Positions 1-53,753 of a stretch of 53,753 bases of DNA are shown here, one piece after another (position 1 is the stretch's first letter; every line of letters begins with the position of its first letter). The DNA lies in contig NZ_CANLEA010000032.1 in the NCBI RefSeq assembly GCF_947489565.1, forward strand, positions 1 to 53,753, read 5' to 3'. The stretch is from an uncultured Kordia sp. (GTDB lineage Bacteria; Bacteroidota; Bacteroidia; Flavobacteriales; Flavobacteriaceae). The notes beneath the pieces were generated by a model. The model searched no databases and was not told the DNA's origin. It saw only the letters and a list, made by a program, of their open reading frames with translations. The position numbers and the translations under genes were made by a program.

Positions 1-3000
1 TTGATGTTTCCGTAAGCCGTTTCATTCGGGATTTCATTCACATCATTATCTGCATCTTCTGGTGTTTCGTGATAGGTCACTGTTACCTGACCTGGCAATA
101 CACCTCCCGTGATTTCACTCTCAGCATTGGTCAAATCAAAGATTCCGATTCCATCATTGTCTGTGTCACAGTATTCTAATGGTGTTGCAGGGAAAACTGC
201 CGGCGTATCATTGATATTTACCGTTAATTGCGTTACTACATGACATCCTGTATTGATATCTTCTACACGTACAAAAACAGTATAGGTTGTTGGTGTCGCT
301 GTATTATCATAAGGCATTACAAGTGCGTTCATATCACCATCAGCATCTGCTGCTGTTAAGTGATAAGAAACATTTAAATCTGGATTCGATAAGGTAATCT
401 CATCATTTTTAACCGTTAAATCTGTAAGTGCAATTCCATCGGCAGTATCATCATCACAGGCTTCTAAGTCTGTTGGAACAGCTATTAATGGCAAAGGTTG
501 TACTTCCAAAGCAAAGCTTCCTACTTGCACACATCCTAATAAATTCATGGCACGAACCCAAATAAGCTGTCCATCCGTTCCTGTAAGATTTGTGATTGCT
601 CCAGCATTTGCATCAGCGTCTGCTTCACTAAGGTGATAACTAATCGTTAATCCTACCTGCCCATTTTCCACCACAGTGGTATGCGTAGTCAAATCAAACA
701 TTTCCATCATATCACCAGGATTATCAACATCACAGGCTATTAATGAAGGAATATTGTCTAGGTTTGGAAGTGGATCTGTAATTAACGTTACTTGCACCAC
801 ATCTGAACAACCTGTTATATTATCCACAACTTGAGCAAATATGACCTGAACTCCTGCAGTAGTTGTAGTGTATATCGTTGGTAATGGTGTCGCTAACGCC
901 GTTGTTTCATAATATGTTACTGTAGCAGTTCCTGCTAAAGCACCTAAAATTTGAGCATCTAACGTTGATAAATCAAACGTTCCTAAACCATCTGTATCAT
1001 TTCCATTGGTATCATCACAAACACTGTAATTTGCTGGTGTATTTGCAATAATCGCTGGGTTTACTTGTAAATTTAAGATTGAAGTATTTGCACATCCAGT
1101 CACTGTATTTTCAATACGAATAAATACCGCATCATTCACAGCCACCATATTCGTGTATGGAGAGACTAATGCCGTTCCAACACCTGATTGTGCTTCTGCT
1201 AATGTTTCATAGTATGTGATTGCCATTGCATCCGTAGATGTCTGACCTGCCAAGATTTCTGCATCTGCATTGGTTAGTGTAAATCCAACTAATCCATCTG
1301 TATCATCGTCACATTCTTCTATGGTTGTTGGTACAACTGGAACTGGTAATGGGTTTACAGATAACGTAAAGTTTGTTGTAGCAAAACAAGTGTTTCCTGG
1401 TTCCGTGCTATCTATTCTAACATGTATTATTTCCATGTCTGTTCCTGTATACGCTGCTGGAGTAAGTATTGGATTTACATCCATTGTCGCATCTTCTGGT
1501 GTATTGTGGAAAGTAATATTAAAATCAGCTGGATCTTGTGTATCTAATATTACTGCTTCTTGTGTTGTAAGATCAAAATTTTCATTCCCATCTCCATTAT
1601 CATCACAAGCTGCCATATTGGTAGGCAGATTTGCAATAGGTTGCGTATTTATTTGAATATCAAATTGTCCAATATCGTTACAAGAAGTATTTGCGTTATT
1701 TTCAATCCTTACGTAGATTGTTTGAGGATTTGAAGTGTTTGTAAATGCAGGACCTAAAGGAGTTACATTATTTAATGCATCATCCATAGAACCATGATAT
1801 GTTATTGTAAATAGTGTTGGATCTTGTGTCCCTAAAACCTGCACATCATAATCTGTCAATGTAAAGTTTGCTACATCATCATTTGAGTCATCGTCACAAA
1901 TTATAACATTTGCTACTGGATTTGCTACAGCTAGTTCATAAACTTCTAAATCAAAAGTGGTCGTATCAAAACACATTCCAGATAAATCTTCTATTCTTAC
2001 GAATATTGTTTCTGGGCTCACACCATTCGTGTAAAGTGTTGGCAATGGATTCATATCCATTTCTGCATCATCGAGTGTACTGTGATAAGAGATGTTAAAC
2101 ATTGTTGGATCTTGCATAAGCAATACATCATTATTCACTAATGACAAATCAAACTCTACACTCGTAACTCCAGCTGCCGCACATTCTAATAAATTACCTG
2201 GCTGATTAGCTACTGGAACAGGCGCAAATTCGATCACAATACTATCTTGCGTACTACAGTTTGAAGAGATTGAAACAGTTACTGAATAAGTTCCTGGTAT
2301 AGTTACATCTAATGTTGGGTTTGTTTCTCCTGTAAGTTCGACACCATCTCTAAACCATGCATACGTTGCTGTATCTAAAGGTGATGTTGCATCTAATGTT
2401 ATAGATTCTCCTTCACAAATTGGATTTCCCGTTGTTAACAATCTATCTTGACCTAGATCAAAAGCTCCAATATCAAAACTTCCTCCCTCTAAAAATACAG
2501 CAGAATCAAATGAAGAATCAATATAATCAGATATTACTAATTTGATTGTATATGTTTCTCCTGGTATTACCGTTGCTTCTGCTTTTAACGGAATTGTTTG
2601 TCCATCAAACGCTGTAGAACCATTATTACTTCCTGGCGTATCATAATATTGAGGAAATGCAAATTGTCCCAATCCTGGACCACAAGTAAATGTATGAATG
2701 TTTGTGATACTTGCAGGAATGTTTGAATTTGGTAATAACGCAATATTTCTTCCTCCTAAATCTATATCTAGATCTGGAGTTGCAGGGTTTGCATCATGAT
2801 CGTACAAGTTTGAATCTGCAATTCCTGGTCCGCTTAATATAAACGCAAATGTATCTGCAAAACTACAAGGGTAGTTTGACGTTGTTGTATATTCTTCTGA
2901 AGCTAGTATGTATCGAAAGCTAATTTGATCTGATAAGGGCACAAATTCAAATTCGATAGCAGTCGCATTAAATGTATTTCCTCCTCCAGCAAGTAATTCT

Positions 3001-3365
3001 AAATTGGCATCTCCTTCCCAGCTTGTTCCTCCAAAACTCATAAAAGCACCGCCATTATCTGGAATTGCTACTATACTTGAACTACTTAAGATAATTCCTT
3101 CTGTAAATGGAAAGGCTGCTGCGCCAGTGTCAAAATAGCCATAACTTTCAAAACCTAGGTTAGCTCCATTTGTTTCTCCTGCTAGGTTATCTGCTCCACT
3201 ATGGTTTGTTACTTGGATGTTAGTAGGTTCGTTTCCGCAAACATCTTGAAAAAGAACATTTACAACTAATTCTTCTGGAGTCATTGTATCATCTACGGTG
3301 ATCGTCTGAGAATATGCTTGCTGCCCAATAAAAAGCAGTAGAACAAGTAATATTTTTGCCCTCAT
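1..3365 (-). CDS. Giant repeat adhesin with choice-of-anchor L domain (3' end outside window)
   Basis: The frame is open from an ATG at 3365 to the window edge, giving 1121 codons without a stop, so the C-terminus is missing. The protein opens with a signal peptide (MRAKILLVLLLFIGQQAYSQ). Residues about 25-240 resemble the choice-of-anchor L domain of exported Bacteroidota proteins (ILSSSSIVAIPDNGG, FRYILASEEY, FAFILSGPG). An Ig/PKD-like module follows at about 300-385 (CEGESITLDA, GTYSVTVS). From about 390 on there are roughly 100-residue units with a CDDD start, an FDLT or FTLT strand, a TYH or TYY strand, IYVRIEN and a closing Cys. Residues from about 673 to the edge are almost the same as units 6-10 of the neighbouring giant gene. 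By analogy with that neighbour I expect a T9SS C-terminal domain beyond the edge, which cannot be seen. The likely role is a surface or secreted adhesin. It has its own promoter-like box. Confidence 0.8.
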   Translation of the reverse strand, partial: MRAKILLVLLLFIGQQAYSQTITVDDTMTPEELVVNVLFQDVCGNEPTNIQVTNHSGADNLAGETNGANLGFESYGYFDTGAAAFPFTEGIILSSSSIVAIPDNGGAFMSFGGTSWEGDANLELLAGGGNTFNATAIEFEFVPLSDQISFRYILASEEYTTTSNYPCSFADTFAFILSGPGIADSNLYDHDANPATPDLDIDLGGRNIALLPNSNIPASITNIHTFTCGPGLGQFAFPQYYDTPGSNNGSTAFDGQTIPLKAEATVIPGETYTIKLVISDYIDSSFDSAVFLEGGSFDIGAFDLGQDRLLTTGNPICEGESITLDATSPLDTATYAWFRDGVELTGETNPTLDVTIPGTYSVTVSISSNCSTQDSIVIEFAPVPVANQPGNLLECAAAGVTSVEFDLSLVNNDVLLMQDPTMFNISYHSTLDDAEMDMNPLPTLYTNGVSPETIFVRIEDLSGMCFDTTTFDLEVYELAVANPVANVIICDDDSNDDVANFTLTDYDVQVLGTQDPTLFTITYHGSMDDALNNVTPLGPAFTNTSNPQTIYVRIENNANTSCNDIGQFDIQINTQPIANLPTNMAACDDNGDGNENFDLTTQEAVILDTQDPADFNITFHNTPEDATMDVNPILTPAAYTGTDMEIIHVRIDSTEPGNTCFATTNFTLSVNPLPVPVVPTTIEECDDDTDGLVGFTLTNADAEILAGQTSTDAMAITYYETLAEAQSGVGTALVSPYTNMVAVNDAVFIRIENTVTGCANTSILNLQVNPAIIANTPANYSVCDDTNGNDTDGLGTFDLSTLDAQILGALAGTATVTYYETTALATPLPTIYTTTTAGVQVIFAQVVDNITGCSDVVQVTLITDPLPNLDNIPSLIACDVDNPGDMMEMFDLTTHTTVVENGQVGLTISYHLSEADADANAGAITNLTGTDGQLIWVRAMNLLGCVQVGSFALEVQPLPLIAVPTDLEACDDDTADGIALTDLTVKNDEITLSNPDLNVSYHLTAADADGDMNALVMPYDNTATPTTYTVFVRVEDINTGCHVVTQLTVNINDTPAVFPATPLEYCDTDNDGIGIFDLTNAESEITGGVLPGQVTVTYHETPEDADNDVNEIPNETAYGNI
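4..1345. repeat. Long direct repeat, copy 1 (pairs with 6841-8182)
   Basis: The sequence matches 6841-8182 at a constant offset of 6837 bases without a visible indel. Stretches of well over 100 bases are identical (for example around 240-450), with scattered substitutions elsewhere. It encodes repeat units 6-10 of the adhesin family. The match may continue beyond the left edge of the window. To the right it decays after about 1345. Confidence 0.9.
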
Positions 3366-3404
3366 AAAAAAAGTATTTCTAGTTAGTTTAGGTATAGTTA
3401 ATCT

Positions 3405-3434
3405 CAAATATATTAATAAGAAGATTAATCTTCT
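3405..3434 (-). promoter_or_regulatory. Promoter-like box with a perfect 16-bp palindrome for the left adhesin gene
   Basis: On the minus strand, 3412-3405 reads TATATTTG, a perfect match to the Flavobacteriia -7 box TAnnTTTG, about 40 bases before the ATG at 3365. Directly upstream, 3419-3434 is a perfect 16-base palindrome (AGAAGATTAATCTTCT) lying between the -7 box and the expected -33 position. No clear TTTG -33 box is seen. The palindrome could be an operator; that part is inference. Confidence 0.5.
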
Positions 3435-3497
3435 ATTTATTTAACAACAAACAAGCAAAAAACCCTATCACTTGTTGATATTTTTAACGGTATTTAC

Positions 3498-3533
3498 AAC
3501 AAAGCCGAAGTTTTTATATACTTCGGCTTTGTT
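3498..3533 (-). terminator. Hairpin terminator after the 2534-residue adhesin gene
   Basis: A perfect 13-base inverted repeat (AACAAAGCCGAAG, 3498-3510, and its complement at 3521-3533) surrounds a 10-base AT loop. It lies 43 bases past the stop codon of the adhesin at 3576. The tail on the minus strand is T-rich but not a pure T run. It separates the two adhesin genes into different transcripts. Confidence 0.7.
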
Positions 3534-3575
3534 ATTTCTATTCATATTTGCTTTTATTTCGATAATTATTTCAAA

Positions 3576-6500
3576 TTACCTCTTTAAAGTAAAGTGATTG
3601 ATAAATTCTTTTGGCGAACCATCAAACGGATCTACATATTCCACTCTAAACCAGTAATCCTGTGATGGCATTGGTGAACCATTGAAGGTTCCGTCCCAAC
3701 CGATTCCCGCTGGACTGATCTGTTTTAATAGTTTTCCATATCTGTCAAAGATGTAAATCTTAGCACTTGGTTGGTTTCTAAGTCCTATGATGTTCCATGT
3801 TGGATGGTACTCATCTCCGTTTGGAGTGAAGAATTTCATATAATCAATCAGTTCAAAGGTTCTTACCAGTTCCCCACAACCATTGGTGTCTCTCACAGTA
3901 ACCGTGTGTTCTCCTGGTTGTAAGTCTAAGAACTCTCCTGTCTCTTGCCACTCTCCATCATCTAATTGGTATTCATACACGCCTGATCCTCCTGTTGCAG
4001 TTGCTATTACATTGTGTGTGTCTGCAAAGGCTGGTGTGGTAATCTGTACATCTAAACTAGCTGGTGCTGAGGATGCTTCATACGTCACACTATCACTATA
4101 ACTACAGTTTGTTGGGAAGTTGTTATCAGTAATCACTAAACTATAGGTTCCTGCCGTGGTTACTTGCACTGTTGCGGTGTTAAAGATTCCATTTGGAGTA
4201 TTCCATAGATAAGTAAAGCCTGCTCCTTGATCTTCTCCGATGAATGGTCCATCTTGAGTAGTTCCTGTAGCTGCATCTACACATAAGATATCATCTGCTG
4301 GTAATGTGAAGACTGGTAATGGATTCACCTGTAAGTTCACTAGTACTGGATCAGATAGACAGCCTGTGATGGTTTGTCTTACCCTTGCATACAAGGTCTG
4401 TGGATTTGCTGTGTTGGTATAACTCGTTGCATTAGCAATCGCATTGATATCCGCATCTGCATCTGTTGCTGTTTCATAGTAAGAAACCGCCATGTTCAAT
4501 TGTCCATTAATGATATCTGCATCTAAGGTTGTTAGATCAAACACTGCTGTATCTTGATCTGCCTCATCTACTGCACATAGTTGATACGTGTCTGGTGCTG
4601 TTGCCGTTGGGATTGGCTCTACACTGAGTTCTAAACTAGCAATATTGTTGGTGTTTACACATCCTGTTGCTGTATTCTCCACTCTGATAAAGATTGTCTG
4701 TGGATCACTCATATTCTCAAAACCGTTTACTAAAGCTCCTGTGCCTGCTAATGCCTCTGCCACTGTTAAGTGATACGTCACTGTAAAGTCAGCCACCATC
4801 TGTGGAGCAGTTAACAAGTCTAATGAAGCTGTCACTACATCCCATTCAAATTGTCCTACATTGTCATTGTCATACTCACAGAATACATAAGTAAATGCCG
4901 TTGCTGTAAGTTCTGGTAATGGATGTACAATTACAGGCAGCTCTACCACCTTGTAACATGGTAACATATTGCTATCAATCTGAATATCACTCTCTACTCT
5001 TACATAGATAATTACTTGTCCGTTCACATCTGCTGTTGCCATATCTACGGCATGCATCGTTGGGTCAGCTATTGGATTGGTATCTGCGTCTGCGTCTTCC
5101 TGTGTGGTATGGTAACTTACCGTTACATTACTCTCATTGTTGACAATCTCTGCTTCTGATTGTGTCAGATCAAAGATTAAGATTCCATTGGTTGCATCTC
5201 CATCTGTATCATCATCACAAGCCTCTAAGATTGCAGGCATTGTGTTTGGTGTTGGAATTGGAAGTACACGAAGTGTCATCGTGATATCGGTAGTACATCC
5301 TGCGGCATTGGCTGCTCTGATGTATAATACTTGTGGATTGCTAATGTTTTGATAAGCCGTTGGATCAGCTATTGGAGTATCTGCGTTTAAGTCTGCTAAT
5401 GAAGCATAGTACGTAAGTGTTAAACTAGTATCTCCTCCTGTGATCTCTGTGTATTTATCCGTTAGATCAAAACTACTGATCTCATCACTCTCATCGCCAC
5501 TCTCTAAATCATCACATAGTGAGAAAGGTGTTGGTTGTACCAGCACTGGTGGTGGCACAACTATGATATCAAAACTTCCGATAGCATAACATTCTGTAGC
5601 ATTGTCTTCTAAACGTACCCAGATCGTTTGTTGATTCACTGTAATGTTGATATAATCCGTTAGATTCACTATTGGAGATACATCATCGATTGCATCTTGT
5701 TCACTCTCGTGATAAGTTAGTGTTAAAGCTCCTGGTGTTTGTGTGCCATAGATCTCCATTTGAGTCTGCGTCAAATCAAACATCGCAAAACCATCCAAGC
5801 TCGCTGCATCATCACATACTTCTAAATCAGTGATGTTGATTGGAACTTCTGGAATTGGAATCACATTGATCTGTAATGGTGTCACTGTAAAACAGCCTGT
5901 AACCGTATTGGTGGCTAACACATATAATGTTTGACTATCCATTACAATGTTTGTGTATGGACTTGTTAGTGCATTTAAGTTAGCAATCGCTTCTGCTTCT
6001 GTTTCATGGAAGCTATAGACTACATCCGGCTCCATGTTCACAATAGCAGTGACAAGTGCATCTAAATCTGTACCTACAAAACCATCATTGTCATCATCAC
6101 AGGTATCTGCTAAAAGCAGTCCATTTGGATCTAAGGTTGGACTTGGTAGTGGATTTACACGAATATCAAAGGTAATGGTGTTTTGACAACCTGTCGTATC
6201 ATTAGTAGCCAATACAAAGATCGTTTGTACTGCCACAACCGCATTTGGATAGGCTGATGGATTGAGGATTGGTGTATCACTTGCTAAATCTGCTGCACTT
6301 CCATAGTATATCAAGCTAATGCCTGGTACATTGTTCACTAAGTCTTCTGCTAATGAAGTTAAATCAAATACTTCGATTTGATCATCTAAAGTAATCGCAT
6401 CACACAGTTCTAAGCCTGGTAATTGAATCAGCACTGGAAGTTCATTGACAATCAGTGTTAAATTCGTAATACTAAAACATCCTGTTACTTGATCTTCTAC

Positions 6501-9500
6501 TCTTACCCAAATCACTTGTGGACTTGGTGGGATGTTGCTATAAGCATTTGGATTGTTAATCTCTCCAACAGTTGTTCCTACCACAGCATTGGCTTGCGTG
6601 TTATAGTAACGAACCGTGTGTGTGGTTGGATCTTCTCCGTTTAAGATATCCATCTCTGCTTCTGTTAAATCAAATTGTGCAATCTGATCAGCAGTTACAT
6701 CATCACATTCTGCTAAACTTGTTGCATCTAAAGCAGCAATCTCTGGAGAATCATGTACGATTAAATCTAAAGAAACCACATTGAAACAACCTGTTAAGAC
6801 ATTTTCAACACGTACATAAATGGTTTGATTGTATGGATTGATGTTTCCGTAAGCCGTTTCATTCGGGATTTCATTCACATCATTGTCTGCATCTTCTGGT
6901 GTTTCGTGATAGGTCACTGTTACCTGACCTGGCAATACACCTCCCGTGATTTCATTTTCAGCATTGGTCAAATCAAAGATTCCGATTCCATCATTGTCTG
7001 TATCACAGTATTCTAGAGGTGTTGCAGGGAAAACTGCCGGCGTATCATTGATGTTTACCGTTAATTGCGTTACTACATGACATCCTGTATTGATATCTTC
7101 TACACGTACAAAAACAGTATAGGTTGTTGGTGTCGCTGTATTATCATAAGGCATTACAAGTGCGTTCATATCACCATCAGCATCTGCTGCTGTTAAGTGA
7201 TAAGAAACATTTAAATCTGGATTCGATAAGGTAATCTCATCATTTTTAACCGTTAAATCTGTAAGTGCAATTCCATCAGCCGTTTCATCATCACAGGCTT
7301 CTAAGTCTGTTGGAACAGCTATTACTGGCAATTGAGGAACTTGCAATTCGAAGTTTCCTACCTGAACACATCCAAGAGGATTTACAGCACGAACCCAAAT
7401 AAGTTGTCCATCCGTTCCTGTAAGATTTGTAATTGCTCCAGCATTTGCATCAGCGTCTGCTTCACTAAGATGATAACTAATCGTTAATCCTACTTGCCCA
7501 TTTTCCACCACAGTGGTATGCGTAGTCAAATCAAACATTTCCATCATATCGCCAGGACTATTAAAATCGCAGGCAATCATTGGCGGAATATTATCTAAAT
7601 TTGGTAATGGATCTGTAATTAACGTTACTTGCACCACATCTGAACAACCTGTTATATTATCCACAACTTGAGCAAATATGACCTGAACTCCTGCAGTAGT
7701 TGTGGTGTATATCGTTGGTAATGGCGTTACCAATGCTGCTGTCTCATAATATGTTACTGTTGCCGTTCCAGCCAACGCTCCTAAAATCTGAGCATCTAAC
7801 GTTGATAAATCAAACGTTCCTAAACCATCTGTATCATTCCCATTCGTATCATCACAAACACTGTAGTTTGCTGGTGTATTTGCAATAATCGCTGGATTTA
7901 CTTGTAAATTTAAGATTGAAGTATTTGCACATCCAGTCACTGTATTTTCAATACGAATAAATACCGCATCATTCACAGCCACCATATTCGTGTATGGAGA
8001 CATTAATGGTGTCCCAACACCTGATTGTGCTTCTACTATTGTTTCATAGTATGTAATTGTCATTGCATCCGTAGACGTCTGACCTGCCAAGATTTCTGCA
8101 TCTGCATTGGTTAGTGTAAATCCAATAAATCCGTCTGTATCATCGTCACATTCTTGCAATGTAGCTGGCACAACTGCAATAGGCAATGGATTTACTGTAA
8201 CATCAAAACTTGTAGTTGTAGCACAGATATTTGTTGCATCTGTACTTGTTACACTTACATATATTGTATCTGTTCCATTTACATTTGTATATGAAGCTGG
8301 ATTTAATATTGGATTTGAATTAGTATTAGCATCTGCTTGCGTTGTATGGAAATTGATATTTACATCTGCTGCGTTTTGCGTTCCTAGAATTACTGGAATT
8401 TGCGCTGTTAAGTCAAATGTTTCTGTTCCATTATTAGTAGCATCATCACAGACTACAATATTTGCAGGTTGTACCGCTGTAGGTTGATAATCTACACATA
8501 TTTCAAAGTTCGTTGTATCAAAACATGTTGCATTGTTTATGGTTTCAATACGCACATATATTTGCTCACATGCAGCTGTATTATTGTATGGACTCGCCAA
8601 TGGATTCGTTGCTGAATCCGCATCTGCTTGTGATAAGTGATACGTAATTGTAAAGAGTGCTGGATCTTGTGTTCCTAATACTTGAACATTTAACGCATTC
8701 AAATCAAAAGTTTCTGTTCCATCATTTGAATCATCATCACAAACCGTGATATCTGCTACTGGATTTGCTATTGGCAATGCATCTACTACTACATTGAATT
8801 GTACTGTAGAAACACAGTTTGTAGTATTATCTTCAACTCTTACTACAATTAAATCAGTAGAATTTACATTTGAATACATTGAAGGTAACGGACTTGCATT
8901 CGCATCAGCATCTGCTTGAGTCGCATGGAAACTGATTGTAAAGTCTGCTGGGTTTTGTGTTCCTAAGATAATTGGAATTTGCGTTGTTAAGTCAAAAATT
9001 TCCACTCCATCATTCGAAGCATCGTCACAAACTACCATATTTGGCGGCGTTGTTAACGTTGGTTCTGGATTTAACACCAAATTAAATGAAGTCACTGCAA
9101 AACAAGTTGCACTGTTATTATCTTGAACTCTTACATATATATCGTCTGTAGGGTTCGTTGTATTCATGTATAAACATGTAAGCGGACTAACATTGTTGTC
9201 TGCATCTGCTTGTGTATCATGATATGTTACTGTGTAATCTGCTGGATCTTGTGTTCCTAATACTAATAAGGTTTGTGCACATAGATCAAATTCTTCTACA
9301 CCATCATTTCCAATATCACAAAGTACTAAATCTGGAACTACGTTTGCAGTAGGACTTCCAATGTTTAATGTGAAAGATTCTGTTTGAAAACAGTCAATTG
9401 CTGTTGTTCCTGTGTATGAGATTCTTATAAAAATTTCTTCTCCATCACTTCCTGTATACGCTTGTGCTTGTGCTAATGTTAATGCTCCTGTGTTTGCATC

Positions 9501-11180
9501 TGCATCAGCTTGTGATAAGTGATACGTAACCACCATATCAGTAGTATCTGCGATAGGCGCTAATACTTGTGCTGTATTTACAGTAAGATCGAAAACTTCT
9601 GTAGTATTCGCAGAACATACAGATAAGTTTGAAGCTGGTGCATTGTTGATTTCTGGAGTTACATCAATACAAACTGTTTCTGTATATGTACATCCTAAAT
9701 CATCTGTCATTTCATACGTATAACAGTGCTGTCCTGCAGTTGTAGGCAGTACTGTAATTACATTTCCTGTAGTATTTGTGATAGATGCATCTGGCTGCCA
9801 TCCTTCTGAAACTACAACTGGTGTAAATGATTCATCTGCAGGTAAGATTGATGGATCGAAATCTAATTTCCAATTAAATATATATCCATTATCAATTGCT
9901 AAGTTATCTGTAACTCTAATCGTCCAGTTTCCATTTAATGGACTTCCGATAAGGTCATCAAATCCATTTGAATCTACTGGTAAATATGTACCAGGTTGCC
10001 ATGAGTTTCCTGGAGGATTTGAACCCGCTGTGATTGTTGGTGCATTTGCTAAAGTTACCGCTCCACTTAAAGAGAAACAGTAATCAGCTCCGACACCTGG
10101 TGTTGTTGATCCGTCATCATTGGCACCTCCAAAGTATGTTCCTCCACCAGCTTGCACAAATAAATCTGCTTCTTGTCCATTTGGACTGATGATGGTAATA
10201 TCTAAATCTCCAGAGAATGAGTGCTCAATATTTAAACATACTTGCAATAATTCTGCTCCAGCTGTTAATACTTGATCAGACTCAAAACAATCTACAGGAA
10301 TCGAAGTTTCATACGAAACTCCACTTCCATCTGGTAAGAATGTTTGTCCACTAACAGGCGGCGTACATTCTACGATAAATGGTACTGGATTTACAACTCC
10401 AGTTATTGTTGTATCATCTCCAAAACATATAAATGGATCTGTAGCTTCTGTCCCTGTAAAATCTGGTGTGGTAGAAACACGCACTACTTGATTAATTAAG
10501 TTGTCGTTGGTACAGTTATTTGTATCTGTTACATTAAGATTGACAATAAACGCTCCTGGATTGGCATACGTATGCGTTACGGATTGACCGTCTGCTGAAT
10601 TTCCGTCTCCAAAATCCCATTGATATTGTGCGCCAGTACCATCGGAAGTAAATGTTGCACTTCCGTTAAACGTTACCGTATCACCTTGACATATTTCTAT
10701 AATATTGTTTCCATCTGCAGCTGGCACTGAAGAATCTAATTGAGAAACAATGGTTTGACATGGTGTTACACACGAAATTTCTGCTGCCCATCCAATATTT
10801 ACACCGGCGGCATCAGAGATAAATTCTATCGTAAGACAGCCTGAAGCATTATCATTGGTAGCAATTACAATTCCTGGACTCGCTGTTCCTGTAAATGTAC
10901 CAAAAGCAGTTGCTGCAGTACTATCACCATTATATATGGTCATGTTATCAGACATGTTTTGTACAGCGAAAGAGGTAAAATCTAACTGTACTTTGTCTCC
11001 TGGGTTGTTTGGACAAATCGTCATTACGATATTTTCGTCATTTGAGTATTGTCCTGCTCCGCCACCTCCAGTATCTAGGAAAGTACCTTGACATATATTG
11101 AAGGTACCGTTTTCGATGAGAATATCTTGTCCGAAACAAAATATTGGGGCGATAAGAAGTAAGAGAAATATTTTTTTCAT
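3576..11180 (-). CDS. 2534-residue T9SS type B sorted adhesin (CUB, PKD, P-domain, 18 repeats)
   Basis: A signal peptide (MKKIFLLLLIAPIFCFGQ) is followed by a CUB-like domain (about 20-140), a PKD domain (about 165-235; QWDFGDGN, THTYANPGAF), a proprotein-convertase P-like domain (about 270-450; NIEHSFSGDLDITIISPNG, WTIRVTDN) and a short beta module to about 505. Then come 18 units of about 99 residues each (508-2290). Each unit usually carries two Cys, one in an acidic CDDD-type motif and one in a TGC or ATC motif near the end, which suggests one disulfide per unit. An Ig-like module (2290-2365), a GGSGVYEYQLD module (about 2373-2445) and a gliding-motility-associated C-terminal domain (about 2446-2534; FTPNGDEYHPTWNI, IFDRYGKLL, GWDGTFNG, DYWFRVEY) finish it. 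That tail is the T9SS type B sorting signal, so the product should be secreted or surface-held. The exact ligand is unknown. Only 10 bases separate its start from the upstream small gene, so the two are probably cotranscribed. Confidence 0.93.
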   Translation of the reverse strand: MKKIFLLLLIAPIFCFGQDILIENGTFNICQGTFLDTGGGGAGQYSNDENIVMTICPNNPGDKVQLDFTSFAVQNMSDNMTIYNGDSTAATAFGTFTGTASPGIVIATNDNASGCLTIEFISDAAGVNIGWAAEISCVTPCQTIVSQLDSSVPAADGNNIIEICQGDTVTFNGSATFTSDGTGAQYQWDFGDGNSADGQSVTHTYANPGAFIVNLNVTDTNNCTNDNLINQVVRVSTTPDFTGTEATDPFICFGDDTTITGVVNPVPFIVECTPPVSGQTFLPDGSGVSYETSIPVDCFESDQVLTAGAELLQVCLNIEHSFSGDLDITIISPNGQEADLFVQAGGGTYFGGANDDGSTTPGVGADYCFSLSGAVTLANAPTITAGSNPPGNSWQPGTYLPVDSNGFDDLIGSPLNGNWTIRVTDNLAIDNGYIFNWKLDFDPSILPADESFTPVVVSEGWQPDASITNTTGNVITVLPTTAGQHCYTYEMTDDLGCTYTETVCIDVTPEINNAPASNLSVCSANTTEVFDLTVNTAQVLAPIADTTDMVVTYHLSQADADANTGALTLAQAQAYTGSDGEEIFIRISYTGTTAIDCFQTESFTLNIGSPTANVVPDLVLCDIGNDGVEEFDLCAQTLLVLGTQDPADYTVTYHDTQADADNNVSPLTCLYMNTTNPTDDIYVRVQDNNSATCFAVTSFNLVLNPEPTLTTPPNMVVCDDASNDGVEIFDLTTQIPIILGTQNPADFTISFHATQADADANASPLPSMYSNVNSTDLIVVRVEDNTTNCVSTVQFNVVVDALPIANPVADITVCDDDSNDGTETFDLNALNVQVLGTQDPALFTITYHLSQADADSATNPLASPYNNTAACEQIYVRIETINNATCFDTTNFEICVDYQPTAVQPANIVVCDDATNNGTETFDLTAQIPVILGTQNAADVNINFHTTQADANTNSNPILNPASYTNVNGTDTIYVSVTSTDATNICATTTSFDVTVNPLPIAVVPATLQECDDDTDGFIGFTLTNADAEILAGQTSTDAMTITYYETIVEAQSGVGTPLMSPYTNMVAVNDAVFIRIENTVTGCANTSILNLQVNPAIIANTPANYSVCDDTNGNDTDGLGTFDLSTLDAQILGALAGTATVTYYETAALVTPLPTIYTTTTAGVQVIFAQVVDNITGCSDVVQVTLITDPLPNLDNIPPMIACDFNSPGDMMEMFDLTTHTTVVENGQVGLTISYHLSEADADANAGAITNLTGTDGQLIWVRAVNPLGCVQVGNFELQVPQLPVIAVPTDLEACDDETADGIALTDLTVKNDEITLSNPDLNVSYHLTAADADGDMNALVMPYDNTATPTTYTVFVRVEDINTGCHVVTQLTVNINDTPAVFPATPLEYCDTDNDGIGIFDLTNAENEITGGVLPGQVTVTYHETPEDADNDVNEIPNETAYGNINPYNQTIYVRVENVLTGCFNVVSLDLIVHDSPEIAALDATSLAECDDVTADQIAQFDLTEAEMDILNGEDPTTHTVRYYNTQANAVVGTTVGEINNPNAYSNIPPSPQVIWVRVEDQVTGCFSITNLTLIVNELPVLIQLPGLELCDAITLDDQIEVFDLTSLAEDLVNNVPGISLIYYGSAADLASDTPILNPSAYPNAVVAVQTIFVLATNDTTGCQNTITFDIRVNPLPSPTLDPNGLLLADTCDDDNDGFVGTDLDALVTAIVNMEPDVVYSFHETEAEAIANLNALTSPYTNIVMDSQTLYVLATNTVTGCFTVTPLQINVIPIPEVPINITDLEVCDDAASLDGFAMFDLTQTQMEIYGTQTPGALTLTYHESEQDAIDDVSPIVNLTDYINITVNQQTIWVRLEDNATECYAIGSFDIIVVPPPVLVQPTPFSLCDDLESGDESDEISSFDLTDKYTEITGGDTSLTLTYYASLADLNADTPIADPTAYQNISNPQVLYIRAANAAGCTTDITMTLRVLPIPTPNTMPAILEACDDDTDGDATNGILIFDLTQSEAEIVNNESNVTVSYHTTQEDADADTNPIADPTMHAVDMATADVNGQVIIYVRVESDIQIDSNMLPCYKVVELPVIVHPLPELTATAFTYVFCEYDNDNVGQFEWDVVTASLDLLTAPQMVADFTVTYHLTVAEALAGTGALVNGFENMSDPQTIFIRVENTATGCVNTNNIASLELSVEPIPTATAPDTYQLCAVDEADQDTAVFDLTTLDADIINGQLNMAVSYYETATDADADINAIANATSYTNTANPQTLYARVRQTITGCLSDPVLVNLQVNPLPVFTLPADDILCVDAATGTTQDGPFIGEDQGAGFTYLWNTPNGIFNTATVQVTTAGTYSLVITDNNFPTNCSYSDSVTYEASSAPASLDVQITTPAFADTHNVIATATGGSGVYEYQLDDGEWQETGEFLDLQPGEHTVTVRDTNGCGELVRTFELIDYMKFFTPNGDEYHPTWNIIGLRNQPSAKIYIFDRYGKLLKQISPAGIGWDGTFNGSPMPSQDYWFRVEYVDPFDGSPKEFINHFTLKR
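6841..8182. repeat. Long direct repeat, copy 2 (pairs with 4-1345)
   Basis: This is the partner of the block at 4-1345. It codes for residues about 1000-1446 of the 2534-residue adhesin. Most differences are single substitutions; one short cluster lies near 7321-7390, where the two copies differ at many positions. Outside the block the two genes are only related at the protein-pattern level. Confidence 0.9.
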
Positions 11181-11190
11181 CTCTATATTT

Positions 11191-11625
11191 TTAGTTTTGT
11201 AATTTAGGTTGTGGTTGAATAATTAAAAGATATTCAGTGTTGTCTATTCGATACGCTCTGAGTGCATTGATATCAAAAAACTCAAGATTGTATTTTAAAG
11301 GATTGAATGTATTTTTGCTGGTAAAGCCTTCGTGCTTTAAACTTTTATTATACATGTTTAGCATTCCTCCATCAGTGATTTTTGGATATTTTTTACCACG
11401 TACTTCAGCTTGTCTCACGATTTGCATTCGCTCAACAATCAACTTTCTTAAAGTTTGGTAACGTTTCTGATTAGAAAAGACCAATTTTTGAGCTTGGTCT
11501 CCATAAACTTCCTTGATGAAGTTATCTACTTGATGTTCCTTAAATTTGTATGAATCCTTTTGAGATTGTGCATTCATACATAGCCCTATAAATAGGAACA
11601 TCATACATACATAGATTTTACGCAT
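11191..11625 (-). CDS. Small exported protein of unknown function upstream of the adhesin
   Basis: The reading frame can be extended to 11649, but I place the start at the ATG at 11625, because it begins a clean signal peptide (MRKIYVCMMFLFIGLCMNAQ). The mature part is about 125 residues, rich in Lys and aromatic residues, with no domain that I recognise. Features are a predicted helical stretch (VDNFIKEVYGDQAQKLVFSN, then RYQTLRKLIVERMQIVRQAE) and a C-terminal beta-like part (YNLEFFDINALRAYRIDNTE). It ends 10 bases before the start of the giant T9SS adhesin, so it is probably the first gene of that operon and could assist its export or anchoring; that is inference from position only. Confidence 0.7.
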   Translation of the reverse strand: MRKIYVCMMFLFIGLCMNAQSQKDSYKFKEHQVDNFIKEVYGDQAQKLVFSNQKRYQTLRKLIVERMQIVRQAEVRGKKYPKITDGGMLNMYNKSLKHEGFTSKNTFNPLKYNLEFFDINALRAYRIDNTEYLLIIQPQPKLQN

Positions 11626-11988
11626 AATAGTCATGTTTGTATCTAACATTATTAATTTGAAATGGAGTTGTTACTATTTTGTTAAATAAAACCTCCTTTT
11701 TCCTTACATTATATATAACAACAACATCTATAAAAATCCGACATTGTGTTAAAAAATTTATTTTGAATCGCGGAAAATTAAGAAAATTTTGTGATATACA
11801 TAGTTCTTTAACACATTTATTTACGGCACGTTCAACCAATTCATATGCAATATTTAATTATCTTTGCAGTCTTGTTAAATTTTGAAAAAAATCAAGTCCC
11901 GATTCTTTAGTACAACGGAGTTTTACATCTTACATTATTGTTAAATATTTGGACTACATTTTTTTTAGATAAATGAAATACAAAATCG
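11626..11988. other. Intergenic region between divergent adhesin operon and folE
   Basis: About 360 bases of very AT-rich sequence separate the divergent genes. A TATCTTTG box at 11859-11866 on the plus strand fits the Flavobacteriia -7 consensus and could drive folE with a long leader, although no TTTG -33 box is evident. Short reading frames here lack homology or plausible starts and were not called. Confidence 0.4.
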
Positions 11989-12669
11989 ATGAAAATAGAT
12001 AAAGCGCTTGAAGAAGAAATACAAACAATAGGAGACGATCACATCATGACTTCCTATGACACGCCATTGCGTGAAGATGCTTTTGACATAACTGATGAGG
12101 AGAAAATAGCAAGCATCAAAAAAGATGTTGCAAATATTATGGAAACTTTAGGATTAGACATGACTGATGATAGTCTTAAAGGAACTCCTAATAGAGTAGC
12201 CAAAATGTTTGTGAAAGAAATTTTTGGCGGATTGCATCCTGATAGAAAACCAAAAGCCTCTACTTTTGATAATAAGTATAAGTATAATGAAATGCTGGTA
12301 GAAAAAAATATTACCGTCTACTCTACTTGCGAACATCATTTACTTCCTATAGTTGGTAGAGCACATATTGCTTATATTTCTAATGGAACCGTGGTTGGAC
12401 TTTCCAAAATGAATCGTGTGGTTGATTATTATGCAAAACGACCACAAGTACAAGAACGTTTAACGATTCAAGTGGTTAAAGAGTTGCAAAAAGTACTCGG
12501 AACCGAAGATGTTGCCTGTGTTATTGACGCCAAACACTTATGCGTCAACTCTCGCGGAATCAGAGATATAGAAAGCAGTACTGTAACCGCAGAATTCGGC
12601 GGAAAATTTAAAAATGAAAAAACTCGCCTAGAATTCCTAGATTATATTAAATTAGATACAAAATTTTAA
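11989..12669 (+). CDS. folE: GTP cyclohydrolase I FolE
   Basis: GTP cyclohydrolase I converts GTP to 7,8-dihydroneopterin triphosphate, the first step of folate/tetrahydropterin synthesis, in the cytosol. The 226 residues match the usual length. The zinc ligands are visible as Cys114 and His117 in STCEHHLLP and Cys185 in KHLCVNSRG. The family motifs [20 protein letters not shown] and the GxP-type start [10 protein letters not shown] are also present. The N-terminal 40 residues are acidic and variable, as in other family members. cysS follows after 25 bases on the same strand, so the two are probably cotranscribed. Confidence 0.96.
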
Positions 12670-12694
12670 TACATACATTTTTTTATTAATTACC

Positions 12695-14179
12695 ATGAAA
12701 TTATATCAAGAACAAGAACTAAAAATATACAATTCCCTCACAAACCAAAAAGAAGTTTTTAAACCTATTAATGAAGGTCACGTTGGAATGTATGTATGTG
12801 GTCCTACGGTGTATAGCAATGTGCATTTAGGAAACGTACGAACGTTCATGTCATTTGATATGATTTTTAGATATTTAAAACATCTTGGATATAAAGTACG
12901 CTATGTACGAAATATTACCGATGTCGGTCATTTGGTAGATGATGCTGAAGAAGGTGAAGATAAAATTGCTAAGAAAGCACGTTTGGAACAATTAGAACCT
13001 ATGGAAATTGTTCAAAAATATACACTTGATTTCCATGAAATTTTACAAAAATTCAATTTTATACCACCAAGTATTGAACCTACTGCTACGGGACATATTA
13101 TTGAACAGATTGAAATCGTAAAAGAAATCATAGCTAATGGATATGGATATGAAGTGAATGGCTCGGTGTATTTTGATGTACATAAATTTAATGAAACAAA
13201 TGAGTACGGCGTACTTAGTAAGCGCAACCTAGAAGATCTCGTTAATAATTCACGTGAATTAGATGGGCAAAGCGATAAAAAGAATCCACAAGATTTTGCT
13301 CTTTGGAAAAAAGCCGAAGAAACTCATATTATGCGTTGGCCTTCACCTTGGAGCGACGGTTTTCCTGGCTGGCATTTAGAATGTACAGCAATGAGCACAA
13401 AGTACTTAGGGAAACGATTTGATATTCATGGTGGCGGAATGGATTTAAAATTCCCTCATCACGAATCTGAAATTGCTCAAAATGAAGCTTGTTGCGGAAC
13501 CACTCCTGTAAATTATTGGATGCACGCTAATATGCTGACAATGAACAGTAAAAAAATGGCGAAATCGACAGGAAATAATATTCTTCCTGGTGAAATTTTC
13601 ACTGGAGACAATCCAAATATATCGAAAGGATTTGCTCCAAGTGTTGCTCGTTTCTTTATGATGCAAGCACACTATAGAAGCATTCTTGATTTTAGTAATG
13701 ACGCGTTATTAGCTTCTGAAAAAGGTTTCAACAAACTCATGGAAGCTATTAAAACTTTAGATAATTTAAAACCTGTAGGCGATACAACTAGTTTTAATTT
13801 TGACGTTTGGAAACGCAATTGCTACAATGCGCTGAATGACGATTTTAACACACCAATTTTAATTGCAGATTTGTTTGAAGCTGTCAAGTACATCAATCAG
13901 TTAAAAGATGGAAAAGCAACTATTTTACCTGAAACTTTAGTTGAACTTAAAAAGTACATGCATACATTTGTATTTGACATTTTAGGTTTAGAGCAACAAA
14001 CAGGTTCATCTGATGATGGCGATGCACTTACTGGCGTAGTTGAATTGTTGATCAATTTGAGAAATGAAGCGCGCGCCAATAAAGACTTTGCGACTTCCGA
14101 TAAAATTCGTGATGAATTATTAGCTTTAGGCATTCAGTTGAAAGATGGAAAAGACGGAACTTCGTTTTCGGTTTCATAA
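12695..14179 (+). CDS. cysS: Cysteinyl-tRNA synthetase
   Basis: This class I aminoacyl-tRNA synthetase charges tRNA-Cys in the cytosol. The 494 residues are typical of the family. The HIGH-type motif is HLGN at residues 44-47, following CGPTVYSNV with the zinc ligand Cys35. The other zinc site is in [10 protein letters not shown] and the LKFPHHESE segment. The KMSKS motif appears as KKMAKS at about 286-290. The anticodon-binding helical part and the usual C-terminal region ([18 protein letters not shown]) are complete. It sits downstream of folE and just before yidD and lgt. Confidence 0.97.
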
Positions 14180-14211
14180 ATTTAAATAGATTCGATCTAA
14201 AAAAAACAGTC

Positions 14212-14451
14212 ATAAAAAAGATTCTAACATATCCTTTTTTATTAATCATCCGTTTTTACCAAGCGGCCATTTCACCGTACACACCAGCAGCCTGTAGATA
14301 TACACCTACTTGCTCGCATTATGCAGCAGAAGCCTTGCAAAAACACGGTTTGTTTCGCGGTGGAAAATTAGCTGTCAAACGTATTTTTAGCTGTCATCCT
14401 TTTGGTGGAAGCGGTCATGATCCTGTGCCTGACGAGCTGCCTAAAAAATAA
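14212..14451 (+). CDS. yidD: Membrane protein insertion efficiency factor YidD, start codon non-canonical
   Basis: The frame translates to a complete YidD protein: [14 protein letters not shown], then [59 protein letters not shown] and a TAA at 14449-14451. All hallmark residues of the family are there (SP...CRY.PTCS.Y, HG, CHP.GG.G.DPVP). YidD is a small amphipathic inner-membrane-associated protein that helps YidC-dependent insertion. The frame is open back to 14116, but contains no ATG, GTG or TTG before the conserved region. The best-placed candidates are ATA at 14212 (giving MKKILTYPF) or ATT at 14221. I use 14212. A sequencing error or a lost start codon is also possible. It lies between cysS and lgt. 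Confidence 0.8.
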
Positions 14452-14473
14452 CATTCCTTTATAATTTACATCC

Positions 14474-14503
14474 TTTGATTTCCGTTTGGTTTGTCTATAT
14501 TTA
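14474..14503 (+). promoter_or_regulatory. Promoter for lgt
   Basis: TTTG at 14474-14477 and TATATTTA at 14496-14503 are separated by 18 bases, close to the Flavobacteriia pattern TTTG-N19-TAnnTTTG with one mismatch. The expected transcript would start about 15 bases before the lgt ATG at 14526. Confidence 0.55.
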
Positions 14504-14525
14504 CATTTTATAAACTATACCATTT

Positions 14526-15518
14526 ATGCACCTACTAAGTATCAACTGGAATCCTAGTGAAGTTTTATTGAATTTAGGGCCAATTCAAATCAGATATTAT
14601 AGCTTAATGTTTATCATCGCATTCAGCTTAGGATACTACATCACTAAAAAGATTTACGACAAAGAAGGCATTGAAACAAAGTTATTAGATTCCTTATTTA
14701 TGTATGCCGTTATTGCAACGTTGTTAGGTGCGCGTTTGGGAGAAGTATTCTTTTATAATTGGGATTATTACCAAAACAATTTAATCGAAATATTACTGCC
14801 AATCAAAGCAGATGCAAACGCAACTTTATTTGGATTTATTGAAGGATATAAATTTACAGGTTTTGCAGGTTTAGCAAGTCACGGAGCAGCAATTGGAATT
14901 ATTGTTGCCATGTATTTATACCGAAGAAAATACCAATATAAAAGTTTACTTTGGATTTTAGATCGAATTGTAATTGCAGTTTCGCTTGGTGGTATTTTTG
15001 TACGTATAGGAAACTTTTTTAATTCTGAAATTGTTGGAAAAACAGTAGCAGAATCATTTCCTACAGCTGTTCGTTTTATTCGAAATGCAAGCGACTTACA
15101 TCCAAAAACTGCGATGAATATCACCAATTTACCAACAAGTGATGCCGCGTATGAAGCAATTGCCAATAACCCACAATTTGTCGATACATTAAACGATATA
15201 CCTTTTAGACATCCTGCGCAATTGTATGAATCTTTTTGTTATGTTTTCGTGTTTCTGATTTTGTGGTATGTTTACTGGAAAACAGAAAAGAAAAACAAGC
15301 AAGGATATATTTTCGGATTGTTTTTAGTGCTTTTATGGACTGTTCGTTTCTTAGTCGAATTCGTAAAGGAAAGTCAAGGAGGATTTGAAGACAAATTTGG
15401 AAATATCTTAAGTACTGGGCAATGGTTGAGCATACCTTTTATCATTGCTGGATTCTACTTTATGTTTAGAAATACAAATAAGACAGATGTAAATACATCT
15501 AAAACGACTACTTCGTGA
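14526..15518 (+). CDS. lgt: Prolipoprotein diacylglyceryl transferase Lgt
   Basis: Lgt transfers a diacylglyceryl group from phosphatidylglycerol to the lipobox cysteine of prolipoproteins in the inner membrane. The 330-residue protein is somewhat longer than the typical form of about 280. Family features are GPIQIRYYSLMFI at the start, GARLGEVFFYNWDYY, SHGAAIGIIVAMYLYRR, the core GGIFVRIGNFFNSEIVG and FRHPAQLYES. Several hydrophobic segments span the membrane. An extra segment of about 40 residues (FIRNASDLHPKTAMNITN and following) sits between the core motif and the HPAQLYE motif, as in other Bacteroidota copies. Its TGA overlaps the ATG of the next gene by one base, so translation is probably coupled with a lipoprotein gene. 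Confidence 0.95.
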   Translation: MHLLSINWNPSEVLLNLGPIQIRYYSLMFIIAFSLGYYITKKIYDKEGIETKLLDSLFMYAVIATLLGARLGEVFFYNWDYYQNNLIEILLPIKADANATLFGFIEGYKFTGFAGLASHGAAIGIIVAMYLYRRKYQYKSLLWILDRIVIAVSLGGIFVRIGNFFNSEIVGKTVAESFPTAVRFIRNASDLHPKTAMNITNLPTSDAAYEAIANNPQFVDTLNDIPFRHPAQLYESFCYVFVFLILWYVYWKTEKKNKQGYIFGLFLVLLWTVRFLVEFVKESQGGFEDKFGNILSTGQWLSIPFIIAGFYFMFRNTNKTDVNTSKTTTS

Positions 15519-15997
15519 TGAAAAGATTAATCATACTATTGTGCATTGCTACCGCACTTGTTTCTTGTGGAGAATCTAATAATAACGCAAAAGTTCAAAC
15601 GGCAGATATTGCATTTACCAAAGAAGGTGAATTGACTTTAGCAAAAGTAAGCGGTGAAGATATTGTAACGCTCGATATTGAATTTGCAGAAACTGATTAT
15701 GAAATTCAAACTGGATTGATGTACCGTAAGTCTATGAAAGAAAATCAAGCCATGCTTTTTATCTTTCCATATTCACGTCCGCAGAGTTTCTACATGAAAA
15801 ACACATACATTCCTTTAGATATTATTTATCTGGATGAAAATAAAAAAATAGTGAGCTTTCAAGAAAACGCTGAACCTTTAAATGAAGCTGGATTACCGTC
15901 AGAAGTTCCTGCAATGTATGTTTTAGAAGTAAATGCTGGTTTGGCTGAAAAATGGCTGCTAGAAATTGGCGATACAGCTACGTTTGTAAAGTTTTAG
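15518..15997 (+). CDS. DUF192 domain lipoprotein
   Basis: The protein starts with MKRLIILLCIATALVSCGES, a lipoprotein signal with lipobox LVSC. The rest is a DUF192 domain: LDIEFAETDYEIQTGLMYRK, FIFPYSRPQSFYMKNTYIPL, DIIYLDENKKIVS and VLEVNAGLAEKWLLEIGD. The biochemical function of DUF192 is not established. A GTG in frame sits one codon earlier (15515), but the ATG at 15518, which overlaps the lgt stop as TGATG, is the better start. Being translationally coupled to lgt, this lipoprotein would be modified by its own neighbour's product. Confidence 0.9.
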   Translation: MKRLIILLCIATALVSCGESNNNAKVQTADIAFTKEGELTLAKVSGEDIVTLDIEFAETDYEIQTGLMYRKSMKENQAMLFIFPYSRPQSFYMKNTYIPLDIIYLDENKKIVSFQENAEPLNEAGLPSEVPAMYVLEVNAGLAEKWLLEIGDTATFVKF

Positions 15998-16004
15998 ATT
16001 CATC

Positions 16005-17105
16005 TTATTTTAAACTGACAATATTTCCATGCTTGGGATCAACTCTCCCATTCAACATATCGGAATATAGTTTTTCTAACTCTTGAATTCCTACGTATTC
16101 TTTAATCGAAATTGTTGATTGAATTGCCTTTATAGTTTGTTGCCAAGCGATGCCAATGTTTTGCTGAAATCCTGATATTCCCCATTCTTTTTTACGTTTT
16201 TCTGCATGCGATGGAGCAAAGAAAAATTCACCCTTTTTAGGAAGTGGATTTTCACCTTTTAGATGTTGCCAATCAACAAGTCCTACCAAACAATTATATA
16301 CCAAATTTTCCTGTAATAATGTTTGCAATTGGAATTGAGTATTATGATTCCCAGCAAAGTCTATGACTATAAATTTTTCATTCGTATTTAATTGTGCTAT
16401 TGAATCATAACTCATCACTTGATCATACCAACCTAACTGTTCCACAAATTCCATATTCTTTTCTGAGGTAAGTCCTATAAGATTCCACGACAAATCATTT
16501 TCTTTTTTACGATGCGCCAATAGACAGGCTAACACTTGCGCCGTTTTACTGGAAGCGCTTGTAATTAGTATTCGAGAAGCTTTATAAAAATGCTGTTCTG
16601 CTAAATATGCATCAATCAAAAAAGAGGTCACAAATAACGGACGAAATATAGAAATTAACTTTTCTGTTTCTGGAGTAAATACTGAATCTTGCGCTGTATT
16701 CGTATAAAAATTATAGATTGGAGGCAGCGCTTGTCTATGCGAAGAACTATCCACAAAACCTTTACTACTAGCCTTCTGAATGGTAACCAATACATGAGAA
16801 CTCATAGGATAATAGCCATAAAATCGCTCCCCAACATGCACATCGGGATGATTGGAAGCCACAACATTGGCAATTCCCCAAGCAGGAATGATTCCATAAC
16901 CAGGTTGCGTTGGAAAAAAGTCCCAATAATTCATTTGCGTTCCTACAACACCATAAGTAATATTATTAGAAGTAAATGAAAATTGATCAATTTCTAAAAG
17001 CACTTGATTCGCTAATAGTTCATCCGTATACATTTTTTCTACCAACTTCACCTGTTGAAGATTGTCAATTTTTACCGTAAAATCTAAAGCTTTAATAGTT
17101 ATCAC
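16005..17105 (-). CDS. DUF2855 family protein (MDR-like)
   Basis: The 366-residue protein matches the pattern of DUF2855, a family distantly related to medium-chain dehydrogenases/reductases: FTSNNITYGVVGTQMNYWDF near residue 45, then PGYGIIPAWGIANVVASNH, VGERFYGYYPMSSHVLV and, in the second half, ILITSASSKTAQVLACLLAH, which resembles a nucleotide-binding strand-turn-helix. No zinc site is visible. It lacks a signal peptide, so it is cytosolic. The substrate is unknown. It is transcribed away from the DUF192 gene (convergent, 7 bases apart) and follows secDF beyond a strong hairpin. Confidence 0.85.
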   Translation of the reverse strand: MITIKALDFTVKIDNLQQVKLVEKMYTDELLANQVLLEIDQFSFTSNNITYGVVGTQMNYWDFFPTQPGYGIIPAWGIANVVASNHPDVHVGERFYGYYPMSSHVLVTIQKASSKGFVDSSSHRQALPPIYNFYTNTAQDSVFTPETEKLISIFRPLFVTSFLIDAYLAEQHFYKASRILITSASSKTAQVLACLLAHRKKENDLSWNLIGLTSEKNMEFVEQLGWYDQVMSYDSIAQLNTNEKFIVIDFAGNHNTQFQLQTLLQENLVYNCLVGLVDWQHLKGENPLPKKGEFFFAPSHAEKRKKEWGISGFQQNIGIAWQQTIKAIQSTISIKEYVGIQELEKLYSDMLNGRVDPKHGNIVSLK

Positions 17106-17144
17106 GTTGAAATGAGTTTTGATAAATATAAAAATTATCTAACA

Positions 17145-17174
17145 AAAAACGCTGCTCATATGAGCAGCGTTTTT
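17145..17174. terminator. Perfectly palindromic terminator after secDF
   Basis: The 30 bases form a complete palindrome centred on CTCAT/ATGAG with A and T runs on the outside, so it can terminate in either direction. It lies 27 bases past the secDF stop and 39 bases before the DUF2855 start on the minus strand. Confidence 0.85.
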
Positions 17175-17201
17175 CTATATTATACAAGAATTAAGAAATG
17201 C

Positions 17202-20200
17202 TTATGCTTTCGCTTCACCTTCTTCTAATCCTTTGTTGACATCTCCTTTTTTGATCGTATCATACATGATTGGAGTTGCAATAAACATCGATGAATATGT
17301 ACCTACAATTACACCAATGATTAAGGCAAACATAAATCCTCTAATAGATTCTCCACCGAAAATAAAGATCGCCAATAATACCACTAACGTAGTTAATGAT
17401 GTATTCAACGTTCTACTTAAGGTACTATTTAAGGCAGCGTTTACAACTTTGCTAAATTTCCAATTCGCATTTTCATTCATAAACTCACGGATTCTATCAA
17501 ATACAACCACGGTATCATTCAGCGAGTATCCAATTACCGTTAATATCGCGGCAATGAATGCTTGATTGATTTCCATTGTAAATGGTAAATATTTCCATGC
17601 TAATGAGAAGATTCCTAATACGATTAATACATCATGGAATACTGCAGCAACTGCTCCAAGAGAGAACTGCCATCTTCTGAATCGTAATAAGATATATAAG
17701 AATACTACTACTAACGAACCTAATACTGCCCAGAATGATGCTTTCTTGATATCATCCGCAATCGTTGGTCCTACTTTGATAGACTTCATGATTCCGACTG
17801 CTTTGTCTTCTGCTCCATCAACAAATTTTTCATAATCCATTGCTGCAGGTAAGTAAGACGCTAAACCTTGGTGTAGCTTATTTTTAATTTCGTCATCAAT
17901 ATCAGTTCCTGTTTCATTTACTTTATAGTTCGTAGTGATTTTTAACTGATTATCATCTCCAAAAGTTTTTACTTCTAACGATACTGCATTTTCTCCATCT
18001 ACAAATACATTTTGCAACGAAGCTTTAACATCTTGTGGACTTACTGTCTTTTCAAAACGTACTTGATACGAACGCCCTCCAACGAAGTCAACTCCTTGAT
18101 TTAATTTATTTCCAAGTGTAATTGACCATAAACCAATAGCAATTATAACTCCTGAAACGATGTATGCAATTTTACGCTTCTTCAAGAACTCAATATTCAT
18201 GTTTCTGAATAAGTTCTTTGTAACACCAGTAGAGAATGCTAATATTTTTCCTTTGGCAGTATACCAGTCAATTAATAATCTTGTGATAAAGATTGCAGTA
18301 AATAATGAGGTAGCAATACCGATTAATAAGGTAGTTGCGAAACCTTTAATTGGTCCTGTACCGAATAAGAATAAGATTAAAGCCGTTAAACCTGTTGTAA
18401 TGTTGGCATCAAAAATAGAAGACATTGCTCCTTTCCAGCTAAATGCATGGTTGATTGATTCTTGTAACGATTTTCCTTTGGCAAGCTCTTCTCGAACTCT
18501 TTCAAACAAAAGTACATTCGCATCCACCGACATACCAATGGTTAATACAATACCGGCAATTCCAGGTAATGTTAATACAGCTCCTAAGTTCGCTAATACA
18601 CCAAAGATTAATAAGATGTTAAACGCCAAAGCGACATCTGCAAAAAGTCCAGCTCTACCATAGTAGAATACCATCCAAACTAATACCAAAGCTAAGGCAA
18701 TTAAGAACGACATTAAACCACTGTTAATCGCTTCTTGACCCAATGAAGGTCCTACTACTTCCGATTGTAAGATTTCAGCTTTTGCAGGTAATTTACCAGC
18801 TCTTAATACGTTTGCTAAATCTTGCGCCTCTGCAATTGTAAAGTTTCCAGAGATTTCAGTATTTCCACCAGAAATTGCTCCTCTAGTTACACTTGGTGCA
18901 GAGTATACAATATTATCTAATACTACCGCAATGTTTCCATTTTCTTCATGTACTTCTCCTGTTAGCTTTTCCCACTGCTTAGCACCAATACCATTCATTT
19001 GCATGTTTACGTTTGGCTTATTGTCATTTCCATAGCTTTGTGATGCTGCATCTACTACATCACCTTTCATTTGTGGCGTAGCTTCTCTTCCTTTACGCTT
19101 TCCGCTCAATGCATACATTTGTATTCTCCCGTTTGCATCTACCTCTTTTCCAAAGGCAAAACGCACATTACGTAAGTTTGCAGGCAATACTTGCTTTAAG
19201 ATTGGATTTGCAAGTAATTTTGTAATTTCAGCTTTATCATCTTCTTTAATCGAAGCAACAACACCACCATTGTTTACTCCAACACGAGAAGGAATCATTT
19301 TACCTAATAATGGTCTAATTACATCAATAGAATCTTGCTCTGTAGAAGTAGTCAAATCTCCTAAGTCAACATCTGTAGTATCTTTTTCTTTTTCTACAGC
19401 AAATTCAGGAAGCTCCTTTAATTTTGCATCAGCTGCAGCTAAATAAGAAAGTAATTCAGCAGTATTGTTATTTGTTTTCCAAAACTCTAATTCTGCTGTA
19501 GTTTGTAATAATTTTTCAATACGAATTACATCTTTCGCTCCTGGCAATTCAATCAAGATACGTCCAGAAGTTCCTAAACGCTGAATGTTTGGTTGTGTTA
19601 CCCCAAATTGGTCAATACGCTTGTTTAATACTTCTTTTGCAGATACTACTGATTGATCTACTTTTCTTCTAATTACATTCTGAACAACATCATCTGGCGT
19701 GTTGAATGTTTCTTTCTTTAATTCTTCTTGTAAAGATGCTGTATAGAAAATACTTGGATCCGCTAATTTTAAACCTTCTGGCTTTAATTCGTCAAAAGCT
19801 CTAAAGAAAGACTCTACATAATCTTCTTGCGCATCCTTTTGTAATTCGTCAGCTCTATCTAAAGCTTTATTGAATGTTTCATTTTCTGTTTTGTTTGCCA
19901 ATCCAGAAAGGATGTCTCTTACCGAGATTTGAAGAATTACGTTGATTCCACCTTTAAGGTCTAATCCTTTGTTTAATTCTTTTTCTTTAGCCTCATCATA
20001 AGTAAACTTTGTAAATCCAAAGTTGATTGGCTCATTTCTGTTAATAGAATCTAAGTATGTTTTTTCTACAAGACTTCTAGCGTCTGCATTTTCTTTTGTG
20101 TCTGCACCTTCTGTCGGTTTCGGCACTTGCGATACCGCATAGGTTTTTGCATCTGTTTCAATTTTATTCGTGATAAATGTGAATGACAATTGGTAAATAC

Positions 20201-20252
20201 TTACCAATCCGAATAAAATCGCAAATAATTTTACGAGTCCTTTGTTCTGCAT
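17202..20252 (-). CDS. secDF: Protein translocase subunit SecDF (fused)
   Basis: The 1016-residue protein is SecD joined to SecF, as is usual in Bacteroidota. It couples proton flow to pulling exported proteins through SecYEG. The SecD DLxGG motif is GLDLKGG at about residue 95. The periplasmic P1 region runs to about 510 (VSAKEVLNKRIDQFGV, LEFWKTNNN, DNIVYSAPSVTRGAISGG, LRAGKLPAKAEIL). Six SecD membrane segments follow (about 520-680), with GIVLTIGMSVDANVLLFERV. The SecF half begins near 690 with the motif GVDFVGGRSYQV (about 722) and ends with five more membrane helices. The region between DLxGG and P1 has an acidic helical insertion typical of the group. A promoter is visible upstream. Confidence 0.97.
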   Translation of the reverse strand: MQNKGLVKLFAILFGLVSIYQLSFTFITNKIETDAKTYAVSQVPKPTEGADTKENADARSLVEKTYLDSINRNEPINFGFTKFTYDEAKEKELNKGLDLKGGINVILQISVRDILSGLANKTENETFNKALDRADELQKDAQEDYVESFFRAFDELKPEGLKLADPSIFYTASLQEELKKETFNTPDDVVQNVIRRKVDQSVVSAKEVLNKRIDQFGVTQPNIQRLGTSGRILIELPGAKDVIRIEKLLQTTAELEFWKTNNNTAELLSYLAAADAKLKELPEFAVEKEKDTTDVDLGDLTTSTEQDSIDVIRPLLGKMIPSRVGVNNGGVVASIKEDDKAEITKLLANPILKQVLPANLRNVRFAFGKEVDANGRIQMYALSGKRKGREATPQMKGDVVDAASQSYGNDNKPNVNMQMNGIGAKQWEKLTGEVHEENGNIAVVLDNIVYSAPSVTRGAISGGNTEISGNFTIAEAQDLANVLRAGKLPAKAEILQSEVVGPSLGQEAINSGLMSFLIALALVLVWMVFYYGRAGLFADVALAFNILLIFGVLANLGAVLTLPGIAGIVLTIGMSVDANVLLFERVREELAKGKSLQESINHAFSWKGAMSSIFDANITTGLTALILFLFGTGPIKGFATTLLIGIATSLFTAIFITRLLIDWYTAKGKILAFSTGVTKNLFRNMNIEFLKKRKIAYIVSGVIIAIGLWSITLGNKLNQGVDFVGGRSYQVRFEKTVSPQDVKASLQNVFVDGENAVSLEVKTFGDDNQLKITTNYKVNETGTDIDDEIKNKLHQGLASYLPAAMDYEKFVDGAEDKAVGIMKSIKVGPTIADDIKKASFWAVLGSLVVVFLYILLRFRRWQFSLGAVAAVFHDVLIVLGIFSLAWKYLPFTMEINQAFIAAILTVIGYSLNDTVVVFDRIREFMNENANWKFSKVVNAALNSTLSRTLNTSLTTLVVLLAIFIFGGESIRGFMFALIIGVIVGTYSSMFIATPIMYDTIKKGDVNKGLEEGEAKA

Positions 20253-20286
20253 TATTCAGTGTTTTTGGTCAAATTTTTTAAACGGG

Positions 20287-20317
20287 CAAATATATCATTT
20301 ACCGTCATATTTGACAA
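20287..20317 (-). promoter_or_regulatory. Promoter for secDF
   Basis: On the minus strand TATATTTG (20294-20287) is a perfect -7 box. TTG (20317-20315) lies 20 bases upstream of it. The predicted start of transcription is about 25 bases before the secDF ATG at 20252, so secDF can be expressed independently of the genes upstream. Confidence 0.6.
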
Positions 20318-20474
20318 TTATTTTTTTTGTGATTTGATTGTGATTTTAAGTGCTTTTTCATCTATGACAAAACAACACTATTTGACATGTTTATACACTA
20401 TTTTGAATAGTTTTTTGACATGTATATACGGTGAGATACTTTCGTAAATCGAAAATCAAAGTATGATTAAAAAC

Positions 20475-21110
20475 TTAGGAAAGTGTAGTTGTAGAAGGTC
20501 CTGCGCGAACATCAGGAATTTCATAAGGTGTGTTTTCTTTAAAAATTACCGTATAGCCAGATTCGCTATAGGTTAATGCTATTGAAATGGTATTCACATC
20601 TCCAGCAATAAACGAATTGGCATTCGCAAATGAATTTGGAGATGGAGATTTATCGAATTCTTTTTGTAAGTCTAAAATGAATTTTCCATGCGTACCAAGA
20701 AATGAATCGGCAGTCGTTTTTAACTCGTAGATATCTAACTTATAGCTATCAACTGTAGCATACGCTTGAAAATTTTCTGTTTGATCTTCTGTTGGTATTT
20801 GTGGCAATTGCTTTTTGGAAGCAAAACCTTTTTCCACTAGAAGCTCTTTGATTGCTGATACATCTTCATTACTGTAATATGCAATGGCAAGCGTATCATT
20901 TGCTAATTGACGTACTTGAATATTTGCAACACCTAAAGTTTGCAACTGCTGTTTGATTGCCTGAATTACTTCCTCCGTTTGTTGAGAAACAGAAGCACCT
21001 TGCGCAAATTGAAGTTCAATTTCTTGATTTGGCGCAGGTGTTTGCTCCTTGTAAAAACCAAGCAGCGTTAAGAGGATTATTAAAGCACTAAAATACTTTT
21101 TTGCAATCAT
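20475..21110 (-). CDS. Membrane-anchored protein of unknown function, possibly SecD-P1-like
   Basis: The 211 residues begin with a hydrophobic anchor or uncleaved signal (MIAKKYFSALIILLTLLGFY). Residues about 30-95 show a beta-alpha-beta pattern (IELQFAQGASVSQQ, EEVIQAIKQQLQTLGVANIQ, VRQLANDTLAIAYYSNEDVS, AIKELLVEKGF) that lines up by eye with the SecD P1 segment EVLNKRIDQFGVTQPNIQ, GRILIELPGAKDVIRIEKLL. The second half has no recognisable domain. The gene lies between secDF and a SecD-head-like lipoprotein gene, all on the same strand. I infer an envelope protein related to protein export; the fold similarity needs profile searching. Confidence 0.6.
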   Translation of the reverse strand: MIAKKYFSALIILLTLLGFYKEQTPAPNQEIELQFAQGASVSQQTEEVIQAIKQQLQTLGVANIQVRQLANDTLAIAYYSNEDVSAIKELLVEKGFASKKQLPQIPTEDQTENFQAYATVDSYKLDIYELKTTADSFLGTHGKFILDLQKEFDKSPSPNSFANANSFIAGDVNTISIALTYSESGYTVIFKENTPYEIPDVRAGPSTTTLS

Positions 21111-21213
21111 GCGCCAAATATAAAAATAAAGAAGAGACTTACGCAGTGTTTTGGTAATTAATTTTGATTTAAGTAATTGGATTTTATCATACTATCCTCA
21201 GAAAATTTTAGTT

Positions 21214-22182
21214 TTACTGCTTGTATGACTTCAGAATACTTTCTTGTAAAATTTTCATTTTTGGAATGGAACCTGAACGAATAACTGCTGCTAAAGTTGT
21301 CGCTTGCTCCTTACTTAGATTTGATGAAATTTGAGACATTCCTCCTGTAATTTTCCCAACCGATACAGATGGAGCACTATACACCAAATTATCAACTACC
21401 ACTGCTATGTTTCCTTGATTCATATGAGCTTTCTCTGTCATTTTTTCCCAAATCTTTGCTCCTTCTTTATTTTTTTGGATACTTACCACATACGAATCAC
21501 CATAATTTGACTCTTCAGCATACGCGTCAATTACATAACTGCCATCAATAGGCGCTTTATTTTCTGAGCTTACATATACCGCATATATTTCGTGCTGATT
21601 TTCACGATTACTTTTCCCAAGCAAAAATTTAACTCTTTGTTCTAATCCATGTATTGAAACTGGTTCTTTTTTTAATAATTTTTCAATTACTATATTTTTA
21701 TTTTCTCTGGAAACCGTTGCAAAAACAGGACCTGCATAACCGCCTAACACCCTAATTCCCAGAATATCATCAACGGTTTTTATATCTTCTGTTACTTCAG
21801 AAAGCAAATCCCCTCCTTTTTGATTCCCGTGTATTTCACTCAAATAACGATAAAGGATTTCATGCTCATTACATACTTCAAAAAACTCTAATTTCCCTGA
21901 AACAGCAAAGCTTCTACGCAATTTTTGAGGTTTTATTTTCCCATGAAAATTAAACGTAACTTTTTGCTCTTCTTGCTCCGTAATAGTAATATCCTTTGCT
22001 CCGGCAGATTCCAAACGATTTTGAATATTTGCTATAGCACGCGTTTTTTCGTCTTGTGTCAAATTAGCTTCTTCTATTTGAATCTGAATACTATACGTAG
22101 GTTTATGAGAAACTGTTTCACAAGCCATTGTGATATAAATTAAGACTAAAAATAACGAACGAATAAGGTGTTTTTTATACAT
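21214..22182 (-). CDS. Lipoprotein resembling the periplasmic head of SecD without membrane domain
   Basis: The frame runs back to 22230, but that ATG lies inside the terminator hairpin of the upstream gene. The ATG at 22182 begins a lipoprotein signal (MYKKHLIRSLFLVLIYITMAC), so I use it. The mature protein aligns by eye with SecDF P1 throughout: AIANIQNRLESAGAKDITI with EVLNKRIDQFGVTQPNIQ, AVSGKLEFFEV with TTAELEFWKT, and EKAHMNQGNIAVVVDNLVYS, APSVSVGKITGGMSQISSNL, IRSGSIPKMKILQESI with the matching SecD positions. It ends where the SecD membrane helices would start. The product would be a lipid-anchored stand-alone SecD head. Function is unknown; a role beside SecDF is inference from similarity and neighbourhood. 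Confidence 0.85.
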   Translation of the reverse strand: MYKKHLIRSLFLVLIYITMACETVSHKPTYSIQIQIEEANLTQDEKTRAIANIQNRLESAGAKDITITEQEEQKVTFNFHGKIKPQKLRRSFAVSGKLEFFEVCNEHEILYRYLSEIHGNQKGGDLLSEVTEDIKTVDDILGIRVLGGYAGPVFATVSRENKNIVIEKLLKKEPVSIHGLEQRVKFLLGKSNRENQHEIYAVYVSSENKAPIDGSYVIDAYAEESNYGDSYVVSIQKNKEGAKIWEKMTEKAHMNQGNIAVVVDNLVYSAPSVSVGKITGGMSQISSNLSKEQATTLAAVIRSGSIPKMKILQESILKSYKQ

Positions 22183-22210
22183 AACTAAGACTGAATTTAA
22201 TGAAAAAAGA

Positions 22211-22239
22211 AAGGCTACAATGTAGTACATTGCAGCCTT
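22211..22239 (-). terminator. Rho-independent terminator after the DUF4412-type gene
   Basis: A 12-base stem with one mismatch (22211-22222 with 22228-22239, loop TAGTA) is followed on the minus strand by TCTTTTTTCA. It lies 23 bases after the stop of the gene at 22262 and overlaps the upstream ATG (22230) of the SecD-head-like frame, which argues for the later start at 22182. Confidence 0.85.
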
Positions 22240-22261
22240 GTATACTTTAAAGGATCAAATT

Positions 22262-22915
22262 TTATTGACCTTTCATGTTTTTGTATCCTTCTGGTGGAGT
22301 TGTACTAAATAACTCAGAAGAAACTGATTGTGGCTCAATTTTAGTCACTTCAGTAGTTACTGTCATGTCAATTCCCATTTGGTTCATTTTCATTTCAGCA
22401 TATAAAGGAAATCCTTTTATTTTATCTCCTAATGCTGTTGTTTGTTGTGAAACTACTGGAATAGCTTCTGTTGTGTATAATATCATTTCTACTTTAACAC
22501 CATCTTTCGTAATAGATGTTGTGTATTTTTGACATGTATATCCTAATACCGTTTTAGTATCACTTCCTTTGGTAACTGTAACACTTTTTAAATCTTCTTC
22601 GCTTAATGAAATATCATCTACACTATACATTTTTCCTAATGCTGGATTGTCCATTAAAACTAACATCTTTTTTGTATCAGCATTGATAACTGTTGTTACA
22701 TTTCCAGACATTGGGTTGTCTAATTCAGATCTTGAACTTTGCCCTTTGAATAATGTAATTGTTTCCATATCACCAAGCATTGCTAATTGTGCTTGCATTT
22801 GCTCATTATCTGTAGATATTGTTTGCTTAGAAGTAATTTTTCCTTCTGTGATTGCTTTTTGAGCAGAAACCATTACACTGAATGTCAATGCTACAAGTAC
22901 TAATATTTTTTTCAT
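22262..22915 (-). CDS. DUF4412/GLPGLI-type exported protein
   Basis: The 217-residue protein has a signal peptide (MKKILVLVALTFSVMVSAQ) followed by a beta-rich domain. The pattern ITLFKGQSSRSELDNPMSGN, TVINADTKKMLVLMDNP, VLGYTCQKYTTSI, MILYTTEAIPVVS and FPLYAEM resembles DUF4412 and GLPGLI-like proteins, which are exported and of unknown function. The LGYTCQKY segment, a single Cys after a GY turn, is characteristic. It is followed by a clear terminator and preceded by mdh on the same strand, with an mdh terminator between them. Confidence 0.75.
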   Translation of the reverse strand: MKKILVLVALTFSVMVSAQKAITEGKITSKQTISTDNEQMQAQLAMLGDMETITLFKGQSSRSELDNPMSGNVTTVINADTKKMLVLMDNPALGKMYSVDDISLSEEDLKSVTVTKGSDTKTVLGYTCQKYTTSITKDGVKVEMILYTTEAIPVVSQQTTALGDKIKGFPLYAEMKMNQMGIDMTVTTEVTKIEPQSVSSELFSTTPPEGYKNMKGQ

Positions 22916-22994
22916 GTTTTTAGTTTTTGTTTATTTACAACTATTAAGGTTTGTATCTATTTGTGCAAATATGTTACATTTTTATGGATATAAA

Positions 22995-23025
22995 AAAACC
23001 TCAAAGTGATTAACGATGAGGTTTT
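22995..23025 (-). terminator. Rho-independent terminator after mdh
   Basis: A perfect 9-base stem (AAAACCTCA, 22995-23003, with TGAGGTTTT, 23017-23025) has a 13-base loop. On the minus strand it is followed by a run of seven or more T. It lies 27 bases beyond the mdh stop. Confidence 0.85.
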
Positions 23026-23051
23026 AGGGTATTTTTTATAAATAACGAGTA

Positions 23052-23978
23052 CTATAATTCTAGTAATCCGTTTGTTTTCTTAACACCTTCTGCACTTGCT
23101 TCTAAGTGTGCTTTTTCTGCTTCACTTAAGTCAATTTCTACGATGCTTTCGATTCCGTTTTTCCCTAAGATTACAGGAACTCCGATACATAAATCGTTTA
23201 ATCCGTATTCTCCTTCAAGCAATGTTGAACATGGGAACATTTTCTTTTGATCACAAGCAATTGCTTGAACCAATCCTGAAACTGCAGCTCCTGGTGCATA
23301 CCAAGCAGAAGTTCCTAATAATTTTGTCAATGTAGCTCCACCAACTTTCGTGTCTTCTTTTACTTGATTTAAACGCTCTTCTGATAAGAATTCAGAAACT
23401 TTGACACTGTTACGTGTTGCATGTGCCGTTAATGGAACCATACCTTTATCACTGTGTCCTCCAATTACCATTCCGTCTACGTCAGAAATTGGCGCTCCTA
23501 AAGCTTCTGCTAATCTGTACTTGAAACGAGCACTATCTAAAGCTCCACCCATTCCAATGATTTTATTCTTTGCCAATCCAGTTGTTTTGTGAACTAAATA
23601 AGTCATTGTATCCATTGGATTACTTACTACAATGATGATTGTATTTGGAGAATGCCCTATTAAGCTTGCAGAAACTGATTTTACGATTCCAGCGTTGATT
23701 CCGATTAATTCTTCACGTGTCATTCCAGGCTTACGTGGAATTCCAGAAGTAATTACACAAATATCGCTACCAGCTGTTTTTGAATAGTCGCTTGTACTTC
23801 CTGTGATTTTTGTATCAAAACCATTTAAAGAAGCTGTTTGCATCAAATCCATAGCTTTTCCTTCTGCAAATCCTTCTTTGATATCTAATAAAACGACTTC
23901 TGAAGCAAAATTTTTGATTGCAATATACTCTGCACAACTAGCACCTACTGCTCCTGCTCCTACAACTGTAACTTTCAT
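23052..23978 (-). CDS. mdh: Malate dehydrogenase
   Basis: This NAD-dependent enzyme oxidises malate to oxaloacetate in the citric acid cycle. The 308 residues agree with the LDH-like malate dehydrogenases of Bacteroidota. The nucleotide-binding loop is GAGAVGAS (residues 7-14), with the acidic strand end VVLLDI. The substrate loop IPRKPGMTR carries the two arginines expected of malate specificity. The catalytic His is in GGHSDKGMVPL (about 174), and NPMDTMTYL holds the conserved Asn. It is a monocistronic gene by layout, with a terminator downstream. Confidence 0.97.
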   Translation of the reverse strand: MKVTVVGAGAVGASCAEYIAIKNFASEVVLLDIKEGFAEGKAMDLMQTASLNGFDTKITGSTSDYSKTAGSDICVITSGIPRKPGMTREELIGINAGIVKSVSASLIGHSPNTIIIVVSNPMDTMTYLVHKTTGLAKNKIIGMGGALDSARFKYRLAEALGAPISDVDGMVIGGHSDKGMVPLTAHATRNSVKVSEFLSEERLNQVKEDTKVGGATLTKLLGTSAWYAPGAAVSGLVQAIACDQKKMFPCSTLLEGEYGLNDLCIGVPVILGKNGIESIVEIDLSEAEKAHLEASAEGVKKTNGLLEL

Positions 23979-24076
23979 ATTTTTATATTTTTTTGATGTA
24001 TTGTTTTTAAAGCTGCAAAGTTCATATTTTTTACAGTGAAAAACAATGTTATTTTGAATTATTTACACCAAAATTA

Positions 24077-25123
24077 TTATCGAATACTTACAGCCAATCC
24101 AACACTTAATGTATTGAATTTCTGAAAAGTGTAGTCGCCAAAGATTTTTATTGGTCCCAAATTGAATCGTGCTCCCAAGGTTGTGCGAATTCCGTTGGCT
24201 TCAAAATCGAGATTCACTGGATTTGAAATGGTTTCACTTATCGTAGAGACTACATTTCCACTGGAATCTTCCACATCATAACTAAGGTTGTAATCTCCTT
24301 TGATGTTGATTTCAGATTTCCCTTGATTGTATCCAACGCCACCATAAAGTGTGATAACCGTAAAATCTAAAGAACCTAAAGCTTGAATTGTCCATGCATT
24401 CATGGTAAAGTCTGCTTCTCCATTTTGGATGCTTACATTGTCCGAAAAACTATCATCATTGATGGCATAGGTTGCATTTAATCGTGTAAAGGCTGCCAAT
24501 ACCGAAATATGTATAGGCAATCTATCAATTGGACCTAAGTACTGTGTGATGTCATGCTGCAATCCGACTCCAATAAGACTTGCCTCAACATCGTCGTCGA
24601 AACTTAATTTTGGCACATATCTTAGTTTTACATCTGTATTCGTTGGCAATCCAACTCCAACTTGAATCATTGGTGTTGGCACAGCATTGATAGGAAAATC
24701 TTCTGCAATTCCACCAGGCATTTCAAAGCTTCCTACTTTGAATGTATTGGTTCCATCAATGGGAATTCGGACATCAATGGTAGTTTGCGTACCGTTTTCA
24801 CTCATGACTGTAGGTATTGATGTTTCGCCATTGGCTGTCGCTAAAAATTCATAATCTGCTGGATTGAATATAAAGTTTAAACTTGAATTCGGAACAAAAC
24901 TCGCACTTGCTGAGATTGTCACATCAAAACCAAATTTTTTATGTGTTTTTGCGGTAGAATACCAACCTCCATTAATACTATACAACGCTCCTTTCATCAA
25001 CGGATTCATGTAGTTCTCAGTAAGTTTACTTGCATCGTCGCCAGCCAGCAAGAGGCTTTCTAATTCTTGAGCTTGCAATACAGAAAAGCACAGCACAAGA
25101 AGTAATGTAATTGTTTTTTTCAT
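24077..25123 (-). CDS. DUF6588 family outer-membrane-like protein
   Basis: The 348-residue protein has a signal peptide (MKKTITLLLVLCFSVLQAQ). The N-terminal mature part is LLLAGDDASKLTENYMNPLM then ALYSINGGWYSTAKTHKKFG, a pattern I associate with DUF6588. The rest alternates polar and hydrophobic residues as in a beta-barrel (VDITISASAS-like strands, IQVGVGLPTNTDVKLRYVP, DFTVITLYGGVGYNQGKSE, TTLGARFNLGPIKIFGDYTF) and ends in a short basic SIR tail. It is probably an outer-membrane protein of unknown function. Its start is divergent from the T9SS cargo gene at 25305. Confidence 0.8.
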   Translation of the reverse strand: MKKTITLLLVLCFSVLQAQELESLLLAGDDASKLTENYMNPLMKGALYSINGGWYSTAKTHKKFGFDVTISASASFVPNSSLNFIFNPADYEFLATANGETSIPTVMSENGTQTTIDVRIPIDGTNTFKVGSFEMPGGIAEDFPINAVPTPMIQVGVGLPTNTDVKLRYVPKLSFDDDVEASLIGVGLQHDITQYLGPIDRLPIHISVLAAFTRLNATYAINDDSFSDNVSIQNGEADFTMNAWTIQALGSLDFTVITLYGGVGYNQGKSEINIKGDYNLSYDVEDSSGNVVSTISETISNPVNLDFEANGIRTTLGARFNLGPIKIFGDYTFQKFNTLSVGLAVSIR

Positions 25124-25259
25124 TTTAAGTGTAGGTTTGTTTATTGTTCTAAAATAATGAAATCATATAAGATTATTTACAGGAAATAGCCCCTTTTTTT
25201 ACTCTTTTCCCATAAATAATTAATAAAGTATCAGATAGTGCAAAGGCATAAAAAGCAGC

Positions 25260-25289
25260 TTGTCAACAATTATTTTTCCTATATTTATG
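25260..25289 (+). promoter_or_regulatory. Promoter-like element for the T9SS cargo gene
   Basis: TTG at 25260-25262 and TATATTTATG at 25280-25289 are spaced by 17 bases, a near match to the Flavobacteriia promoter. The ATG follows at 25305. Confidence 0.4.
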
Positions 25290-25304
25290 TAAAAAATTTA
25301 TGAC

Positions 25305-26039
25305 ATGAAGAAAATTACACTATTAATTTGCGCATTTTTCGCCTTTCACCTAGGGTTTGCGCAACAAGATTTACTGAACAATGAAAACAAGTGGCTCTTA
25401 CATTACATGGTTATTGACGGAACTACAATTGATGTTCCTCAAGCACCGTTACCTATGTACATTCCAGGAATTCGATTTATAGGAACCGATGCTAGTAATT
25501 ATAGTTTTACTGCTAATGTAGCTGGTATTAACAGTGGTTTTGATTTAGCGCCTCCACTTGTCATCTCTCCAACTTCGTTTACAATTCAACAACCAAGTAT
25601 AACGCTAGGAGATTGCTCTCCAAATTGCCTTCTTGAAAGTCAATATTTATCTACAATTATCTTAGGAGATCTGAGTCCTTCAAGAACGTTAAATTATGAA
25701 ATTGTAGATGAAGGCAATAATAGGAAGACGTTAACAATTACTTCACCAGAAGGAGACATTGCCGTTCATGGAAATTATATTTTATCTGTAAAGAAATTTG
25801 ATAAGAAACGAATTCTTATGTATCCAAATCCTGTGAAGAAGAAATTACATTTTGACTTTAAAGGATATTCTATAGAAAAAATGAACGTTTTGTCATTAGT
25901 TGGTGCTAGTATTTTTGAAGCAAAAATTTCGCCTCAACAAAACTCCTTAGATTTATCATTTTTAAAACCAGGCATCTATTTTATGAAGACTACTTATAAA
26001 GATGGAGACACAATTCTTTCCCGATTTATCAAACAATAA
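25305..26039 (+). CDS. T9SS type A sorted secreted protein, 244 residues
   Basis: A signal peptide (MKKITLLICAFFAFHLGFAQ) precedes a beta-rich body of about 145 residues that I do not recognise, containing two Cys in GDCSPNCLLESQ. The last 75 residues form a T9SS type A sorting domain: MYPNPVKKKLHFDFKG, VLSLVGASIFE, LDLSFLKPGIYFMKTTYKDG and final FIKQ. The protein is therefore exported through Sec and then through T9SS to the surface or medium. Opening words after the signal (NNENKWLLHYMVIDGTTIDV) resemble lipocalin-like or META-like starts seen in other T9SS cargo, but this is weak. Confidence 0.85.
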   Translation: MKKITLLICAFFAFHLGFAQQDLLNNENKWLLHYMVIDGTTIDVPQAPLPMYIPGIRFIGTDASNYSFTANVAGINSGFDLAPPLVISPTSFTIQQPSITLGDCSPNCLLESQYLSTIILGDLSPSRTLNYEIVDEGNNRKTLTITSPEGDIAVHGNYILSVKKFDKKRILMYPNPVKKKLHFDFKGYSIEKMNVLSLVGASIFEAKISPQQNSLDLSFLKPGIYFMKTTYKDGDTILSRFIKQ

Positions 26040-26064
26040 TATTATTTTGGACACTATAACGCAT

Positions 26065-26096
26065 AAAAAAATGCCTCGTAAAAGAGGCATTTTTTA
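26065..26096. terminator. Bidirectional terminator between T9SS cargo gene and gyrB
   Basis: The stem ATGCCTC (26071-26077) pairs with GAGGCAT (26084-26090), loop GTAAAA, extended by an A run on the left and a T run on the right. It serves both convergent genes. Confidence 0.88.
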
Positions 26097-26113
26097 TTTT
26101 TATGTATAACTTT

Positions 26114-28075
<1,962 letters not shown>

Positions 28076-28118
28076 TTAAAACAGCGTAATGTGTTTTGAT
28101 TTTTTAGTTGTAAAAAAA

Positions 28119-28126
28119 CAAATATA
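28119..28126 (-). promoter_or_regulatory. Promoter -7 box for gyrB
   Basis: TATATTTG on the minus strand (28126-28119) is a perfect -7 box, about 68 bases before the gyrB ATG. A convincing -33 box at the usual distance is not visible. Confidence 0.45.
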
Positions 28127-28423
28127 AGATTTCAAAAATTCATTTTGATATACTTTTAAGCAGCTTTTCAAATAGTTATTAACATTTATCCTTTTTATCT
28201 AAAATTGCTTAGAGCGGCTTTAAATAGCCTTAAAAACATTTTTAAAGTATTTTTTTCCAGAAGTCTGATTCAAAATTTACAGAAGCGCTTAGAAGCCGTG
28301 TAAATACTTTTTATTTTTAGTGTAAAATACCACAAAACAGCTTTTTTGCGCCTAAAACAACCTTTTAGTAACATTGTTTTATTAGTTTTACATCACTAAT
28401 AACTTTTTACTAAATATTTATCA
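28127..28423. other. AT-rich intergenic region between divergent gyrB and a T9SS cargo gene
   Basis: About 300 bases without a plausible gene. The sequence carries several similar short motifs (AGCAGCTTTT, GAGCGGCTTTA, AACAGCTTTTTT), without a clear regular spacing. No hairpin terminator or RNA gene is evident. No good promoter box for the gene at 28424 was found. Confidence 0.4.
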
Positions 28424-29437
28424 ATGAAAAAAAAATTACTCTTACTTGCTTCACTTTTTAGTATTGCAGGATTTTCTCAAACTATTTCAACCTACGAAAG
28501 TGATTCTGGGACGGACTTTTCTATCCTAGCAGCGTCTAGTGCTTTAGACCAATCGCCAACAGGAGCGAATGTTTTTTGGACATTTAACGGACTTACTCCA
28601 GGAGGAACAAATATAGATACGTATGCTGCACCAGATGCAACGCAGTTAACAACATACCCTGGAACTACAAACGTACAAACAATTACTACGCAAGGAACGC
28701 CTCCAGTGGCGAGCAATTTCTTTTTAAGAACTGATGGTACAGGAACTTATATTACAGGAGGTACGCAAGGAGATATTACATTAAATTATAGCACGACAAA
28801 TGCTTTTATAGGTTTATTTCCTTTGAGTTTTGGAGCTAATAATTCGGGAACAGCCGCAGGAACATTTTCATTCATGGGTACAAGCGGAACATTTACAGGG
28901 ACATTTACTGCCACTGTAGATGCTCATGGTACACTGACAATGACAGACGCCGTTGCTAATGATTATGTAGCGCCTGTTACACGTTTACGTGTTGATCAGA
29001 ATTTGAGTTTTAGTATTCCTCCTATTTTTAATAATATTGGAACACTGACACAAACTACGTACTATTATTATGATAATAATGCAGATAATATTGCTTTTAG
29101 ATATACAGATGCACATCTTGTTTCTGCCTTTTTAGGCATTGACCAAATGACAGAAACATACGAACGTAATACAACATTAACACTTTCTAGAAATACTGTT
29201 GATGCTTCTCAATTTCAGTTATATCCAAATCCTGCCAAAGATTTTATAACGATTGAGTCAAAAAATGGACAAGCCATTCAAACGGTTTCTATTGTAGATG
29301 TTCAAGGAAGAAATGTATTTACAGCTAATGAAGCTGTTTCAAGAATTCCAGTTACTAACTTGCAACAAGGAATGTATTTTGTAACACTTGAAACAGAAAC
29401 TGGTGCCATCACCACAAAGAAGTTTATCAAGCAGTAA
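28424..29437 (+). CDS. T9SS type A sorted secreted protein, 337 residues
   Basis: The signal peptide is MKKKLLLLASLFSIAGFSQ. The body (about 20-255) is rich in Thr, Gly and Asn (TPGGTNIDTYAAPDA, SFMGTSGTFTGTFTATVDAH), suggesting a beta fold, with no enzyme motif. The C-terminal 75 residues are a T9SS type A sorting domain: FQLYPNPAKDFITIESKNG, SIVDVQGRNVF, LQQGMYFVTLETE and KKFIKQ. The protein should be exposed or released by T9SS. Function is unknown. Confidence 0.87.
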   Translation: MKKKLLLLASLFSIAGFSQTISTYESDSGTDFSILAASSALDQSPTGANVFWTFNGLTPGGTNIDTYAAPDATQLTTYPGTTNVQTITTQGTPPVASNFFLRTDGTGTYITGGTQGDITLNYSTTNAFIGLFPLSFGANNSGTAAGTFSFMGTSGTFTGTFTATVDAHGTLTMTDAVANDYVAPVTRLRVDQNLSFSIPPIFNNIGTLTQTTYYYYDNNADNIAFRYTDAHLVSAFLGIDQMTETYERNTTLTLSRNTVDASQFQLYPNPAKDFITIESKNGQAIQTVSIVDVQGRNVFTANEAVSRIPVTNLQQGMYFVTLETETGAITTKKFIKQ

Positions 29438-29457
29438 ATATTTTTATAGTATACATC

Positions 29458-29493
29458 AAACGCTCAGAGTTTTTAATGAAATTCTGGGCGTTT
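29458..29493 (+). terminator. Terminator after the 337-residue T9SS protein
   Basis: AAACGCTCAGAGT pairs with ATTCTGGGCGTTT, allowing wobble and one mismatch, then TTTGTTTTT follows. It lies about 20 bases past the stop codon. Confidence 0.75.
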
Positions 29494-29690
29494 TTTGTTT
29501 TTATGAATTGCAGAATCACAATGAATACACAATAGAACAACCATAACTTTAAACTTTTATTAACTCTAAAGGTCTAAGGTTTACACTACTTTTAAGTTTC
29601 ACATATTTTTCAAGCAATGAAAAACTAGTATTATATATATTTATAGCTATCGGATTTCAACAAGTCAATGCCAAATGTGGCGTAGATTTT

Positions 29691-31040
29691 ATGAAGTTTT
29701 ATCCTATGGAAAAGATGATTTCTCAAAACGCAATGTTTGTGATTGAAGCTTCTGGCACGCGAACTATGGAAACGATTTCTTCTTTTAAGAATAGAATCGT
29801 GTACTTGCAAAGCGAATCTGGAGATATTGTAACATTAGCGCTGCAAGAAGTGTTGTACAGCAAGAAAAATCTAGCGCAAGCTATTTTTAAACCAACGCGT
29901 CCATTACAGCCAAAGACAACGTATTTTTTAAAATATGAGAATCAGACTGAACAGGAAACTATAGATATTAAAAAACGGCATCAAACAAGTCACAAACGTA
30001 AAAAGCTTTATTGGATTACTAACGCTACTGCTGATGTTATTGAATCATCTTCAAATCTTAAAATTACATATACAAAATCTAGAGTTACTGAGTTTGGTTG
30101 CGGACCTTTAGCTTTTGCTATTTTGGAAGAATGTGAAAAATTAGATCCGAAAAATTTCCTGTATCCTTACGAGAAAGCTTTTGCTTACGTTAAAAAGAAA
30201 GAATACGACAAAGCTATTAAAATCTTAAAAAAGACTTTAAAATACGAGAACATCAACAGTCAAGTATATCAAATGTTGGGCAACGCATATAGTTATTCTG
30301 GAAAAGAGAAAAAAGCGATTAAAACCTATGAAAAAGGCATGGAAAAGTTTCCAAATGCTGGAAATTTGCATTTAGAGAAAGGCAATGTTTTTTGGTTTAA
30401 AGAAGATTATAATGAAGCTGCTATAAATTATAGAAAAGGTATTGAAGCCGATCCAATGTTTCCTTCTAATTATTACCGATTGGCGTTATTATATTTGAGT
30501 TCTAGCGATAAATTGTCTGGATTGATTTATGCAGAGATTTTTATGAATTTAGAACGTACTACGCAGCGCACAAAGGAAATGAGTAAGCTGATTTACGATA
30601 CTTATAAAGGCGCTATTACACTTGGAGAAGAAGAATCATCAATAGACTTTTGTGAAATTGTTATGGATGTAAAAGACTTGGAGAATGGTGAATTGACCTT
30701 GCCACTTTGCGCCATTTACGGAAAACATTTTATATTGGGAATGCTAGGAATGAAAGAAGTAAACTCGGAAACTATTGCAAAAATGCGCGCTAGTTTTATT
30801 GAACATTTTTTTGAAGAAGATTATAAAAAATATTCGAATGTCTTATTCGATTACCATAAGAAACTAGCAGATGCTGGTATGCTTGAAGCCTACACCTATT
30901 ATATTCTACAAATTGGTGATGCTCACGGATATGAAGAATGGTCTACTTCCCATGAAAAAGAACTGAATGCCTTTTTTGATTGGTATGTAACTAAAGATAA
31001 TTATATGGAAGTGACAAAGAAGAATATGTTCATTAACTAA
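29691..31040 (+). CDS. TPR protein with a signal peptide out of frame by one base
   Basis: The longest ATG frame gives 449 residues. TPR-like units lie at about residues 150-270 (YEKAFAYVKKKEYDKAIKIL, YQMLGNAYSYSGKEKKAIKT, LEKGNVFWFKEDYNEAAINY, YRLALLYLSSSDKLSG). The first 100 residues look like a small beta domain. The frame is open upstream of the first ATG and codes for KLVLYIFIAIGFQQVNAKCG, a clear signal peptide. The natural ATG (29617) for it is out of frame: ATG AAA AAC TAG has five A where six would give MKKLVLYIF. So this is either a frameshifted gene, a sequencing error, or a switchable start. If exported, it would act in the periplasm as a protein-interaction scaffold. The partner is unknown. 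Confidence 0.75.
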   Translation: MKFYPMEKMISQNAMFVIEASGTRTMETISSFKNRIVYLQSESGDIVTLALQEVLYSKKNLAQAIFKPTRPLQPKTTYFLKYENQTEQETIDIKKRHQTSHKRKKLYWITNATADVIESSSNLKITYTKSRVTEFGCGPLAFAILEECEKLDPKNFLYPYEKAFAYVKKKEYDKAIKILKKTLKYENINSQVYQMLGNAYSYSGKEKKAIKTYEKGMEKFPNAGNLHLEKGNVFWFKEDYNEAAINYRKGIEADPMFPSNYYRLALLYLSSSDKLSGLIYAEIFMNLERTTQRTKEMSKLIYDTYKGAITLGEEESSIDFCEIVMDVKDLENGELTLPLCAIYGKHFILGMLGMKEVNSETIAKMRASFIEHFFEEDYKKYSNVLFDYHKKLADAGMLEAYTYYILQIGDAHGYEEWSTSHEKELNAFFDWYVTKDNYMEVTKKNMFIN

Positions 31041-31120
31041 AGCGTTACGACTTATATCACTTTCAATTATTGGAAATCTATTTTGTAAAAGGTAAAAATC
31101 ATCAAATTTAATCTTAAAAA

Positions 31121-31153
31121 CTTGAATTAGTTAGGAGTCCATATTTATATTTG
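31121..31153 (+). promoter_or_regulatory. Promoter for the AAA-GGCT fusion gene
   Basis: CTTG at 31121-31124 and a perfect TATATTTG at 31146-31153 are 21 bases apart. The expected transcript start is about 25 bases before the ATG at 31188. Confidence 0.55.
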
Positions 31154-31187
31154 CATTTTATTACTTAGCTACTCAAAAAAATAGTAT

Positions 31188-32243
31188 ATGAGACTCGATG
31201 ATTTAATACTGAAATCTACGGAAACTTCCATTTCTTTGGATGAAATACACTTAAGTACTCATAATAAAGAGCAAGTGCAACAAATGCTTGATGAGTTCAA
31301 TCATTTTGAAGCTTTAATGCAATATGATTTACCTATAGCAAATAAAGTGTTATTACACGGTCATACTGGTTGTGGAAAAACAGCAACAGCCAAAGCCATT
31401 GCACAGGAGCTACACAAAGAAATTATTATTTTAAATTTAGGAAGTTTTGTTTCATCAAAATTAGGAGAAACCGCAAGAAATATTACGAATATATTTAAAA
31501 AAGTAGCGCGTCAAAAAGCGGTGTTATTTCTTGATGAATTCGATTATATAGGCAAGGTTAGAGATTACGACAGTAAGGATTCTGGAGAAATGAAACGTAT
31601 TGTAAATACCATCATTCAACTGATTGATTATATACCCAACGACACTTTATTAATTGCCGCCACAAATTATGTAGAAATTATAGATACTGCTTTGTTACGA
31701 CGTTTTCAAGTAAGACTTCAATACAATTTACCCACAAAAGAAGCTTTAGACCGTTATTATGATGATATCCTAAAAAAGTACCCTAAACAGTATCAAAAGT
31801 TGACAAGAGTGTATGATATTTCATATGCAGAAGCGAAAGATATTGTAACTCATTCCATCAAAAAACAGATTATTACTGCTGAAAAGAATAAAGCATCTGA
31901 AAAGAAACATTATTTATTTTCATACGGAACATTGCAACTCGAAAAAGTACAACAAGAAACCTATAACCGTATTTTATCTGGCAGTAAAGATTCGTTGACC
32001 AATTATAAATTAGAATCTTTAGAAATTACAAATACTGAAGTGCTTGCTAAAAGTGAACAAAAGTTTCATCCAATTGCGGTGAAGACTTTAAATTCTGAGG
32101 ATCATATTGAAGGTGTTATTTTTGAAATAACAGAACAAGAATTATTAGACACCGATACATACGAAGTTGAGGAATACAAACGCGTTTTAGAAACGTTCAA
32201 TTCTGGGAAAGAAGCCTGGGTTTATGTTGCAAAGAATACTTAA
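31188..32243 (+). CDS. Fusion of AAA ATPase and gamma-glutamylcyclotransferase-like (AIG2) domain
   Basis: One uninterrupted 351-residue frame carries two domains. The AAA ATPase occupies about 40-235: Walker A GHTGCGKT (58-65), Walker B AVLFLDEFD (111-119), sensor 1 LLIAATN (154-160) and Arg finger RR (171-172). Residues about 242-349 match the gamma-glutamylcyclotransferase/AIG2-like family: FSYGTLQLEKVQ (YGTL substrate loop at 246-249), HPIA, HIEGVIFEIT, LLDTDTYEVEEYKRV with the likely catalytic Glu at about 326, and GKEAWVYV. Such GGCT-like domains can release 5-oxoproline from gamma-glutamyl compounds. I do not know this fusion from the literature. There is no signal peptide, so it is cytosolic. 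A convergent dipeptide epimerase ends 13 bases away, which may point to Glu-containing peptide metabolism. Confidence 0.88.
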   Translation: MRLDDLILKSTETSISLDEIHLSTHNKEQVQQMLDEFNHFEALMQYDLPIANKVLLHGHTGCGKTATAKAIAQELHKEIIILNLGSFVSSKLGETARNITNIFKKVARQKAVLFLDEFDYIGKVRDYDSKDSGEMKRIVNTIIQLIDYIPNDTLLIAATNYVEIIDTALLRRFQVRLQYNLPTKEALDRYYDDILKKYPKQYQKLTRVYDISYAEAKDIVTHSIKKQIITAEKNKASEKKHYLFSYGTLQLEKVQQETYNRILSGSKDSLTNYKLESLEITNTEVLAKSEQKFHPIAVKTLNSEDHIEGVIFEITEQELLDTDTYEVEEYKRVLETFNSGKEAWVYVAKNT

Positions 32244-32256
32244 ACATTTTCTTTTT

Positions 32257-33276
32257 TTACATCAGAAAAGCTCCCGAACCATTTCCGTTGGCATATACAA
32301 TTTTGCCATGATTGAAAGTGACTCCAGTGGCAATATCGTTTTGAAGTAACATGGCGCCGTCGGCATCGATATAATCTAGTAAAGGCGCTAATTGTGTGAG
32401 ATTTGAAATTCCAATAGTAGATTCCGTCATGCAACCAGCCATGATTTGAAGTCCTTTTGCTTTCGCGATTTGTATCATTTGCAACGCTGGCGTAATGCCA
32501 CCACATTTCATAAGTTTGATATTGATTCCGTGAAAAACTTCTGCACATTTAGAAACGTCTGCTAGTTTTTGACAACTTTCGTCTGCGATGATCGGTAATA
32601 CACTTTCTTTTTTCAGTAGTTTCATCCCTTTCCAATTGTCGGCTTGCAAAGGTTGTTCTATGAATTCGACATTGAGTTCTCTAAGAATTGCTGCATTTTT
32701 GAGTGTTTCTTCCACCGTCCAAGCACAATTGGCATCAACTCTGAAAACAGAATCAGTCACTTCACGGAGTTTTTGTATGATTTCTACATCGTTTTTAGTG
32801 CCAAGTTTTACTTTATAGATCGGCCAAGGCGTTTCCTGAATCTTTGATTGCATCACTTGAATTGCATCAATTCCGATGGTGAAGTTTGTTTTTGGCAAAT
32901 TCACATCGTGTTCACTCCAGAAGCGTCGCAATGGTTTTTGTTGTTGTTTTGCATACAAATCCCAATACGCAGTATCAATCGCGCACAACGCAAAATAGTT
33001 ATCACGCAACTTGGGTTCTAATTGTTCCCAAAGCTTTGTTGGATGTATATTTTCGGGAATATTTTTAAGAATAGTTTTGACACTTTCGATAGCATTTTTC
33101 AAGCTTTCTACCGAACTGTTATAATACGGATTTACGGTTGCTTCTCCATAACCTGTGAATTGTCCATCAGAAATCTCAACTACAATCGTTTTTTGCACGG
33201 TAACTGTGTATCGAGAAATTGTAAACGGATGTTGAAGTGGAAGTTCAAAGTTATGTACCGTAATATTGAATTGCAT
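32257..33276 (-). CDS. Dipeptide epimerase (enolase superfamily)
   Basis: This mandelate-racemase/muconate-lactonizing-enzyme-type protein of 339 residues likely epimerises dipeptides such as L-Ala-D/L-Glu from murein recycling. The catalytic framework is visible: KVK lysine motif in IYKVKLGT (about 153-158), metal ligands Asp in RVDANCAW (about 179), Glu in FIEQPL (about 204) and Asp in ADESC (about 229), and the second Lys in INIKLMKCGG (about 253). MAGCMTESTIGIS and the end DADGAMLLQND are typical of the dipeptide epimerase group. It is cytosolic. Exact dipeptide specificity cannot be read off. It lies tail to tail with the AAA-GGCT gene. Confidence 0.9.
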   Translation of the reverse strand: MQFNITVHNFELPLQHPFTISRYTVTVQKTIVVEISDGQFTGYGEATVNPYYNSSVESLKNAIESVKTILKNIPENIHPTKLWEQLEPKLRDNYFALCAIDTAYWDLYAKQQQKPLRRFWSEHDVNLPKTNFTIGIDAIQVMQSKIQETPWPIYKVKLGTKNDVEIIQKLREVTDSVFRVDANCAWTVEETLKNAAILRELNVEFIEQPLQADNWKGMKLLKKESVLPIIADESCQKLADVSKCAEVFHGINIKLMKCGGITPALQMIQIAKAKGLQIMAGCMTESTIGISNLTQLAPLLDYIDADGAMLLQNDIATGVTFNHGKIVYANGNGSGAFLM

Positions 33277-33314
33277 GTTTTAAAGATACGCTTATGATTC
33301 TCTAAAATACAAAA

Positions 33315-33340
33315 ACGCCATACAAATATATGCATGGCGT
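33315..33340 (-). terminator. Hairpin between asnB and the epimerase gene
   Basis: ACGCCAT (33315-33321) pairs with ATGGCGT (33334-33340), and the minus strand continues with TTTTGTATTTTAG. It lies about 137 bases after the asnB stop, past a palindromic repeat element, and shortly before the epimerase start. Confidence 0.55.
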
Positions 33341-33384
33341 CTTTAGAAACTATAATTGAGAAAAATGTGTGTAATTGTTTATTT

Positions 33385-33468
33385 GTCATTCCTGTGTAGA
33401 CAGGAATCCATTTGCTTTTCATAGTACTTCTCGATACAATTCGCTTGGGCGAATCACTCGAAATGACG
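33385..33468. repeat. REP-like intergenic palindromic element
   Basis: Two small hairpins (ATTCCTGT-GTAG-ACAGGAAT, 33388-33407; ATTCGC-TTGG-GCGAAT, 33439-33454) lie between TGTCATTC and GAAATGACG ends. The element resembles dispersed palindromic intergenic repeats common in bacterial genomes, in which spurious frames translate as WIPVYTGMT. It lies in the asnB-epimerase gap. Confidence 0.6.
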
Positions 33469-33476
33469 TTTTAGGA

Positions 33477-35141
33477 TTAATACGCTTCTTCATGCACATT
33501 TGCGACTGCTCTACCCGATGGATCGTTCATGTTTTTGAAAGATTCATCCCATTCTAAAGCAGTTACCGAGCTACACGCTACAGATGGTACTGATGGAACT
33601 GTTAATGAAGCTGTTTCCGATGGAAAATGCTCTTCGAAAATACTACGATAGTAATATTCTTCTTTAGCTCTTGGTGTTTGTACTGGGAAACGGAATTTTG
33701 CGTTTGCCAATTGTTCGTCAGATACTTCGCTTTCTACCAATTCTTTTAAAGTATCAATCCAGCTGTATCCAACGCCATCACTAAATTGTTCTTTTTGTCT
33801 CCAAGCTACGCTTTCTGGTAAGTACGATTCAAATGCTTTACGCAATACCCACTTTTCCATACGTTCACCGTTGATCATTTTATCTTTTGGATTGATGCGC
33901 ATAGCAACATCCATAAATTCTTTATCTAAGAAAGGCACACGACCTTCTATTCCCCAAGCTGCTAACGATTTGTTGGCACGTAAACAATCGTATTGGTATA
34001 ATTTATCGAGTTTACGCACGGTTTCTTTGTGCAATTCTTCTGCGCTCGGTGCTTTGTGGAAATATAAATATCCTCCGAAGATTTCATCAGCTCCTTCACC
34101 CGATAATACCATTTTAATTCCCATAGATTTGATGACTCTTGCCAATAAATACATTGGTGTAGAAGCACGAACTGTGGTGATATCATAAGTTTCTAAGTGA
34201 TAAATTACATCTTTGATCGCATCCAAACCTTCTTGAATGGTAAATTTAACTTCGTGATGCACCGTTCCAATATGATCTGCTACTTTTTGTGCTGCAGCCA
34301 AATCTGGAGAACCTTCCAATCCAATTGAGAACGAGTGTAGTTGTGGCCACCAAGCTTCTGTTGTATCATCAGATTCGATACGCATTTGCGCATATTTTTT
34401 TGCAACAGCAGAAGTGATTGAAGAATCCAATCCGCCAGAAAGCAATACTCCGTACGGTACATCAGACATTAATTGCCTGTGAATAGATGCTTCTAAAGCT
34501 TCACGCAATTCATCAATACTAGTTTGATTGTCTTTTACCGCTTCATAGTCCATCCAATCGCGCTTGTACCATTGTTTTAACTCGCCTTCTTTGCTATCTA
34601 AATAGTATCCCGGGGGAAATACTTCTATTTTACTACAAACGCCTTCTAATGCTTTTAATTCAGAGGCTACATAGAAGGTTCCGTGTTTGTCCCATCCAAT
34701 ATATAAAGGAATAATTCCCATATGATCTCTTGCTACTAAATAGGCGTCTTGCGTTTCATCATACAAAGCAAAACCGAAGATTCCGTTCAATTCATCTAAA
34801 AACGTACTTCCTTTTTCTTTGTATAAAGCTAGAATTACTTCACAATCCGATTGTGTTTGAAAGTTATACGAACCTTCAAATTGTTTGCGTAATTCTCTGT
34901 GATTATATATTTCTCCGTTCGCAGCCAAGATGAGTTGTTTATCTTCACTAAATAAAGGCTGTTTTCCTGAAGCTGGATCTACAATTGCCAAACGCTCGTG
35001 CGTAAGGATTGCTTTTTCAGAACTATAAATTCCGCTCCAGTCTGGTCCGCGATGACGGATTTTTTTAGACATTTCTAATAGTTGAGGTCTTAATTCCTCT
35101 GATTTTTCTTTAAGCTCGAAAGCACATACAATTCCACACAT
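33477..35141 (-). CDS. asnB: Asparagine synthase B, glutamine-hydrolysing
   Basis: The 554-residue enzyme makes asparagine from aspartate, ATP and glutamine. The N-terminal class II glutamine amidotransferase domain starts MCGIVCAFEL with the nucleophile Cys2 and includes RHRGPDWSG, LTHERLAIVDP and GEIYNHRELR. The synthetase domain has the PP-loop LLSGGLDSS (about 232-240), SGEGADEIFGGY and GRVPFLDKEFMD. Length and motifs are those of E. coli-type AsnB. The final Met-less C-terminus ends NVHEEAY. It appears to be a single-gene transcript. Confidence 0.96.
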   Translation of the reverse strand: MCGIVCAFELKEKSEELRPQLLEMSKKIRHRGPDWSGIYSSEKAILTHERLAIVDPASGKQPLFSEDKQLILAANGEIYNHRELRKQFEGSYNFQTQSDCEVILALYKEKGSTFLDELNGIFGFALYDETQDAYLVARDHMGIIPLYIGWDKHGTFYVASELKALEGVCSKIEVFPPGYYLDSKEGELKQWYKRDWMDYEAVKDNQTSIDELREALEASIHRQLMSDVPYGVLLSGGLDSSITSAVAKKYAQMRIESDDTTEAWWPQLHSFSIGLEGSPDLAAAQKVADHIGTVHHEVKFTIQEGLDAIKDVIYHLETYDITTVRASTPMYLLARVIKSMGIKMVLSGEGADEIFGGYLYFHKAPSAEELHKETVRKLDKLYQYDCLRANKSLAAWGIEGRVPFLDKEFMDVAMRINPKDKMINGERMEKWVLRKAFESYLPESVAWRQKEQFSDGVGYSWIDTLKELVESEVSDEQLANAKFRFPVQTPRAKEEYYYRSIFEEHFPSETASLTVPSVPSVACSSVTALEWDESFKNMNDPSGRAVANVHEEAY

Positions 35142-35689
35142 AATTTCTTTTCTTTACAATTACATTACAAATATTGACGTAAACTTTCAATTTAAAAACA
35201 TTAAACATGTTTATACTTACATATTGAAACCGTAAATACAATATTTGTTATTTATTAAAACTTTTTAGCTTCAAAAATCCTTATAAACTTTTGTTTTGTA
35301 AAATTGGCAGAAATTCCATTAGAAAAGAGCATACTTTTTGTGGTTGTATTTAATATTGGAAAAATATGTACTAAATGTCAAATCGAGCGCAGTCGAGATT
35401 CAATTGAAATTTTAGTTTTTCTAGTGTTCTCGACTGCGCTCGAACTGACAAGCATTTATTTTTCTGAAGATTACCTAGTAGTATAACGATTTTTCATGTC
35501 AAACTCACGTTATATTAAATATTGTAAAGATGATCCAAGATTTATGTTTAAAAAGAGAAGAAATATGGACTCACCTTACTTATTTACATGTAAATCATTT
35601 GTATTCTATACAATTTTAACATATTGATTGAAAGTTTAACATAATGCTAAGAAGAAGTTTTAGTAATTTTATATCGAAAAAATTGCACC
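35142..35689. other. 548-base intergenic region between asnB and the DUF2911 gene
   Basis: Divergent genes flank this AT-rich region. It contains the long palindromic element at 35376-35450 and no convincing gene; a 60-codon frame across the palindrome is only the reading of the repeat. Confidence 0.5.
35376..35450. repeat. Large imperfect palindrome (23-base arms)
   Basis: TGTCAAATCGAGCGCAGTCG and three more bases (35376-35398) pair with 35428-35450 at 21 of 23 positions, around a 29-base AT-rich loop. The arms are much more GC-rich than the surroundings. It looks like a dispersed intergenic palindrome (REP or MITE-like) rather than a terminator, since no gene ends beside it. Confidence 0.7.
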
Positions 35690-36229
35690 ATGGTAAAGCG
35701 CTTTATAGCTTCAGGATTGCTTATTGTTACATTATTATTCAGTATGGATGTTGCTGCACAAAAATTCAGTGATATTGATAAGAGTCCTCATGATATAAGT
35801 TATTATAAAGCTAAACGAAATGCACCGCCCGTTGTAAAGGTTGTGTATGGAAGGCCACAAAAGAAAGGACGCCGTATTTTTGGAAGTTTGGTTTCTTATG
35901 GCAAGGTTTGGCGTACAGGCGCGAATGAAGCTACGGAAATCACTTTTTTTCAAGATGTAAAATTAGGAGACCAAGAAATTAAAGCAGGAACGTATACTTT
36001 ATTTACGATTCCGAATAAAAAAACTTGGACGATTATTATAAACTCAGATACAGACGTTTGGGGATCATATTATTATGATCAAGAGAAAGACATTGCTCGC
36101 TTGGACGTTCCTGTGAAAAAAACGGATGTGATAGAGTATTTTTCTATTGCATTCACAAAGGAAACTGATGGTACTCGTATGATACTTGCATGGGACAATA
36201 TAAGTGTCGCGGTACCGTTTAGTTTTTAA
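35690..36229 (+). CDS. DUF2911 domain exported protein
   Basis: The 179-residue protein has a signal peptide ending near DVAAQ. The remainder is a DUF2911 domain: VVKVVYGRPQKKGRRIFGSL, YGKVWRTGANEATEITF, IKAGTYTLFTIPNKKTWTII, DVWGSYYYD and DIARLDVPV. The function of the family is not established; members are exported beta-rich proteins of Bacteroidota. A perfect hairpin terminator follows, so it is a stand-alone gene. Confidence 0.9.
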   Translation: MVKRFIASGLLIVTLLFSMDVAAQKFSDIDKSPHDISYYKAKRNAPPVVKVVYGRPQKKGRRIFGSLVSYGKVWRTGANEATEITFFQDVKLGDQEIKAGTYTLFTIPNKKTWTIIINSDTDVWGSYYYDQEKDIARLDVPVKKTDVIEYFSIAFTKETDGTRMILAWDNISVAVPFSF

Positions 36230-36263
36230 TTATTCTTTATTTATTGTTATTATTGGTTATTTG

Positions 36264-36295
36264 AAAACTCAGAAATCGTAGGATTTCTGAGTTTT
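36264..36295 (+). terminator. Rho-independent terminator after the DUF2911 gene
   Basis: A perfect 14-base stem (AAAACTCAGAAATC with its complement) with loop GTAG is followed by a T-rich tail (TGTTTTTT). The outer A and T runs allow use from the minus side too, where the AraC-type gene ends at 36325. Confidence 0.9.
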
Positions 36296-36324
36296 TGTTT
36301 TTTAAAGGATTTTGCAGACAGACT

Positions 36325-37680
36325 TTATGATTCTAAGATAGCTCTGATTTCATTTATAAATTTGAACGATTCAGTTTCTATCTGCGCTATAAGCCCAGTT
36401 ATATCCTCAAAATTAGGATGTTTTACGAGTGTATGATCAATGATTGACAAACTCTCTTCGATAGCTGTTACGATAGTATATGTATTCCAATTGCTCTCCT
36501 TGAAAAGTGTCCAATATTTTTTTCGGATGTCTTTATTTTGTCCGGACAGACATAGTTTAAAACACATATTTGTATGATCAAGAATGATCACAAACTTCAA
36601 TTGTAGCTTTTTTAATTCTTCAGTAGTAAGCGAAAAATAAGAATAGTCTTTGTTTCCTTGATATATATTTCCAAATTTAAATTCGGCATTATATTCTTTT
36701 GCGAAAAATGACTTGATTTTTTTCATGAAGCCTATCAATTCATGATACTCATATGTTACTGGAATTTGCTTCGTTTTTGTTTTGTCATACTCTTCTATGG
36801 GAATATAAATTTCTAGTATATGCTTTTGTTGCGGATGTGTTTTGTAATCATTTAAATATACTTCAAAGTACGTTCCGTCTCTAAACGTATAGTTATTTTC
36901 AATAACCCAGACTGACATGCTCTTCCACGCTTTTGGAAAATCACTTGCATCAATCACAAAATTCCCTACTGCATAATTTCCTTTTTGGATTGTGACAGGC
37001 CTAATATCTCCATCAGTTTTTAGTTCCTTGTTTACGGTTATACATGCGCTATATCTAACTTTTGAAAGTTCCGTTACATTAGGATTGTCATGATATATTG
37101 TAAGTGCTTTAAAATCTTGTGCAGGTACGACCTCTTTTGCATGTCCCCATTCCATCAATCTTTGGTACATATTAGGAATTTGATCAAAGTTTCCAATATT
37201 CATGATGCTGGCAAGTTGTATTTTTTCGAGTTTCTTTAAGGTTATTTGTGCATTCATTTCAATCCATTTTTTAAGGTTATCAATGCTACAAATGTATTTT
37301 TCAGTTGAAAAAACTTCTATACCAATCTTGCTAAGTATTTCTTTTCCTTCAGTTTTAAATTGAGTAGGGCTTATTCCATAATATTTTTTAAACGCTCTTG
37401 AGAATGAACTATCACTATTAAAACCATATTTATAGGCAAGTTCTTTTATTCCTCTATCAGTATGTACCAACAAGATTGAAGCAATACGCTCAATACGTTT
37501 TCTGTTGATGTATTGATTTAGATTTTCTCCAACAATTGTTGAAAAAACTCTGTGAAAATGATAGGATGAGTAATGAGCTTTTGACGCCAGCAAGTCAAGC
37601 GATAAATTAGCTTCAAGATTATTTTCTATGAAATCCAGTACATCATTTATTCGCTTGGTGTATTCTTGCCTAATTTCCAT
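36325..37680 (-). CDS. AraC-type regulator fused to GyrI-like and a C-terminal DUF7000-like domain
   Basis: The 451-residue protein has an N-terminal AraC HTH pair (1-110: LDLLASKAHYSSYHFHRVFS, IKELAYKYGFNSDSSFSRAF, KKYYGISPTQFK). Residues about 140-310 look like a GyrI-like small-molecule-binding domain (LEKIQLASIMNIGNFDQIP, ALTIYHDNPNVTELSKVRYS, KGNYAVGNFVIDASDF, TYFEVYLND, LEIYIPIEEY). Residues about 315-451 form another helical domain (FKFGNIYQGNKDYSYFSLT, LKFVIILDHTNMCFKLCLSG, QNKDIRKKYWTLFKESNWN) that I associate, from memory, with DUF7000. The combination suggests a ligand-responsive transcription factor. It is 27 bases downstream of the amidohydrolase gene on the same strand. Confidence 0.85.
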   Translation of the reverse strand: MEIRQEYTKRINDVLDFIENNLEANLSLDLLASKAHYSSYHFHRVFSTIVGENLNQYINRKRIERIASILLVHTDRGIKELAYKYGFNSDSSFSRAFKKYYGISPTQFKTEGKEILSKIGIEVFSTEKYICSIDNLKKWIEMNAQITLKKLEKIQLASIMNIGNFDQIPNMYQRLMEWGHAKEVVPAQDFKALTIYHDNPNVTELSKVRYSACITVNKELKTDGDIRPVTIQKGNYAVGNFVIDASDFPKAWKSMSVWVIENNYTFRDGTYFEVYLNDYKTHPQQKHILEIYIPIEEYDKTKTKQIPVTYEYHELIGFMKKIKSFFAKEYNAEFKFGNIYQGNKDYSYFSLTTEELKKLQLKFVIILDHTNMCFKLCLSGQNKDIRKKYWTLFKESNWNTYTIVTAIEESLSIIDHTLVKHPNFEDITGLIAQIETESFKFINEIRAILES

Positions 37681-37707
37681 GTATCGGAATTTGTATTTTC
37701 TCTGAAC

Positions 37708-39333
37708 TTACTTCACTTTTTTTCCTGCGATGTATGTTTCTGAAACGTTCGTATTTAGGATTTCATTTTCAGGAATTTCCATGATGTTTTTATCCAATAC
37801 GATGAAGTCTGCAAATTTCCCAACTTCAATACTTCCTTTTTCGTTTTCTTCAAAATTGCTAAACGCTGCCCAGATGGTCATTCCTTTGAGTGTTTCTTTA
37901 CGCGATAATGCATTTTCTTTTTGATAACCACCTTCCGGGTAATGCTTAGAATCTTTTCGAGCAACTGCCGCATAGAATGTTTTGAACGGACTTACATGTT
38001 CTACCGGAAAATCAGTTCCCAATGCTAGTTTCCCTGATAAGTTTAACAATCTTTTGTAAGCATATGCTCCTTTCTCGCGATGTGCACCCAAACGTTCACC
38101 AACCCAATACATATCACTTGTAGCATGTGTTGGTTGTACCGACGGAATTATGTTTTCGTTTTTAAATACATCAAAATCTGGTTCGTCTATAACTTGCGCA
38201 TGTTCTATTTTCCAACGACGATCTGTTTGTCCTTCCAATACTTTTGCATAGGTTTTTAATACTTGATAATTTGCAGAATCGCCAATAGCATGTGTGTTCA
38301 TTTGGTATTTTGTTTTAGCAATACGCGCTGCTAATTTTGATAATTCATCGGGACTGATCACCATAGCACCAAAATGATTTTCTTTATCAGAATATGATTC
38401 TTTTAAAACGGCTCCTCGCGAACCTAAAGCACCATCGCCATATACTTTGAATGAACGCACATTTAAATAATCTGTTTTGTATGGTTCTTTATCAATATAA
38501 TGTGCTACATTTTCTGGCGTGTTGCTAATCATTGCATACATGCGAATTTTGAGTGTTTCAGCTTTTTGCAAACTGTCGATTAAATGAATGACATCTTTGC
38601 TTAAACCTGCATCATTTACGGTTGTTAATCCGTACGACAAACATTCTTTTTGCGCTTCTTGTAACGCTTGAATTTGTTGTGCTCTGTTGGGTTGCGGAAT
38701 TATCTTGTCAATTAAATCCATTGGATTGTCTATCAAAATTCCTGTGAGTTTTCCGTCTTTGAGCTGTATTTTTCCACCTTCTACTTTCGTTTCTGGTGTA
38801 ATTCCTGCCAAATCCAACGCTTTCTGATTTACCAAGTATGCATGTCCGTCTACACGAGTTAGCGCAATTGGCGTATCTGGAAACAGCTTATCAAGACGTT
38901 CTTTCGTTGGAAATTCTTTTACTTCCCAATCGTTTTGGTCCCAGCCACGACCTATAATGAAAGGCATGTTTCTTTCTTTTTGAAAGTCATAGATTCGCTT
39001 TATGACTTCTTCATAGCTTTCCGTTCCAAATAAATTTACACTTTGTTTATATAAGCCCAATCCATAAAAATGGCAATGCGCATCTATAAAACCTGGAAAT
39101 ACTGTTTTTCCGTTGATGTCAATCTTTTTTTCTGCTTCATATTTTGCTAAGATGTCACTTGTATTTCCAACAGCTACGAATTTCCCTTCTTTGATGGCGA
39201 AGGCTTCTGCATTGGAAAAGTTAGTGTCTACGGTATAGACTTTTGCATTGAAAATAATGGTATCAACCGTTTCTTTTTGAGAACAAGAGAAACAGATGGT
39301 GATAAGCGATAGTAGGAATAATTTTTTGGTCAT
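37708..39333 (-). CDS. Amidohydrolase lipoprotein (YtcJ-like)
   Basis: The 541-residue protein begins with a lipoprotein signal (MTKKLFLLSLITICFSC, lipid Cys at 17). The rest is a metal-dependent hydrolase of the YtcJ-like amidohydrolase family: IIFNAKVYTVD, GKTVFPGFIDAHCHFYGLG with the metal-binding HxH, GRGWDQNDW, LTRVDGHAYLVN, LKVYGDGALGSRGA-like VYGDGALGSRGAVLKESY, TKYQMNTHAIGDSAN, WKIEHAQVI, LALGTDFPVEHVSPF and a C-terminal KFADFIVLDKNIMEIPE. It is anchored in the envelope and probably hydrolyses an amide or cyclic substrate that is not known. The AraC-type gene follows at once, so the regulator may control its own operon. Confidence 0.93.
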   Translation of the reverse strand: MTKKLFLLSLITICFSCSQKETVDTIIFNAKVYTVDTNFSNAEAFAIKEGKFVAVGNTSDILAKYEAEKKIDINGKTVFPGFIDAHCHFYGLGLYKQSVNLFGTESYEEVIKRIYDFQKERNMPFIIGRGWDQNDWEVKEFPTKERLDKLFPDTPIALTRVDGHAYLVNQKALDLAGITPETKVEGGKIQLKDGKLTGILIDNPMDLIDKIIPQPNRAQQIQALQEAQKECLSYGLTTVNDAGLSKDVIHLIDSLQKAETLKIRMYAMISNTPENVAHYIDKEPYKTDYLNVRSFKVYGDGALGSRGAVLKESYSDKENHFGAMVISPDELSKLAARIAKTKYQMNTHAIGDSANYQVLKTYAKVLEGQTDRRWKIEHAQVIDEPDFDVFKNENIIPSVQPTHATSDMYWVGERLGAHREKGAYAYKRLLNLSGKLALGTDFPVEHVSPFKTFYAAVARKDSKHYPEGGYQKENALSRKETLKGMTIWAAFSNFEENEKGSIEVGKFADFIVLDKNIMEIPENEILNTNVSETYIAGKKVK

Positions 39334-39485
39334 TTGATTTGTTATTTTTTGGTGGTTTTTTCATGGTACTGCTCCATACACTTCGATTGCCCTCAGTGTA
39401 AACAACAGCTTTTAGGAATTAAAAATACAACTTTTTAAATGGTTTGTATTCATGAAAAATTCATCTGGAGAAAATTCACAAAAAA

Positions 39486-39508
39486 AGCGTTCCATGTGAT
39501 AGAACGCT
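39486..39508 (-). terminator. Terminator after the TonB-receptor-like gene
   Basis: AGCGTTC (39486-39492) pairs with GAACGCT (39502-39508), with nine loop bases. On the minus strand the tail is TTTTTTGTG. It lies 30 bases past the stop at 39538. Confidence 0.78.
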
Positions 39509-39537
39509 CTTGCTTTGTTTTGTATGTTTTTTTTGAT

Positions 39538-41289
39538 TTAGAAATCAAATTTATACGTTGCTCCTGCCATAATTTGAAATTGTTGCACCGGGAAATTTAC
39601 CCAACGTTGGTAATCTTGATTTGCAATATTGTTTGCTTTTACAAACGCAGATAAACGATCATTGAAACGATATCCTAAGTGTGCATTTACATCAATAAAA
39701 CTATCTAAAGTTACTATTTGTGTTGGTGCAATAGTCGTTCCTGGCGCAAACGTTACTTCGTCTGTACGTTCTCCAATAAAGAAGATATTAGCGCCTGCAA
39801 ACCAATTTTCTGTAATTTGATAGTCTGCAAAAATTGAAGCTTCTAATTCCGGCAAGTTCCATGCTTCTTGCTGACGGTCTGTACTGTAGTTGAAGTATTC
39901 TGCTTTGGCTCCAAATTTAAAGTTACTTGTAATGTCTACATTAATTTCTCCAAATACTGAAAGCGTCGTTACATCGTCGTATACTGCACTGAAAGAGTTT
40001 CCATACGTATATCCGTTATCTGGCGCTGGATTGAAGGTATTTACTTTGAATAAAGCTTTGTTGTTTTCTGAAACATAGGAAGCTCTAGCGTTGTAACTTA
40101 CACTTCCTGTTAGTTTTCCTTTGATTCCTAAATATCCATTGTATTGCTGATCAGTTGGAGCAATTGCTTGCGTTGGCGACATGAAAAAGTTCGTTTGTAC
40201 AAAATCGTAGTACGAGTTTTGTTTTAAGTCACCTTCTAATCCCGCGTAAGCGATTACATTATCACCGCTTAAACGGTATTGCGCCGTAACTCTTGGATAA
40301 ATAAAGAAATCATTTTCACTATTTTCTGTGTCCAATCCAACATAAATTCCTGCGCCTAAATTTACCGTTAAATCATCTCGTAAAATGACTAAACTTGGAG
40401 AGATTCCCGCTTTTAAAATGCTATAATCTAAACTTCCTGTACCTGCAAAACTGTTTTCAAACGTTCCGCCAACATAATCTATATCAACTAAAGCATTGAT
40501 TAACTCTCCTGCAATTTCTACTTCAAATTCTGGTTGTACAATCAATCTGTTTTCTCCTGAACTTGAAGCATCAAACATTCTTCTGTACATGAGTTTTCCT
40601 CCGTTGAAGAATGAATTTTCCATATCAACATCAGCTCCTAAATATAAATTATGATAGGTTTGTTGTTCGTCAATTCCTGCTATTTGAGTTGGCGTTATTG
40701 CAATATCAGGCAAACCATACCAATTATAGACTTGATGTTGATATCCTGCTTTGGCTTTCCACGATAAGTCTCTACTGCGATTGATATAAGCTAAATCTAA
40801 TTTTGTATCAAAAAAGTTATCATCCAACTCTACTCCATCAATTCCACCTTGCGATGAATGGTGGCGCAATGCAATGTCAAAAGTTTCATCTCTACTAATA
40901 GCTCTACTTGTATAAAAATCAAGTGCTGCCGTATTGTAGTTTCCTAAACCAAGAGAAACATACGAATTGTACAGTTTTACTCTTTTGGCTTTCTTTAAAC
41001 CTGCCGCTCTACCTTTGGCTGGCGTAAACGTTGATGCTACTGGAAATGAAAAGATAGAATATTTGATTTCTTTCTTTGTTCCAGTTTCCTTATCGTTCAA
41101 CGAAGGTGTTTGCTTTATTTTAAAAGCATCTGACACAGAAGGTGTATAGGGTTTTACCACATTTACGACTTCCGTACCAATATTTTCTTTGTCTTTATCC
41201 TTGTCTTTATCTTTATCCTGAGCAGTCGCCAAATTTGCTATAAAAAATATCGCTAGAATACAAGTTGATTTTAATATATGAGTTCGCAT
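39538..41289 (-). CDS. TonB-dependent-receptor-like outer membrane barrel
   Basis: The frame can be extended to 41352, overlapping the upstream gene, but the ATG at 41289 starts a clean signal peptide (MRTHILKSTCILAIFFIANL, then ATAQ), so I use it. The mature protein begins with five DK repeats. The remainder is a long series of amphipathic beta strands ending in Phe (GATYKFDF), typical of an outer-membrane barrel. Segments such as RFNDRLSAFVKANNIANQDY resemble the end of TonB-dependent receptors. A plug domain is not obvious, and 583 residues is short for that family, so it may be a related transporter-like barrel. It is the second gene of an operon with a large TPR protein, a pairing I recall from other Flavobacteriia. 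Confidence 0.8.
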   Translation of the reverse strand: MRTHILKSTCILAIFFIANLATAQDKDKDKDKDKENIGTEVVNVVKPYTPSVSDAFKIKQTPSLNDKETGTKKEIKYSIFSFPVASTFTPAKGRAAGLKKAKRVKLYNSYVSLGLGNYNTAALDFYTSRAISRDETFDIALRHHSSQGGIDGVELDDNFFDTKLDLAYINRSRDLSWKAKAGYQHQVYNWYGLPDIAITPTQIAGIDEQQTYHNLYLGADVDMENSFFNGGKLMYRRMFDASSSGENRLIVQPEFEVEIAGELINALVDIDYVGGTFENSFAGTGSLDYSILKAGISPSLVILRDDLTVNLGAGIYVGLDTENSENDFFIYPRVTAQYRLSGDNVIAYAGLEGDLKQNSYYDFVQTNFFMSPTQAIAPTDQQYNGYLGIKGKLTGSVSYNARASYVSENNKALFKVNTFNPAPDNGYTYGNSFSAVYDDVTTLSVFGEINVDITSNFKFGAKAEYFNYSTDRQQEAWNLPELEASIFADYQITENWFAGANIFFIGERTDEVTFAPGTTIAPTQIVTLDSFIDVNAHLGYRFNDRLSAFVKANNIANQDYQRWVNFPVQQFQIMAGATYKFDF

Positions 41290-41341
41290 GTTGTGCTTGC
41301 TTTGTAAGTTTTTGTTTGATTTCAATGTGTCGTGCTGCTGA

Positions 41342-44300
41342 TTAGTTTCCACCTTCTTCTTCTACAGGTGTTACTGACGAATTTCGCTTGGCTTCTGCCT
41401 TTTTGATTTTCGCCAATTCTGCTTCTGCTTCAGCAACTTCTTCTGGGAATTTCTTGAAGTTTTTAATGACACTTTCTAAGATGTATGTTGCTTGGAATGA
41501 ATCTTCTAACGCATACGAGTTTTTCGCCATAAGAATTAATCCTTTGGCACCAAATTGTTTGTAACTAGAATAGTTTTTCACTAAGTTTTGGATGGCCTTG
41601 TTGGAGCCTTCATAGTCGCTCTCTTTGTTTTTGAAATACGCTTCATAATACAATGCTTCTGCTGCCAGTTTTCCTTTGGCAATTTTTTGCACTTCTACAT
41701 ACGCTGCTTTTGCTTTGTCTTCATCATTGGTAGCAATTGCCGAACGTGCAATTATGACATGCGCATCACTTCGAATACGATCGTCCACTTTGTCATTTGC
41801 CAATACTTTTTCTGCATAAGCAACTGCTTCGGTATAATTATCTTGTTCGTAATTTGCTTTCATTAAGTTAGACTGTGCAAAGGTTACGTTTTGCGGGAAA
41901 TCGGCACTTTCTTCTAAACGTTTTAAGACCGGAATTGCCTTTGTATAATTATCCGTTTCTAACAATACTTGTGCTAATCTTGCCAACGCTTGTTCTGTAT
42001 ATTCGTTACGTTCGCTTTGTAATACATATTCATAATGTGGAATTGTTTTTTGCGTTTCTCCTTTGCTAAAGTATGATTGTGCTAGGTAGAAATTTGCTTT
42101 TACGGCGTTCATTCCGTTAGGGAATTGTTGCACATATTTTTCAAATCCTTCAATAGCTTTGTCTGTATTGTTTTGGATGAATTGCTTTTCTGCAGATTCA
42201 TACGTTGCTTTGTCCAATTCAGCATCAGAAACATCTACAAAATCAAGATTCTTTACCCAATTCGCATATTCTTCTACTTTTCCTAATTCGATATAGATCA
42301 ATTTAGCCGTAGCAACTGCTTGAATGGCTTCTTCTGTATTTGGAAATTTCGATACTACTGATCGGAATTTTGTCAAAGCAACCTGATTTTTCCCTGTGTT
42401 ATAGTTGATCAATCCTTGCTTTAAGATTGTTTTTGGTACATACGAACTTTTTGGATATTCTTGAATCATTTTTGAATATGTATTCAATCCTTTTTCAGTT
42501 TCATCAATATTTATGTACGTATCACCAAGTTCATACAAAGCATCATCACGTAAAGACGATTTTTTATATTGCTTGATAAATTTATCTAACTCACTAATTT
42601 TCGTGTTTGTTTTTCCAGTAAAACCGTGGCTAATTGCTTTTTGAAAATATGCATAATCTTCATCAATACCTTTCATTGCAATGGCTTTGTCATAGGCTTT
42701 AATTGCATCTGCATATTTGCTCGTTACAAAGTGACTGTCTCCCAAACGTAAGTAACTATCATTTACACGTGCTTTATCGTCCGAATTGTTTGTGATAAAC
42801 TTCTCAAAACTCGAAATAGCGCTTGCATATTCTTTTTGTTTGAAATATGTGTATGCTAAATTGTAGTCAATAGTTTGTGCTTCTTCGGTATCTGTGATAT
42901 TTGCATTGGCAAAGGATTTAAAACCTTCCAAAGCAATATCATAATTATCTAATAAATAGTTGGTTTCGGCTTTCCAAAAAGTGGCTCTTGCTGTATATTC
43001 TGGAGATTCGTTTTCTTTCAGTGATTTTTCAAAGAATTCCAAAGCTTCTTGATATTTATTATCATTAAACAATTCAATAGCTCTGTAAAATGCTACTTTT
43101 TGATACGTAGTTTTGTCGCTGTATTTTTTACTTGATTCTAACAGATTCAAAGCAGCTTCGTAATCTTTTGAAGTAATATAAGAACTTACCAATAGCTCTT
43201 CCAATTCTGCTTGATGTTCTGTTTCAGGATATTTTTTTAAGTATGATGTTAATACCGATGGAACACTTTCGTACGGATTCCCAATTTCATAACTCAATCG
43301 TGCGTAGTTTAAACCTGCATCTTCTTGAATTTTTACATCAAAATCCATTTGAGAAGCATTACGAAACGCATTCAACGCTTGTTGCTTTTGATCGGTATTC
43401 AAATAACATTCTCCTAAATGATAATAAGCATTTTGCGCAACAAAATTACTTCCATCTACAATTTTATTGAATTGCTTGATGGCTTTTTTGTAGTCTTTTT
43501 GTTTGTAATACGCATATCCTAATTGATAGAAATCTGTATTATTCCATTTTCCTTTTTTTCCTTTGTATTTTTCTAAATAAGGAATGGCTTCTTCGTATTT
43601 TTTTAGGTTGAAATAACTTTCTCCAATAATTTTATTGAGTTCTGAAATTTCTTTTCGATCAGCATTGGGCAGTTCTTTCTTAGACAAATCGATTGCTTTT
43701 TGAAACTCTCCAATCTTAAAGTTCATATCTGCTTTAAAATACGATAGCTTCTCATTGTATTCTTCATCTTGTGAAACACCATCAAAATACTCACTTGCTT
43801 CTTTATAATTATCTTCCTGATAAGCGATGTATCCTGTATAATATTTTGCCTGTGAACCGTATTTTGGAGAATCTAATAATTTTTGAAAAAACTGTTTAGA
43901 TTGATCGTACTTTTTAGAAGTAAAATAGGCATATCCTTTCTTAAAGTTATAATCTTCTCTTTGCGAATTTGTCAATCCTTTATCTCCCGATTTATCATAC
44001 CATTTTAAGGCACGCGAATATTTCCCGTTCTCAAAATAATAATCGGCCACATCAATATAGGCTGAATTTCGTTTCGTGCTTGTTGGATATCTTTTTACAA
44101 AATCTTCCATCATATTATCCGCGCCTAGCTGGTTTAATCGCACGGCGCAATTGGCAATATAATAAGCACAATTGGCTTCGGTTTCATAATCGGAAGTTCC
44201 ACCTTTTACTTTATCAAAAAGTGCTTGAGAAGCCTGATACTGTTTGCTATTATACAAATGTAAAGCTTCATTATACTCCTTTAAATCATGTGTGTATACT

Positions 44301-44377
44301 TTGGTTTTTTGTGCATGCGATAGTTGAAAACATACGAGCACAAAGCATAGAATGAATTGAAGATTTTTTTTGCTCAT
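41342..44377 (-). CDS. Large TPR protein, 1011 residues, exported
   Basis: The signal peptide is MSKKNLQFILCFVLVCFQLS. Nearly the whole protein consists of TPR-like helix pairs, about 25 of them (LYNSKQYQASQALFDKV, YYKQKDYKKAIKQFNKIVDG, YFKQKEYASAISSFEKF, FYLAQSYFSKGETQKTIPHY). It ends with a charged Lys/Glu tail (AEAELAKIKKAEAKRNSSVT). No enzyme motif is visible. It is probably a periplasmic or outer-membrane-associated scaffold. The barrel gene starts 52 bases after its stop, so the two likely act together. A weak TATATTTA box lies on the minus strand at 44447-44454. Confidence 0.92.
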   Translation of the reverse strand: MSKKNLQFILCFVLVCFQLSHAQKTKVYTHDLKEYNEALHLYNSKQYQASQALFDKVKGGTSDYETEANCAYYIANCAVRLNQLGADNMMEDFVKRYPTSTKRNSAYIDVADYYFENGKYSRALKWYDKSGDKGLTNSQREDYNFKKGYAYFTSKKYDQSKQFFQKLLDSPKYGSQAKYYTGYIAYQEDNYKEASEYFDGVSQDEEYNEKLSYFKADMNFKIGEFQKAIDLSKKELPNADRKEISELNKIIGESYFNLKKYEEAIPYLEKYKGKKGKWNNTDFYQLGYAYYKQKDYKKAIKQFNKIVDGSNFVAQNAYYHLGECYLNTDQKQQALNAFRNASQMDFDVKIQEDAGLNYARLSYEIGNPYESVPSVLTSYLKKYPETEHQAELEELLVSSYITSKDYEAALNLLESSKKYSDKTTYQKVAFYRAIELFNDNKYQEALEFFEKSLKENESPEYTARATFWKAETNYLLDNYDIALEGFKSFANANITDTEEAQTIDYNLAYTYFKQKEYASAISSFEKFITNNSDDKARVNDSYLRLGDSHFVTSKYADAIKAYDKAIAMKGIDEDYAYFQKAISHGFTGKTNTKISELDKFIKQYKKSSLRDDALYELGDTYINIDETEKGLNTYSKMIQEYPKSSYVPKTILKQGLINYNTGKNQVALTKFRSVVSKFPNTEEAIQAVATAKLIYIELGKVEEYANWVKNLDFVDVSDAELDKATYESAEKQFIQNNTDKAIEGFEKYVQQFPNGMNAVKANFYLAQSYFSKGETQKTIPHYEYVLQSERNEYTEQALARLAQVLLETDNYTKAIPVLKRLEESADFPQNVTFAQSNLMKANYEQDNYTEAVAYAEKVLANDKVDDRIRSDAHVIIARSAIATNDEDKAKAAYVEVQKIAKGKLAAEALYYEAYFKNKESDYEGSNKAIQNLVKNYSSYKQFGAKGLILMAKNSYALEDSFQATYILESVIKNFKKFPEEVAEAEAELAKIKKAEAKRNSSVTPVEEEGGN

Positions 44378-44774
44378 GAATCTTGTGGTTTTATGAGGTT
44401 TGCAACGCTTTGCGTATTGAATTTCTATTCCATCACAAACTTAACGTAAATATATCTGTTTCGCCAATTTTAACAGGTTAAGAAATTCTTTTACTAATAG
44501 AAATAACGTCTCTTTTTTGGTATAATTATATCAATCGCATATAAAAAGCAATTTCTAGGTCGTATTTAGTATTTTATTAACAATTGATTCATGTCTGACT
44601 TCTAAAAAATCGACAATATTGAGTATGCCTGCACTTTAAAAATTATAAAATTCTGAATTCTAAGCTATTAAAATTACAAAATTCGCAAAAAGAGCGAATA
44701 TTCATATCGAAATGAACCTTTTAAGTCATGTTCTCCGTATCTTATAACTTATTAATTTTTAAACCATTACAATC
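44378..44774. other. 397-base intergenic region before the first precursor peptide
   Basis: AT-rich sequence between divergent genes. It holds one small hairpin (ATTCGC at about 44681 with GCGAAT) and the leader of the small precursor gene. No TAnnTTTG promoter box for the peptide was found by eye. Confidence 0.4.
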
Positions 44775-44924
44775 ATGAAAAAGAAGGAAATCAAGTCACT
44801 TGACCTTAACAAAGAAACTATTTTTACAATCCAAAAGCTGAAAGGTGGAACAGATTCAAAACCTCGATCTATTTGTCACTGTCCATCGTACGGTCATTGT
44901 CCAACAAAAGATGTTGATCAATAG
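44775..44924 (+). CDS. RiPP-like precursor peptide with double-glycine leader, 49 residues
   Basis: This short frame translates as a leader of about 27 residues (MKKKEIKSLDLNKETIFTIQ, KLKGG) and a core (TDSKPRSICHCPSYGHCPTK, DVDQ) with three Cys, plus Ser and Thr. The LDLNKETI...L..GG pattern matches the leaders of Bacteroidota class I lanthipeptide-like natural product precursors, which are cut after GG by C39-type peptidase transporters. A hairpin terminator follows 8 bases after the stop, so it is a monocistronic gene. No modification or export gene of that type is in the window, so any maturation must be supplied elsewhere. Identification rests on leader similarity to the second precursor at 51304. 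Confidence 0.78.
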   Translation: MKKKEIKSLDLNKETIFTIQKLKGGTDSKPRSICHCPSYGHCPTKDVDQ

Positions 44925-44932
44925 TTTTTTAT

Positions 44933-44956
44933 AAAGCGAACTTCATAGTTCGCTTT
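44933..44956 (+). terminator. Terminator after the first precursor peptide
   Basis: AAAGCGAAC (44933-44941) pairs perfectly with GTTCGCTTT (44948-44956), loop TTCATA, followed by TCTTTTCTCC. Confidence 0.82.
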
Positions 44957-45052
44957 TCTTTTCTCCAAATTCAGCATTTATTACAATAAGTTTTCCGTAT
45001 TGCGGTTTAATTCTTTACTTTGTGTAATCGATTTTTAAATCCCTTATAATTC

Positions 45053-45733
45053 ATGGAACAAATTCTCAGTCTTAGAAACGTTTCTATTTTTCAACGTGAA
45101 AGCCTCATTCTTTCCGATATCAACCTCGCTATTAATAAAGGTGATTTTGTGTATTTGATAGGAAAAACTGGTTCTGGAAAGAGTAGTTTTATGAAAACAT
45201 TGTATGGCGATTTGCCTTTGACAGATGGAGAAGGAAGTGTCGTTGATTTCGATTTAAAAACCTTAAAAGAGAAAGATATTCCTTTTTTAAGAAGGAAATT
45301 AGGCATTGTTTTTCAAGATTTTCAATTGTTACAAGATCGTACCGTAGCCGATAATTTATTGTTTGTTTTAAAAGCTACAGGCTGGAAAGACAAAGATAAA
45401 ATGCAGGCCAAGATTGATGAGGTGTTGGATAAGGTTGGTATGAAAACAAAAAACTTCAAGTTTCCCCATCAACTTTCTGGTGGAGAACAACAACGTATTG
45501 CCATTGCCCGCGCACTTTTGAACGATCCTGAATTGATTATTGCCGACGAGCCTACCGGAAATTTAGATCCGCAAACAAGTGTAGAAGTCATGCAAGTATT
45601 GCAAGAGATTAATAAAAGTGGTCGTACTATTTTAATGGCTACCCACGATTACGCATTGCTTTTAAAATATCCTTCCAAAACACTAAAATGCGACGCAGGA
45701 AAAGTGTTTGAAGTCGTTCAGAAAAATGTATAA
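45053..45733 (+). CDS. ftsE: FtsE-like ABC transporter ATPase
   Basis: The 226 residues form an ABC ATPase of the FtsE type: Walker A GKTGSGKSS (37-45), Q-loop VFQDFQLLQD, signature LSGGEQQRIAIARAL, Walker B LIIADEPTGNLDP and switch His in MATHDYALL. FtsE works with FtsX at the division septum to control murein hydrolases. The partner ftsX is not in the window. The methyltransferase gene begins inside its last codons (8-base overlap), which links it to the start of the glycan cluster. A role in exporting the neighbouring precursor peptide was considered but the sequence is more typical of FtsE. Confidence 0.88.
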   Translation: MEQILSLRNVSIFQRESLILSDINLAINKGDFVYLIGKTGSGKSSFMKTLYGDLPLTDGEGSVVDFDLKTLKEKDIPFLRRKLGIVFQDFQLLQDRTVADNLLFVLKATGWKDKDKMQAKIDEVLDKVGMKTKNFKFPHQLSGGEQQRIAIARALLNDPELIIADEPTGNLDPQTSVEVMQVLQEINKSGRTILMATHDYALLLKYPSKTLKCDAGKVFEVVQKNV

Positions 45734-46490
45734 ATCGCTCAAAAAAACCATCAAAAAGGTAATTCCGAAGCGTTTTATTTTCCAAAACGAACCTTTTTTC
45801 AGATTTTTTCACGGCATTTTTTATTTGGGAAATACACATCAGTGTGGTGTTTGCCAAAAGAAATTGCGATCCTTTATTCCTTTAGATAATGGAGATTTAC
45901 TATGTCCTTTCTGCGGAAGCTTAGCCAGAAATCGTCGTTTGTGGAAAATTTTGAATGCTGAAAATTACCTTAAAGGTCATGTATTGCATTTTTCGCCTTC
46001 ACGAAATATCTACAGAAAACTAAAAAAACGATCCGATATACAGTACCTAACTTCCGATTATGAAGATGAATTTATTGCGGATGTTCGATTTAATATTACA
46101 GACATTGATCAAAAAGATGCTAGTTTTGATACTATTATTTGCTTTCATGTATTAGAGCATATTCCAAATGATATCAAAGCTATGGAAGAATTGTACAGAG
46201 TTGCCAAACCCAACGCAAACGTGCTTATACAAACACCTTTTAAAGATGGTGCTATTTATGAAAACGAAAGCATTACAAGTCCGGAAGACCGATTGAAACA
46301 TTTTGGACAAGAAGATCATGTACGTATATATTCTCCAGAAGGATTAAAAACACGCTTAACAAAGGTTGGTTTTACAGTAAAAACCTTATCTTTCTCCCCT
46401 GAAAGTGATGATGCCTATTTTGGTTATTCATCACCTGAAATTGTACTAATTGCTACCAAAAATGCTGTCGATACTCATTCCAACGTATGA
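45726..46490 (+). CDS. Class I methyltransferase with N-terminal zinc-ribbon-like motif
   Basis: I start at the ATG at 45726 rather than an earlier TTG (45708). The 254-residue protein has an N-terminal part with CGVCQKK and LLCPFCGS, four Cys that could bind one zinc ion. Then a class I SAM-dependent methyltransferase fold follows: VLHFSPSRNIYRKL, ADVRFNITDID, FDTIICFHVLEHIPND, ELYRVAKPNANVLIQTPF and EGLKTRLTKVGFTV. The glycine-rich SAM loop is not canonical (HFSPSRN). Such enzymes often modify sugars or other small molecules in glycan clusters. It overlaps ftsE by 8 bases and the next glycosyltransferase by 29 bases, so they are cotranscribed. The substrate is unknown. Confidence 0.85.
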   Translation: MYKSLKKTIKKVIPKRFIFQNEPFFRFFHGIFYLGNTHQCGVCQKKLRSFIPLDNGDLLCPFCGSLARNRRLWKILNAENYLKGHVLHFSPSRNIYRKLKKRSDIQYLTSDYEDEFIADVRFNITDIDQKDASFDTIICFHVLEHIPNDIKAMEELYRVAKPNANVLIQTPFKDGAIYENESITSPEDRLKHFGQEDHVRIYSPEGLKTRLTKVGFTVKTLSFSPESDDAYFGYSSPEIVLIATKNAVDTHSNV

Positions 46491-47358
46491 TTATGATATT
46501 TCTTCTTTAGTGGAAGAAATTCACAAGCAAATTACAAAGACAGCTATTGTTTTTGAAATTTTATGTTTGGATGATCATTCTAACGACCAGGAAACAATCA
46601 AAAAGAATGAGCGTATCAATACATTTTCAAATGCTTCTTATACCGTATTACCTGAAAATATTGGTCGTAGTAAAATCCGAAATTTACTTTCACAAAAAGC
46701 CACCTATGATTGGCTGTTATTTTTAGATGCAGATGTAATTCCTGTGGCTCCCGATTTTATTTCTAAGTATATAGAAACAATTTCTGATGAGAAAGAAGTG
46801 ATTTATGGCGGAATTTTATATCAAGAAGAAAAACCAAAACAGGAAAATGTATTGCGTTGGATTTATGGGAAAGAGCGCGAAGCTTTAAACGTACAACAGC
46901 GCCAAGAAGCTTTGTATTTGCGCTTTTTAACTTTGAGTTTCTTGATTAAGAAAAATGTCTTTGAAAAAGTAAAATTCAACGAAGATATTCCAAATGCACG
47001 TCATGAAGATACCTTGTTTGCCAACGATTTGAAACATGCTGCTGTACACATGACACATATTCACAATCCTGTGTATCATTTAGGTTTGGACACGAGTAAA
47101 GAATTTATTCGCAAATCAATGGAATCGGTAGAAGTCTTGATTTTGTTTTTGAAAAACGGATTGATTGAATACAATGATATTTTGATTACCAAAGTGTTTG
47201 GTCGCGTAAAGAAATTTGGCTTCAATCATATTTTATCAATGATGTATCGTTGGTTTGGAAAACGTTTTGAGAAAAATTTGCTTTCCAACAATCCTTCAAT
47301 GTTTATTTTTGACTTATACAGATTAACGTATCTTTGTTACTTAGATAAGCGTCAATAA
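46462..47358 (+). CDS. Family 2 glycosyltransferase
   Basis: The start chosen is the ATG at 46462, giving MLSILIPTYDYDISSLVEEI; a TTG four codons earlier is less likely. GT2 hallmarks are the N-terminal SILIPTYD, LCLDDHSND, NIGRSKIRNLLS and the metal-binding LFLDADVIPV (DXD). About 298 residues fit a single-domain transferase without membrane helices. It transfers a sugar from an activated nucleotide onto a growing surface glycan; donor and acceptor cannot be read. It overlaps the upstream methyltransferase and shares a TAATG junction with the next GT2, indicating tight coupling. Confidence 0.9.
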   Translation: MLSILIPTYDYDISSLVEEIHKQITKTAIVFEILCLDDHSNDQETIKKNERINTFSNASYTVLPENIGRSKIRNLLSQKATYDWLLFLDADVIPVAPDFISKYIETISDEKEVIYGGILYQEEKPKQENVLRWIYGKEREALNVQQRQEALYLRFLTLSFLIKKNVFEKVKFNEDIPNARHEDTLFANDLKHAAVHMTHIHNPVYHLGLDTSKEFIRKSMESVEVLILFLKNGLIEYNDILITKVFGRVKKFGFNHILSMMYRWFGKRFEKNLLSNNPSMFIFDLYRLTYLCYLDKRQ

Positions 47359-48299
47359 TGCCACTTTTTTCCGTAATTATTCCATTATATAATAAAGAAA
47401 AGTACATACAACAAACTATAGAAAGTGTGTTGCAACAAACATGCGCAGATTTTGAATTGTTGATTGTAAATGATGCAAGTACAGACAAGAGTGTCGCTGT
47501 AGTTTCGAAGCTTTCTGACCACAGAATTCGACTGATTGAAAACCCAAAGAATTTAGGACTTTCTGCAACTCGAAATCATGGAATTTCCAAAGCTAAAGGT
47601 GATATTATTGCCTTATTGGATGCAGATGATGTTTGGCTTCCTAACTTTTTGAAAACCATTCAAAATCTATACAATACACATCCAGAAGCTTCTATTTTTG
47701 GAACCGATTATATGGAAGTGTATACTTCTCATGACGATTTAATTCCTCAAAAAAATATAGATGCTGCTTTGAAAGGCACTTCCTTTTTGATTGCAGATTT
47801 CTTTGAAGCAAGCATGTTTCAACCTATTTTTTGCCAAAGTAGTCTTGCCTTTAAAAAAACGATTTGTACGGAAACCGCAGTTTTCAATCCGACAATTACC
47901 TTTGCTGAAGATATTGATTTCTATGTAAAATATGGTTCTCAATATCGTGTTGCGTATCATTATGAAGCCTTGTCAAAAGTACGCTTTGAAGTTCCTGATC
48001 AAATGAGCAAAACGTCCATCGCCACAAAGGTATTACCAAATTTGGATGCGTATGAAGAACGCGCAAAAGAACACAATTCCTTAAAAAAGTATCTCGATTT
48101 GTATCGTTATATTTTTGCTTCTCTGTATACTTTAGAAAATGCAATTCCCCAACGAAATGCAATGCTGAAACACCTAGACTACAATAATCTTACTTCCAAA
48201 CAACGGTTATTATTGAAAAGCCCACGTTTTGTATTGGTGTTATTAAAAAAATTAAAAGGGTTTTTGCTGAAGTGTAATATTCGGGTAACTTCTTTTTAG
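47358..48299 (+). CDS. Family 2 glycosyltransferase
   Basis: The 313-residue enzyme has the classical GT2 start MPLFSVIIPLYNKEKYIQQT, then LLIVNDASTDKSV, NLGLSATRNHGISKAKGDII and ALLDADDVWLPNFL (DXD). The second half (FAEDIDFYVKYG) carries the ED base motif. The start overlaps the previous stop by one base (TAATG). After its stop comes a short tandem repeat region and then a convergent pair of genes. Confidence 0.93.
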   Translation: MPLFSVIIPLYNKEKYIQQTIESVLQQTCADFELLIVNDASTDKSVAVVSKLSDHRIRLIENPKNLGLSATRNHGISKAKGDIIALLDADDVWLPNFLKTIQNLYNTHPEASIFGTDYMEVYTSHDDLIPQKNIDAALKGTSFLIADFFEASMFQPIFCQSSLAFKKTICTETAVFNPTITFAEDIDFYVKYGSQYRVAYHYEALSKVRFEVPDQMSKTSIATKVLPNLDAYEERAKEHNSLKKYLDLYRYIFASLYTLENAIPQRNAMLKHLDYNNLTSKQRLLLKSPRFVLVLLKKLKGFLLKCNIRVTSF

Positions 48300-48374
48300 A
48301 CTTACTTAGACTTACTTAGATTGTTAGATTTTTAGACGCGCTTTGCTTTTAGATTTTGGGTCTTAAAAATACTT
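48298..48374. repeat. Post-stop repeat element, short form
   Basis: Two copies of the 10-mer AGACTTACTT (48298-48317) follow the stop codon directly, then a GCGCTTTGCTTTTAGATTTT-type stretch. The segment GATTTTGGGTCTT-AAAAATACTT (48352-48374) recurs at 51090-51136 with five TTGGGTC heptamers instead of one. Confidence 0.7.
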
Positions 48375-48399
48375 CTGAATTTTAAATATCCAAAAGTAA

Positions 48400-48825
48400 T
48401 TATTTAGAAAGTTTCACATCTTCTTTGGTAATCACAAAATCCTGATAATCACGAATGTAATCAGATTCATCAAATTCATCAGAAGCTAATACCAAGCAAA
48501 CCGCTCCAGAAGAAAAGTTTTCCAATTCACGCCAAATTCCATGTGGAATTAAACATCCTTGATTTGGTTTGTTGAGTTGAATGCGTCTATTGGTTGTTCC
48601 ATCTTTAAAAATCACTTCAAAACTTCCACTCAAGGCTATTAAAACCTCGTGTTGTTCTACATGCGCATGTCCACCTCTTTTAGCGCCACTGGGAATATCA
48701 TACAAATAATACACACGTTTACACTTAAACGGAATTGTATCTCCTTCAATGACAGAGATATTTCCTCTATAATCCTCAATTTTGGGAATTGTGATGAGTT
48801 GAATATCAGCAACAGTTGTAGACAT
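48400..48825 (-). CDS. FdtA/QdtA-type sugar ketoisomerase (cupin)
   Basis: The 141-residue protein is a WxcM-like cupin: IPKIEDYRGNISVIEGD, RVYYLYDIPSGAKRGGHAHV with the RGGHAH motif, ALSGSFEVIFKDG, CLIPHGIWRELENFSSGAVC and the end SDYIRDYQDF. FdtA-type enzymes isomerise dTDP-4-keto-6-deoxyglucose to the 3-keto form, en route to 3-amino-3,6-dideoxy sugars; the other enzymes of that route are not in the window. The partial gene at 53719 might be one, but too little is visible. It lies 4 bases downstream of a glycosyltransferase on the minus strand. Confidence 0.88.
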   Translation of the reverse strand: MSTTVADIQLITIPKIEDYRGNISVIEGDTIPFKCKRVYYLYDIPSGAKRGGHAHVEQHEVLIALSGSFEVIFKDGTTNRRIQLNKPNQGCLIPHGIWRELENFSSGAVCLVLASDEFDESDYIRDYQDFVITKEDVKLSK

Positions 48826-48829
48826 ATTT

Positions 48830-49915
48830 TTAGGTGGTTATTAGTTTAATCCATTTCTGGATTACTGGTTTTTCGGTGAATTTTTTTATGGAAGATAATG
48901 CATTTTGTTTACATATCGCATACAATCCCATATTTTCGATTAAAAGTAACATTGCCTCTTTTAACTTCGCAAAGTTTTGATCTTCAACGAGCAAACCGTT
49001 TATTTCATCTTGAATTATTTCACTTGGTCCTGATTTACAATCGAATGAAATTACTGGCGTTTGTTGTTGCAATGCTTCTATTAAAACCATTGGAAAGCCT
49101 TCTACCCTACTCGATAACACTAAAAATTTTGCATTTCGAATATATTCCGACACATTTTCCACAAATCCCAATAGCTTTACATGCGATTCTAACTGCAATG
49201 TTGAAATCAAATTTTCTAACGATTTTTTATCGCTTCCATCACCACAAATAAACAGTTTTATATTTCTTTCTGCCAATTTAGAGGCGTGATATGTTTCAAT
49301 CAAACGATCAAATTGTTTGATGTCATTTTGCAAGCGTCCTACCGCAATGATGTACTCATTTTGCGTTTCGAAAGTAGTGATTTCTTCCCTTTTTTCAGCA
49401 GTAATATAGTTAGGAATGTGTAATTGGTTTTTAAAAGCGTATAAGCGGTTCAATTTTTCTTCAATTGCTTCAGAAACAGCAACTACTGCATGCGTATTAT
49501 TATATATTTTTTTGAATATTTTTCCTTTTGGGATATGCCATTCAATCTGATAACTATGTACCATCATGATCATTTTTTTGGCATCAAAGATATATTTGTG
49601 CAATGCATATTCCATTAAAAATCTGCTCCGTGATCGAAAGTCAATATACATATCTGCATTGCATTTTTTATACGCTTTTTTAAAAGCAAAAAACTTCTGA
49701 AGCTGTTTGATAACTTTAATGGACGATTCACGTTGACCTAAGTTATACAACGTTCCTTCATACGCATACGTAACGGTATCTTTTAGAGAAATAATCGATA
49801 CTTCAAATCCATATTCATGAAGCGATTTAGAAAAGTTTGCTGCCTGCTTTTCCGCGCCTCCGCCACTGAGACAATCAACAATTATACAGATTTTCTTTTT
49901 AGAATTTTGCAGCAT
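48830..49915 (-). CDS. GT4-type glycosyltransferase
   Basis: The 361-residue GT-B-type enzyme starts IVDCLSGGGAEKQAANF, the usual GGAE N-terminal motif. The C-terminal half has AVGRLQNDIKQFDRLIE, LFICGDGSDKKSLENLI, FLVLSSRVEGFPMVLIEALQ (the EX7E region) and PVISFDCKSGPSEII. It adds a sugar to a surface polysaccharide in the cytosol. Substrates are unknown. The cupin gene is 4 bases behind its stop. A perfect TATATTTG box lies upstream on the minus strand at 49947-49940. Confidence 0.92.
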   Translation of the reverse strand: MLQNSKKKICIIVDCLSGGGAEKQAANFSKSLHEYGFEVSIISLKDTVTYAYEGTLYNLGQRESSIKVIKQLQKFFAFKKAYKKCNADMYIDFRSRSRFLMEYALHKYIFDAKKMIMMVHSYQIEWHIPKGKIFKKIYNNTHAVVAVSEAIEEKLNRLYAFKNQLHIPNYITAEKREEITTFETQNEYIIAVGRLQNDIKQFDRLIETYHASKLAERNIKLFICGDGSDKKSLENLISTLQLESHVKLLGFVENVSEYIRNAKFLVLSSRVEGFPMVLIEALQQQTPVISFDCKSGPSEIIQDEINGLLVEDQNFAKLKEAMLLLIENMGLYAICKQNALSSIKKFTEKPVIQKWIKLITT

Positions 49916-49939
49916 AAAGTTTTCCTACTATCTTTCACG

Positions 49940-49947
49940 CAAATATA
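49940..49947 (-). promoter_or_regulatory. Promoter -7 box for the GT4/cupin pair
   Basis: TATATTTG on the minus strand, 25 bases before the ATG at 49915. It is in the 38-base gap to the divergent glycosyltransferase at 49954. No -33 box was identified. Confidence 0.45.
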
Positions 49948-49953
49948 CTGTTT

Positions 49954-51090
49954 ATGCGAATATTATTGGTAGGAGAGTACAGTAGATTTCATAATTCGCT
50001 CAAAGAAGGTCTACTAGAGTTGCAACACGATGTTACATTGATCGGTCGCGCTGACAACTTTAAAAACTACCCAATTGATATTTCGCTCGAAGCTACTTTT
50101 TTTCATAAAAAGGTTCCGAATGCATTTCGCCAACTACTTTTTAAAATTTTTAATATCGATATTGCCTTTGTAGAAATTGCATATCGTTTTTACAAACATA
50201 GAAAGTCGTTTCGCAATTACGACGCTGTACAATTGATCAACGAGTTTCCATTTGCGACGATTCCATCCATAGAACGAAAATTATTAAAGTACATTTTTAA
50301 GCATAATAAAAATGTGTATTTGTCTTCTTGTGGTGATGACTTTCATTATGTGAATTATATTTTGAGTGCAGATTTACCATATCACATGTTAACGGCTTAT
50401 CAAAAGGATAAAAGCACCAAAAAATGGTTTCGCTATTCGTTGCAATACTTATCAAAATCGCATGAAAAGTTGCATCATTTTGTCATTAAACATGTAAAAG
50501 GTATTATACCTGCAAACTTTGATTATGAAATGGCATATCGCGAACATGCAAAAGTACTACCATTAGTTCCGTTTCCGATCAATATCGATTCACTCGCTTT
50601 TCAACCATTGGAATATAATGGGAAAGTCAATATTTTTCATGGTGTAAATAAAGTCAATTATTTAAAAAAAGGAAATAATCTGATTGAAAAAGCCTTGAAA
50701 ATTATTGAAGAAAAGTATCCAAATCGCGTCAATGTAAAGACAGCTTCTAATTTACCGTATAAGGAATATATTCAGACCTACAATGAAGCACATATTATTA
50801 TGGATCAATTGTATGGATATGATCAAGGATACAATGCTTTGGAAGCGATGGCAAAAGGAAAAGTAGTGTTTTCTGGTGCTGAAAAAGATTTTCAAGCGTA
50901 TTACAAATTGAAAGCTCCAGCCTTGATTAATGCCACTCCAAATGTGGACGATTTGGTTGAAAAACTAAGTCATTTGATTGAAAATCCTGAAGAAATGATT
51001 GCGATTGGTAAAAATGCACGTGCTTTTGTTGAGCAGTTTCACGAGTATGAACATGTTGCCAAACAGTATGTTGAACGTTGGCGCTCTTGA
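49954..51090 (+). CDS. Glycosyltransferase, GT-B-like
   Basis: The 378-residue protein starts MRILLVGEYSRFHNSLKEGL and resembles GT4-like enzymes of glycan clusters in Flavobacteriia. The C-terminal portion has FHGVNKVNYLKKGNNLIEKA, KTASNLPYKEYIQTYNEAHI, IMDQLYGYDQGYNALEAMAK and SGAEKDFQAYY, a GT-B donor-site pattern with E in NALEAM. An internal lysine/aromatic-rich segment (RFYKHRKSFRNYDAVQL) is not assigned. It begins 38 bases from the divergent GT4 gene and ends 2 bases before a heptamer repeat tract. Confidence 0.82.
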   Translation: MRILLVGEYSRFHNSLKEGLLELQHDVTLIGRADNFKNYPIDISLEATFFHKKVPNAFRQLLFKIFNIDIAFVEIAYRFYKHRKSFRNYDAVQLINEFPFATIPSIERKLLKYIFKHNKNVYLSSCGDDFHYVNYILSADLPYHMLTAYQKDKSTKKWFRYSLQYLSKSHEKLHHFVIKHVKGIIPANFDYEMAYREHAKVLPLVPFPINIDSLAFQPLEYNGKVNIFHGVNKVNYLKKGNNLIEKALKIIEEKYPNRVNVKTASNLPYKEYIQTYNEAHIIMDQLYGYDQGYNALEAMAKGKVVFSGAEKDFQAYYKLKAPALINATPNVDDLVEKLSHLIENPEEMIAIGKNARAFVEQFHEYEHVAKQYVERWRS

Positions 51091-51092
51091 TT

Positions 51093-51127
51093 TTGGGTCT
51101 TGGGTCTTGGGTCTTGGGTCTTGGGTT
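51093..51127. repeat. Five tandem TTGGGTC heptamers after a glycosyltransferase stop
   Basis: Four exact TTGGGTC units and one TTGGGTT follow the stop codon at 51088-51090 directly. The flanking sequence GATTTT before and AAAAATACTT after matches 48352-48374, where only one unit is present. Confidence 0.85.
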
Positions 51128-51172
51128 AAAAATACTTTTTCATTTTACATTTTTCAGTTTTACATTTTAAAT

Positions 51173-51196
51173 TTCGTTTGTTCGTTTGTTCGTTTG
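51173..51196. repeat. Three tandem TTCGTTTG octamers
   Basis: Three exact copies at 51173-51180, 51181-51188 and 51189-51196, noncoding, upstream of the second precursor peptide. Confidence 0.85.
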
Positions 51197-51303
51197 AAAA
51201 TAATTCGGTCTTATTGACAGTTCATAAACCATCAATAGCGTTTGTTTTTTATGATGATTTGTATGCATAGTTTTGATTCAATATCAATTTAAAACAAATT
51301 ATC

Positions 51304-51531
51304 ATGAAAAGAAGAAATTTTAAATTCTTAGAGTTAAACAAAAAATCAATTTCTAATTTAAATACGTTAGAAGTTAAAGGAGGAAGAAATTCGTACGACA
51401 CGACTTGTCCAATTAATGGTTATAATTTAGGATGTAATGAAGCGGAAGAAGAAGCTCCAGACCTTTATACAAGCTATTTACCAACGGAAGAAGGTGGCGG
51501 CGTTCCTAGTCAATGTGGAGCAGACGCATAA
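51304..51531 (+). CDS. RiPP-like precursor peptide with double-glycine leader, 75 residues
   Basis: The leader (MKRRNFKFLELNKKSISNLN, TLEVKGG) has the LELNKKSI..L...GG pattern of Bacteroidota class I lanthipeptide-like precursors, close to that of the peptide at 44775. The core (RNSYDTTCPINGYNLGCNEA and on to QCGADA) has three Cys, several Thr/Ser, an acidic middle and GGG before the last Cys. No lanthionine synthetase, radical SAM enzyme or C39 transporter is nearby, so it is an orphan precursor. It is flanked by a UUCG-loop terminator, hence monocistronic. If the modification enzymes are elsewhere, the two precursors could share them. Confidence 0.8.
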   Translation: MKRRNFKFLELNKKSISNLNTLEVKGGRNSYDTTCPINGYNLGCNEAEEEAPDLYTSYLPTEEGGGVPSQCGADA

Positions 51532-51540
51532 TAATATTAC

Positions 51541-51566
51541 AGCGGACTTCGGTCCGCTTTTTTTTT
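51541..51566 (+). terminator. UUCG-tetraloop terminator after the second precursor peptide
   Basis: AGCGGAC (51541-51547) and GTCCGCT (51552-51558) form a perfect stem on a TTCG tetraloop, followed by a run of nine T that begins with the last stem base. Confidence 0.93.
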
Positions 51567-51572
51567 ACAATA

Positions 51573-52025
51573 CTAGTGAAGTCTACGAATGCCTTCATAC
51601 ACTACAATACTTACCGCATTTGCTAAGTTCAAGCTTCTAATGTGTTCGCTAAACATAGGAATGGTGTACAAGTGCTCTTTGTTTGCTGCTGTGATTTCCG
51701 GAGCTAAACCTACTGATTCTTTCCCGAAGACTAAAAACAACTCATCTTCAAACGGAATTTCAGTGTATGCCTTTTCACTTTGACTTGAAAGATATACCAT
51801 TTTTTTATCCGCATTTTTAGCGTAAAAATCTTCTATATTTTCATAGATTTTCACATCTAAATGTTGCCAATAATCCAGTCCTGCACGTTTGAGTCGCGCA
51901 TCTGTGATTTCAAAACCAAAGGGTTTTACCAAATGTAAGTTGGAACCTGACGCCAAACTTAAGCGTCCTATATTTCCTGTATTAGTGTGAATTTCAGGTT
52001 CTACAAGTACGATATTATATGACAT
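51573..52025 (-). CDS. trmL: tRNA (cytidine(34)-2'-O)-methyltransferase TrmL
   Basis: The 150-residue SPOUT-class enzyme methylates the 2'-O of nucleotide 34 in certain leucine tRNAs. The motifs are VLVEPEIHTNTGNIGRL (motif 1), HLVKPFGFEITD, LVFGKESVGLAPE (motif 2) and IPMFSEHIRSLNLANAVSIV (motif 3, knot). Length is standard for a minimal TrmL. It is convergent with the precursor peptide and followed upstream by a small membrane protein gene on the same strand. Confidence 0.95.
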   Translation of the reverse strand: MSYNIVLVEPEIHTNTGNIGRLSLASGSNLHLVKPFGFEITDARLKRAGLDYWQHLDVKIYENIEDFYAKNADKKMVYLSSQSEKAYTEIPFEDELFLVFGKESVGLAPEITAANKEHLYTIPMFSEHIRSLNLANAVSIVVYEGIRRLH

Positions 52026-52037
52026 TTTATTTTATGA

Positions 52038-52238
52038 TTATTTTTCTTCTTTCCCAATAAAAGTGATTGAAATCGCGATAAAACACATTCCACTAAGTAC
52101 TCCTAAACCAATAGCTCCACCATTAGCTGCTGAATAAGTAATTGTTTGGTATTCATAGATTTCAACACTTCCGAAATATGCTGAACCAATTGCACTCAGA
52201 ATTGCTATTAACAATAAAAAACCTCTGTAAATATTCAT
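52038..52238 (-). CDS. Small two-helix membrane protein
   Basis: The 66 residues contain two hydrophobic segments (GFLLLIAILSAIGSAYF and GAIGLGVLSGMCFIAISITF) and a basic end (GKEEK). No family is recognised. It starts with ATG and ends 12 bases before trmL on the same strand, so it could be cotranscribed with it. The coding potential looks real from the hydrophobic pattern, but there is no independent support. Confidence 0.6.
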   Translation of the reverse strand: MNIYRGFLLLIAILSAIGSAYFGSVEIYEYQTITYSAANGGAIGLGVLSGMCFIAISITFIGKEEK

Positions 52239-52316
52239 ATTATGATTTATTAATCTTATTCCTTCTTTTTGGCAAGAATCAAAAATACTAAAAAGGAAGT
52301 CACTAAAGATAAGTAT

Positions 52317-52865
52317 CTATTTGAATTTTATATAATCCACTTCTATTTTAAATGGACCTGCTTTTTTCTCGTTTGAAATGAATCCAATACGCAAGATATT
52401 CTTCAGTTCTTTTTGAGTTGGTTTTCCATCTCTTTCGCGTCCGATATTGTATCGAACAAAATCTGTGAAGATAATTTCTTTTTCAACCCATTTCCATTCT
52501 GTGCTTGGTAAGTTTACTTTATAATACGGAACAAACCAGCGTTTGTCCATTTCTAAGGTAAATCCCATGTCATACTGCTTGGAACGGTAACGAATGATTA
52601 TTTTTTTATACGAAGAAAGATCGCGTTTTTTATATGGACTTCGATACGAAGAAAATCCGCCATTGTTTTCCAACGAAATTTTTCCACTAAAAACGACACC
52701 ATCGTCTGAAAAACGATAATCTCCTTCAGAGAGTCCGCCCATGACACCATCATTCGTTATTTTCCAACGTTCACCATCTTTGTATTTTCCAAAATCAACA
52801 AGATCTTCTTGCGACCATAAAAATGTTGTGAATATCAGAAAGCATAATGTATAACGAATTTTCAT
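52317..52865 (-). CDS. CIA30 family exported protein
   Basis: The 182-residue protein has a signal peptide ending near LWSQ. The mature part matches the CIA30 (NDUFAF1-like) beta-sandwich: GERWKITNDGVMGGLSEGDY, VVFSGKISLENNGGFSSYRS, YKKIIIRYRSKQYDMGFTL, VRYNIGRERDG and LRIGFISNEKKAGPFKIEVD. In bacteria these domains bind carbohydrate-like or hydrophobic ligands in some members, but the role here is unknown. Exported by Sec. Confidence 0.9.
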   Translation of the reverse strand: MKIRYTLCFLIFTTFLWSQEDLVDFGKYKDGERWKITNDGVMGGLSEGDYRFSDDGVVFSGKISLENNGGFSSYRSPYKKRDLSSYKKIIIRYRSKQYDMGFTLEMDKRWFVPYYKVNLPSTEWKWVEKEIIFTDFVRYNIGRERDGKPTQKELKNILRIGFISNEKKAGPFKIEVDYIKFK

Positions 52866-53017
52866 GTGTTTTTTTCTTAAATATACGAAGTTTTTAGAAA
52901 GTTTAGTACGCTACAATTCATTTCTGAATTGTGATATTTTGATGAAGCATCTGCTTTTTAGTTTTATTTTTCTATTTTCGTTTTTCAATATGTATTCACC
53001 AATTCCCCGAGTATTCT

Positions 53018-53506
53018 ATGGAGTTTAATTTTATATCTGAAAAAGCTACTATTGGTAAAAATGTTACCATTGGAAGGTTTTGTATTATTGAAGATGATGT
53101 TGTTATTGGCGATAATACGGTGATAAAGAATTATGTCGAATTGCGCAAAGGCACTGTCATTGGGAAAAACTGCTATATTGATTCCCGCGTGACTTCTTCT
53201 GGAAATTGTGTCATCAAGAATAATGTAACGGTTCGTTATGATTCTATTCTGGCCAGAGGTTTGGTGGTGGAAGACAATGTGTATATTTCTCCAAAGTTAA
53301 TGACCAATAATTTAGATACCGAAAAGAAACAGATTGGCGGCGCGCATATTGGCGAGAATGTTTTTATTGGAACAAACTGTATTCTACATCACGGAATTAC
53401 CATTGGTAAAAATAGCGTCATTGGTGCTTTATCTTTTGCAAATAAAGATATTCCGGAAGATGAAGTTTGGTTTGGAAATCCTGCTGTTTTTAAACGTAAA
53501 AAGTAG
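53018..53506 (+). CDS. Left-handed beta-helix acyltransferase
   Basis: The 162-residue protein is built of hexapeptide repeats (ATIGKNVTIGRFCIIEDDVV, IGDNTVIKNYVELRKGTVIG, IGENVFIGTNCILHHGITIG, KNSVIGALSFANKDIPEDEV) and ends FGNPAVFKRK. This is typical of WbbJ/PglD-like sugar acyltransferases, which acetylate amino sugars or hydroxyls in surface polysaccharides. No separate donor domain is visible. It follows the envelope genes and precedes a truncated gene at the window edge, with glycan cluster repeats after its stop. Confidence 0.88.
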   Translation: MEFNFISEKATIGKNVTIGRFCIIEDDVVIGDNTVIKNYVELRKGTVIGKNCYIDSRVTSSGNCVIKNNVTVRYDSILARGLVVEDNVYISPKLMTNNLDTEKKQIGGAHIGENVFIGTNCILHHGITIGKNSVIGALSFANKDIPEDEVWFGNPAVFKRKK

Positions 53507-53570
53507 GTTTTTTAGGTCGCTTTTGCTGTTGGGTTTTGGGTTTTGGGTCGCTTCGCTTTTGGATTTGTTA
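53507..53570. repeat. Post-stop G/T-rich repeat element (third copy)
   Basis: Right after the stop of the acyltransferase comes TTTTTTAGGTCGCTTTTGCT then two TTGGGTT units and GGGTCGCTTCGCTTTTGGAT. It resembles the elements at 48298-48374 and 51093-51127 in its TTTTGGGT core and GCTT-rich flank. Confidence 0.55.
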
Positions 53571-53718
53571 TTTTCAATGATACATGTTGAATTTTGAATT
53601 GCTTCGTAGTTAAACTCTTTAATTGATGAACTTTAGGGAATCCTAGTGGTTCTCGATACAACAAATCATAGATTTGCCACTCCTTTAGATTAGCATTCAA
53701 TAAATCATTAACTTAAAA

Positions 53719-53753
53719 ATGGAAAAGATACACTATCAAGTCACTCCAAGTTT
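53719..53753 (+). CDS. Start of a gene running off the right edge
   Basis: The last 35 bases read MEKIHYQVTPS, preceded by the A-rich leader AACTTAAAA. The gene continues outside the window. Product not recognisable from 11 residues. Confidence 0.5.
   Translation, partial: MEKIHYQVTPS

What the first reader, a model, noticed from the sequence alone, without database searches (positions are those of the whole stretch)
21214..22182. Stand-alone SecD periplasmic head on a lipoprotein anchor
The protein lines up with the P1 region of SecDF from start to end, including VDNLVYSAPSV, ITGG and IRSGSIP...KILQES, but has a lipobox and none of the SecD membrane helices. A head without the proton-driven motor could act as a chaperone, adaptor or competitor for exported proteins, possibly in a bacterium with heavy T9SS traffic. 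I know of no described protein of this kind.
Basis: partly seen in the sequence, partly recalled or inferred. Interest (0 to 1): 0.8.

Follow-up and report, generated by a model that had tools for sequence, protein, structure and literature searches.

The report
Motorless SecD head beside a monitor
A marine Kordia-type bacterium carries a lipid-anchored copy of the outer part of its protein-export motor SecD, and the small gene next to it, which ends like a ribosome-stalling export monitor, appears to be a cut-down copy of the same part.

Summary

The larger finding is its neighbour (20475-21110), just upstream of secDF. It ends in a SecM-like RAGP motif, present in 80 of 80 relatives, and fits a published arrest-peptide class (uDF_RQH_Flavobacteriales, PMC10987492). 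It is itself a truncated P1 relative: E 1.7e-14 against the lipoproteins, best of 100 shuffles 0.015. RAGP aligns with SecD's signature YSAPxVxxG. The direct match to SecDF P1 is weaker (3.8e-6). My ten paper searches found no statement of this origin.

What the lipoprotein does is inferred: most likely a passive binder or partner at the Sec exit. Stalling, binding and localisation in this organism are untested.

The parts
21214..22182 (-). gene of the lipid-anchored SecD P1 paralogue (322 aa)
22120..22122 (-). codon of the predicted lipidated Cys21
   Evidence: lipobox rule recalled, no predictor run
21871..22101 (-). P1 base domain (residues 28-104), ferredoxin-like in the model
   Evidence: below cut-off by Pfam alone
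21262..21570 (-). P1 head domain (Pfam PF22599)
21364..21396 (-). SecD signature VDNLVYSAPSV (residues 263-273)
20475..21110 (-). 211-aa gene upstream of secDF: N-terminal hydrophobic helix, P1-base-like domain, degenerate P1-head-like part, RAGP tail; candidate arrest peptide and truncated P1 paralogue
20496..20507 (-). codons of the RAGP motif (residues 202-205)
21115..21122 (-). promoter-like box TATATTTG ending 4 nt before the start codon of the RAGP gene
   Evidence: consensus TAnnTTTG recalled
20287..20294 (-). promoter-like box TATATTTG 34 nt before the secDF start codon
   Evidence: consensus recalled
22211..22239 (-). terminator-like hairpin just before the lipoprotein gene
   Evidence: 4 such sites found in the region, 4.0 expected by chance
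17202..20252 (-). secDF (1016 aa), the complete motor protein

Best explanation
The ORF is an old duplicate of the SecD P1 domain that lost all motor helices and gained a lipoprotein signal, so that its base would sit on a membrane surface as in SecD and its head point into the periplasm. It belongs to a conserved gene neighbourhood with secDF and a RAGP arrest-peptide gene, which I read as a second, truncated P1 duplicate in which the arrest motif replaced SecD's YSAPxVxxG signature. Shown by computation: P1 fold, homology, conserved position, RAGP motif, purifying selection. Inferred: the lipoprotein works at the Sec exit as a passive, proton-independent binder of emerging chains or as a partner of SecDF; the RAGP gene stalls its own ribosome, is released when Sec and SecDF pull the chain out, and raises secDF output when pulling is weak. 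Confidence: identity about 0.97, origin of the RAGP gene from P1 about 0.9, the role of the lipoprotein about 0.45.
Against: No binding, localisation or stalling data. The lipoprotein is absent from 117 of 128 family genomes that have the RAGP gene, and decayed in two (G059, G089), so it is dispensable. It evolves 2.5 to 8 times faster than secDF by dN/dS in four shared pairs. G193 has it without the RAGP gene, and G007 of the same genus has the RAGP gene without it. The RAGP gene's link to SecDF P1 itself is modest: prob 87, E 3.8e-6, falling to prob 27 without the tail, and its base part alone gives no significant match to SecDF P1 (prob 4); the link runs mainly through the lipoproteins. In the three-group tree the lipoproteins are one group in only 10% of bootstrap trees, so which copy gave rise to the RAGP gene is open. 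Its head-like part is not modelled with confidence. Promoter-like boxes before both genes argue against a single operon.
Confidence: 0.5

Rival explanations
1. Decoy that tunes the monitor: the lipoprotein competes with SecDF P1 for the RAGP chain or for SecYEG, and so sets how easily arrest is released.
For: Same neighbourhood as the arrest gene; 11 of 12 genomes with the lipoprotein have the RAGP gene; both are P1 relatives.
Against: G193 keeps it without the RAGP gene; no interaction data.
Confidence: 0.22
2. Fading relic: the lipoprotein is a left-over P1 duplicate with a weak role that is being lost.
For: Patchy; split in G059 and full of stops in G089; faster evolution than secDF.
Against: dN/dS 0.16-0.30 and intact, well-folded P1 over distant genera.
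Confidence: 0.15
3. P1 fold recruited for another job, for example an outer-membrane lipoprotein that binds a ligand unrelated to Sec.
For: P1 lipoproteins of other families (G449, G471) lie on contigs other than secDF's.
Against: In this family the gene stays beside secDF in 19 of 19 loci that have it.
Confidence: 0.1
4. The RAGP gene is unrelated to P1 and the similarity is convergence or alignment noise.
For: Single-sequence searches found no significant family; the modelled fold is a common ferredoxin-like one and SecDF is not among the 50 rows shown.
Against: Shuffled, reversed and tail-less controls and hits in both directions.
Confidence: 0.03

Closest known systems
P1 periplasmic domain of SecDF (Thermus thermophilus 3aqo/3aqp; Deinococcus 5xam/5xan/5xap)
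   Different: no motor helices, predicted lipid anchor, separate gene; below the SecD family cut-offs
uDF_RQH_Flavobacteriales arrest peptides (PMC10987492; several sections read, supplements not held)
   Same: small secDF upstream gene with N-terminal hydrophobic segment, long spacer and a RAPP-like motif (RAGP) near the end; the class stalls B. subtilis ribosomes in that paper
   Different: the paper's tested sequence was not seen, so identity with this family is by definition, not by alignment; the paper reports no overall similarity among RQH members and does not mention a SecD origin in the parts I searched
SecM and VemP monitors
   Same: SecM ends its arrest motif in RAGP; VemP regulates secD2F2 (passages in PMC10987492, abstract of PMC11470409)
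   Different: no P1-like part is reported for them in the passages I saw; not compared here by profile
Other free-standing P1-head ORFs of Bacteroidia (L207-L213) and L049
   Same: P1 head outside SecD, some with base and lipobox
   Different: on other contigs than secDF where I could tell; several lack the base

Membership tests
SecD/SecDF translocase subunit (TIGR01129, NF009585) | P1 domain, base and head | tested here: met
SecD/SecDF translocase subunit (TIGR01129, NF009585) | score above the curated cut-off | tested here: not met
   80.6 of 244.4 and 112.9 of 1037 bits
SecD/SecDF translocase subunit (TIGR01129, NF009585) | membrane motor domain | tested here: not met
   ORF ends after P1; model shows only helix 3-20 before P1; no TM predictor run
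Pfam PF22599 SecDF_P1_head | score above gathering cut-off | tested here: met
   66.5 of 27 bits
Pfam PF21760 SecD_1st | score above gathering cut-off | tested here: inconclusive
   13.6 of 27 bits; base fold supported by structure
Lipoprotein | lipobox Cys after a hydrophobic helix | tested here: inconclusive
   [AGS]C in 20 of 20 orthologues, own -3 residue T; no predictor, lipidation not testable
Monitoring-substrate arrest peptide, for 20475-21110 (criteria of PMC10987492) | small gene of unknown function directly upstream of secDF, same strand | tested here: met
Monitoring-substrate arrest peptide, for 20475-21110 (criteria of PMC10987492) | conserved C-terminal RAPP-like motif | tested here: met
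   RAGP in 80 of 80 loci and 19 of 19, which partly overlap
Monitoring-substrate arrest peptide, for 20475-21110 (criteria of PMC10987492) | N-terminal localisation signal and spacer over 30 residues | tested here: inconclusive
   helix 3-18 in the model and about 180 residues to RAGP; no signal predictor run
Monitoring-substrate arrest peptide, for 20475-21110 (criteria of PMC10987492) | ribosome stalling at the motif, release by export, induction of secDF | not testable with these tools
   needs PURE translation, toeprinting and reporters

The most novel reading that the evidence does not exclude
A secretion monitor built from a copy of the machine it controls: the secDF arrest peptide of these Flavobacteriaceae arose by duplication and truncation of SecD P1, its RAGP stall motif evolved in place of SecD's own YSAPxVxxG signature, and P1-P1 contact with SecDF or with the intact lipoprotein copy supplies or tunes the pull that frees the ribosome. 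The origin alone I hold at about 0.9; the homotypic sensing is the bold part.
Probability: 0.3. Interest if true: 0.9.

Novelty: new variant of a known kind. Interest (0 to 1): 0.74.

Why it matters
Where arrest peptides come from is open: the 2024 survey (PMC10987492, Discussion) favours repeated independent origin and notes no overall similarity among RAPP-like ones. Here one class appears traceable to a duplicate of its own target gene, with an intact P1 lipoprotein in the same neighbourhood as a less altered relative. A free P1 head also allows a direct test of what P1 does without the proton motor.

Tried and rejected
Whether the other Bacteroidota class of PMC10987492, uDF_NAP-stop, is also P1-derived: three short upstream ORFs from 20 fetched regions, ending NAP, QAP and KGP (G366, G388, G392), gave no match to lipoprotein, P1 or RAGP-gene HMMs (best E 0.043). 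Rejected on this small sample.

The phmmer hits below SecDF (several streptococcal exotoxins, nitrosocyanin; E 0.21 and above) are chance level and were not followed.

A palindrome CTGC-N-GCAG before the RAGP gene first looked like an operator; it is in 3 of 73 anchored loci, and the wider pattern looks like a terminator of the gene before. Not claimed.

How a stall would act on secDF is unresolved: the gap is 74-241 nt (median 185, 81 loci), folding is stronger than shuffled on average (mean z -2.04; 52 of 81 below -1.5), yet secDF has its own promoter-like box in 54 of 81 loci (4.3 expected).

Plasmid records: 32 and 34 records matched, none over 80% of the query; the annotated matches are secD or secDF.

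Limits of the counts: one search scanned with one peptide pattern (PNQEI[EVL]LQ) and kept 80 of 91 loci, so conservation of that peptide is by selection, RAGP is not; record of the window's genome not among them. 16 of the 19 lipoproteins had a lipoprotein as best BLAST hit; 3 (L076, L092, L107) had SecDF and were counted by length and alignment. One search scored 7 candidates per genome and its list was cut; rescored 64 of the 67 genomes with two or more matches, so genomes with one match could hide a very divergent lipoprotein. Trees are unrooted and warned of long branches.

Full report

Distribution of the lipoprotein. The named loci identify the genus as Kordia. In the genus it is in the window's genome and 9 of 10 relatives; G007 lacks it but keeps the 211-aa gene. 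Among 80 named loci found through the 211-aa gene, 19 have it, always between mdh and the 211-aa gene: Kordia, Lacinutrix, Psychroserpens, Arcticiflavibacter, a Dokdonia bin and unnamed Flavobacteriaceae. In 299 family genomes 12 have a full-length copy and two a broken one (G059 split, G089 with stops). Among 80 genomes of the class, 7 others have a P1-head match in a short frame; of the 8 such frames I translated 7, and by eye three (one in G449, two in G471) have base plus head after a lipobox, on contigs other than secDF's. So free-standing P1 lipoproteins recur, and the secDF-linked one is a patchy family.

History and selection. 20 lipoproteins and 38 SecDF P1 domains part on a single branch (100/99), which fits one old duplication followed by many losses, though the tree is unrooted and has long branches. 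dN/dS is 0.16-0.30 for five lipoprotein pairs (dS above 1.1 in four; 0.23 in the unsaturated pair), 0.06-0.27 for five pairs of the 211-aa gene and 0.03-0.10 for four secDF pairs. The lipoprotein is under purifying selection but looser than secDF.

The neighbour. The 211-aa gene ends IPDVRAGP plus six residues. RAGP is in 16 of 16 members of the first alignment, 80 of 80 named loci and 19 of 19; these sets overlap. The scan that found the 80 used a different peptide. The gene is in 128 of 299 family genomes, 87 of 203 genera. RAGP is the end of the SecM arrest motif, and RAPP-like tails on secDF upstream genes define the RQH arrest peptides; uDF_RQH_Flavobacteriales was shown to stall B. subtilis ribosomes efficiently and E. 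coli ones less (PMC10987492, sections 6, 7, 12, 14, 16 and 23-25 read, passages of the introduction and section 11). By that paper's criteria the gene belongs to this class; I did not see the tested sequence.

The neighbour is a P1 relative. The profile of 81 members against the 20 lipoproteins gives prob 98.3, E 1.7e-14 over 187 columns in one colinear path. Controls: 100 column shuffles reach score 23.4 at most against 101.8, reversed 13.1. N-terminal part alone 3e-10, C-terminal part alone 5.6e-9. With the last 13 residues removed the match is 6e-12 and ends in the same register; residues 165-211 alone give score 40.7 against a maximum of 24.8 in 60 shuffles. The lipoprotein HMM hits 81 of 81 members at E below 1e-3 (80 below 1e-5), reversed control best 0.13; the SecDF P1 HMM hits 29 of 81. 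In whole genomes the lipoprotein HMM finds the base part of this gene in 55 of 64 genomes rescored and its head part, ending near position 266, in 16. In return its HMM finds the window lipoprotein (7.5e-9) and one SecDF (2.8e-9). AlphaFold2 models residues 28-93 as strand-helix-strand-strand-helix, with a further strand at 123-129, as in the P1 base; the rest is low confidence. Against SecDF P1 directly the match is weaker (3.8e-6; without the tail 7e-4; base part alone not significant), so the bridge is the lipoprotein family, and which copy it came from is open (lipoproteins form one group in 10% of bootstrap trees).

The register. Both hhalign and a free MAFFT alignment of 72 sequences put YKIPEVRAGP over SecD's YSAPxVxxGxI: Y, P, V and G stay, and R-A and P replace the variable positions. 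In SecD and the lipoproteins this is the head's signature. The simplest reading is that a P1 copy was cut just after this motif and the motif was tuned into an arrest sequence.

Gene control around it. A TATATTTG-type box ends exactly 4 nt before the start of the RAGP gene in 67 of 81 loci, so its message may be leaderless; another lies before secDF in 54 of 81 against 4.3 expected. The consensus is recalled from work on Bacteroidota promoters. Many lipoprotein genes directly follow a terminator-like hairpin (by eye; for the window). I therefore speak of a neighbourhood, not an operon.

Mechanism. Shown: identity, fold, linkage, motif, selection. Inferred: SecDF P1 is thought to hold chains as they leave SecYEG (recalled); a P1 on a lipid anchor with about a dozen residues between Cys21 and the base would hold the same place without proton drive, so a passive binder or a partner of SecDF is the likeliest role (about 0.45), a decoy that tunes the monitor next (0.22). 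No acidic run follows the Cys, so I do not expect surface export (rule recalled).

Novelty. Ten paper searches gave no description of a P1 lipoprotein or of an arrest peptide derived from SecD; word searches in PMC10987492 for paralog, duplicat, ferredoxin and SecD P1 gave none. PMC7897499, PMC12992588 and PMC13183943 were seen as passages only. The library lacks most subscription journals and all preprints.

Noticed in passing
window 20475-21110: secDF upstream gene with a conserved RAGP arrest-like tail that is a truncated SecD P1 relative; the main extension of this report.
   Followed up: yes
window 21108-21122 and the same place in 80 loci (L058-L137): Box TATATTTG ends 4 nt before the RAGP gene's start codon in 67 of 81 loci, which suggests a leaderless message.
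   Followed up: partly
L169 (G059) and L170 (G089): Decaying copies of the P1 lipoprotein between mdh and the RAGP gene: one split into two frames, one with stops.
   Followed up: partly
L171 (G193): P1 lipoprotein directly before secDF without the RAGP gene.
   Followed up: no
L208, L209 (G471) and L213 (G449): P1 base-plus-head lipoprotein-like ORFs in other families of the class, two in one genome, away from secDF.
   Followed up: no
L049 3060-3881 (-): 273-aa lipoprotein-like ORF with a partial P1-head match near its C-terminus, not beside secDF.
   Followed up: no
G373:C1:252156-255069: secDF appears in two frames (784 and 220 aa), perhaps split.
   Followed up: no
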